The notes under the pieces were generated by a model. It was not told the DNA's origin, did no database searches, and worked only from the letters and a program-made list of their open reading frames with translations. Both the position numbers and the translations under genes were made by a program. A stretch of DNA of 36,338 nt from Bacillota bacterium (lineage in GTDB: Bacteria > Bacillota > Dethiobacteria > DTU022), in NCBI GenBank assembly GCA_016874655.1, contig VGTO01000009.1, forward strand, positions 1 to 36,338. Direction: 5' to 3'. Shown here piece after piece: positions 1 through 36,338 of the stretch (position 1 is its first letter; each line of letters begins with the position of its first letter).

Positions 1-331
1 GTATTACCTCAGTAAGGGCTGGATCGATCAAAAGGGTGATCCTTACAAAGAGTACGAAGAAAACAAGGCCAAGTACGGCGAGGAAAATGCTAAATGGATT
101 TCCGATGAATCATACCGACACTATAAGCGGGTTGTCTTTATCGATACGCAATTGCCTGAGCTTGGGGGTTACGAAGATTATTCGCGCCAGGTGGCCGATT
201 TTCTAAATTGTGGTTACCATAAAATAGTGGGCGAAAAGGTTTTTTTCGAACAGATTCTGGCCGGCAACTGGGGAAAAGACTTCATCGTTGTTAAACCTGG
301 TGAAACTTCGAAATACCAGGATTTCTTGTAA
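1..331 (+). CDS. DUF1638-like protein, 3' end only
   Basis: The reading frame is open from base 2 to a TAA at 329-331 and gives the last 109 residues of a protein whose start lies outside the window. The piece begins YYLSKGWID and contains the run HYKRVVFIDT and a closing FIVVKPGE segment. This resembles the C-terminal part of DUF1638 proteins of anaerobes, which are of unknown function and are often found near corrinoid methyltransferase genes. The family assignment is from memory of conserved phrases, not from a search. An MttB-type methyltransferase does lie in this window, but 28 kb away. The gene converges on plsY with a 29-nt gap and no clear terminator between them. Confidence 0.55.
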   Translation, partial: YYLSKGWIDQKGDPYKEYEENKAKYGEENAKWISDESYRHYKRVVFIDTQLPELGGYEDYSRQVADFLNCGYHKIVGEKVFFEQILAGNWGKDFIVVKPGETSKYQDFL

Positions 332-360
332 AACTTAAACCCACTAAGCAACAAGGCCGG

Positions 361-939
361 CTAAAATATTTTACGTCGCCCTGCCTGGTAGACTTTAAAA
401 TCGCGCAGATGTTTTGAGAAAATCACCAGGGCGATGGCTGCCCCAAAATAATAGCCGGCCGGCGCAGCCATATTTAAACCTAAGAAAAGCGGCAGCGACA
501 GGATACCAACCCCGGCTGCCGCATTGGTATCTTTGATCAGCAAGACCAGGATCAGGTAGAGCAGCAACAGATAGAGAATCGTAAGCGGTGAAAGCAGGAT
601 CAAGACACCTGCCAGACTGGCCAGACCTTTACCCCCCTTAAACTTTAGGAAAACATTATAATTATGGCCGACCACGGCCAACAAACCGGCCAAAAGGGGC
701 ATGAACCCTGCAGTTCCGAATCTGGCTGCCAGGTATACTGCCAAAAGTGCTTTCAGCAAGTCAAACAGCATGGTCAGGATGCCCGGTAACAGGCCGACTG
801 TGCGGGCTGTGTTCAAAGCGCCCACATTGCCGCTGCCGGAGGTCCTGATATCTATCCCTCCGAATATTTTGCCGCAGAGGAAAGCAGACGGAAAAGTGCC
901 CAAGAGGTAAGCGCCGCCGGCCAGTATTAAATCGGTCAT
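361..939 (-). CDS. plsY: Glycerol-3-phosphate acyltransferase PlsY
   Basis: PlsY is a small integral membrane enzyme that moves an acyl group from acyl-phosphate to glycerol-3-phosphate, the first step of phospholipid synthesis. The protein has about 192 residues, as usual for the family, and is almost all membrane segments. The diagnostic loops are present: GTFPSAFLCGK, then SGNVGALNTAR near residue 38-48, and FKGGKGLASL about residue 102-111, which carry the conserved Ser, Asn, Lys and Gly of the active site. An ATG at 939 is preceded by a GGGGGTGA ribosome binding site six bases away. A TTG at 945 in the same frame is less well placed. Transcription probably starts from the TGCTATAAT element just upstream. 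The gene stands alone between a convergent and a divergent neighbour. Confidence 0.93.
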   Translation of the reverse strand: MTDLILAGGAYLLGTFPSAFLCGKIFGGIDIRTSGSGNVGALNTARTVGLLPGILTMLFDLLKALLAVYLAARFGTAGFMPLLAGLLAVVGHNYNVFLKFKGGKGLASLAGVLILLSPLTILYLLLLYLILVLLIKDTNAAAGVGILSLPLFLGLNMAAPAGYYFGAAIALVIFSKHLRDFKVYQAGRRKIF

Positions 940-968
940 TAACAATCACCCCCAAGTTAGTTAAAGCC

Positions 969-977
969 ATTATAGCA
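969..977 (-). promoter_or_regulatory. Extended -10 promoter of plsY
   Basis: On the minus strand the sequence TGCTATAAT (977 to 969) is a perfect TATAAT with the TGn extension. It lies about 30 bases upstream of the plsY ATG. No good -35 element is seen, which extended -10 promoters can tolerate. The same TGCTATAAT is used at the cobalamin riboswitch promoter in this window. Confidence 0.6.
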
Positions 978-1098
978 AACAATGATCGCAAAAGATTATT
1001 AAACCCAAAAACATCGCCGGCAGGAAGGATTTGCTGCTCTTTAAGGGGAACCTAATTGCTGATTATTTGAGGTAAATAATGTGGCGGGGAGGGAAATA

Positions 1099-2262
1099 AT
1101 GATGAGCAGTAAAAAGCAGCTAACTTTTGTCGAAGCCTCCTGCATCATCACTGGCTATGGAGTGGGCGGAGGGATTATGGCGGTGCCTTTTCTGGCAGAG
1201 CAGAACGGCTTTTTGGTAACACTGTTGATTATCGCTGTTGCTTACTGTTTTTCAGTGCTGTTGCACCTGATGATTGCCGACATGTGCGTCGGTGAAGAAG
1301 GATCGGTGCAAATCGTTGAGCTTTTTCGCAAGTATCTTTTTAAAGGGCGTTTTGAGAGTCTCTTTACCTGGCTCTTCTTTGCCCTGCTGTTGGTGATTCT
1401 GCTCTCCAACATGGCGGCATATATTGTCGGTGGCGGTGAAATCCTGGTTAATCTGCTCGGCCTTCCACTGTGGGTTGGCAAGCTGCTTTTTTATCTGGTG
1501 GCCGCCGGCGTGGTTTTCTTCGGACTCAAAGTGCTTGGGATCAGCGAAAAATATGCGGTAGCGACCATTGCCCTCATTTTTATTGTGCTGGCTGCGGTAT
1601 CACTCGGCCAGCCTTTTCAGCAGCTGATTTTAGTTAGGCCACTTGGCAATATAACACTGGCTTTATTCGGGATGATCATGTTTGCTTTTGCCTCATTTTT
1701 TTCTATCCCCCAGGCGGTTGAGGGGCTAGCCTGGGATAAAAAGCTAATCCCCAAGGCGGTATTTGCCGGAATCGGCCTGAACCTGGTTTTTGTTTTAATA
1801 ATCACCTTTTTTGCTCTGGTGGTATCAGAGACAGTGACTGAAGTGGCCATTATCGGTTGGGCGGCGGAGGTAGGAGGCTGGGCAGCGTTTTTCGGATCGG
1901 TCTTTGTTTTTCTGGCTATGTTAACTACTTATTGGTCACTTTCTTATGCCCTGGTAGTAATTATCCGCGAGCGGGTTGGTTGGTCAGAGAAACTCTCATG
2001 GCTGGCAGCAACGCTGCCGACGCTGGTGATCGGGTTGGTTGGAGCAACTTCATTTTTAAGCCTGATGCGCCTGGTTGGCGGTGGGATAGCCGTCGTGGTG
2101 GCGCTGCTGCTAATCCCTGCTTACCGGGCGTCAAGAAGCAGCAGGGCAGCAGCATTGCAGAAAACCGGAGTTAACATCGGGCTGTGGGGCGGCACGGCAT
2201 TCCAGATATTGCTAGTCATAGCTTACCTACTGACGGCAGTAGGCTCGTTCATAGAGATTTAG
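1099..2262 (+). CDS. Amino acid permease-like membrane transporter
   Basis: A 387-residue polytopic protein with about eleven hydrophobic segments. Near the start it has GYGVGGGIMAVPFLA, a glycine-rich unwound first helix as in amino acid/polyamine/organocation transporters, closest to the hydroxy/aromatic amino acid permease type. Substrate cannot be told. The longest frame begins with GTG at 1081, but the GGGGAGGG at 1087-1093 sits inside that stretch and is ideally spaced for ATG 1099 (or ATG 1102), so I use 1099. It is divergent from plsY and is followed 120 nt later by an unrelated promoter and gene. No amino acid metabolism gene adjoins it. Confidence 0.75.
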   Translation: MMSSKKQLTFVEASCIITGYGVGGGIMAVPFLAEQNGFLVTLLIIAVAYCFSVLLHLMIADMCVGEEGSVQIVELFRKYLFKGRFESLFTWLFFALLLVILLSNMAAYIVGGGEILVNLLGLPLWVGKLLFYLVAAGVVFFGLKVLGISEKYAVATIALIFIVLAAVSLGQPFQQLILVRPLGNITLALFGMIMFAFASFFSIPQAVEGLAWDKKLIPKAVFAGIGLNLVFVLIITFFALVVSETVTEVAIIGWAAEVGGWAAFFGSVFVFLAMLTTYWSLSYALVVIIRERVGWSEKLSWLAATLPTLVIGLVGATSFLSLMRLVGGGIAVVVALLLIPAYRASRSSRAAALQKTGVNIGLWGGTAFQILLVIAYLLTAVGSFIEI

Positions 2263-2292
2263 CAATAATAGGTTTGTTGCTGGCTTTTTGAT

Positions 2293-2348
2293 TCTTCATG
2301 ACATCTGCTTATTCTCTTCACAGGATCTTCATAGTTTAGTTCTATAAT
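2293..2348 (+). promoter_or_regulatory. Promoter with 11-bp phased direct repeats
   Basis: A TATAAT at 2343-2348 serves the small secreted protein gene. Upstream, TCTTCA occurs at 2293, 2315 and 2326, and a degenerate TCTGCT at 2304, so four units keep an exact 11-bp period. The last unit ends 11 bp before the -10 and covers the -35 position. This is the geometry of PhoB/OmpR-family activator sites (known for pho boxes). A response regulator of that family is encoded 0.5 kb downstream, so autoregulation is a reasonable inference. Confidence 0.55.
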
Positions 2349-2382
2349 GCAGACAGGTTCAAAAACGAAGGGAGTGTTTAGG

Positions 2383-2700
2383 ATGTCTAAAAAAATATTA
2401 GTAACAACTTTGCTTGCTGTTTTGGCTCTAACCCTGATTGTTCCTGTCGCAGCCCTGGCCCAGGAGAGCGATCCGGAACTGGAATCACTTTTTGAGCAGA
2501 TGCATCAGTTGCGGGTTAAGATTGTTGAGCGGCAAGTCGAGCTCGGTAACCTGACCGAAGAAGAGGGCGCTACAATAATTGAGAGAATCCAGGAGCGCTT
2601 TCAGCTGATGTTGGAGAAAGGCTTCGGCGGCGGTTATGGCATGTTTGGCCGTTTTGGTGAAGGTGGTCCCGGGAGAGGTTTTGGTCACTGCTGGAGGTAG
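2383..2700 (+). CDS. Small secreted DUF2680-like protein
   Basis: A 105-residue protein. Residues 1-26 form a signal peptide: MSKK, then a hydrophobic core, then a likely cleavage near ALA/QE. The mature part is a charged helix pair with the phrase GNLTEEEGATIIERIQERF and a Gly-rich, Phe-rich tail ending HCWR. This fits the DUF2680 group of small exported Firmicutes proteins, whose function is unknown. ATG 2383 is chosen because GGGAG lies eight bases upstream; the longer frame from 2347 has its start inside the promoter. The gene has its own promoter with phased repeats and a terminator at 2750. The two-component genes that follow may receive read-through, so a role as envelope stress sensor or target of that system is possible but unproven. 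Confidence 0.65.
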   Translation: MSKKILVTTLLAVLALTLIVPVAALAQESDPELESLFEQMHQLRVKIVERQVELGNLTEEEGATIIERIQERFQLMLEKGFGGGYGMFGRFGEGGPGRGFGHCWR

Positions 2701-2749
2701 GAAGCTAATTTCTGCAGGGGCTGTGGTTACCTGAATCAGGCCCGAAGGG

Positions 2750-2780
2750 AAAGCCGCTTTGCAGCGGCTTTCTTTTTTCT
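2750..2780 (+). terminator. Rho-independent terminator after DUF2680 gene
   Basis: A perfect 9-bp stem, AAAGCCGCT with AGCGGCTTT, and a four-base loop are followed by CTTTTTTCT. It separates the small secreted protein gene from the response regulator and probably lowers, rather than abolishes, expression of the two-component genes, because no convincing promoter is seen in the 60 bases after it. Confidence 0.85.
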
Positions 2781-2840
2781 GGCCACTTGTTTAATATAGA
2801 AAGCATAAAGTTAAAAAGCGAAGGTCCGGAGCTGAAACGA

Positions 2841-3536
2841 TTGGGTAAAGAAAAGATTCTGGTTGTAGATGACGAAAAAAAAATAGCTGCCGTGCTTAAA
2901 GCCTATCTGGAGCAGGACGGGTTTGCGGTTATCACCGCAACTGACGGGCTGGAAGCTTTGAAATTGGCCCGCCGGGAAGAACCTGACCTGATTATCCTCG
3001 ACCTGATGCTGCCTGGTTTAAGTGGTGAGGAAGTCTGCCATCGTTTGCGCCAGGAAGGTTCGAGGGTCCCGGTGATTATGCTGACGGCAAAAACTGCCAT
3101 AGAGGACCGGATTCACGGTCTTGGTATCGGAGCCGATGATTATGTGTTGAAGCCGTTTAGCCCGCAGGAAGTGTTGGCCAGGGTTAAAACGATTTTACGC
3201 CGCAGCGAACCCGAACCCGGATTACTAACCAACATCCTGGAACTGCTTGAAGGTCGGCTGAGGTTTGACCTGCTGTCTCACAGCCTGACCTGGGATGAGC
3301 AAAACATAGCACTGACGCCCACAGAATTTAATCTTCTCGCTTACCTGGCCCGCCGCCCGGGGCGGGTCTTTTCCCGGGCACAACTGACGGAAGCGCTCTT
3401 CGGTTATGATAGCTTTAGTGATGACCGGACGGTTGATGCTCATGTTAAAAATTTGCGCCAGAAGCTGCAGGCCGCAGGCGTTGAACCGGTGCTTAAAACT
3501 GTTTACGGGGTAGGTTACAAGTATGATGAACACTGA
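2841..3536 (+). CDS. OmpR/PhoB-family response regulator
   Basis: A 231-residue DNA-binding response regulator. The receiver domain covers about residues 4-120: acidic pair D10-D11, phosphoacceptor D54 in IILDLMLPG, the conserved Thr in VIMLTA and the Lys in VLKPF. A winged-helix output domain follows (about 135-230), with the usual LTPTEFNLL and closing TVYGVGYKY. Start: the frame is open from TTG 2787, but TTG 2841 has GGAG nine bases upstream and gives the normal family length. The last 14 bases overlap the histidine kinase gene, so the two form a translationally coupled pair. Its likely targets include the phased-repeat promoter at 2293-2348. Confidence 0.9.
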   Translation: MGKEKILVVDDEKKIAAVLKAYLEQDGFAVITATDGLEALKLARREEPDLIILDLMLPGLSGEEVCHRLRQEGSRVPVIMLTAKTAIEDRIHGLGIGADDYVLKPFSPQEVLARVKTILRRSEPEPGLLTNILELLEGRLRFDLLSHSLTWDEQNIALTPTEFNLLAYLARRPGRVFSRAQLTEALFGYDSFSDDRTVDAHVKNLRQKLQAAGVEPVLKTVYGVGYKYDEH

Positions 3537-4998
3537 TCTTATAAATAAAAAGCCGCTCTGGACCCGCCTGACGCTCTACTTTTTAGGGGTAGCCGCTGTG
3601 ACCCTCTTAATTTTTCAGCTGGTTTTTAACTACTCTCTGGAAAGGCATTTTATAACTTATGTCGCCGAACGCGAAGAGGCTCTCAACCGGCAGATCGTCG
3701 CCGCGGTTCTTGATTACTACGAAGAGAACGGTAGCTGGTCGGGGTTTCAGATGCCGCTGTTTCACATTGCTCTTAGCACCAACACCCGCCTGGTGCTGGC
3801 TGACGAAAGCGGCCGTTATATTGTTGATAGCGGTCAGGGCCGGCGCAGGCATTCAATGATGACTGGTGTTGGTGAGATCGATCTGGAAGAAGCGGCAGCT
3901 TATCACTACCAGTTGAACAGCGGGCAAGCCGAGGTAGGTAAGCTGATCATTGTGCATCGAACTGTGGAGAGAGGCACAGCCTGGCAGGAACAGGATTTTG
4001 TTTTTAAGCGGACAATCACCCGTTCTTTGTTAATGACTGGTATTTTGGCGGTCAGCGTGGCGCTGATCCTGGGAGTCATTTTTTCCCGCCGCCTCTCAAA
4101 GCCTTTAGAAGAGGTGGCCGATGCCGCCCTGGTGATCGCCCGTGGTGATTATAGCCACAAGCTGCCAACCTACGAAAACAGGGAGTTGGCGGAACTGTCG
4201 GCCAGTTTTAACCAGATGACCGGGCAGCTCCAGGAACTGGAGATGTTGCGTAAGCGCTCGGTAGCTGATCTGGCTCATGAACTGCGCACCCCCCTGACTA
4301 CCCTGCGCAGTTATGTTGAAGCAGTCAGGGACGGGGTACTTCCCGCTGACGAGCAGCATTTGAACATTTTAATGGAAGAGATTATGCACTTAAACCGGGT
4401 GGCAACTGATTTAGATGAACTGGCCAGGGCAGAGCGCACTGACAGCAACGGTCGGGAGCGGGAAAAAATTGAGTTAAACCGTTTTTTAAGTGACAAGGCC
4501 GCTTCTTTTAAACCTCTTTTTCAGGCGAAGACGATCGCTTTAAATCTTGAACTGCCGGATGAAAGGCTTCATGTTTTTCAGGATCCGGCTGTTTTAGGTA
4601 AAATTATCGGCAACCTGGTGGATAATGCTTACCGTTATACAGATGCCGGGGGAGTGGTTACTCTAGGTCTGCATAATGTGCCTGTTTTTAACCCGGTAGC
4701 GGTAGCGCCATTCGGGCCGGCTGCCACGCTGTCCGGCCCCGGTGAATCGCCGGATCCGAAAAAATTGCTGATGATCACGATCAGCGATAGCGGAATCGGC
4801 ATTGATCCCGATCAACTGCCCTATATCTTCGAGCGTTTTTTTCGCGTCGATCCGGCGAGGGAACGGGGCAACAAAGGCGGATCGGGCATCGGCCTGGCCC
4901 TGGTTCGGGAACTGGTTCGCTCAGCCGGAGGGCTGATCCAGGTGGCCAGCAGCCCGGGGACGGGCACCACTTTCTATCTTTACCTGCCAAAAGCCTAA
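3523..4998 (+). CDS. Sensor histidine kinase
   Basis: A 491-residue membrane kinase. A first membrane helix spans about residues 17-37, an extracytoplasmic sensing region of about 130 residues follows, and a second helix lies at about 168-187. Then come HAMP (about 190-240) and the dimerisation/phosphoacceptor helix with H252 in LAHELRTPLTT. The C-terminal ATPase domain has an N box (NLVDNAYRYT), a DSGIGI G1 box, an FERFFR F box and GGSGIGLALV. It phosphorylates the preceding response regulator. ATG 3523 and ATG 3526 are both possible starts. A short Pro/Gly-rich insertion (about residues 395-415) sits between the N and G1 boxes. The signal sensed is unknown; the neighbouring exported DUF2680 protein is a candidate partner. 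Confidence 0.9.
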   Translation: MMNTDLINKKPLWTRLTLYFLGVAAVTLLIFQLVFNYSLERHFITYVAEREEALNRQIVAAVLDYYEENGSWSGFQMPLFHIALSTNTRLVLADESGRYIVDSGQGRRRHSMMTGVGEIDLEEAAAYHYQLNSGQAEVGKLIIVHRTVERGTAWQEQDFVFKRTITRSLLMTGILAVSVALILGVIFSRRLSKPLEEVADAALVIARGDYSHKLPTYENRELAELSASFNQMTGQLQELEMLRKRSVADLAHELRTPLTTLRSYVEAVRDGVLPADEQHLNILMEEIMHLNRVATDLDELARAERTDSNGREREKIELNRFLSDKAASFKPLFQAKTIALNLELPDERLHVFQDPAVLGKIIGNLVDNAYRYTDAGGVVTLGLHNVPVFNPVAVAPFGPAATLSGPGESPDPKKLLMITISDSGIGIDPDQLPYIFERFFRVDPARERGNKGGSGIGLALVRELVRSAGGLIQVASSPGTGTTFYLYLPKA

Positions 4999-5092
4999 AA
5001 AAACACGCTAAATTGCTTGCTTCTCATTGCTTTAAGTAATAAGCTATCACTGTTAACCACATTTAAGCGGACTAGGAGATCAGCTTTCTACA

Positions 5093-6007
5093 TTGAAAAC
5101 GAAAACGCCGGATGATAATACGATCGGAATTTGGTATGGTATTGTGGCTTATAGCCTCTGGGGCGTTTTGCCCCTTTACTGGAAGCTGTTGATCACTGTA
5201 TCGCCCCTGCAGATCCTGGCCCACAGGATCATCTGGTCTTTCATCTTTATGATTTTGATTATGGTCGCCACTCGTGGCGGTAAAACCCTGACTATTGTGT
5301 TAGCCGACAAAAATAGACTTTTTTACATGTTCCTCTGTGGTTTATTGATCAGCGTCAACTGGTTTACTTATATTTACGCAGTCAATACCAACCAGGTTAT
5401 TGAGGCCAGCATGGGCTATTTTATTAACCCCCTGGTGGTGGTCCTGCTCGGAGTTACGGTGCTGAAAGAGAAGCTTACGCGCTGGCAACTGATCGCTTTG
5501 ATCCTGGCAGCGATCGGGGTATTAATTATTACAACCCAGCATGGCCGGATGCCCTGGATTGCTATTTTCCTGGCTTCAACTTTTGCCGCCTATGGATTAA
5601 TTAAGAAGATGGCCAAGGTTGATTCAATTACCGGTTTAACATTGGAAACCTTCATCGTCATGCCGATTTCCCTCATTTATTTATTAAGCCTTGAAGCCCA
5701 GGGAACCGGGGCGATGGGTACAGCTCCGCTGTCGATCAAGTTGATCCTGGCCGGGGCCGGTATTGTTACTGCTACGCCGCTGATTCTCTTCGCGCGGGGG
5801 GTTGAAAAGACCACTTTCTCGATGATCGGTTTTTTACAGTATATTGCCCCAACCCTGTCTCTGCTCCTTGGTATTTTTGTCTTTAGGGAGCATTTTTCGA
5901 CGACCCATCTGATCAGCTTCTGCTTTATCTGGGTAGCCCTGATTATCTTTACCCTGGCCAATGTCGGCCTGCTGAAAGAAGCAGAGCCGATTCTGTTAGA
6001 CAAGTAA
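5093..6007 (+). CDS. rarD: RarD-type EamA family permease
   Basis: A 304-residue protein with ten predicted membrane helices made of two EamA repeats. The opening GIWYGIVAYSLWGVLPLYWK, the NWFTYIYAVNTN segment and the FxQYIAPT phrase in the second half are typical of RarD, a drug/metabolite exporter group of uncertain substrate. The only start near the N-terminus is TTG 5093, whose best ribosome binding site (AGGAG at 5074-5078) is 14 bases away, which is long. The last codons overlap the promoter of the riboswitch operon. Confidence 0.85.
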   Translation: MKTKTPDDNTIGIWYGIVAYSLWGVLPLYWKLLITVSPLQILAHRIIWSFIFMILIMVATRGGKTLTIVLADKNRLFYMFLCGLLISVNWFTYIYAVNTNQVIEASMGYFINPLVVVLLGVTVLKEKLTRWQLIALILAAIGVLIITTQHGRMPWIAIFLASTFAAYGLIKKMAKVDSITGLTLETFIVMPISLIYLLSLEAQGTGAMGTAPLSIKLILAGAGIVTATPLILFARGVEKTTFSMIGFLQYIAPTLSLLLGIFVFREHFSTTHLISFCFIWVALIIFTLANVGLLKEAEPILLDK

Positions 6008-6025
6008 TAAAGAGAGTGCTATAAT
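5997..6025 (+). promoter_or_regulatory. Promoter of the cobalamin operon
   Basis: TAGACA (5997-6002) is separated by 17 bases from TATAAT (6020-6025), and TG precedes the -10 as an extended element. It overlaps the end of rarD. Transcription should begin near 6032, just ahead of the riboswitch. Confidence 0.8.
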
Positions 6026-6050
6026 AGCGAGGACAATTAAATAGCTGATT

Positions 6051-6198
6051 TTCAGGTGTCTAAAGACTTAATAAGGGAAGCCGGTAAAAGTCCGGCGCGG
6101 TCCCGCCACTGTAAGTGGGAGGTGCTTCCTGAGGCCACTGGTTGCTCAACCGGGAAGGCAGGAGGCGCAGTGAACACGAGCCAGGAGACCTGCCTGAA
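6051..6198 (+). promoter_or_regulatory. Cobalamin riboswitch aptamer
   Basis: The class is recognised from its conserved blocks in order: GGTGTC, GGGAAGCCGGT near 6074, GCGGTCCCGCCACTGTAA (6097-6114), the GGCAGGAGGC block near 6157 and the B12 box AGCCAGGAGACCTGCC (6179-6194). TTCAGG (6051-6056) pairs with CCTGAA (6193-6198) as the closing P1 stem. In this family binding of adenosylcobalamin or a related cobalamin lowers expression of the genes downstream, here the B12 uptake and salvage genes. Confidence 0.96.
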
Positions 6199-6243
6199 GA
6201 CGCGCGCTTAACCCCTTCGGGTGAGAGGGTAAGGCGGGGTATT

Positions 6244-6274
6244 GACCACGTTTTACCGTGGTCTTATTATTTAT
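6244..6274 (+). terminator. First hairpin of the riboswitch expression platform
   Basis: GACCACG (6244-6250) pairs with CGTGGTC (6257-6263) around a six-base loop, and is followed by a broken U tract (TTATTATTTAT). It is weaker than the second hairpin and may be a terminator or part of the switching structure. Confidence 0.55.
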
Positions 6275-6282
6275 ACCACTCC

Positions 6283-6319
6283 AAACTCCTGCTTTCCCGT
6301 GAGGGAAGAAGGAGTTTTT
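6283..6319 (+). terminator. Second terminator of the riboswitch expression platform
   Basis: AAACTCCT (6283-6290) pairs with AGGAGTTT (6310-6317). An inner TTCCC/GGGAA stem with a GTGA tetraloop lies within it, and a T run ends at 6319. It lies 57 bases before btuF and is the more convincing intrinsic terminator of the leader. Confidence 0.7.
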
Positions 6320-6375
6320 AACTAGATTAGGTTTTTCATGAATAATATAATTCATAGCAGACTGGAGATGAAAAA

Positions 6376-7359
6376 ATGATTGGAAAGAGATATTTAGTGT
6401 TGGTTGTTTTTTTAGCGGCAGTTCTTTTGGTTGGCGGCTGTGGCCAGACGGCTGTGCCGGAAGGTGAAGATGAGGCGGGCGATTTTATTCAGCCGGAAGA
6501 AGAGGGTCCGCTGGTGGTGACGGATCAAATGGGGCGGGAAGTTACCATCGATGGCATTCCGCAGCGTCTGGTCTCGCTCTCGCCGAGCAATACGGAGATT
6601 GCTTTTGCCTTAGGGCTGGCCGAGCGGATTGTGGGAGTAACCGAATACTGCAACTATCCTCCTGAAGCGCAGGAGAAGGAGCTGATCGGCGGTTTTGCCA
6701 CTCCCAACATTGAGCGGATTGTCGAGCTTGAGCCTGACCTGGTTCTCGCTTCAACAATCCACGAAGAGGTAGTTACCCAGTTTGAGGCTCTTGGCATACC
6801 GGTACTGGTGATCGAATCAGCTACGCTGGTAGAATTGTATACCAGTATTTCCCTGATGGCGGAACTGACCGGTGTAACCGGAGCGGGAGAGGCACTGATC
6901 GCTTCCATGCAGAGCCGGATCAATGCGATCGAGGAGCAGGTTGCCACAGTTCCTGAAGCGGAAAGGGTCAGCGTCTATTACGAGGTTTACTCCGACCCGC
7001 TAATGAGCGCCGGTAAGCAGACATTTATTAACGAAATAATAACCCTGGCCGGCGGCATCAATATTTTTGTTGATATTGATGAGAGTTACCCGCAAATCAG
7101 CGCCGAGGTGGTTGCCGAAAGACAGCCCCAGGTGATTCTCTATCCCGACTACCACGGCACGGCCGAATTGGTGCTTGAATCGATGGTTGATCGCCCAGGC
7201 TGGTCTAGCATTCCGGCGGTAGCAGAAAGTAGAGTTTATGCTGCTTCCGATGATGCTTTTGCCCGGCCTGGTCCGCGGGTGGTAGAGGCTGTGGAAGAGG
7301 CGGCCAGGCTTTTTTACCCGCAGTTATTCGACCAGCATGTATGCGATAGTTGTGAATGA
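6376..7359 (+). CDS. btuF: Cobalamin ABC transporter substrate-binding lipoprotein
   Basis: A 327-residue periplasmic-binding-protein type 2 lipoprotein. The signal sequence ends in LLVGGC, with the lipidated Cys at residue 22, so the protein is anchored outside the membrane. The mature part holds the usual phrases of iron-siderophore/B12 binding proteins: VTDQMGREVTIDGIPQRLVSLSPSNTEI split over residues 48-75, GLAERIVGVTEYC, and GGFATPNIERIVELEPDLVL. The cobalamin assignment rests on position as first gene behind the B12 riboswitch and ahead of cob genes. ATG 6376 has a GGAGATG ribosome binding site. A terminal CDSC pair near the C-terminus is unusual. Confidence 0.9.
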   Translation: MIGKRYLVLVVFLAAVLLVGGCGQTAVPEGEDEAGDFIQPEEEGPLVVTDQMGREVTIDGIPQRLVSLSPSNTEIAFALGLAERIVGVTEYCNYPPEAQEKELIGGFATPNIERIVELEPDLVLASTIHEEVVTQFEALGIPVLVIESATLVELYTSISLMAELTGVTGAGEALIASMQSRINAIEEQVATVPEAERVSVYYEVYSDPLMSAGKQTFINEIITLAGGINIFVDIDESYPQISAEVVAERQPQVILYPDYHGTAELVLESMVDRPGWSSIPAVAESRVYAASDDAFARPGPRVVEAVEEAARLFYPQLFDQHVCDSCE

Positions 7360-7390
7360 TGATTGCTACTACTTTTAGGCAGGGATATAA

Positions 7391-8482
7391 ATGACCGGCA
7401 GGTTAACAGGTAAAAGTATCCAGAGCAGAGGCACAAAGTTTACGCGGCCACTATTAATGGTTGTGTTGGTGCTGCTGCTCTTTTTTTCTGCTCTGTCAGC
7501 CATGATTTGGGGAGCCGTGACTATCGGCTGGAAGAATGTTTTTGCTATTCTTTTTGACACCCTGCCCTTCTACCAGTCGGAAACAGCTACCGGCATTGCA
7601 CCGGTTTATAAAGATATTCTGCTGCAGATTCGGGTGCCAAGGGTGCTTTTGGCAGCAGCGGTCGGCAGCTCGCTGGCTGTCTCCGGCGCTGTTTTTCAGG
7701 GTCTTTTTCGCAATCCGATGGCTGATCCTTATGTGATCGGGATCTCCTCGGGGGCTGCCTTAGGTGCAGTATTTGCCATGCTCGGCGGCTTCAGCCTGGC
7801 GGTAGGCGGTTTTGGTGCCGTGCCCCTCTTTGCCTTTTTCGGGGGTCTGGCAACTATACTGCTGGTCTACAGTATGGCCCGGGTTGGCCGGGCGGTGCCG
7901 GTAATGACTTTGCTGCTGGCTGGGATTGCGGTCAGCGCCTTTCTTTCGGCGCTGGTGTCGCTTTTAACTTACTTTGCCGGGGAGAAGCTGCATCAGGTAA
8001 TTTTCTGGCTGATGGGTGGGCTGGGCGGCGCCACCTGGCTGCAGGTTAGGGTGATGCTGCCTTATGCCTTTGTCGGCTATCTTGCAGTCAGTATTTTTTC
8101 CCGGGAGCTGAACGCTATGTTACTGGGTGAAGAGACAGCCAGCAACCTCGGGGTTGATACGGAAAAAGTAAAAAAAATTCTATTGGCCGGGGCTTCGCTG
8201 CTGGTGGCTGCAGCGGTTTCAACCAGCGGCATTATCGGTTTTATCGGGCTGGTGGTGCCTCATTTTGTCCGCCTGGTGGCCGGCCCCGATCACCGCTTTC
8301 TGATTCCGGCCTCCGCTCTGCTGGGTGGATCGCTGTTAATTGCCACCGACATGGTGGCCAGGGTGATTATTGCCCCGACAGAGCTGCCGGTGGGCATTAT
8401 TACCGCGCTGATTGGTGCGCCTACGTTTATGTACTTGTTGAAAAAAAGAAGGAAGCTGCGCTATTTCGGGGGAGGGGGATAA
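7391..8482 (+). CDS. btuC: Cobalamin ABC transporter permease
   Basis: A 363-residue FecCD/BtuC-type permease with about ten membrane helices. Family marks include the RVPRVLLAAAVGSSLAVSGA segment, the FRNPMADPYVIGISSGAALGA loop, the GFIGLVVPHFVRL coupling region and the TELPVGIITALIGAPTFMYL C-terminal helix. It forms the membrane channel for the btuF ligand and pairs with the ATPase encoded four bases downstream. ATG 7391 follows AGGCAGGGA. Iron-siderophore permeases share the same fold; the riboswitch and cob context decide for B12. Confidence 0.92.
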   Translation: MTGRLTGKSIQSRGTKFTRPLLMVVLVLLLFFSALSAMIWGAVTIGWKNVFAILFDTLPFYQSETATGIAPVYKDILLQIRVPRVLLAAAVGSSLAVSGAVFQGLFRNPMADPYVIGISSGAALGAVFAMLGGFSLAVGGFGAVPLFAFFGGLATILLVYSMARVGRAVPVMTLLLAGIAVSAFLSALVSLLTYFAGEKLHQVIFWLMGGLGGATWLQVRVMLPYAFVGYLAVSIFSRELNAMLLGEETASNLGVDTEKVKKILLAGASLLVAAAVSTSGIIGFIGLVVPHFVRLVAGPDHRFLIPASALLGGSLLIATDMVARVIIAPTELPVGIITALIGAPTFMYLLKKRRKLRYFGGGG

Positions 8483-8486
8483 TTAG

Positions 8487-9764
8487 GTGGGCCTGACCAT
8501 AGATGTTCATGGCTTGAAAGTGGCCTATGAATCCGTTCCTGTGCTTGATGGCACCGAGTTTAGCGTGGATCGCGGAGACCTGGTTGCCCTGCTTGGCGCA
8601 AACGGCGCCGGCAAGTCAACCTTGCTGCGCTGCATCAGCCGCATTCTGCAGCCGACGGCCGGGCAGATTTTGCTTGACGGTCAGGATCTGAAAAGTTTAA
8701 AAAGCAGGGAGGCTGCCCGTCTGATGGCAGTAGTGCCCCAGGAGACGGCCGCCGATTTTGATTTTACGGTTGAAGATATTGTCATGATGGGCCGCTTTCC
8801 CTACCTGACCCGCTTCAGGAAAGAAGATCTCCACGATCGTGAGGTGGTTCGCCGGGCGATGGAGATGACCGGGGTCACCCACCTGGCGGAGCGCTCAATT
8901 GCCCAGCTCAGCGGCGGTGAAAAGCAGCGGGTAGTGATGGCTCGCGCTTTGGCCCAGCAACCAGAATTGCTGCTGTTGGATGAACCTACTGCCAACCTTG
9001 ATATCGGTTACCAGTCAATGTTGCTTGAACTGGCCTCCCGTTTGAACCGTGAAGAGGGAGTTACCGTAATTGCCGCCATTCACGACATCAACCTGGCAGT
9101 GCATCATTTTAATCGCTTTATCCTGCTGGCCGGTGGCAGAGTATTGGCTTCTGGACGGGCAGACGAGGTGATCACGGCTGAGAACATCCGCAAGTCTTAC
9201 GGAGTTCCGGCAACCACTTTTCGCCATCCGCTGCATGGGGTGCTCCAGGTCAGTGTCATCCGGGGAGACAAAACCAGAAATGCCGGAAAGATTGGACTCC
9301 GGGTGCATGTCATTGGTGGCGGAGAGGAAGCGATGCCGACGTTGGAGCTGCTCTACCAAAAAGGTTGTCGCCTCTCTGTCGGCCCAGTTTCGGCCCAGGA
9401 TAGCGGCTGTCGGTTTGCCCATTTCAACTCCCTGCCGGTGGTGATTGTGCCGCCGTTTACGATGATGAACCGGGAAAACCGTGATGAACACTTAAGACTA
9501 ATGCGTGAAGCCGATGCGATTGTAGTGCCGCCAATTCCTTTCGGTGAAGGGAACCTGCCGCTCTTTACTGAAGTGGAGGTAGCCCTTGATGAAGGAAAGC
9601 CGCTCTACATCATCGATTTCGCCGGGCTGCCGGAGCGCGATTACAGCGGGGGTAAAGCAGTAGAGCTATTCAGGCGGCTGTTGGATAAAGGGGCGTCCGG
9701 TGTGGAGCGGGTTGATGATTTGATAAAGGTGATTAAACAAGGCGGAGGAGAGGACGATGACTGA
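8487..9764 (+). CDS. btuD: Cobalamin ABC transporter ATPase with C-terminal extension
   Basis: A 425-residue protein, far longer than a plain BtuD (about 250). Residues 1-260 are a complete ABC ATPase: Walker A GANGAGKST (37-45), Q-loop near Q85, signature LSGGEKQ (141-147), Walker B LLLLDEP (161-167) and H199. Residues about 268-425 form a second Rossmann-like domain beginning LRVHVIGGGEEA, with VIVPPFTMMNRENRDEH and ADAIVVPPIPFGEGNLP. I recall similar tails on B12-type ATPases of other anaerobes; their function is unknown to me. GTG 8487 follows a G-rich stretch. The end overlaps cobU by eight bases. Confidence 0.9.
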   Translation: MGLTIDVHGLKVAYESVPVLDGTEFSVDRGDLVALLGANGAGKSTLLRCISRILQPTAGQILLDGQDLKSLKSREAARLMAVVPQETAADFDFTVEDIVMMGRFPYLTRFRKEDLHDREVVRRAMEMTGVTHLAERSIAQLSGGEKQRVVMARALAQQPELLLLDEPTANLDIGYQSMLLELASRLNREEGVTVIAAIHDINLAVHHFNRFILLAGGRVLASGRADEVITAENIRKSYGVPATTFRHPLHGVLQVSVIRGDKTRNAGKIGLRVHVIGGGEEAMPTLELLYQKGCRLSVGPVSAQDSGCRFAHFNSLPVVIVPPFTMMNRENRDEHLRLMREADAIVVPPIPFGEGNLPLFTEVEVALDEGKPLYIIDFAGLPERDYSGGKAVELFRRLLDKGASGVERVDDLIKVIKQGGGEDDD

Positions 9765-10353
9765 TAGCGCGGGTGGACCTTTGATCATGATTACCGGGGG
9801 GGTGCGCAGCGGTAAGAGCTCTTATGCTGAGCAGCTCGCTGCCGAAAACGGCAGACCCTATATCTATCTGGCTACGGCACGGGTGGAGGATGAGGCGATG
9901 TTTGAGCGGGTCCTCCGTCATCAAAACCGCCGTCCGGATAGTGTAAAAACGGTGGAAGAGCCGTTGGAGCCGCACCTGGTTCTTGAGCGGGAAGGGACGG
10001 CCGGGAAAGTGATCCTGGTTGACTGTTTAACGCTGCTGATCAGTAACCGTTTTCTGGCTGATCTTGACCGGCACGGCGCTGTCAGGGAAGGGGAAGATAT
10101 TTTTGCCGATGAACTGCTGCTGGAGGAAGCTGCCGGCCGGACACTTGACTATATCAGCTTGTTTGCCGCAGCAGCCGCTAAATCAGAGGCGGCAGTAATC
10201 GTGGTTACCAATGAAGTTGGGATGGGCGTAGTCCCCGAATATCCGGTTGGCCGTGTTTACCGCGATCTGGCAGGCCGGGCCAACCAGCTGATGGCGCAAG
10301 CGGCAGACCAAGTGTGGTTTGTGGTGTGCGGGCTGCCGCAGCGTTTCAAATAA
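9757..10353 (+). CDS. cobU: Adenosylcobinamide kinase / guanylyltransferase
   Basis: CobU phosphorylates adenosylcobinamide and then transfers GMP to give adenosylcobinamide-GDP, the activated corrinoid for nucleotide loop assembly. The protein has 198 residues, a P-loop GGVRSGKS at 14-21, the YLATARVEDEAM segment and HQNRRP that carries the guanylylated His region. VVTNEVGMGVVPEYPVGRVYRDLAGRANQ is split over its final third. The start ATG overlaps the btuD stop and has GGAGGAGAGG before it. It stops directly against cbiB. Confidence 0.95.
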   Translation: MTDSAGGPLIMITGGVRSGKSSYAEQLAAENGRPYIYLATARVEDEAMFERVLRHQNRRPDSVKTVEEPLEPHLVLEREGTAGKVILVDCLTLLISNRFLADLDRHGAVREGEDIFADELLLEEAAGRTLDYISLFAAAAAKSEAAVIVVTNEVGMGVVPEYPVGRVYRDLAGRANQLMAQAADQVWFVVCGLPQRFK

Positions 10354-11337
10354 ATGGAACGCTCTCTTTTTACCATTGCCGCCCTGGTGGTGGCCTACCT
10401 GGCTGACTATCTGTTTGGTGATCCACCCTGGCTGCCCCATCCGGTACGCTTGATCGGCAGCCTGATCAGCCTGCTGGAACGATCTGCCCGCAAGCTCTTT
10501 AAGAGCAGCGCCGGCTTAAAACTGGCCGGATTGCTGATCGTGCTAATGGTTGCCGGCGGCTCGGCCCTGGCTGTTTACTTAAGTCTTGCTGCAGTTTACC
10601 GGTTACATCCGGCAGCCGGTTTTATGCTTGAACTCTATAGCTACTATGCTGTGCTGGCCGGGGGAGACCTGCGTAATCACCTGCTTGCGGTTAAAACGGC
10701 CCTGGGTGAGGGAAAGTTAGAAGAAGGGCGCAGCAAAGTGGCGCTGCTGGTCAGTCGCGATACAGAGGTTCTTGATCGAGGCGAACTTTCCCGGGCGGCG
10801 CTCGAGAGTCTTTTCGAAAACAGCTCCGACGGCCTGGTGGCCCCGCTTTTTTTTGCCGCCCTCTTTGGACCTGCAGCTGCTGTCTTTTATAAAGCGGTGA
10901 GTACGCTCGATTCGATGATCGGTTACAAGAACAAAGCTTATGCGGCGCTCGGTTTCACTGCCGCCAAGATTGACGATCTTTTAAATTATCTGCCCGCCCG
11001 CCTGACGGCGCTGCTGATTCTGATTGCCGGGTGGGGAAGGAAAAGCAGCCCTGCTGCCTGGCAGGTTTTAGTTGCCGATCGTTACAAGCACGAAAGCCCT
11101 AATAGTGCATGGCCGGAAGCGGCAGCAGCGGGAGTGCTGAAGGTCAGGCTGGGGGGCTCTGCCGTGTATCAGGGCCAGATCAGGGAGCGGCCTGTTATTA
11201 ATGCGGCGGGGCGGGAAGCAAGCCCGGAGATGATCGCTTTAGGGCTTAGATTATTTCAGAAAACATCGTTGCTCGCCTTTATTTTAATGATCGGCCTGGC
11301 GTGCGGCTTAATGTTGTTGGGGGTTAAGAAATTTTGA
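10354..11337 (+). CDS. cbiB: Adenosylcobinamide-phosphate synthase CbiB
   Basis: CbiB is a membrane enzyme that joins the aminopropanol linker (or its phosphate) to adenosylcobyric acid. The 327-residue sequence begins with a helix and the family phrase LFGDPPWLPHPVRLIG. It has SRDTEVLDRGELSRAALESL, ENSSDGLVAPLFF and STLDSMIGYKN, all marks of CbiB/CobD(Pseudomonas naming). ATG 10354 follows the cobU stop with no gap and no real ribosome binding site, so translation is probably coupled. Confidence 0.95.
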   Translation: MERSLFTIAALVVAYLADYLFGDPPWLPHPVRLIGSLISLLERSARKLFKSSAGLKLAGLLIVLMVAGGSALAVYLSLAAVYRLHPAAGFMLELYSYYAVLAGGDLRNHLLAVKTALGEGKLEEGRSKVALLVSRDTEVLDRGELSRAALESLFENSSDGLVAPLFFAALFGPAAAVFYKAVSTLDSMIGYKNKAYAALGFTAAKIDDLLNYLPARLTALLILIAGWGRKSSPAAWQVLVADRYKHESPNSAWPEAAAAGVLKVRLGGSAVYQGQIRERPVINAAGREASPEMIALGLRLFQKTSLLAFILMIGLACGLMLLGVKKF

Positions 11338-12149
11338 AAAATTTAGCACGGGCGCTCTCCTTTTTAACGATTATTCCCCTGCCGTTTGTCTCTTTTGAGC
11401 AGGGGGGAAAAGATCTGGCTGATTCTGCCTCAGCCTTTCCCCTTGCTGGAGCGGTGATCGGTTTGATCCAGGCTCTCTTGGCTGTTCTGCTCCTCTTTAT
11501 TTTACCGCCTGCGCCAGTGGCGGTGCTGATCCTGGCAGCCGGCTTTCTGGTGACCCGTGGTCTTCATGCTGATGGCCTTGCTGATACGGCAGATGGTCTG
11601 ATTGGCGTTATGGATCGCGAAAAATCTTTTAAAGCGATGGCCGACAGCGCCATCGGGGTGATGGGCGCGGTAGTGCTGCTGCTAGTTTACCTGTTTAAAT
11701 TTACGCTGCTCAGTTCCGCCGGAAAGCTCTTTTTGCCGCTGGCCGTCTTTTTTATGCCGCTGGCGGGTCGCTGGGCAATTGTCCTGGCCGGGTCGCTTTC
11801 TAAGCCTGCTTTGGAACAGGGCTTAGGCGATCTTTTTCTGCGCAGCCTCGGGCCGGCTCAGCTGCTTAAGGCATCGCTTGGGGCTCTGTTGCTCTTATCA
11901 TTAATATTCTTTAGTGTACCTCCACTGGCTGTTCCCGTAACCGCGGGGCTGGCGGTGGCTTTGTTGACAGCCCTGCTTTTAGCCCGATATGCTACCCGGC
12001 GCCTGGGCGGTCTGACTGGCGACATCCTTGGCGCGGTAAGTGAACTGGGTGAGCTTGGTTTTTTAACGGCCTTTTACCTGGTTTACAGCCACAGCCCCTT
12101 TGCAGCAGCCTTGAAAATGGTGGTGAATTCTTTTGTCTCATACTTTTAA
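11334..12149 (+). CDS. cobS: Cobalamin (5'-phosphate) synthase CobS
   Basis: CobS joins adenosylcobinamide-GDP with alpha-ribazole (phosphate) to form the complete cobalamin, in the membrane. The protein has 271 residues, mostly hydrophobic, with LTIIPLP near the start and the metal-binding HADGLADTADGLIG motif (about residues 77-90), followed by DSAIGVMGA. The start is TTG 11334, overlapping the cbiB stop by four bases (TTGA). The 3' end overlaps cobD by 17 bases. Confidence 0.95.
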   Translation: MKNLARALSFLTIIPLPFVSFEQGGKDLADSASAFPLAGAVIGLIQALLAVLLLFILPPAPVAVLILAAGFLVTRGLHADGLADTADGLIGVMDREKSFKAMADSAIGVMGAVVLLLVYLFKFTLLSSAGKLFLPLAVFFMPLAGRWAIVLAGSLSKPALEQGLGDLFLRSLGPAQLLKASLGALLLLSLIFFSVPPLAVPVTAGLAVALLTALLLARYATRRLGGLTGDILGAVSELGELGFLTAFYLVYSHSPFAAALKMVVNSFVSYF

Positions 12150-13260
12150 TGACGAAACAGGCGGTCACGGCGGTGACCTGGCTGCCGCCTATGCGCGCTG
12201 GGATCAGACTGCCGGTAAACTGATCGATTTTAGCAGCAACATTAACCCGCTTGGGCCGCCGGCAGGCTTACTGGAATGCTTAAAGAAAGCGTTGCCGGAT
12301 ATTGTGGCCTACCCGACACCACAGGCGCGGGAGTTGCGCTACAGGCTGGCGCTATTCTTTAACCTGCCCGAACAGCGGCTTTTGCTGGGTAATGGTGCTA
12401 ACGAGCTGATTCACCTGCTGCTGATCCTGCTCCGACCGCGGCGGGTTTTTGTGCCGGCTCCCTCTTTTTCCGAATACGAGCGGGCTGCTAAGCTGGCAGG
12501 AGCCATTGTTGAAAGATTTCCGCTGCCTCCGGGTGAGGAACCAGACTACACCAGCCTGATTGGGCAGCTAACCCAGGGCGACCTGCTGGTTTTTTGCAAC
12601 CCCAGCAACCCAACAGGTAAACTTTTCAAGCGCGCTGACCTGTTACCGCTGGTGAAGGCTGCTGAAGAACAAGGGGCTAAAGTGCTGCTTGACGAAAGCT
12701 TTATCCCCTTAACCGGTAGTGCCGAAGAGAGCCTACGTGACCTGGAGCTTGATCACTTATGGGTGGTAATCTCACTGACCAAGATCTGGGGGCTGCCGGG
12801 ATTAAGGCTCGGCTGCCTGGTTGGCCCGGGCACAGAGGTTGTCGAGATCAGCCGCTGGGGCGATCCCTGGCGGGTTAATTTTCTAGCCCAGCAGGCCGGG
12901 TTGTACTGCCTGGCGCAGGAGAACTATATTGCAGAGACCCTTACATTGATTGCAGAAGAGCGGGCCTACCTGGAAAACCACATCAAGGCGACCGGCGCTT
13001 TCGAAGTTTTTGAGGCTGCAGCTAACTTCCTTTTAATCAGGGGGCTTGATCCTCAATTTAAGGTGGAACGTTTCCAGGCCGACCTGGCGCAGCTGGGCTT
13101 GCTGGTCAGGCGGGCCGACAATTTCCCCGGTCTTGATCAGCGCTACTTTAGAATTGCCGTACGCAAACGGGCGGAAAATGAACGCCTGGTCAAGGCGATT
13201 AAAAGCTGGCTAGAGGTCGGCGACGCTGAAACCGATCGGTTCACAGGGAGTGATCAATAA
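12133..13260 (+). CDS. cobD: L-threonine-O-3-phosphate decarboxylase CobD
   Basis: This PLP enzyme makes aminopropanol phosphate, the linker used by CbiB. It has 375 residues and a fold type I aminotransferase pattern. GGHGGD lies near the N-terminus, DFSSNINPLGPP is at 32-43, LGNGANELIHLL at 85-96 and VFCNPSNPTGK at 153-163; the PLP lysine is K217 in SLTKIWGLPGLRLG. The only usable start is TTG 12133, which lies inside the end of cobS; an upstream frame is closed by TGA. The stop overlaps the cbiP ATG by one base (TAATG). Confidence 0.93.
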   Translation: MSHTFNDETGGHGGDLAAAYARWDQTAGKLIDFSSNINPLGPPAGLLECLKKALPDIVAYPTPQARELRYRLALFFNLPEQRLLLGNGANELIHLLLILLRPRRVFVPAPSFSEYERAAKLAGAIVERFPLPPGEEPDYTSLIGQLTQGDLLVFCNPSNPTGKLFKRADLLPLVKAAEEQGAKVLLDESFIPLTGSAEESLRDLELDHLWVVISLTKIWGLPGLRLGCLVGPGTEVVEISRWGDPWRVNFLAQQAGLYCLAQENYIAETLTLIAEERAYLENHIKATGAFEVFEAAANFLLIRGLDPQFKVERFQADLAQLGLLVRRADNFPGLDQRYFRIAVRKRAENERLVKAIKSWLEVGDAETDRFTGSDQ

Positions 13261-14765
13261 TGAAAAATAGCTGCCTGATGATCCAGGGGACGGCCTCTTC
13301 GGTTGGGAAGAGTTTGCTTTGCGCCGCCCTCTGCCGGATCTTAAAGCAGGATGGTTACCGGGTTGCCCCCTTTAAGGCGCAGAATATGGCCTTAAACTCC
13401 TTTGTCACCTACGACGGGCTGGAGATGGGGCGCGCCCAGGTGATGCAGGCCGAAGCGGCCGGCATCGAACCCCTGGTTGAGATGAACCCGGTCCTTTTAA
13501 AACCGACATCAGATCAGGGGTCCCAGGTGGTGGTGATGGGCCGTCCGGCTGGCAATATGGGCGCTTTAGATTACTTTAGTTGGAAAGAGAACTTGTGGCC
13601 GGTAATCGACAAGGCCTACCAGAAGCTTAGTAAGGATCACGACATTATTGTCATTGAAGGGGCCGGCAGCCCTGCTGAAATAAACTTAAAGGAGAGCGAT
13701 CTGGTAAACATGGGGCTGGCCAAAAGGCTAAAGGCCCCGGTTTTGCTGGTTGGCGATATCGACCGGGGCGGCGTTTTTGCCTCACTCTACGGCACCGTTG
13801 CCCTGCTCGAGGAAGATGAGCGGGCTCTGCTTAAAGGGGTGGTCATCAACAAGTTCCGTGGTGACCCTAAAGTCCTGGAGCCCGGCTTGGAGATGCTTGA
13901 GAAGCTGATTGACTTACCGGTGCTCGGGGTGTTGCCGATGCTGAAGCTTCAGCTTGATGATGAAGATAGCGTCACGGAAAGGTTTACCAGAAGCTCCGGC
14001 AAAGGAGCACTGAAGGTGCAGGTGCTTTTGCTGCCGCGTATTGCCAATTTTACAGATTTTAACCCCTTTGAGCTCTTTGATGATGTTAGTCTTTCCTATA
14101 TTCGTGAAATAAAGGAGTTGGCTGATCCTGATCTGCTGATCTTACCGGGTTCAAAAAATACGATTGAGGATTTACTTTTCTTAAGGGAGGCGGGCTGGGA
14201 AGAAACTTTACGCCAGTACGCTGCTGCCGGTGGGCTTTTAATCGGCATTTGCGGTGGGTTTCAGATGCTTGGCCGGCGGATTATAGATCCCCACCGGGTG
14301 GAGAGCAGCCTGCTGGAAATAGATGGGCTTGGTTTTCTCGATTTTGAAACAGTAATGGAGAAGGATAAATCTACCAGGCAGGTCGAAGCGCTCTGGCGCT
14401 ATGCTGACGATAACTATTTTTCGCAGCAGGGAGAAGAGCTTTTGAAGGGTTATGAGATTCACATGGGCAGAACTGATTACGGGCAGGTGGAGCATCCGCT
14501 TTTTATACACTCAACCGGGCAGGATGATGGGGCGATCAATGCGACAGGTAATGTTTTCGGTACCTACCTGCATGGTCTTTTTGATAATTTGACCTGGACG
14601 GCTAACCTGCTTAATGCCGTGCGGCGCAGGCGAAACCTGCCGGAGAAGAGCAATCTTCTGCCGGCTACCTACCGTGAATATAAGGAGAGGGAGTATGACA
14701 GCCTGGCGGCTGTGGTGCGTAAAAGCTTAGATCTAAAAAAAATTATGCACATCATTACTGATTAG
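13260..14765 (+). CDS. cbiP: Cobyric acid synthase CbiP
   Basis: CbiP amidates four side chains of adenosylcobyrinic acid a,c-diamide using glutamine and ATP. The 501-residue protein has an N-terminal synthetase domain (MIQGTASSVGKS, P-loop-like, 7-18; PFKAQNMALNS; PVLLKPTSDQGSQVV). A C-terminal class I glutamine amidotransferase domain follows, with the nucleophile C331 in GICGGFQMLG and the conserved His in GTYLHGLFDN. Length is normal. GGGAG is ten bases before ATG 13260. Confidence 0.96.
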   Translation: MKNSCLMIQGTASSVGKSLLCAALCRILKQDGYRVAPFKAQNMALNSFVTYDGLEMGRAQVMQAEAAGIEPLVEMNPVLLKPTSDQGSQVVVMGRPAGNMGALDYFSWKENLWPVIDKAYQKLSKDHDIIVIEGAGSPAEINLKESDLVNMGLAKRLKAPVLLVGDIDRGGVFASLYGTVALLEEDERALLKGVVINKFRGDPKVLEPGLEMLEKLIDLPVLGVLPMLKLQLDDEDSVTERFTRSSGKGALKVQVLLLPRIANFTDFNPFELFDDVSLSYIREIKELADPDLLILPGSKNTIEDLLFLREAGWEETLRQYAAAGGLLIGICGGFQMLGRRIIDPHRVESSLLEIDGLGFLDFETVMEKDKSTRQVEALWRYADDNYFSQQGEELLKGYEIHMGRTDYGQVEHPLFIHSTGQDDGAINATGNVFGTYLHGLFDNLTWTANLLNAVRRRRNLPEKSNLLPATYREYKEREYDSLAAVVRKSLDLKKIMHIITD

Positions 14766-14811
14766 TTCGATCATCTTCGGATCATTAATAAACCGAAAGG
14801 GGTTTTTAGAA

Positions 14812-15927
14812 ATGGAAGACTTTAAAGTTCTGGAGCAAAAACTGCAGGAGATAATTGCCGCCATTCAGCCGCTCGACAAAGCAGCAATGGAGAAAGCGCG
14901 GGCGCGGGTTGATCTTTTAACCAAGCCGCTAGGCAGTCTTGGCCGCATGGAAGATTTGGCTGTGCAGCTGGCCGGTATTCATGGTGATCTCTTCCCTGTT
15001 GATACAGCTAAGCGGGTAGTGGTGATGGCCGCTGATCACGGGGTAACGGAAGAGGGAATCAGCGCTTATCCGTCTGAGGTAACGGCCCAGATGGTGGCCA
15101 ACTTTACCGCCGGGGGAGCAGCGATTAATGTTTTGGGACGCCAGGGTAAAGTAGAAATTGAAGTGGTCGATATGGGTGTAAAAGTGGACACCGGCCTGCC
15201 GGGAGTGAAGAAGATCAGGATCAAAAGCGGTACAGATAATTTCCGCCGTCAGGCAGCCATGACCCGCAGCGAAGCGTTGCAGGCGCTACTGGCCGGCTTT
15301 GAATGCGCCGAAGAAGCAGCTGCAGCAGGGATAAAAGTTCTGGCAACCGGTGAAATGGGCATTGGCAACACCACGGCCAGCAGCGCGCTAATGGCCGCCC
15401 TTACCGGTTACGACGTATCTCTGGTAGTCGGCCGCGGCACAGGCTTAGACGATCAGAAACTGCGGCATAAGCAGCAAGTGGTGGAAGAAGCACTGGCGAT
15501 GCACAACATTAACGAAGGCAAAGTAGATCCTTTTGCAGCGCTCTGCAAGGTGGGCGGTTTAGAGATAGCAGCTTTAGCCGGCCTGATCATCGGCGCTGCT
15601 GCTAAGCGGATCCCGGTAGTGATCGATGGTTTTATCTCCAGCACAGCAGCGTTGGTTGCCGTAAAGATTTGTCCGGAAGCCTTCAGCTACCTGATTCCTT
15701 CGCATATTTCAGCTGAATCAGGACATGCCCTGCTAATGGATTACCTGAATTTAAAACCCTACATTAACATGGGGATGCGTTTGGGCGAGGGAACAGGGGC
15801 AGTGCTGGCGATGCACTTAGTCGAGGCGGCGGCCAGGGTGACCAATGAAATGGCCACCTTTGAAGACGCAGGGGTCAGTAACAAGGAAGAAGAACCCTCA
15901 CTTTTTGAGCCGAAAGGGGAACGCTAA
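14812..15927 (+). CDS. cobT: Nicotinate-nucleotide:dimethylbenzimidazole phosphoribosyltransferase
   Basis: CobT activates the lower-ligand base by moving it to phosphoribose from nicotinate mononucleotide. The 371-residue protein shows KPLGSLGRMEDLA, VMAADHGVTEEGISAYP, GEMGIGNTTASSAL and the catalytic GEGTGAVLAM segment near the C-terminus. About 20 extra charged residues follow the usual end. AAAGGGG precedes ATG 14812. The 46-nt gap after cbiP holds no convincing terminator, so it stays in the operon. Confidence 0.96.
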   Translation: MEDFKVLEQKLQEIIAAIQPLDKAAMEKARARVDLLTKPLGSLGRMEDLAVQLAGIHGDLFPVDTAKRVVVMAADHGVTEEGISAYPSEVTAQMVANFTAGGAAINVLGRQGKVEIEVVDMGVKVDTGLPGVKKIRIKSGTDNFRRQAAMTRSEALQALLAGFECAEEAAAAGIKVLATGEMGIGNTTASSALMAALTGYDVSLVVGRGTGLDDQKLRHKQQVVEEALAMHNINEGKVDPFAALCKVGGLEIAALAGLIIGAAAKRIPVVIDGFISSTAALVAVKICPEAFSYLIPSHISAESGHALLMDYLNLKPYINMGMRLGEGTGAVLAMHLVEAAARVTNEMATFEDAGVSNKEEEPSLFEPKGER

Positions 15928-15930
15928 GCA

Positions 15931-16578
15931 GTGGAGATCTACTTAATCCGTCATGGAGAGACAGAATCTAATAAAGAGCGCCGCTATCTTGGTTGGACTG
16001 AATCGCCCCTTTCAGAGCTCGGGTTGCGTCAGGCCGAGGCGGTAGGACACTATCTGGCCTCCCTGGGTATCGATGAACTGTACTGCAGCGATTTGAACCG
16101 CGCCCTGCATACAGCACGGGTCATCGGCGCGGGATGTGGCCTAAAACCGATCATCACCCCGCTGCTGCGTGAGATTCACTTCGGCCAATGGGAGGGTCTC
16201 ACTTTTGATGAAATCGAGAAGGAGTGGGGCAGTGCCATCAGCCACTGGCTGGACGACCCCTTTCATAAAGAGGCACCCGGTGGTGAGTCTTTAAAAGATG
16301 TCTGCGACCGGATGAACGAGTTTCTCTCAACAATATCGGATTTGACTACTGATGGGAAACGGATCGTGGCTGTCAGCCATGGTGGTTCAATCCGGGCGCT
16401 ACTTTATAACATTCTAAACCTTAAACATACTGCATTCTGGGATATTAAGATTGGTAACGCATCGGTTACTTTGATCCGCCGGACCGAAGATAAATTTGCC
16501 GTTGATTATTATAACCGCACTCATCATCTTAGTGATGAAGGAAGCAGGGGAGAAAATGCAGATGATCTATCACAGTAA
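15931..16578 (+). CDS. cobC: Alpha-ribazole phosphatase, histidine phosphatase family
   Basis: A 215-residue phosphoglycerate-mutase-like phosphatase. It has the phosphohistidine motif LIRHGETESN (residues 4-13), an ELYCSDLNRALHTA segment, the catalytic Glu in REIHFGQWEG and the second His in VSHGGSIRAL. The family includes many phosphatases; removal of phosphate from alpha-ribazole-5'-phosphate (or cobalamin phosphate) is inferred from its place after cobT in the B12 operon. GTG 15931 starts three bases after the cobT stop. Confidence 0.88.
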   Translation: MEIYLIRHGETESNKERRYLGWTESPLSELGLRQAEAVGHYLASLGIDELYCSDLNRALHTARVIGAGCGLKPIITPLLREIHFGQWEGLTFDEIEKEWGSAISHWLDDPFHKEAPGGESLKDVCDRMNEFLSTISDLTTDGKRIVAVSHGGSIRALLYNILNLKHTAFWDIKIGNASVTLIRRTEDKFAVDYYNRTHHLSDEGSRGENADDLSQ

Positions 16579-17233
16579 TCCCGTTGACCGGGTCTTTGTT
16601 TCCTGGAGTGGCGGCAAGGACTCCTACCTTTCTATGCTGATGGCCCGAGAGCAGGGTCTTGATATCGCCTGCCTACTCAGTTTTGTTGGGAGTGACGGCT
16701 ATAGCCGGTCACACGGTCTGAAAACGGCAATGTTACGGCAGCAGGCCAAGGCACTCGGACTGCCCCTACAGACCGAAGAAGTAAGCTGGGAAAGCTATGA
16801 AACAGGATTCGAGCGGGCGGTTAGGATGCTGAAAGAGAAGTATTTAATAACCGGCGGTGTTTTTGGCGATATCAACCTGGAGGAACACCGGCAATGGGTT
16901 GATAAGATGACTAAGCGCTGCGGCATCGATTATAACCTGCCTCTGTGGCTGATGGAGGAACGCGCAGTTTCTGAAGAGCTGCTTAAGCGTGGTGGAAAAG
17001 CTTTGATCGTAGCCATTCGAAGCGACCTGGTCGACCAACGGTGGCTGGGACGGATCATGGATCATGACTATATCGAATACTGCGTCAGCATTGGCATTTC
17101 ACCGTGCGGTGAAGGTGGGGAAGCTCATACCCTGGTGGTGGACGGTCCCGGCTTTGTCCAGCCTCTTGATTATCAGATCGGCTCTGTCAGGACCAAAGAA
17201 AATCACTCCCGGCTTGAAGTATCAGTTGATTAA
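16562..17233 (+). CDS. DUF71/Dph6-like ATP pyrophosphatase, B12-operon type
   Basis: A 223-residue protein of the adenine nucleotide alpha-hydrolase fold. It has the PP-motif SGGKDS at residues 16-21 and a late GEGGEAHT that matches the conserved GEGGEYHT-like motif of diphthine-ammonia ligases (Dph6, COG2102). Diphthamide does not occur in bacteria. Published comparative work on DUF71 predicted a bacterial subgroup linked to B12 salvage, and the operon position here agrees; the reaction is unproven. GGGGAG (16547-16552) fits ATG 16562 better than ATG 16556 or the longer frame from 16496. It overlaps cobC by 17 bases and shares a TTAA with the stop of the convergent pucR-like gene. Confidence 0.82.
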   Translation: MIYHSNPVDRVFVSWSGGKDSYLSMLMAREQGLDIACLLSFVGSDGYSRSHGLKTAMLRQQAKALGLPLQTEEVSWESYETGFERAVRMLKEKYLITGGVFGDINLEEHRQWVDKMTKRCGIDYNLPLWLMEERAVSEELLKRGGKALIVAIRSDLVDQRWLGRIMDHDYIEYCVSIGISPCGEGGEAHTLVVDGPGFVQPLDYQIGSVRTKENHSRLEVSVD

Positions 17234-18501
17234 GGGTGCAGGCCGCGGGCTTTAAGGTAATCATAGATGGTGAGCGCTTCGCTTAAAATTACTACCGCGG
17301 AAGTCTCTTCAGGGTTAATCCCGGTCAGTTTGCGAATTTGATTCAGGCGGTACTTCATGGTATGACGGTGTACATATAATTCTTCGGAAGCGTGCTTAAT
17401 GTTGTGATACTTAAGGTAGGTCCTCAGGGTCTGAACCAGTGCTCCGCCGGTGCGCTGATCATATTCTAAGAGGGGGCTTAAGGTTTCCTGCAGATGATCT
17501 TCCAGGGCTTCAGTATTTTCTACAGCGAGAATCAGTTTTAGGGGGCCAAGGGCCGAGTACGAACCGAACCCATTTTGCTTGACCAGGCCCAGAACTGCTG
17601 CCCGTAGGGCTGTTTCTGCTTGTTCGAGGGCTTTTCCCCAACTTTCAAGGTTTAGATGACAGTTGCTTAACCCCAGATAGATATCGGCTTGAACGCAACG
17701 GAGCCGCAACTCTTCTAAAACCCTTCTGCTGTATGGCATGATTGTGCTGCCTGTGCCACTTTCGGGGTGCGGTTGTAACAGCAAAGTTAGATTATCACCG
17801 GCAGTTCCTATCAGGTAAGAGATGTGGCGTTGTTCCATCAATTGAAACAGTGCTTGCCCTACCGGTTCTGCTAAGAGCTCTTCAGTCTGTACCGGGTAGA
17901 GAGTCCGGTTGCGCTTCGGGTTGCAGGCTGCCAACCTGCAGATCCAGTAGGCCCGTTCTGTTTCAATGTTTAGATTAAGCAGATCCTGATGATAATAAAG
18001 GGGCTTCTTCCCTTCAGAAAGGCCGGACCAGATCGCGAGCATGGTCTTGTATTTACGCTGGAGCTGATCTTTTCCTTTAGCTGGTGGCAATTCTCCAGTA
18101 TCTTCTTTTTCTGCTTTAAGCAGCGAAAGCATCAGGGACCGGGTGATATTTTTAAAGCTGATGTCGGGGGGGATTTCGATCAGCGGAATATTGTAGGCGC
18201 TGAAGAGGCTAATCAAAGATGCCGGAATCTCTTCGATATAGTGCCCGGTTTGGATCGCCATAGCTGCCATTTTGCGTTCGGCAAAAAACTCCACCATCTC
18301 CGTTTGTCTTTTCGTATTCAGGGCCTGCATACCGTGAGCCGTGGTAATTAAAAACTCACCGGGCTCAATGTGGCTAAGATCATCAAGGATTTCCAAGATA
18401 TTTACCCAGTGAATGATGCTTTTCAGGCCGCTTCCGGCGGTTAAAACCCGGCAGCGACTAAAAATATCAAGGTTGAGAGCCTCCTGAACGGTTAAAGCCA
18501 T
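17230..18501 (-). CDS. PucR-family transcriptional regulator
   Basis: A 423-residue regulator. The N-terminal PucR ligand domain (about 5-125) starts TVQEALNLDIFSRCRVLTAG. A middle GGDEF-like/CdaR segment follows, then a C-terminal helix-turn-helix (about 365-420) with HNIKHASEELYVHRHTMKYRLN, the usual PucR DNA-binding phrase. ATG 18501 is used; the upstream ribosome binding site (GGTG) is weak. PucR proteins often sense nitrogenous or amino acid catabolites. This one is divergent from kamB and convergent with the B12 operon, so control of the kam genes is the best guess. Confidence 0.9.
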   Translation of the reverse strand: MALTVQEALNLDIFSRCRVLTAGSGLKSIIHWVNILEILDDLSHIEPGEFLITTAHGMQALNTKRQTEMVEFFAERKMAAMAIQTGHYIEEIPASLISLFSAYNIPLIEIPPDISFKNITRSLMLSLLKAEKEDTGELPPAKGKDQLQRKYKTMLAIWSGLSEGKKPLYYHQDLLNLNIETERAYWICRLAACNPKRNRTLYPVQTEELLAEPVGQALFQLMEQRHISYLIGTAGDNLTLLLQPHPESGTGSTIMPYSRRVLEELRLRCVQADIYLGLSNCHLNLESWGKALEQAETALRAAVLGLVKQNGFGSYSALGPLKLILAVENTEALEDHLQETLSPLLEYDQRTGGALVQTLRTYLKYHNIKHASEELYVHRHTMKYRLNQIRKLTGINPEETSAVVILSEALTIYDYLKARGLHP

Positions 18502-18579
18502 TTTTGTTCACCGCGCAATTAATTTGTTTGTAACCACTTCTCCTAATTCAAGTTTTTTTTAATTATTCCTGCACGTTTA

Positions 18580-18594
18580 TATACATGATGTATA
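18580..18594. promoter_or_regulatory. Palindrome, candidate operator
   Basis: TATACAT-G-ATGTATA is a perfect 7-bp inverted repeat around one base in the divergent pucR-kamB space. It has the size and symmetry of an operator for a dimeric regulator. Assignment to the PucR protein is inference from position only. Confidence 0.4.
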
Positions 18595-18656
18595 AAAAAG
18601 CTCTTTCATTTTTGGCCTGGTTTGTGAAGGGTTTCAGCTGTTTTATTTTGTATTCT

Positions 18657-18810
18657 GTAGATGATTCTACTGCTGAAGAATTAAACGCGGCACACTAGCT
18701 TTCATATACAAAACCCACATGATACTTCTGACCGCACCATACTCGCAGCAATTGATCCGAATGCAGTAGAATCTTTTTTTGACCATCTTTCGATGCTGAC
18801 GGGGTTATGA
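18657..18810 (+). pseudogene. Possible decayed coding fragment before kamB
   Basis: One frame reads HDTSDRTILAAIDPNAVES then FFDHLSMLTGL and ends in a TGA (18808-18810) that overlaps the kamB ATG as ATGA, the usual mark of a coupled upstream gene. No start codon exists in that frame after the preceding stop. The bases just upstream (18657-18695) read VDDSTAEELNAAH in another frame, as if an indel had separated two parts of one gene. I do not recognise the protein. The same bases can be explained as an attenuator, so this is a weak call. Confidence 0.25.
18663..18780 (+). terminator. Long-range inverted repeat with T7, candidate kamB attenuator
   Basis: GATTCTACTGC (18663-18673) is exactly complementary to GCAGTAGAATC (18763-18773), and the second arm runs straight into TTTTTTT (18774-18780). 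In RNA this is an 11-bp stem with a U7 tail, 27 bases before kamB. It encloses 89 bases, much more than a simple terminator loop. I recognise no known riboswitch class in the enclosed part. Confidence 0.4.
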
Positions 18811-19859
18811 TGACCGGACTGGATAAATTGATTATCACAGCAGGCTACAGCTCAATTGCCATCGTGGGTATGACAAAGAATGTTGGTAAAACAGTCACTT
18901 TTAACTACCTGGTTGAAACATTTGAAAAAAATGCTGTAGCTTTGGGTTTGATTTCAGCCGGCTACGACGGTGAAAGATTTGACCGACTGACTTTAAAAGA
19001 TAAACCAAGAATCTATGCGCCGAAGGGGGCTCTGGTGGTGACGGCCAAAGCTTGTTTTGATGCCGCCGCAGCAGAACTTGAACTTTTGGAAAGCAGCTCA
19101 TTTTCAACTCCGCTTGGAGCAGTGCTTTTGGCCAGGGTAAAGCAGGCTGGCCTGGTCGAGCTGGCCGGGCCGGGCAGTGTTTTTGCTCTAAGTAAACTGG
19201 TGGCAAAGATGTTTGACTACGGGGCCGGATATGTGCTGGTGGATGGCGCGATCAATCGCCTGGCATCGGCTTCGCCGCTTTTAACTGATGGAACTATTTT
19301 GGCTACCGGAGCAGCTCTCGGGCCGACCATGGATGATGTGATCAAGAAAACAGTTTTTCGCTGTAATCTTTTTATGGCTTCCGCGTTAGAAGGAGAGATG
19401 GCCGAAGCTGCCAGGTCCGGACTGGAGGCGGGTAACGCGGCGTTACTGCACCGCGACGATTGCGCTTTAAGGATTGAGCCGGTTAAGGCCACTATTCCGC
19501 TGCTGGCCGGAGCACAGTTGATTGACAGATGTCTCCGGGAAACCGAGGCACTGGTTTTTGGCGGGGCTTTGGTTGATAAAAATTTAATAGAAGTGATGGA
19601 GCTTTATCCCATACCGCCAATCCTGATCGTGAAAGATGCAACACGTCTCTTCATTTCACCTGAGCTCTATTATCGTTTTATTAACCAGGGAGGCAATATT
19701 AAAGTTTTGGATCGGATTAATCTGGTCGCAATTACGCTTAATCCGACCGATCCCTGCGGGAGGGGCTACGACCCGCAGATGTTTTTAGAGAGAATGGAAG
19801 AAGCACTAAGTCCCTATCCTGTTTTCGACCTGGTTTTTGAGACTTCTAACTACCGGTAA
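18807..19859 (+). CDS. kamB: Lysine 5,6-aminomutase reactivase subunit KamB-like
   Basis: A 350-residue protein with a P-loop GMTKNVGKT at about residues 21-29, and LISAGYDGERFDRLT soon after. The segment VLVDGAINRLASASPLLTDGTILATGAA is split across about 145-172. It matches my memory of KamB, the P-loop partner that works with the MutS-like KamC to reactivate aminomutase whose cobalamin has been damaged. The gene lies directly before kamD. KamC, normally found with it, is absent from this window. ATG 18807 (or 18810) has a weak GGGG site. Confidence 0.75.
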   Translation: MMTGLDKLIITAGYSSIAIVGMTKNVGKTVTFNYLVETFEKNAVALGLISAGYDGERFDRLTLKDKPRIYAPKGALVVTAKACFDAAAAELELLESSSFSTPLGAVLLARVKQAGLVELAGPGSVFALSKLVAKMFDYGAGYVLVDGAINRLASASPLLTDGTILATGAALGPTMDDVIKKTVFRCNLFMASALEGEMAEAARSGLEAGNAALLHRDDCALRIEPVKATIPLLAGAQLIDRCLRETEALVFGGALVDKNLIEVMELYPIPPILIVKDATRLFISPELYYRFINQGGNIKVLDRINLVAITLNPTDPCGRGYDPQMFLERMEEALSPYPVFDLVFETSNYR

Positions 19860-19906
19860 GACAGAGTCAAACCAGCTGAATGTTTATTGAAAGGACAGTG
19901 ATTTAA

Positions 19907-21484
19907 GTGGCAAACAAACTGGATTTGGACCTTTCAAAGGTTGATCTGTCCAGAAAAATGGCCGGCAAAATCGCCGATCGCCTGCATGCCTGGATTGGCG
20001 ACTATACAACCACAACTACAGAGAGGGCCGCCGCGAGGCTGCTGGGTATTGATGGCGTAGACGCTGCCGGAGTGCCGCTGGCTAATGTGATGGTTGAAAA
20101 GCTGCAGCAGGCCGGCCTTCTGGATCGAGGGTTGGTGCCCTGGCTGGCAAAAGCGATCGTCGCCAGGGGGAAAACAGCCCAGGAGATTGCCCAGGACCTT
20201 GCTGATGGAAAACTTAAAGTAGAGGATGTGCCTGACGGCCCGGAAGAAAAGTGGCGGGACACTGCCGATGGGTTGGCCGGGAAAGCAGCTGCCCAGATCG
20301 GTGTGGTGAGAGCTCAGCGAGAGAGCCGGATTGCCAAAGCGGCTCCGCCAAGCAAACCGATGTTATACGTTATTGTTGCTACCGGTAATGTTTATGAAGA
20401 TGCTGTGCAGGCCAAGGCTGCTGCCCTGCAGGGGGCCGACATAGTAGCCGTGATCAGGCATACAGGCCAAAGCTTGCTTGACTACGTGCCTTACGGGCCA
20501 ACCAGTGAAGGGTTTGGCGGCACTTACGCCACCCAGGAGAACTTCCGCATCGTGCGCTCAGCGCTAGATGAAGCGGGAGAAGAGACCGGTCGCTATATCC
20601 GCCTGGTCAACTATGCTTCCGGGCTCTGCATGCCCGAAATATCGGCCATGGGCGCCATGGAGCGCCTGGATATGATGCTGAACGATGCTATGTACGGGAT
20701 CCTGTTCCGCGACATCAATATGCGCCGGACTTTTATTGACCAGCATTTTTCGCGGATGATTAACGCCTATGCCGGAATCATCATCAATACGGGCGAAGAT
20801 AACTATCTGACCACCACCGATGCCTTTGACAAGGGCTACACGGTTTTAGCCTCCCAGTTTATTAATGAACAGCTGGCCTTGCACTCAGGCTTAAAAGAAG
20901 AGCAGATGGGCTTAGGTCACGCTTTTGAGATTAACCCGGCTATGGAAGACGGTTTGTTGATGGAGATCGCCCAGGCCCAGCTTTGCCGTGAGCTGTTCCC
21001 CAAATCACCACTCAAATATATGCCGCCAACCAAGCATGTCACCGGCAATATCTTTAAAACCTACCTGATCAACGGCATGTATAATCTGGTTGCGGTAATG
21101 ACCGGGCAGGAGATTCAGCTGCTTGGGATGCTGACTGAGGCGATTCATACCCCCTTTATCAGTGATCGCTACCTAAGTATTGACAATGCCAACTATATCT
21201 TCAATAACGCCCGCCACTTGGGCGATGAGTTAATCTTTGCTCCCGGCGGTAAAGTGCAGGCCCGTGCTACCCGCCTGCTGGATGAAGCCTGCGCAATGTT
21301 GCAAGAAATTGAGCAGATTGGTCTGGAGACAGCGATGGAAAGAGGCCTGTTTGCCGATATCAAGCGCACCCGGGAAGGCGGTAAGGGCGGCAGCGGGGTT
21401 ATTAGAAAAGGTAGTAGTTACTACAACCCCTTCCTCAATATATTTGTAGATCATGCTATTTCGACCGAAGGGAGGCTCTCTTAA
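19907..21484 (+). CDS. kamD: Lysine 5,6-aminomutase alpha subunit
   Basis: The large subunit of the adenosylcobalamin- and PLP-dependent enzyme that moves the terminal amino group of D-lysine or beta-lysine to C5 in anaerobic lysine fermentation. The protein has 525 residues, near the known KamD length. Clear family phrases are DVIVAVIRHTGQSLLDYVP-like at ADIVAVIRHTGQSLLDYVPY, EGFGGTYATQENFRI, NYASGLCMPEISAMGAMERL and HTPFISDRYLSIDNANYIF. GTG 19907 is preceded by AAAGGA. It abuts kamE with no gap. Confidence 0.95.
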   Translation: MANKLDLDLSKVDLSRKMAGKIADRLHAWIGDYTTTTTERAAARLLGIDGVDAAGVPLANVMVEKLQQAGLLDRGLVPWLAKAIVARGKTAQEIAQDLADGKLKVEDVPDGPEEKWRDTADGLAGKAAAQIGVVRAQRESRIAKAAPPSKPMLYVIVATGNVYEDAVQAKAAALQGADIVAVIRHTGQSLLDYVPYGPTSEGFGGTYATQENFRIVRSALDEAGEETGRYIRLVNYASGLCMPEISAMGAMERLDMMLNDAMYGILFRDINMRRTFIDQHFSRMINAYAGIIINTGEDNYLTTTDAFDKGYTVLASQFINEQLALHSGLKEEQMGLGHAFEINPAMEDGLLMEIAQAQLCRELFPKSPLKYMPPTKHVTGNIFKTYLINGMYNLVAVMTGQEIQLLGMLTEAIHTPFISDRYLSIDNANYIFNNARHLGDELIFAPGGKVQARATRLLDEACAMLQEIEQIGLETAMERGLFADIKRTREGGKGGSGVIRKGSSYYNPFLNIFVDHAISTEGRLS

Positions 21485-22249
21485 ATGGCTATTGACTTAG
21501 GTAAAGTGAAAACCTACGGTGATACTTTAAATGACGGAGCAATGCAGGTTAGCTTTACCCTGCCGGTTCCGGTCGGTGATGAAGCCAAAGAGGCCGCCCG
21601 GCAGATTGCTTTAAAGATGGGCCTTGAGTCGCCGGCTATAACGGAAATGGCCGATCTGGGTGCAGGGTTTACCTTTTTTGTCCTCTATGGCAAGTGTACC
21701 CACAGTGTTGATTTTACGGCGATCAAGGTTCCGAAGCAGCAGCAAAGAATTCTGAACTTCAAAGAGGTTAATAACCTGATTAAAAACGAGCTGGGGCGCA
21801 AAGTGGTGGTTGTTGCCGCCTGCACTGGCAGTGATGCCCATACGGTGGGTATTGACGCGATTATCAATATGAAGGGCTATATGGGTGAATATGGACTTGA
21901 GCGCTACCCGGAGATGGAGGCCTATAACCTCGGCAGCCAGGTGCCTAATGCCGAACTGCTGGCCAGGGCAGTTGAGCTCGGAGCCGATGCGATTCTTGTT
22001 TCGCAGGTTGTAACCCAGAAAAACATCCACCTCGAAAACTTAACCGAGCTGGTTGAGCTTTCGGAGGCCGAAGGGCTGCGCGATCAGGTGCTGCTGATCT
22101 GCGGCGGGCCGCGTATCTCGCACGAGCTAGCTATTGAACTGGGTTATGATGCCGGGTTCGGGCCGGGAACGCTGCCCAATCACGTTGCTTCTTACATCGC
22201 TGCTGAACTAAAGCGGCGTAAAAAGACCGGTAAGAATGATACAGCTTAA
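21485..22249 (+). CDS. kamE: Lysine 5,6-aminomutase beta subunit
   Basis: The 254-residue B12-binding subunit. The cobalamin motif DxHxxG is D117-A-H119-T-V-G122, so H119 should be the lower axial cobalt ligand. K130 in INMKGYMGEYGLERY should form the PLP internal aldimine. The 11-residue spacing of these two residues equals that of H133 and K144 in the Clostridium sticklandii enzyme. A GGSR-like CGGPRISHELA and GFGPGTLPN close the Rossmann domain. ATG 21485 follows GGGAGG. A hairpin at 22281 probably ends the transcript. Confidence 0.96.
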   Translation: MAIDLGKVKTYGDTLNDGAMQVSFTLPVPVGDEAKEAARQIALKMGLESPAITEMADLGAGFTFFVLYGKCTHSVDFTAIKVPKQQQRILNFKEVNNLIKNELGRKVVVVAACTGSDAHTVGIDAIINMKGYMGEYGLERYPEMEAYNLGSQVPNAELLARAVELGADAILVSQVVTQKNIHLENLTELVELSEAEGLRDQVLLICGGPRISHELAIELGYDAGFGPGTLPNHVASYIAAELKRRKKTGKNDTA

Positions 22250-22280
22250 GAGGTTAAATGTTCTTTTAGATGGTTAGTTA

Positions 22281-22313
22281 AAAAGCTGGTGTTTTTTGAA
22301 TTAGCCAGCTTTT
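22281..22313 (+). terminator. Terminator after kamE
   Basis: AAAAGCTGG (22281-22289) pairs perfectly with CCAGCTTTT (22305-22313) around a 15-base loop. The 3' arm itself supplies the T run. The large loop and the short U tail make it moderate in strength. Confidence 0.55.
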
Positions 22314-22353
22314 CAATTGGTTTTCAGAACAACTTCATTATGATAATATTGAT

Positions 22354-22394
22354 CTGTCCGGCTTCAGTTTTTATACAGGCCGGGCAGTATTTTT
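22354..22394 (+). terminator. Hairpin with U tail in the leader of the EamA gene
   Basis: CTGTCCGGC (22354-22362) pairs with GCCGGGCAG (22379-22387), nine pairs with one G-U, and is followed by TATTTTTG. It lies after a weak TATGATAAT and 27 bases before the chosen EamA start, so it may be an attenuator or a second terminator for the kam operon. Confidence 0.45.
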
Positions 22395-22420
22395 GTTGGG
22401 AATGGGGAACGTTCAAAAAC

Positions 22421-23344
22421 ATGCGCAAGATGGCAGATCATAAAAAGACAATCCTGGCAGATCTATCACTACTTTTTGTAGCCGTTTTCTGGGGCTCAAA
22501 CTTTGTAATCATGAAGCACGCTTTTGAGGTGATAGAACCTTTTACCTATCTCGGAATTCGGTTCTGCCTGGCAGCTTTGCTTCTAGCCATTGTCTTCAGA
22601 CAACGTCTGGTGAAAGCTCCGTTGGGGGATTACCTGGCCGGGGTGCAGATCGGGGTTTTTCTCTTTAGCGGCTATGTTTTTCAGACCGTGGGTCTGCTCC
22701 ATACCACACCGGGCAACTCCGGGTTTATCACCGGAACGGCAGTGGTAATCGTTCCTTTCATGTACTATTTAATCACCAAAAAATCACCGGGTCTCTGGGC
22801 AGCGATCGGGGCAGCGATGGCGGCGATAGGCCTTTTCTTATTATCGGCCAACGAATCAATGGGGTTGGGTTTTGGAGATCTGCTGACTCTGATCGGCGCT
22901 TTTCTATTTGCCGGTCACCTGATCGCTATTGCCATTCACGTCAGGAATCGTGATCCGATTGTTTTAGCGGTCACTCAAATCGCCTTAACCGGTGTTGCCA
23001 GTTTTGTTGTTGCCGTAATCTTTGAGCCGACCAGCGGGATGTTCAGCCACTCGCCGGCAATCTGGAGCGCAATTCTTTACGCGGTCATTTTTTGCACGAT
23101 CGGTGCCTTTGTAACCCAAACCATCGCCCAGCGCTATACACCGCCGACTCATGCGGTGTTGATCCTCTCCACGGAAGCCATTTTTGCCGGCTTGTTTTCC
23201 TATCTATTCTGGTACGAGGTATTTACCGTACAAAAACTATTTGGTGCTGCGTTAATTCTAGCCGGTATTCTGATCACCGAGTTGCGCCCCTTAATAGCTG
23301 CCAAATTGGCTGCGGCTAAGAGAAAAAAATCCGACCATTCGTGA
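22421..23344 (+). CDS. EamA/DMT family transporter
   Basis: A 307-residue inner-membrane protein with ten helices in two EamA repeats. FWGSNFVIMKHAFEVIEPF and GLLHTTPGNSGFITGTAVVIVP are standard first-repeat phrases. AQRYTPPTHAVLILSTEAIFAGLFSY belongs to the second and spans about residues 246-271. The open frame extends upstream to a GTG at 22289, but that would translate through two hairpins. ATG 22421 (MRKMADHKK) or ATG 22430 is more likely, with GGGGAA about 12 bases before. Substrate unknown; amino acids or amines are plausible next to the kam genes. Confidence 0.8.
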   Translation: MRKMADHKKTILADLSLLFVAVFWGSNFVIMKHAFEVIEPFTYLGIRFCLAALLLAIVFRQRLVKAPLGDYLAGVQIGVFLFSGYVFQTVGLLHTTPGNSGFITGTAVVIVPFMYYLITKKSPGLWAAIGAAMAAIGLFLLSANESMGLGFGDLLTLIGAFLFAGHLIAIAIHVRNRDPIVLAVTQIALTGVASFVVAVIFEPTSGMFSHSPAIWSAILYAVIFCTIGAFVTQTIAQRYTPPTHAVLILSTEAIFAGLFSYLFWYEVFTVQKLFGAALILAGILITELRPLIAAKLAAAKRKKSDHS

Positions 23345-23423
23345 GTTTCTCGATAAAGAGGAGGATTCCAGCTCTTTAGAGCAGAATAGCTATGGTATCA
23401 CAAATAACCTGGGGGTGCGCCGC

Positions 23424-24542
23424 TTGGAGCAGGAGATCAGGGAATACGCCCTGGAGATCGGTTTTGATGATGTCGGTTTTACGACCGCAGATCCTTTCCC
23501 ACAATTAACAGAAGCTTTAGTGGAACGAAAAGAGGGTTACAGCTGGATCAGCGATGGGTTGCTGCAACTGGCTCATGTGGCTGACCCTAAGTTTGTGCTA
23601 CCTTCTGCCTGCTCAATCGTGGTTTTGATCTACGACTATTACAAGCAGGCCTATCCGCAGGAATTTGAAGGGCGGATCGGTAAAGCCTATCAATCGCGAC
23701 TCTACCCCGGTAAAAAACGCCTTTTCGGCAGCCGCCTGCGCCTGATCAGGGAATTTTTGGAGAGCAAGGGAATGGAAGTCGGCGTCAGGCCGGCGATGGC
23801 TGAGCGTCAGGCAGCAGTGCGGGCCGGCCTCGGCAACTTTGGCTGCAATACTTTTATCTACTCCCCCGGGCGCGGTAGCTATATTGGCATTGCGGCCATG
23901 GCGGTCAGTGGTGAGTTTGAGCCAACCACAGCTAAAAAAGAGCACTCCTGCCCCGATGACTGTCACCGCTGCATCGATGCTTGCCCAACCGGGGCTTTAT
24001 ATGCCCCCTACAAAATGGATCCGCTGCGTTGCATCGCGTTCAACAGCTATGGTGCCGGCAATTTCCCCGGTGCTCCCGAAGATATTCCGCCTGAGATGCG
24101 CGTCAAAATGGGGGGCTGGATCTACGGCTGTGATCACTGCCAGGATGCCTGTCCTCATAACCAGGCCCGGCTGAAGCAAAAATTGGTCCCCGATGCTTTT
24201 TTACAGGAGATGGTGCCGAGATTCGATCTGCCCCTCTTACTGAACATGGACGATCAATACTTCCTCAATACAGTTCAGCAGCTGATGTATGGTTACATCT
24301 GGGAGAAGAAATTCATCCAACGTAATGCGGCGATTGCCCTCGGCAACAGCGGTGATGATGCAGCAGTCGGCCCGCTCAGTAGGGCCTTGCAAGATCACCA
24401 GGATCTGGTTCGCAAATACAGCGCCTGGGCCCTGGGTAGGATTGGAGGCGGCAAAAGCAGGGCAGCCCTTGAGAAGGCGCTGGCCGGTGAAAGCGAAGAT
24501 GCTGTAACCGCCGAGATCAGGGCAGCGCTGGAGATCTGCTGA
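23424..24542 (+). CDS. QueG-like double [4Fe-4S] protein with HEAT repeats
   Basis: A 372-residue soluble protein. An N-terminal domain with the QueG-type AGLGNFGCNTFIYSP loop precedes a two-cluster ferredoxin module (CPDDCHRCIDACPTG and CDHCQDACPHN). A C-terminal HEAT/PBS-lyase-like repeat segment (about 295-372) follows. QueG reduces epoxyqueuosine in tRNA with cobalamin and two clusters. In true QueG the loop before AGLG is VDTxPVLE-like with a catalytic Asp; here it is GVRPAMAER without that Asp, so I do not assign the queG symbol. TTG 23424 with GGGGG eight bases upstream fits better than GTG 23415. It is followed after one base by the BKACE gene. Confidence 0.75.
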   Translation: MEQEIREYALEIGFDDVGFTTADPFPQLTEALVERKEGYSWISDGLLQLAHVADPKFVLPSACSIVVLIYDYYKQAYPQEFEGRIGKAYQSRLYPGKKRLFGSRLRLIREFLESKGMEVGVRPAMAERQAAVRAGLGNFGCNTFIYSPGRGSYIGIAAMAVSGEFEPTTAKKEHSCPDDCHRCIDACPTGALYAPYKMDPLRCIAFNSYGAGNFPGAPEDIPPEMRVKMGGWIYGCDHCQDACPHNQARLKQKLVPDAFLQEMVPRFDLPLLLNMDDQYFLNTVQQLMYGYIWEKKFIQRNAAIALGNSGDDAAVGPLSRALQDHQDLVRKYSAWALGRIGGGKSRAALEKALAGESEDAVTAEIRAALEIC

Positions 24543-24543
24543 T

Positions 24544-25353
24544 ATGGAAAAGCTGATCATTACCATCGCTCCCACAGGCAATGTGCCGACCAGAGAGATC
24601 AATCCCTTCCTGCCGCTGACCCCGGAGGAGATTGCCGAGGATATCTATCTCTGCCACCAGGCCGGTGCGGCGGTTGCCCATATTCACGCCCGTGATGGTA
24701 ACGGCAAGCCGACTGCCGACCCGGAAGTATTTACGCAGATAGCCAGGCAGGTGCAGCAGAAGTGCGATATAATTATCCAATTTTCCACCGGGGCCCGGGC
24801 CGGGAAAACCGCCGCGGAGCGCGGCGCATGTATCGCGCTTAAGCCGGAGATGGCCAGCCTGACCACCGGCTCAACTAACTTTTCCAACTCAGTAAATTTT
24901 AACCCACCGAAGCTGATTGCTGAGCTGGCACAGAAGATGAATCAAAAAGGGGTAAAGCCTGAGGTTGAAGTCTTTGATTTGTCAGCCCTGGAATATGCCC
25001 AGTACCTGGTGAAAAAGAAGATCCTCAAAGAGCCGTTGCAGATCAACCTGGTGCTCGGAGTGCCCGGATCTCTAAGCGGTTCAGCCCGCAACCTCTTCTT
25101 TTTGGTTGAAAGTCTGCCGCAAAACTGCACCTGGTCAGTAACAGCTATCGGCAAAGCCCACCGTCAGCTAAGCGTCCTGGGGCTGGCGCTCGGGGGGCAC
25201 GTGCGTACCGGGCTAGAGGATTTAAATGAACTTGATGAAGGCAAACCGGTTTCCAACTTAGGGTTGGTTCAGCGGGTGGCCGCCCTGGCTCAAGCTTACG
25301 GTCGCGAGATTGCCACCCCGGCCGAAGCGCGGCAGATCTTCGGTCTTTCCTAA
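24544..25353 (+). CDS. BKACE family (Kce-like) beta-keto acid cleavage enzyme
   Basis: A 269-residue TIM-barrel enzyme of the DUF849/BKACE family, which condenses a beta-keto acid with acetyl-CoA to give acetoacetate and a new CoA ester. Zinc ligands H46 and H48 (AHIHARD) and E225 in RTGLEDLN are present, with R221 and D226 at the same spacing as in Kce. In Kce residue 14 is a Glu that holds the substrate amino group; the same position here is Val (TGNVPT). The enzyme may therefore use another keto acid, although kamDE are nearby. The start lies one base after the QueG-like stop. The stop overlaps the convergent mazF stop. Confidence 0.85.
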   Translation: MEKLIITIAPTGNVPTREINPFLPLTPEEIAEDIYLCHQAGAAVAHIHARDGNGKPTADPEVFTQIARQVQQKCDIIIQFSTGARAGKTAAERGACIALKPEMASLTTGSTNFSNSVNFNPPKLIAELAQKMNQKGVKPEVEVFDLSALEYAQYLVKKKILKEPLQINLVLGVPGSLSGSARNLFFLVESLPQNCTWSVTAIGKAHRQLSVLGLALGGHVRTGLEDLNELDEGKPVSNLGLVQRVAALAQAYGREIATPAEARQIFGLS

Positions 25354-25694
25354 TCGTTATCTCCCCAGATAATCAGGTCGATTATTTCTATAACCTCCGC
25401 CAAAAGCTCATCGCTGGCACGGCCGATCAGGCGAACTCTTCGTTTTTCATAATCGATTGCTTTCAGTTGTTCGCACATGATAAAACCTTCGGTATTATTA
25501 CACCGGCCGCTAATAGCGATATGGGTAGGATAGTTACGGTTGGTGCTGGTGATGGGGCAGGCAAAGATCATTTTTTGCTTTTGGTTATGTAAATCCTGGC
25601 TGATAATTAAAACCGGCCTGGTGCCGGCCTGTTCACTACCCTTGGTTGGATCAAAGGTTACCAAAATTATGTCGCCTTGTTTAGGGGTTACCAT
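25350..25694 (-). CDS. mazF: MazF/PemK-family endoribonuclease toxin
   Basis: A 114-residue MazF-type toxin, predicted to cut mRNA at short sequences. Family marks are the opening QGDIILVTFDPTKGSEQAGTRPVLIIS, split over residues 6-32, ACPITSTNR, and MCEQLKAIDYEKRRV with the conserved Glu-Gln. The ATG at 25694 overlaps the end of the antitoxin frame by seven bases (ATGGTAA), the usual coupled arrangement. The sequence looks intact. It converges on the BKACE gene with a four-base overlap. Confidence 0.92.
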   Translation of the reverse strand: MVTPKQGDIILVTFDPTKGSEQAGTRPVLIISQDLHNQKQKMIFACPITSTNRNYPTHIAISGRCNNTEGFIMCEQLKAIDYEKRRVRLIGRASDELLAEVIEIIDLIIWGDND

Positions 25695-25959
25695 TCCTCA
25701 AGACCGACCTTATCTCCACAATTTACACTTTCGCTAATGCTCTCTTCCACAGAAAAATCTTCATACAGGTTTTTTAAGGTTAATCCGCTTTTTTTCTGCT
25801 GCGAATTCTTACAACTAAAGGTTCAATCACAATCTTGTAGCCGCTTTGCTGTTCGACTAAATCTATTTTAAGCGGATCATTTTCTTTTAGCCCGGTTTGC
25901 TTAATAATGTCAATTGGAATAGTGACCCTGTTTTTTTTCCTTAACACAACGGTTGACAA
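25688..25959 (-). CDS. mazE: MazE-type antitoxin, frame broken at an A7 run
   Basis: In the first frame, from TTG 25959 (GGGGGT seven bases upstream), a SpoVT/AbrB-type domain reads VLRKKNRVTIPIDIIKQTG and on to RIRSRKKAD, then stops at 25780. In the -1 frame, starting exactly at the A7 run 25795-25789, the sequence continues SGLTLKNLYEDFSVEESISE and SVNCGDKVGLEEW. That tail is a typical MazE toxin-binding end, with its stop inside the mazF start. The joined product is about 90 residues, normal for MazE. Either a -1 shift or slippage makes the full antitoxin, or the gene is damaged, or one base is missing from the assembly. Confidence 0.7.
25789..25795 (-). other. A_AAA_AAA slippery heptamer in mazE
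   Basis: On the minus strand the zero frame reads AGA AAA AAA GCG GAT TAA. The last A of AGA and two AAA codons form the heptamer A_AAA_AAA in the phase needed for -1 slippage. The zero frame stops two codons later, and the -1 frame codes for the missing MazE tail. Confidence 0.6.
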
Positions 25960-26002
25960 ATAGATTACCCCCAAAAAAGACTATAATGTACACTTTCTAT
26001 CT

Positions 26003-26039
26003 TAGTATACATACTACAAGAGCCGATCGAGTTTGTCAA
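26003..26039 (-). promoter_or_regulatory. mazEF promoter with overlapping palindrome
   Basis: On the minus strand TTGACA (26039-26034) is 17 bases from TAGTAT (26016-26011). The -10 lies in the inverted repeat TAGTAT-N2-ATACTA (26003-26016). A palindrome over the -10 is the usual place for MazE/MazEF autorepression. The transcript leader would be about 45 bases. Confidence 0.6.
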
Positions 26040-26080
26040 ATAACTGATGTGTGATAGAAATACTCGTAAATAATATCTTG

Positions 26081-26109
26081 ATTAGTGGTAAATATTAGTG
26101 GCAAATATT
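26081..26109 (+). repeat. 13-bp tandem direct repeat upstream of the hut promoter
   Basis: ATTAGTGGTAAAT (26081-26093) is followed without gap by ATTAGTGGCAAAT (26094-26106) and a third ATT. The units differ by one base. The repeat ends two bases before the -35 box, as expected of an activator or repressor site. The protein that binds it is unknown. Confidence 0.6.
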
Positions 26110-26111
26110 CC

Positions 26112-26140
26112 TTGACTGGTTTGAATTTTTCGGATACAAT
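26112..26140 (+). promoter_or_regulatory. hutH promoter
   Basis: TTGACT (26112-26117) and TACAAT (26135-26140) are separated by exactly 17 bases, a strong housekeeping-type promoter. Transcription should start near 26147 and give a leader of about 110 bases that carries the HutP site and terminator. Confidence 0.8.
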
Positions 26141-26179
26141 TTTGGATAGGAATAATAAAGCTTTTAATCCAGCTGCTCA

Positions 26180-26196
26180 TAGCTATTAGACATGAG
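26180..26196 (+). promoter_or_regulatory. Predicted HutP RNA-binding site (NAG triplets)
   Basis: The leader reads UAG-CUAU-UAG-ACAU-GAG: three NAG triplets at 26180, 26187 and 26194, each separated by four bases. HutP of Bacillus subtilis is known to bind NAG triplets at this spacing when histidine and Mg2+ are present. The array ends just before the terminator stem begins, and hutP lies in the same transcript. Confidence 0.75.
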
Positions 26197-26197
26197 G

Positions 26198-26231
26198 GAG
26201 CGCCGGGATGATAATCCTTGCGTTCTTTTTT
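26198..26231 (+). terminator. hut leader terminator (HutP-controlled)
   Basis: GAGCGCCGGGAT (26198-26209) pairs with ATCCTTGCGTTC (26214-26225): eleven of twelve positions pair, two through G-U, around a GATA loop, and TTTTTT follows. It stands between promoter and hutH with no gene before it, so it must act as an attenuator. Confidence 0.8.
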
Positions 26232-26255
26232 ATTTGAAAGGAGTGCCTTCTAACG

Positions 26256-27806
26256 ATGAATCTTCTGAAACGGAGCGAAAGAAGCCGGGAAGTGCTTAAT
26301 ATAACCGGCGATTCGCTGTTGATTGAAGATGTGGTTAATGTGAGCCGTAAGGGGCAAGCTGTAGCCCTTGACGAAGAAGCCCTGCAGCGGGTGATCCACT
26401 CACGGACCATGCTGGAAAAGCTGGTGGAGAGCAATGCCGTGGTGTACGGGATTACCACCGGTTTCGGGCGTTTCAGCGATGTTAATATTTCGCGCAAAGA
26501 CGCAATTCAGCTGCAGAAAAACCTGATTGCCAGTCATGCCACGGCGGTGGGCGATCCACTGCCGGAAGAGACTGTGCGCGCCGCCCTGCTGTTGCGGATC
26601 AATGCCCTGTCCAGGGGTTGCTCAGGCGTAAGGCCGCAGCTGCTGGAGCGCTTAATCGCTATGCTTAACCTGGGCGTGGTCCCGGTGATTCCCGAGCAAG
26701 GCTCGCTCGGCGCCAGTGGTGATCTTGCTCCCCTGTCGCACCTGGCCCTGGTTGTAACCGGCGAGGGAGAAGCTTATTTTAAGGGTGAGCGGATGTCGGG
26801 TGCCGAGGCCCTGGCTGCAGCCGGCCTGGAACCGGTTACCCTGGTTGAAAAAGAAGGTCTGGCTTTAATTAACGGTACTCAGGTGATGACGGCGATCGGT
26901 ACTCTGGCTTACTATGACGCGGTTAACCTGCTAAAGGCTTCGATGATCACGGCAGCGCTCACCCTGGAGGCCCAGCTTGCCGTGCCCGATGCTTTTGACC
27001 CCCTGATCGGGCAGGTTAGAGCTTACCGGGGGCACCAATATGTGTCTGAGATGATCCGCTGCCTGATCACGGATAGCAAGTTAATCGGCAGCGACACTAT
27101 TAAGGTCCAGGATTCTTACAGTTTGCGCTGCATACCCCAGGTGCACGGCGCCACTGCCGATGCCCTCGATTATGTGCGTTCCATAATTGAAGTTGAAATT
27201 AACTCGGTTAATGATAATCCGCTGCTCTTTCCCGATGAGGGTAAAGTCTTGTCAGGAGGTAATTTCCACGGGCAGCCGGTGGCCCAGGCGATGGATTTTA
27301 TGGCGATAGCGGTGGCCGAACTGGCCAGTATTGCCGAACGGCGTGTTGAGCAGCTTGTTAACCCGGCTTTAAGCAGCCTGCCGCCTTTCCTGGTTAAAGA
27401 GGGGGGGCTTAATTCCGGTTTGATGATCGCCCAGTACACGGCGGCTTCGCTGGTCAGTGAAAACAAGGTGCTCTGCCATCCGGCCAGTGTTGATTCGATT
27501 CCTTCATCGGCCAACCAGGAGGATCATGTCAGCATGGGGACTACAGCGGCCCGCAAGGCACGAAAGGTTGTTGATAATGTGGCTTCCGTGTTGGGGATCG
27601 AATTGCTTGCGGCGGCCCAGGCTGTTGATTTCCGGGGTGCGGAAAATCTCGGGTGCGGTACTGCGGCGGCGCATCGACTGCTCAGGCAGGAAGTTGATTT
27701 TATCGAAAAAGACGTGGTTTTATATCCGCTGGTGAACAGGGCCATAGAGCTGGTTAAGAGTGGACGCCTGGTGGAAGCGGTAGATGCTGAGGTAAATTTT
27801 TGTTAA
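26256..27806 (+). CDS. hutH: Histidine ammonia-lyase
   Basis: HutH removes ammonia from L-histidine to give urocanate, in the cytoplasm. The 516-residue protein has the Ala-Ser-Gly triad A153-S154-G155 (in GSLGASGDLAPLSHL) that forms the MIO cofactor, Y64 in YGITTGFG, the SVNDNPL segment and the QEDHVSMGTTAARK region. ATG 26256 lies 12 bases after AAAGGAG, rather far, and just after a histidine-responsive leader. The rest of the classical pathway (hutU, hutI, hutG) is not in this window. Confidence 0.95.
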   Translation: MNLLKRSERSREVLNITGDSLLIEDVVNVSRKGQAVALDEEALQRVIHSRTMLEKLVESNAVVYGITTGFGRFSDVNISRKDAIQLQKNLIASHATAVGDPLPEETVRAALLLRINALSRGCSGVRPQLLERLIAMLNLGVVPVIPEQGSLGASGDLAPLSHLALVVTGEGEAYFKGERMSGAEALAAAGLEPVTLVEKEGLALINGTQVMTAIGTLAYYDAVNLLKASMITAALTLEAQLAVPDAFDPLIGQVRAYRGHQYVSEMIRCLITDSKLIGSDTIKVQDSYSLRCIPQVHGATADALDYVRSIIEVEINSVNDNPLLFPDEGKVLSGGNFHGQPVAQAMDFMAIAVAELASIAERRVEQLVNPALSSLPPFLVKEGGLNSGLMIAQYTAASLVSENKVLCHPASVDSIPSSANQEDHVSMGTTAARKARKVVDNVASVLGIELLAAAQAVDFRGAENLGCGTAAAHRLLRQEVDFIEKDVVLYPLVNRAIELVKSGRLVEAVDAEVNFC

Positions 27807-27879
27807 TATTCGGAATCCCTTTTAATTTTGCCTGCAGATGGTAGAATAGAATTATCAATGAAATAAGGCGGTATCAGTA

Positions 27880-28317
27880 ATGGAATCAATCGGTAAGACA
27901 GCAATCCTCTATGCCCTGGCGGATGGAGAAAGTGAAACTGAGATCAGGGCTGCAGCGCTGAAAAAAGGGTATGCCCTGATTAAGGGTAAGGTGGGTTCAA
28001 TGAACACTGAGAAGATCTTTGCTGCCGTAGAGACAGCGGCCCAGCGGGAAGGGCTGATTCGTAAGGATTATTACCGTGATACGCATGCCCTGTATCATGC
28101 CACCCTTGACGCTTTTGTCGGTATCTGCCGCGGTCAGCTGGGGCTCGGTAATATGCTGCGCACGGTCGGCTTGATTTTTACTGTTGTTCGCGGGCCGCGT
28201 ACCACCGAGCAGGTTGAAGACGGCGAATGGCTGGCCGTGGTGCTCTACGGGATGATCGGCGCACCGGTTAAGGGTTCAGAACATGAAACGATCGGCCTTG
28301 GCTTAAACCATCTCTAA
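27880..28317 (+). CDS. hutP: HutP, histidine-dependent RNA-binding antiterminator
   Basis: A 145-residue protein very like B. subtilis HutP: KGKVGSMNTEKIFAAVETA, THALYHATLDAF, RGQLGLGNMLRTVGL, IGAPVKGSEHETIGLGLNH. The metal and histidine-binding residues H69, H73 and H135 are kept. HutP binds NAG triplets in hut mRNA when histidine and Mg2+ are present and stops terminator formation. AAGGCGG precedes ATG 27880. In Bacillus hutP comes first in the operon; here it comes after hutH, so its own expression would depend on antitermination unless a weak promoter exists in the 73-base gap. Confidence 0.95.
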   Translation: MESIGKTAILYALADGESETEIRAAALKKGYALIKGKVGSMNTEKIFAAVETAAQREGLIRKDYYRDTHALYHATLDAFVGICRGQLGLGNMLRTVGLIFTVVRGPRTTEQVEDGEWLAVVLYGMIGAPVKGSEHETIGLGLNHL

Positions 28318-28363
28318 TACAAGGTTAAGGGCCGATCAGCTAATATTATTGCGGAGGTGCTTT

Positions 28364-29800
28364 ACGATCAAAGATTACCGTTCCAATTATAGTCAGCAGC
28401 TGTCACCCAAGTTAAGCTGGTTCAGCGATAGTCAGCTGGAAGAGCTGCACAGCGCTACCATTGATGTGCTCGAAAGGGTCGGCGTCCGGGTCGATCATGA
28501 CGAATCACTGCGGCTTTTAAAAGATGCCGGCTGCCTGGTGAAAGATCGGGTGGCAAGAATCCCGGGCTGGTTGATTGAAGACGCGATTAGAACTGCCCCC
28601 TCAAAAATTAATGTCTACAACCGTGAAGGGCTGCCGGTGATGAGTCTGGAAAGTAACTGTACTTATTATGGATCAGGCTCGGACCTGCCCTTTCATTTAG
28701 ACCTTGATACCGGAGTGCGTCGGAGCACCGTAAGGCAGGATATTACCAATGCGGCGGTCATCATGGAGAATCTACCCAACTTTGATTTCGTGATGAGCTA
28801 TGGAATCCCCGGTGACGTAGAGGCAAAAAAAGGCTGCCTTTATCAGTTTGCCACGATGACCTTGAACACGGCCAAGCCTATTATCTTTACTGCCTTAAGT
28901 GAAGAGGAAACGAGGACAATTATCAAAATGGCAGCAGCAGCGGCAGGATCGGAAGACGAACTGAGGTCTAAGCCGTACATAATTATCTATGATGAACCGA
29001 TTTCTCCCCTGGTTCATACGGCCGATGGGATGGCCAAGATGTTTGCCTGTATCGAATACGGGGTGCCGGTTATCTATACCCCCGGTGTCGTTGCCGGCGG
29101 CACCTGCCCGGTGAGCAAGGCAGGCACCATCGTGCAGATGAACGCGGAGAGTCTTTCCGGCCTCTTGATTGCCCAGCTGAAAAAGAAGGGAGCCGCGGTC
29201 ATCATCGGCGGCGGGGCCACCCCGATGGATATGCAATCTACAGCTACCCTCTATGGTTCGCCCGATGCAGCGATGAACTACTGTGCCATGAGCGAGCTGG
29301 CCCGCTTTTACGGACTGCCCAACTTTACCGAAGCCGGCTGCTGCAATGCGCCGCTGCCCGATGCGCAGGCCGGGATGGAGGCTTCAATCGGCCTGTTGTT
29401 GAACCAGCTCTGCGGGGCTAACCTGGTGCACGACGTCGGTTATCTCGACGGCGGTAAAACCGGTTCGCTGCCCTTCCTGGTGATGTGCGATGATTTTATC
29501 AGCGCCACCCGCTATATCGGGGCAGGAACGAAGGTTAACAGTAATACGATGGCGGTGGAGGTAATTGAGAAGGTCGGCCCAGCGGGACACTACTTAAGCG
29601 AAGAACACACCATGGAGCATTTTCGCAGTGAAATCTGGATGCCCACGGTATTTAACCGAATGATGTATGAAACCTGGCAGCAGCTGGGCAGCAAAGATTG
29701 TTTCGAACTGGCCAGGGAAAAAGCAAAATCAATTTTAGACAGTAACTCGGCCAATGCACCGCAACAGAAAGTAATCGATCAGATCAACAGCCTGCTTTAA
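28364..29800 (+). CDS. MttB-family corrinoid methyltransferase (non-pyrrolysine)
   Basis: A TIM-barrel methyltransferase of about 478 residues. Family phrases include DSQLEELHSATIDVLERVGV near the start, YYGSGSDLPFHLDLDTG, MTLNTAKPIIFTALS, and GTKVNSNTMAVEVIEKVGPAGHYL split near residues 380-410. No in-frame amber codon is present, so it belongs with MtgB/MtpB/MtcB-type enzymes that take methyl groups from quaternary amines such as glycine betaine, not with trimethylamine MttB. A GGAGG is followed six bases later by ACG 28364 in place of ATG; TTG 28349 lies before that site and is unlikely. The partner corrinoid protein gene is not seen in the window. Confidence 0.85.
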   Translation, partial: TIKDYRSNYSQQLSPKLSWFSDSQLEELHSATIDVLERVGVRVDHDESLRLLKDAGCLVKDRVARIPGWLIEDAIRTAPSKINVYNREGLPVMSLESNCTYYGSGSDLPFHLDLDTGVRRSTVRQDITNAAVIMENLPNFDFVMSYGIPGDVEAKKGCLYQFATMTLNTAKPIIFTALSEEETRTIIKMAAAAAGSEDELRSKPYIIIYDEPISPLVHTADGMAKMFACIEYGVPVIYTPGVVAGGTCPVSKAGTIVQMNAESLSGLLIAQLKKKGAAVIIGGGATPMDMQSTATLYGSPDAAMNYCAMSELARFYGLPNFTEAGCCNAPLPDAQAGMEASIGLLLNQLCGANLVHDVGYLDGGKTGSLPFLVMCDDFISATRYIGAGTKVNSNTMAVEVIEKVGPAGHYLSEEHTMEHFRSEIWMPTVFNRMMYETWQQLGSKDCFELAREKAKSILDSNSANAPQQKVIDQINSLL

Positions 29801-29817
29801 GTTTGCGGAGGTCTTTT

Positions 29818-30807
29818 ATGAATTATAGGCAGCGGATCATGAAAGCTCTTAACCTGGAACAGCCGGACCGGGTTCCCTTTGCCGATTACGCCGAAGAGGC
29901 GATCCGCAAAAAGATTATGGGTAAAGAGCAGTTTACGGCGGTGGAGTTTGCTCAAAGAATCGGTTTCGATGCCATCAATCTTGATCAGGACTATACGGCT
30001 CCCGTTTTTTGCGAGTGGAAAGAAGTTGATGGCTACCGCTACATGCTGGGTGGCCTGATTAAAGAAGATAAGGATTTGGATCTGATGGTTTTTCCGGATC
30101 CGGATGATGATCGCTTTTTCGATCCGGCAAAAAGATTTGTTGAAGAGGTGGCATCCGCCGGCCTGGCCGTCTACGCCCTTTGCCGTTTCGGGATTAGTGG
30201 AGTACTTTACTCGATGGGGCTGGATGGTCTATCTTACGCGCTCTATGAAAACCGGCGGCTGGTTGAGCAAGTTCTTGACCGCTATGTGGAGTGGAACTGC
30301 CGGATGCTGGAAAAGCTTTGCGCAACCGGTATCGACTTTATATTATCTTATGATAATATAGCATATAACAGCGGACCGATGGTTTCGCCCCAAATATTCA
30401 GGGAGGTTTTTGTGCCGAAGATTAAAATGGTTGATCGTGCCTGTAAAGTACCCTGGGTTACTCATATCTGCGGCAATATCATGCCCCTGATGGAGGATAT
30501 CCTGGAGATGGGGGTGAGTGGGATTCATCCGCTCGAGCCCGGGTGCATGGATCTAAAAACGGTAAAAGAGCTCTATGGCAGCAGGGTTTGCCTCTGGGGT
30601 AACATCGATTTAAACTATACACTGACCCGCGGCACTCCCGAGGAAGTGGAAGCTGAAGTGAAACAGAGGATTGCCGAAGCTGGTCCGGGCGGGGGCTATA
30701 TCATGGGCAGCGGGTGCGATCTTCCTGACTATTGCCGGATTGAGAACATCATGGCGATGGCCGACGCTGTCAAGAAGTACGGCTGTTACCCGCTGGTATT
30801 AAACTGA
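29818..30807 (+). CDS. URO-D family methyltransferase (MtaA/MtbA-like)
   Basis: A 329-residue protein of the uroporphyrinogen decarboxylase superfamily. It has the zinc-type ligand pattern HxC in THICGN and a later Cys in GSGCDLPD, as in methylcobamide methyltransferases MtaA/MtbA/MtgA, and lacks a haem gene context. It probably passes the methyl group from a corrinoid protein, charged by the preceding MttB homologue, to tetrahydrofolate or another acceptor. ATG 29818 is six bases after GGAGG; the longer frame from 29803 starts ahead of that site. No terminator is obvious after it. Confidence 0.82.
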   Translation: MNYRQRIMKALNLEQPDRVPFADYAEEAIRKKIMGKEQFTAVEFAQRIGFDAINLDQDYTAPVFCEWKEVDGYRYMLGGLIKEDKDLDLMVFPDPDDDRFFDPAKRFVEEVASAGLAVYALCRFGISGVLYSMGLDGLSYALYENRRLVEQVLDRYVEWNCRMLEKLCATGIDFILSYDNIAYNSGPMVSPQIFREVFVPKIKMVDRACKVPWVTHICGNIMPLMEDILEMGVSGIHPLEPGCMDLKTVKELYGSRVCLWGNIDLNYTLTRGTPEEVEAEVKQRIAEAGPGGGYIMGSGCDLPDYCRIENIMAMADAVKKYGCYPLVLN

Positions 30808-30961
30808 TATAAACTTGAAATAGGTGGGGCAAACACTAAAAGAGTTTGAGCACCTCAGAATACGTTTAGGGCCCAGATCAGTAATGCATGAAGGGGGGTA
30901 ATAACAGAGAGCATAAGCATTTATTCTGTTAGTAACACCTAATATTTGAGGAGGTATAACT

Positions 30962-32533
30962 ATGTTAAAGAAAGCCTTAGTACTGCTGGTCTTGGTTCTG
31001 GCAGTCAGTATGATCCTTGTTTCCTGTGCTACAGATACACCAGGGGAAGATGGAACTCCCGGTGAAGCCCTCTCCGAGAAGCATGGCGGAGTGCTGCGCA
31101 GTGCTTACTATGCACCAACCAATATGGACCCCGCATTTTTTGGCACTGTTGCTGACGATTGGATGGGCAAGCAGTGGGGTGACTTTTTAGTCTATATTGA
31201 TGAACAGAATAACCCTGATCCCAGCCGCAGTCTGGCCGAAAACTGGGAAGGCAATGAAGATGCCAAGGTTTGGACCTTCAACCTGCGCCAGGGTGTACTT
31301 TTCCACGACGGCAAAGAGATGACCTCGCGCGATGTTAAATTCACCTTTGACCGCCTGCGTGATCCCGAGGTTGGCGCAGCTACAGTAACTCTGTATGCCA
31401 ATATTGCCGATATAACCACACCGGATGACTACACAGTGGTTTTTGAACTGACCGAGTCAAATCCAGATTTTTTATATGATCTTTTTGACTATCACGCGGT
31501 TATTTCCGATGCCGACAATGAAGATTTTGCCACCAACTGGAACGGCACCGGACCTTTCATGATTACCAGCTACTCACCAGAGGACCGGATCATTTTTGAG
31601 CGCAATCCGAACTACTGGATGAGCGATGATGAAGGCAACCCGCTGCCCTATTTAGATGGCCTTGAGATTATCTTCCTTAGTGACTCCTCTGCGCAGATTG
31701 AAGCACTGCGCGGCGGCCAGATCGATTACCTGATCTACCTGCCGACGGAGTTTATCCCCCTGCTTGAAACTGATCCCAACCTGGTAGTGCTGCAAGCGCC
31801 TTCCAACACTTCGTATGTGTTGCGGATGAGGTCTGATGAAGGCCCGGCTGCCGATGTCCGCGTTCGTCAGGCTCTAAGACTGGGGACTGATCGCGCCGCG
31901 ATCCTTGACGGTGCGGTTGACGGGCTTGGCACCACCGGTCGCGACACCCCAATCGGTCCGGCCTACGGCGATTACCACCTGGCTGTGCCTGAGTTGGCTC
32001 GCGATGTTGAAGCAGCAAAAGCGCTGCTCGCCGACGCCGGTTACGGTGACGGACTTGACATTGTGATCACTACCCAGGAATCGTCACCGGTTCCGGCGAT
32101 CGCTACTATCTGGAAAGAGCAGATGGCTGAGATCGGTGTAAATGTTGAAATCCAACTGGTACCTTCCGATGTTTACTATGGTGCGGAAGAAATGTGGCTG
32201 GAAGTGCCTTTTGGCATTACTGACTGGGGTGCAAGGCCCAATCCGCAGCCTTATCTTGACCTGGCTTATGTTACCGGTGCCCAGTGGAATGAAAGTCACT
32301 GGTCTGATGCCGAGCTGGACGAGCTGGCTGCCCTTGCCGCCAAGGAGATGGACCATGAAGAGAGGGTACGTCTTTACCACCAGATTCAGGAGATCTTCAT
32401 GGAGCGTGGTCCGGTCATCATCCCCTTCTTTATCAACAACCTTTGGGGAGCCAGCGCCGAGGTGCAGGGTTTAGAGCCAACCAGCATTCTCGGCACAGCG
32501 ATGGACCTTCGTCCTGTCTATTTTAAGCGGTAA
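30962..32533 (+). CDS. Peptide-type ABC transporter substrate-binding lipoprotein
   Basis: A 523-residue SBP family 5 protein. The signal ends MILVSC with the lipidated Cys at residue 22. The mature part has GGVLRSAYYAPTNMDPAF, an AENWEGNEDAKVWTFNLRQGV region (residues about 79-99), DVKFTFDRLRDPEVG, and YLDLAY. Such proteins bind oligopeptides, nickel, opines or other small molecules; the ligand cannot be told. ATG 30962 has GAGGAGG before it. The 154-base gap upstream holds no convincing promoter, so it may be served from the methyltransferase transcript. Confidence 0.9.
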   Translation: MLKKALVLLVLVLAVSMILVSCATDTPGEDGTPGEALSEKHGGVLRSAYYAPTNMDPAFFGTVADDWMGKQWGDFLVYIDEQNNPDPSRSLAENWEGNEDAKVWTFNLRQGVLFHDGKEMTSRDVKFTFDRLRDPEVGAATVTLYANIADITTPDDYTVVFELTESNPDFLYDLFDYHAVISDADNEDFATNWNGTGPFMITSYSPEDRIIFERNPNYWMSDDEGNPLPYLDGLEIIFLSDSSAQIEALRGGQIDYLIYLPTEFIPLLETDPNLVVLQAPSNTSYVLRMRSDEGPAADVRVRQALRLGTDRAAILDGAVDGLGTTGRDTPIGPAYGDYHLAVPELARDVEAAKALLADAGYGDGLDIVITTQESSPVPAIATIWKEQMAEIGVNVEIQLVPSDVYYGAEEMWLEVPFGITDWGARPNPQPYLDLAYVTGAQWNESHWSDAELDELAALAAKEMDHEERVRLYHQIQEIFMERGPVIIPFFINNLWGASAEVQGLEPTSILGTAMDLRPVYFKR

Positions 32534-32557
32534 ATTAAGCGGTTTCCAGGACAATAA

Positions 32558-32580
32558 CCGGCGGGTTTACTGCCCGCCGG
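32558..32580 (+). other. GC-rich stem-loop between lipoprotein and permease genes
   Basis: CCGGCGGG (32558-32565) pairs perfectly with CCCGCCGG (32573-32580) around a seven-base loop and is not followed by a T run. It is probably an mRNA 3'-end stabiliser that keeps the binding protein more abundant than the membrane parts, a common feature of ABC operons. Confidence 0.6.
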
Positions 32581-32620
32581 GATGCTATTTACAGATTAGG
32601 TACCAGAGTGGAGGTAACCG

Positions 32621-33505
32621 ATGTCTGAAACAATGAATGCCCTTAACCAGAAGCAAACAAGATCAAAATCTATTTCTACACTAAAACGTTTGCGGCGTTA
32701 TCCCACAACCCTGATCGGATTTATCACTGTCTTTCTCTTCCTAATCATTGCCCTGTTCGGTCCGCTGCTGGCACCCTATGCCTATACTGCCCAAAACCTG
32801 CCGAACAAACTGCAGCCGCCCTCTGAAGAGCATATTTTCGGAACGGATCAGTTTGGCAGGGATGTCTACAGCCGGATTTTAGTCGGCAGCCGTGATGTAC
32901 TATCGGTCGCCGGTTCCGGAACAGCGCTGGCCGTTTTCTTTGGCCTGCTACTGGGTCTTTTTTCCGGCTACCGGGGCGGGCTTTTTGACGAACTGATCAT
33001 GCGGGCCATGGATGTAATTTTGTCTATTCCCCCTTTGCTGTTGGCGATGGTCATTCTTTTCTCGCTCGGTCCTTCGAGGGTTAACGTGATCATCGTAGTC
33101 GGCTTTCTATACATTCCCATGGTGGCCCGGGTGGTGCGCAGTGTGGTTCTTGATCTAAAAACCAGACAGTTTATTGAAGCTGCCCGGCTGAGGGGAGAAA
33201 ACAGTTTATATCTTTTATACAAGGAAATTTTGCCCAACATATTGCCGCACCTGGCAGTGGAAGCGTCGATGCGCTTTTCCTATTCCATTTTTCTTGTCGC
33301 ATCACTGGGTTTCCTGGGACTCGGTGTTCAGCCGCCTTCACCGGACTGGGGCCTGATGGTTGGTGAGGCGCGGACCTGGTTTCACCAGGCCAGGTGGGTG
33401 CTCTTTTTCCCGGCCGGCGCTATTGCCCTGCTGGTCGTTGGGGTCGGTTTTATGAGTGACGGTTTGCGCAGAATGCTCCTGCCGGGAGGGGTCAGCGATG
33501 CCTAA
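32621..33505 (+). CDS. ABC transporter permease, DppC-like
   Basis: A 294-residue inner-membrane permease with six helices. It has the OppC N-terminal phrase FLIIALFGPLLAPYAY and the HIFGTDQFGRDVYSRILVGS region (residues about 69-88). The ATPase-contact loop is EAARLRGENSLYLLYKEILPN, and LVASLGFLGLGVQPPSPDWG follows. It pairs with the DppB-like permease encoded after the ATPase gene. GGAGG precedes ATG 32621. The 3' end overlaps the ATPase gene by eight bases. Confidence 0.92.
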   Translation: MSETMNALNQKQTRSKSISTLKRLRRYPTTLIGFITVFLFLIIALFGPLLAPYAYTAQNLPNKLQPPSEEHIFGTDQFGRDVYSRILVGSRDVLSVAGSGTALAVFFGLLLGLFSGYRGGLFDELIMRAMDVILSIPPLLLAMVILFSLGPSRVNVIIVVGFLYIPMVARVVRSVVLDLKTRQFIEAARLRGENSLYLLYKEILPNILPHLAVEASMRFSYSIFLVASLGFLGLGVQPPSPDWGLMVGEARTWFHQARWVLFFPAGAIALLVVGVGFMSDGLRRMLLPGGVSDA

Positions 33506-35570
33506 AAAAGTGTTGGATGCCCGCAATGTAACCGTTACTTACCGGACAGAAAAAGGGCTGCTCGATACGGTGCGCAAAGTTTCCCTTCAGATCTGTTCAG
33601 GAGAAATTTACGGCCTGGTAGGCGAGTCCGGTTCCGGTAAAAGCACCCTGGCCCGGGCCATCGTTCGCTACCTGCCGGAAAACGGTTTTTTAAAAAACGG
33701 AGAAATTTATCTTGGCGATTCTGACCTGTTAACTCTTTCAAAATCTGAAATGCGCCGGGTCTGGGGCGGCCGGGTTACCATGGTGCACCAGGACCCAAAT
33801 GCGGCGGTGAACCCGTCGGTGATGATCGGCGAGCAGATAGCCGAAGTGGCCCGCACCCATCTCAAAATGTCGAGACAGGAAGCAAAGGATAAAGCCCTGG
33901 AAATGCTGACCAAGGTGCGCATGGCCGACCCGGAGGCGGTAGCCAGGCGCTATGCCCATCAGCTCAGCGGCGGCATGCTGCAGAGGGTCTTGATTGCCAT
34001 TGCCATGACGACAAACCCGGAGCTGCTGATCATGGATGAGCCGACCACTGCGCTTGATGTTACTACCGAGGCAGTGATCTTGGACCTGATTGGCGACCTG
34101 ATGCGCGAGTACGATACAGCAGTGCTCTATATAACCCATAACTTAGGCGTCGTTGCGCGGGTCTGCAACCGGGTCGGAGTGCTTTATGCCGGGGAAATGA
34201 TGGAAGAAGGCAGTATCGGGCAGGTCTTTAAAAACAAGCTGCATCCCTATACCAGGGGGTTGCTGGGCTGTGTGCCACGGGTGGATGTAAACAAGAAAGA
34301 TATTAGTTTGAAAGCGATACCGGGCTATATTCCGCGGCCTGACCAGCTGCCGCCCGGTTGCGTTTTTGCCCCCCGCTGTGAACTGGCTGAAGGGGCCTGC
34401 CGGGAGGCAAGGCCGCCGCTAGCCGAAATTGAAAGCGGCCACCTCACTGCCTGCCGCCGTTATAAGGCGCTCAGGAGTTACGGCGATGTGGTTGCCGATA
34501 CCCGTGACGCGCATGAAGAGCTTGAATATGGAGAGCTGGTATTGGAAGCGCGCAATGTTAAAAAATATTTTCCCGTGGCCGGTAGCCTTCCTTTTCTAAG
34601 CAAAGTTAGAAAGCAGGAAGTTAAAGCTGTCGACGATATTACGGTCAGGATGCGTCACTCCTTTACAATGGGGATCGTCGGTGAGAGCGGCTGCGGCAAG
34701 ACCACCTTCGCCCGCTGTATCATGGGCCTGGAAGAAGCTACTGCCGGCGAAATCGAACTTGAAGGAGAGCTGCTGCCTTATTCGGTAGCGAAGCGACCGC
34801 CTGAGACCCTGCGCAAGATGCAGATGGTTTTTCAGAACCCCGACGCATCTTTAAATCCCCAGCACCCGGCAGGCGAAGCGGTGGCCAGGCCGCTCAAACT
34901 GTTGCGCAGGATGGACAAAAAAGCGCTTCAGGATAGGGTAAGAGAACTTTTTGAGGCGGTGAACCTCCCTGAAGACTATATCTACCGCCTGCCCCACGAA
35001 CTGAGCGGAGGAGAAAAACAACGGGTAGCCATAGCCCGTGCTTTTGCCGCTGATCCGACCCTGATGATCTGCGATGAGCCCATATCTTCGCTCGATGTTT
35101 CGGTGCAGGCTTCACTGATGAACCTACTGGTTGATCTGCAGGAATCGAAGGGCACTTCATACCTTTTTATTTCTCATGATCTCGCTGCGGTGCGCCATCT
35201 TTCCGACTGGATCGCCGTTGTCTACCTGGGCCGGCTTTGGGAGATTGGCTCGGCTGAAGATGTCTTTGTTCCTCCTTACCATCCCTATACGGAAGCCTTA
35301 CTCTCGGCGCTGCCAATTCCCGATCCCGATGTCAGGCAGGAGTCGATTCGTCTTAAAGGCAGTGTGCCCAGCGCCATGAACATTCCTTCCGGCTGCCGTT
35401 TTCACACCCGCTGCCCGCGAAAGATCGGCGCGATCTGCGAAAATGAAGAGCCGCCCTGGCAGAATACCGGCTATTATCACCAACTCTGCTGCCACATCCC
35501 TGCAGACGAGCTGCTGGTATTGCAGGGATATGGCCTGCTGAAAAAAGGGGAGAGGGGGGCTGGAAAGTGA
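33498..35570 (+). CDS. Fused double ABC ATPase, DppD-DppF-like
   Basis: A 690-residue protein that carries both ATPase halves usually encoded by two genes. The first domain has Walker A GESGSGKST (42-50), signature LSGGMLQRV and Walker B LLIMDEP, and ends with a Cys-rich tail (GCVFAPRCELAEGAC). The second has Walker A GESGCGKTT (about 395-403), signature LSGGEKQRV, Walker B LMICDEP and a second Cys tail (GCRFHTRCPRKIGAIC). The Cys tails are the oligopeptide/nickel type. ATG 33498 follows GGGAGGGG; the longer frame from 33456 lies inside the permease gene. The end overlaps the next gene. Confidence 0.92.
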   Translation: MPKKVLDARNVTVTYRTEKGLLDTVRKVSLQICSGEIYGLVGESGSGKSTLARAIVRYLPENGFLKNGEIYLGDSDLLTLSKSEMRRVWGGRVTMVHQDPNAAVNPSVMIGEQIAEVARTHLKMSRQEAKDKALEMLTKVRMADPEAVARRYAHQLSGGMLQRVLIAIAMTTNPELLIMDEPTTALDVTTEAVILDLIGDLMREYDTAVLYITHNLGVVARVCNRVGVLYAGEMMEEGSIGQVFKNKLHPYTRGLLGCVPRVDVNKKDISLKAIPGYIPRPDQLPPGCVFAPRCELAEGACREARPPLAEIESGHLTACRRYKALRSYGDVVADTRDAHEELEYGELVLEARNVKKYFPVAGSLPFLSKVRKQEVKAVDDITVRMRHSFTMGIVGESGCGKTTFARCIMGLEEATAGEIELEGELLPYSVAKRPPETLRKMQMVFQNPDASLNPQHPAGEAVARPLKLLRRMDKKALQDRVRELFEAVNLPEDYIYRLPHELSGGEKQRVAIARAFAADPTLMICDEPISSLDVSVQASLMNLLVDLQESKGTSYLFISHDLAAVRHLSDWIAVVYLGRLWEIGSAEDVFVPPYHPYTEALLSALPIPDPDVRQESIRLKGSVPSAMNIPSGCRFHTRCPRKIGAICENEEPPWQNTGYYHQLCCHIPADELLVLQGYGLLKKGERGAGK

Positions 35571-36338
35571 CCTATTTTCTGATCCGGCGAATCGGTTTTA
35601 TTTTGATTACCCTGATCCTGGCGTCAATCATTATCTTTTCCATTACCCAACTGCTGCCGGGCGATGTGGCCAGGGTTATTCTCGGGCAGTTTGCCACGGA
35701 GCGGGCGATCGAAAATTTAAGGGAAGAGCTCGGCCTTAACCGCCCGCTGCACGTTCAGTACCTCGACTGGGCCGGCGGTTTTGTGCGGGGCGACTGGGGC
35801 AATTCACTGGTCAGCAGGACGCCGGTCAGACCGATGGTGATGCAGCGCCTTGGCAATTCGGTCATGCTGGCCGGGGTGGCGCTTCTGATCTATGTGCCCC
35901 TTGGCATACTACTCGGTGTTTTTGCCGCTTTAAAAAAAGATAAAATGGCGGATCAGCTGATTACCGGCGTTTCGATGGCTTTTGTCGGCCTGCCCGAGTT
36001 CGTTACCGGCTTATTGCTAATCACTTTTCTGGCGATCGGCCTGGAATGGTTCCCGGCCAACTCGTCGATTAACCCCGAAAGTACTTTCCGGCAGGCTTTT
36101 CCCTACTTAATCCTGCCGGCGATTACCGTCAGCCTTACCGGCCTCGGTTATATTGCCCGCATGACCCGTTCGGGGACGATTGATGTTTTAAGGACAGACT
36201 ATATCAGGGCAGCCGATCTGAAAGGGTTGCCTGCCGGTCAGGTTCTCTTTAAGCACGTACTGCGCAATTCGCTTTTACCGACGGTAACTATTGTGGCGAT
36301 GGGTATTGGCTGGTTATTGGGAGGACTAATAGTTACTG
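35567..36338 (+). CDS. ABC transporter permease, DppB-like, 3' end missing
   Basis: The frame begins with GTG 35567, overlapping the ATPase stop as GTGA, and stays open to the end of the window (257 codons). It starts TYFLIRRIGFILITLILASI and has LLPGDVARVILGQFA, ELGLNRPLHVQYLDW and YIRAADLKGLPAGQVLFKHVLRNSLLPT, split over about residues 213-240. These are the usual DppB/OppB marks. Together with the preceding genes it completes one importer. The order lipoprotein, DppC, fused ATPase, DppB is not the common B-C-D-F order. Confidence 0.92.
   Translation, partial: MTYFLIRRIGFILITLILASIIIFSITQLLPGDVARVILGQFATERAIENLREELGLNRPLHVQYLDWAGGFVRGDWGNSLVSRTPVRPMVMQRLGNSVMLAGVALLIYVPLGILLGVFAALKKDKMADQLITGVSMAFVGLPEFVTGLLLITFLAIGLEWFPANSSINPESTFRQAFPYLILPAITVSLTGLGYIARMTRSGTIDVLRTDYIRAADLKGLPAGQVLFKHVLRNSLLPTVTIVAMGIGWLLGGLIVT

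Follow-up and report, generated by a model that had tools for sequence, protein, structure and literature searches.

Organization of the DUF2680 locus

The stretch of DNA analyzed here, hereafter the window, comprises 36,338 nucleotides of a Bacillota bacterium, and all elements of the locus described below lie on its plus strand. A gene for a 105-amino-acid protein with a signal peptide (2383-2700) matches the DUF2680 family (Pfam PF10925, 5.5e-12). It is followed by an intrinsic terminator (2744-2778), a hairpin carrying a T run, with a fold of -29.3 kcal/mol and a z of -4.8 over positions 2735-2785, and then by a -10-like element recognized by eye (2787-2799), likely the own promoter of the next two genes. 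These encode a response regulator with a TTG start (2841-3536; Response_reg and Trans_reg_C domains) and a sensor histidine kinase (3523-4998; HAMP, HisKA, and HATPase_c domains). The initial annotation had reported an array of short repeats before the DUF2680 gene and a response regulator gene just downstream; the regulator is indeed there, 0.5 kb from the array, and belongs to the OmpR/PhoB family. Among the NCBIfam equivalogs shown for the regulator and the kinase, none lies above its cut-off, the nearest being PhoB and BaeS. The predicted structure of the kinase matches WalK, HK853, CpxA, and ZraS in the catalytic core, a match that bears no information on the signal.

How are these genes transcribed? 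Among the 14 operons of the order that contain the regulator, all have by eye a GC-rich hairpin in the place of the terminator, with a T run that is clear in 12 and weak in two (G031 and G064). A TTN(2-3)TTANAAT-like element follows the hairpin in 12 of the 13 regions compared, again by eye, the form in the window being shortened. Because a terminator and a likely second promoter intervene before the regulator gene, the array would drive DUF2680 first. We infer that it should do so strongly and that the regulator and kinase genes would receive read-through in addition to transcripts from their own promoter; any array-based autoregulation of the regulator would thus occur by read-through only.

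Farther along the window, a cobalamin riboswitch (6037-6211; Rfam RF00174, 115 bits) lies just upstream of genes that by eye encode a substrate-binding protein (6376-7359) and a FecCD-like permease (7391-8482).

Geometry of the repeat array

Positions 2293-2348 read TCTTCA TGACA TCTGCT TATTC TCTTCA CAGGA TCTTCA TAGTTTAGTTC TATAAT. The predicted operator (2293-2331, plus strand) consists of four half-sites, at 2293-2298, 2304-2309, 2315-2320, and 2326-2331, and the -10 hexamer TATAAT (2343-2348, plus strand) follows 11 bp past the end of the array. The four repeats starting at 2293, 2304, 2315, and 2326 with a strict 11-bp period, roughly one turn of the helix, match the sequence exactly as first described, and the array does end 11 bp before a TATAAT devoid of a -35 element: the -35 place, 17 bp upstream of TATAAT, is occupied by ACAGGA, which resembles TTGACA at only one of six positions and therefore does not qualify. 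A promoter scan found no sigma-70 promoter at the array.

The motif TCTTCA-N5-TCTTCA occurs once in the window, where 0.01 occurrences are expected from shuffles, and twice in the 2.13-Mb genome. For comparisons within the order, we used a layout score composed of four TTCA elements, 11 bp, and TANNNT, with a maximum of 19 per region and the register chosen by score. The window array scores 17 of 19, a value reached by none of 500 dinucleotide shuffles. Using a weight matrix derived from relatives, with the window's own genome left out, position 2293 ranks first in the window at 49.4 bits, the next place scoring -0.7. Site 2 alone departs from TCTTCA, as TCTGCT, and this variation is conserved, with TCTGCA, TCTGCG, or TATGCA at site 2 in seven of the 13 other relatives. 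The G-bearing variant TCTGCA was also seen as site 4 in several arrays belonging to regulators with a serine in the recognition helix (see below).

Conservation within the order and beyond

Within a sample of 71 genomes of the order, DUF2680 is present in 17 and an ortholog of the regulator (E<=1e-70) in 14. All 14 regulator genomes also have DUF2680 (Fisher 3e-12), and in each the two genes occupy one locus. The initial annotation had proposed looking for the repeats before homologous DUF2680 genes and had regarded a lack of conservation as fatal to its reading. The four-site array with its 11-bp period, 11-bp gap, and TANNNT box is found in all 14, and in each the score was attained by 0 of 500 shuffles; in G021, array and regulator are on physically separate contigs, the array being on a short one (C5) together with a truncated DUF2680 copy. 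Summed over the 14 regions, the combination of period 11 and gap 11 scores 243 of 266, versus 203-225 for period 11 with other gaps and 149-168 for all remaining periods in the range 7 to 16. The remaining DUF2680 genomes (G027, G032, and G035) carry different, mostly longer forms of the protein. No array was found before their four DUF2680 genes lacking an adjacent orthologous regulator (two of them in G035), the test of G027 having used a misplaced start. The module is patchy, since a genome of the same genus, G001, has neither DUF2680 nor the regulator ortholog.

Does the array extend beyond the order? In a phylum sample of 398 genomes, a search detected DUF2680 in 140. We scanned 70 upstream regions, 30 from best-match loci and 40 from further matches picked mainly for lower match score, with the half-site TCTYCA and a significance level of p<=0.01; one of the 70 (L266) is apparently the same contig as L036. 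A significant array precedes DUF2680 in 39 of the 70 regions (37 in another run), versus 2 of 70 reverse complements and 8 of 172 upstream regions of other genes. At a score of at least 21, the corresponding counts are 23 of 70, 0 of 70, and 0 of 172. The mean score over the phylum regions again peaks at period 11 and gap 11 (18.4 versus about 15.1 for other periods), and about 31 of the 70 regions have no significant array. The array in a Dethiobacter sp. (L035) reads TCTTCA/TCTCCA/TCTACA/TTTACA, followed by 11 bp and TAAGAT. The array accompanies DUF2680 where the gene order differs: DUF2680 lies behind the kinase in L036, L278, and L280, and the L036 array contains one 12-bp step before 11 bp and TATACT. 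The locus of L034 contains no DUF2680, and there two sites, 11 bp, and TATACT stand directly before the regulator gene.

These comparisons bear on whether the repeats resemble one another by chance or are relics of shared ancestry without function. The repeats are short and T-rich, as chance would favor, but against these ideas stand the scores that peak at period 11 and gap 11 and the divergence of the flanks: the information per column is 0.21 bits in the upstream flank versus 1.34 and 1.39 bits in sites 3 and 4, with 0.77 and 0.90 bits in sites 1 and 2, figures that include two misanchored rows (G031 and G064). The layout scores in the order and the controls in the phylum refute both ideas, to which we attach practically no weight.

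Covariation of the recognition helix and the half-site

Which regulator binds the array? Many array-positive regions of the phylum have no two-component gene within the 1.5 or about 2.5 kb of flank retrieved, so another, distant regulator must serve those loci. In the window's genome, where 15 regulator matches were found (E<=1e-3), a genuine OmpR/PhoB-type site might likewise be bound chiefly by a regulator encoded elsewhere, or might repress. We consider this unlikely. The adjacent ortholog co-occurs with the array in 14 of 14 genomes and its recognition helix changes jointly with the half-site, both of which argue against a non-adjacent binder, and the position of the array over the missing -35 fits activation rather than repression.

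The recognition helix has the form DRTxDxHxKNLR. A helix row was available for 31 loci, 12 of which have Ala as the second x, six Val, eight Ser, and five Thr. Ser helices pair with TCTCCA and Ala or Val helices with TCTTCA. When position 4 of the half-site was left free in the scan, at least one C at that position is present at all eight Ser loci (20 of 32 sites), at none of the 12 Ala loci, at two of the six Val loci, and at three of the five Thr loci. Both Val loci with a C are poor registers, namely L036 with its 12-bp step and L034 with its two sites and no DUF2680. The five Thr loci, and four regions that lacked a helix row, gave no clear pattern in the scan. The Ser loci form one clade of the regulator tree with a support of 1.0, and they therefore represent one concerted change of regulator and array kept in eight genomes, not eight events. 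Because letter 4 of the half-site changes together with the helix of the adjacent regulator, this joint change points to that regulator as the binder. Such natural covariation also provides a convenient test case for DNA recognition by OmpR-type regulators.

Further targets of the array

The search for repeats elsewhere in the window's own genome, also proposed initially, turned up no second array. At up to three mismatches, TCTTCAYANNATCTTCAYA matches 17 places versus 12 for a reversed-pattern control, and three of the 17 are the array itself. Six of the other 14 places were examined and had no four-site array, four of the six lying inside long reading frames. With a match count near that of the control and no convincing second site among the places examined, we reject a large regulon in this genome.

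A second target does occur in relatives. Complete four-site arrays with 11 bp and a -10 element precede a gene whose membrane-protein product has a weak spermidine-synthase domain (L171, 1-1368, minus strand; L162, 582-1946, plus strand; and L172) in G047, G048, and probably G049, where the contig end cuts the gene off and the assignment follows the matching layout in G048. In G048, the gene is located immediately past the kinase end of the operon. Homologs of this target (E<=1e-40) are present in four of the 71 genomes, each of which belongs to the 14 that carry the regulator (chance 0.001). No array precedes the homologs in G003 and G031, and at this threshold the window's genome contains no homolog.

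Relation to the phosphate regulon

The layout had been called pho-box-like. That likeness holds for the geometry, in the period and in the gap, but does not extend to a phosphate box. A pho box stands in place of the -35, and a true one bound by the PhoP/PhoB of the pst system would share the geometry of the array; the best NCBIfam match of the adjacent regulator is moreover PhoB, at 234 bits under a cut-off of 296 bits. Nevertheless, the upstream pst regions of seven genomes with full pstS loci carry, by eye, a different tandem repeat of the TTTAAC type, and the best full-array score at pst regions is 4.7 bits, versus 44-72 bits for the arrays of DUF2680 and the second target (two further arrays, at 19 bits in G031 and 29 bits in G064, fall outside this range, both being misanchored in the matrix). 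The presence of the array tracks the adjacent regulator, whereas pstS was not found in six of the 14 genomes. Because a different repeat stands at the pst promoters in these genomes, we reject membership of the array in the Pho regulon and regard a phosphate box as very improbable. The TTTAAC-type repeat upstream of pstS (L205-L211, of which L207 is the window's genome), also tandem with an 11-bp unit, is itself likely the true pho box at those loci.

A predicted activator operator

The locus combines 11-bp direct repeats, a fixed distance to a -10 element without a -35, and a linked gene for an OmpR/PhoB-family regulator. The array is very probably a class II activator operator through which the adjacent regulator switches on DUF2680. 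The activator-site reading of the initial annotation is thus sustained by conservation, period, gap, co-occurrence of the regulator, and the joint change of helix and half-site. Each half-site would take up one molecule of the phosphorylated regulator, so that successive molecules follow one another head-to-tail at 11-bp intervals, occupy the position where a -35 would otherwise stand, and bring RNA polymerase to TATAAT. Binding, and activation rather than repression, would turn DUF2680 on, and the secreted protein may in turn influence the envelope or the kinase.

The array is ordinary in kind, and its comparative tie to an uncharacterized secreted family is uncommonly good. The promoter layout, shared across the phylum, would place DUF2680, a widespread secreted family, under two-component control. 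It also directs attention to the signal that activates the kinase and to the role of DUF2680 outside the cell.

Comparison with known systems

What might the DUF2680 protein do? The structural model, built on a three-sequence alignment, yields a hairpin only: a signal helix is followed by a predicted two-helix hairpin (residues 31-53 and 59-79, pLDDT about 92) and a Gly-rich tail, modeled with low confidence, that ends in GHCWR. The hairpin matches no PDB fold at E<=0.001. A profile search of solved structures placed ZraP (3lay) third with a nonsignificant E of 0.28, and the CpxP/Spy/ZraP (LTxxQ) family does not appear among the Pfam matches listed. The GHCW-like tail (window 2680-2697) contains a single Cys in most, not all, relatives, and may serve a metal or thiol function. 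We take YckD of B. subtilis to be the named DUF2680 protein. YckD is listed with unknown function, and YvmB, when tested on the yckD promoter, did not bind (PMC4992311). The available portions of the literature on YckD give no function, and those of the open-licence literature mention DUF2680 in passing only and contain no description of this promoter.

On the DNA side, the closest likenesses are the E. coli PhoB pho box and the M. tuberculosis PhoP repeats, which consist of tandem 11-bp units of seven conserved plus four positions, bound by the regulator head-to-tail, with tri- and tetra-repeats bound too (PMC4415409, PMC4832192); binding of this type to 11-bp repeats is the norm in the regulator family. 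The half-site TCTTCA(C/T)A differs from CTGTCAT of PhoB (PMC4415409) and TCACAGC of PhoP (PMC4832192), and the array is unlinked to phosphate genes.

On the protein side, CpxRA-CpxP and BaeSR-Spy pair an OmpR-type system with a small secreted helical protein as its strong target, an arrangement that the DUF2680 locus may resemble. ZraSR-ZraP also has a small secreted helical target, although ZraR is not OmpR-type. These are systems of enterobacteria without significant sequence match to DUF2680, which here occurs in a Gram-positive phylum. Since the profile and fold searches were nonsignificant, the likeness to CpxP and Spy rests on gene order and regulation as an analogy, not on homology. CpxP is strongly induced, is encoded beside cpxRA, and damps CpxA (PMC6737893). 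By this analogy we tentatively suggest, as a possibility well short of even chances, that DUF2680 is a Gram-positive counterpart of CpxP and Spy: a phylum-wide envelope-stress output, driven by an OmpR/PhoB-type regulator through the four-site 11+11 promoter, whose product may damp the kinase or guard secreted proteins.
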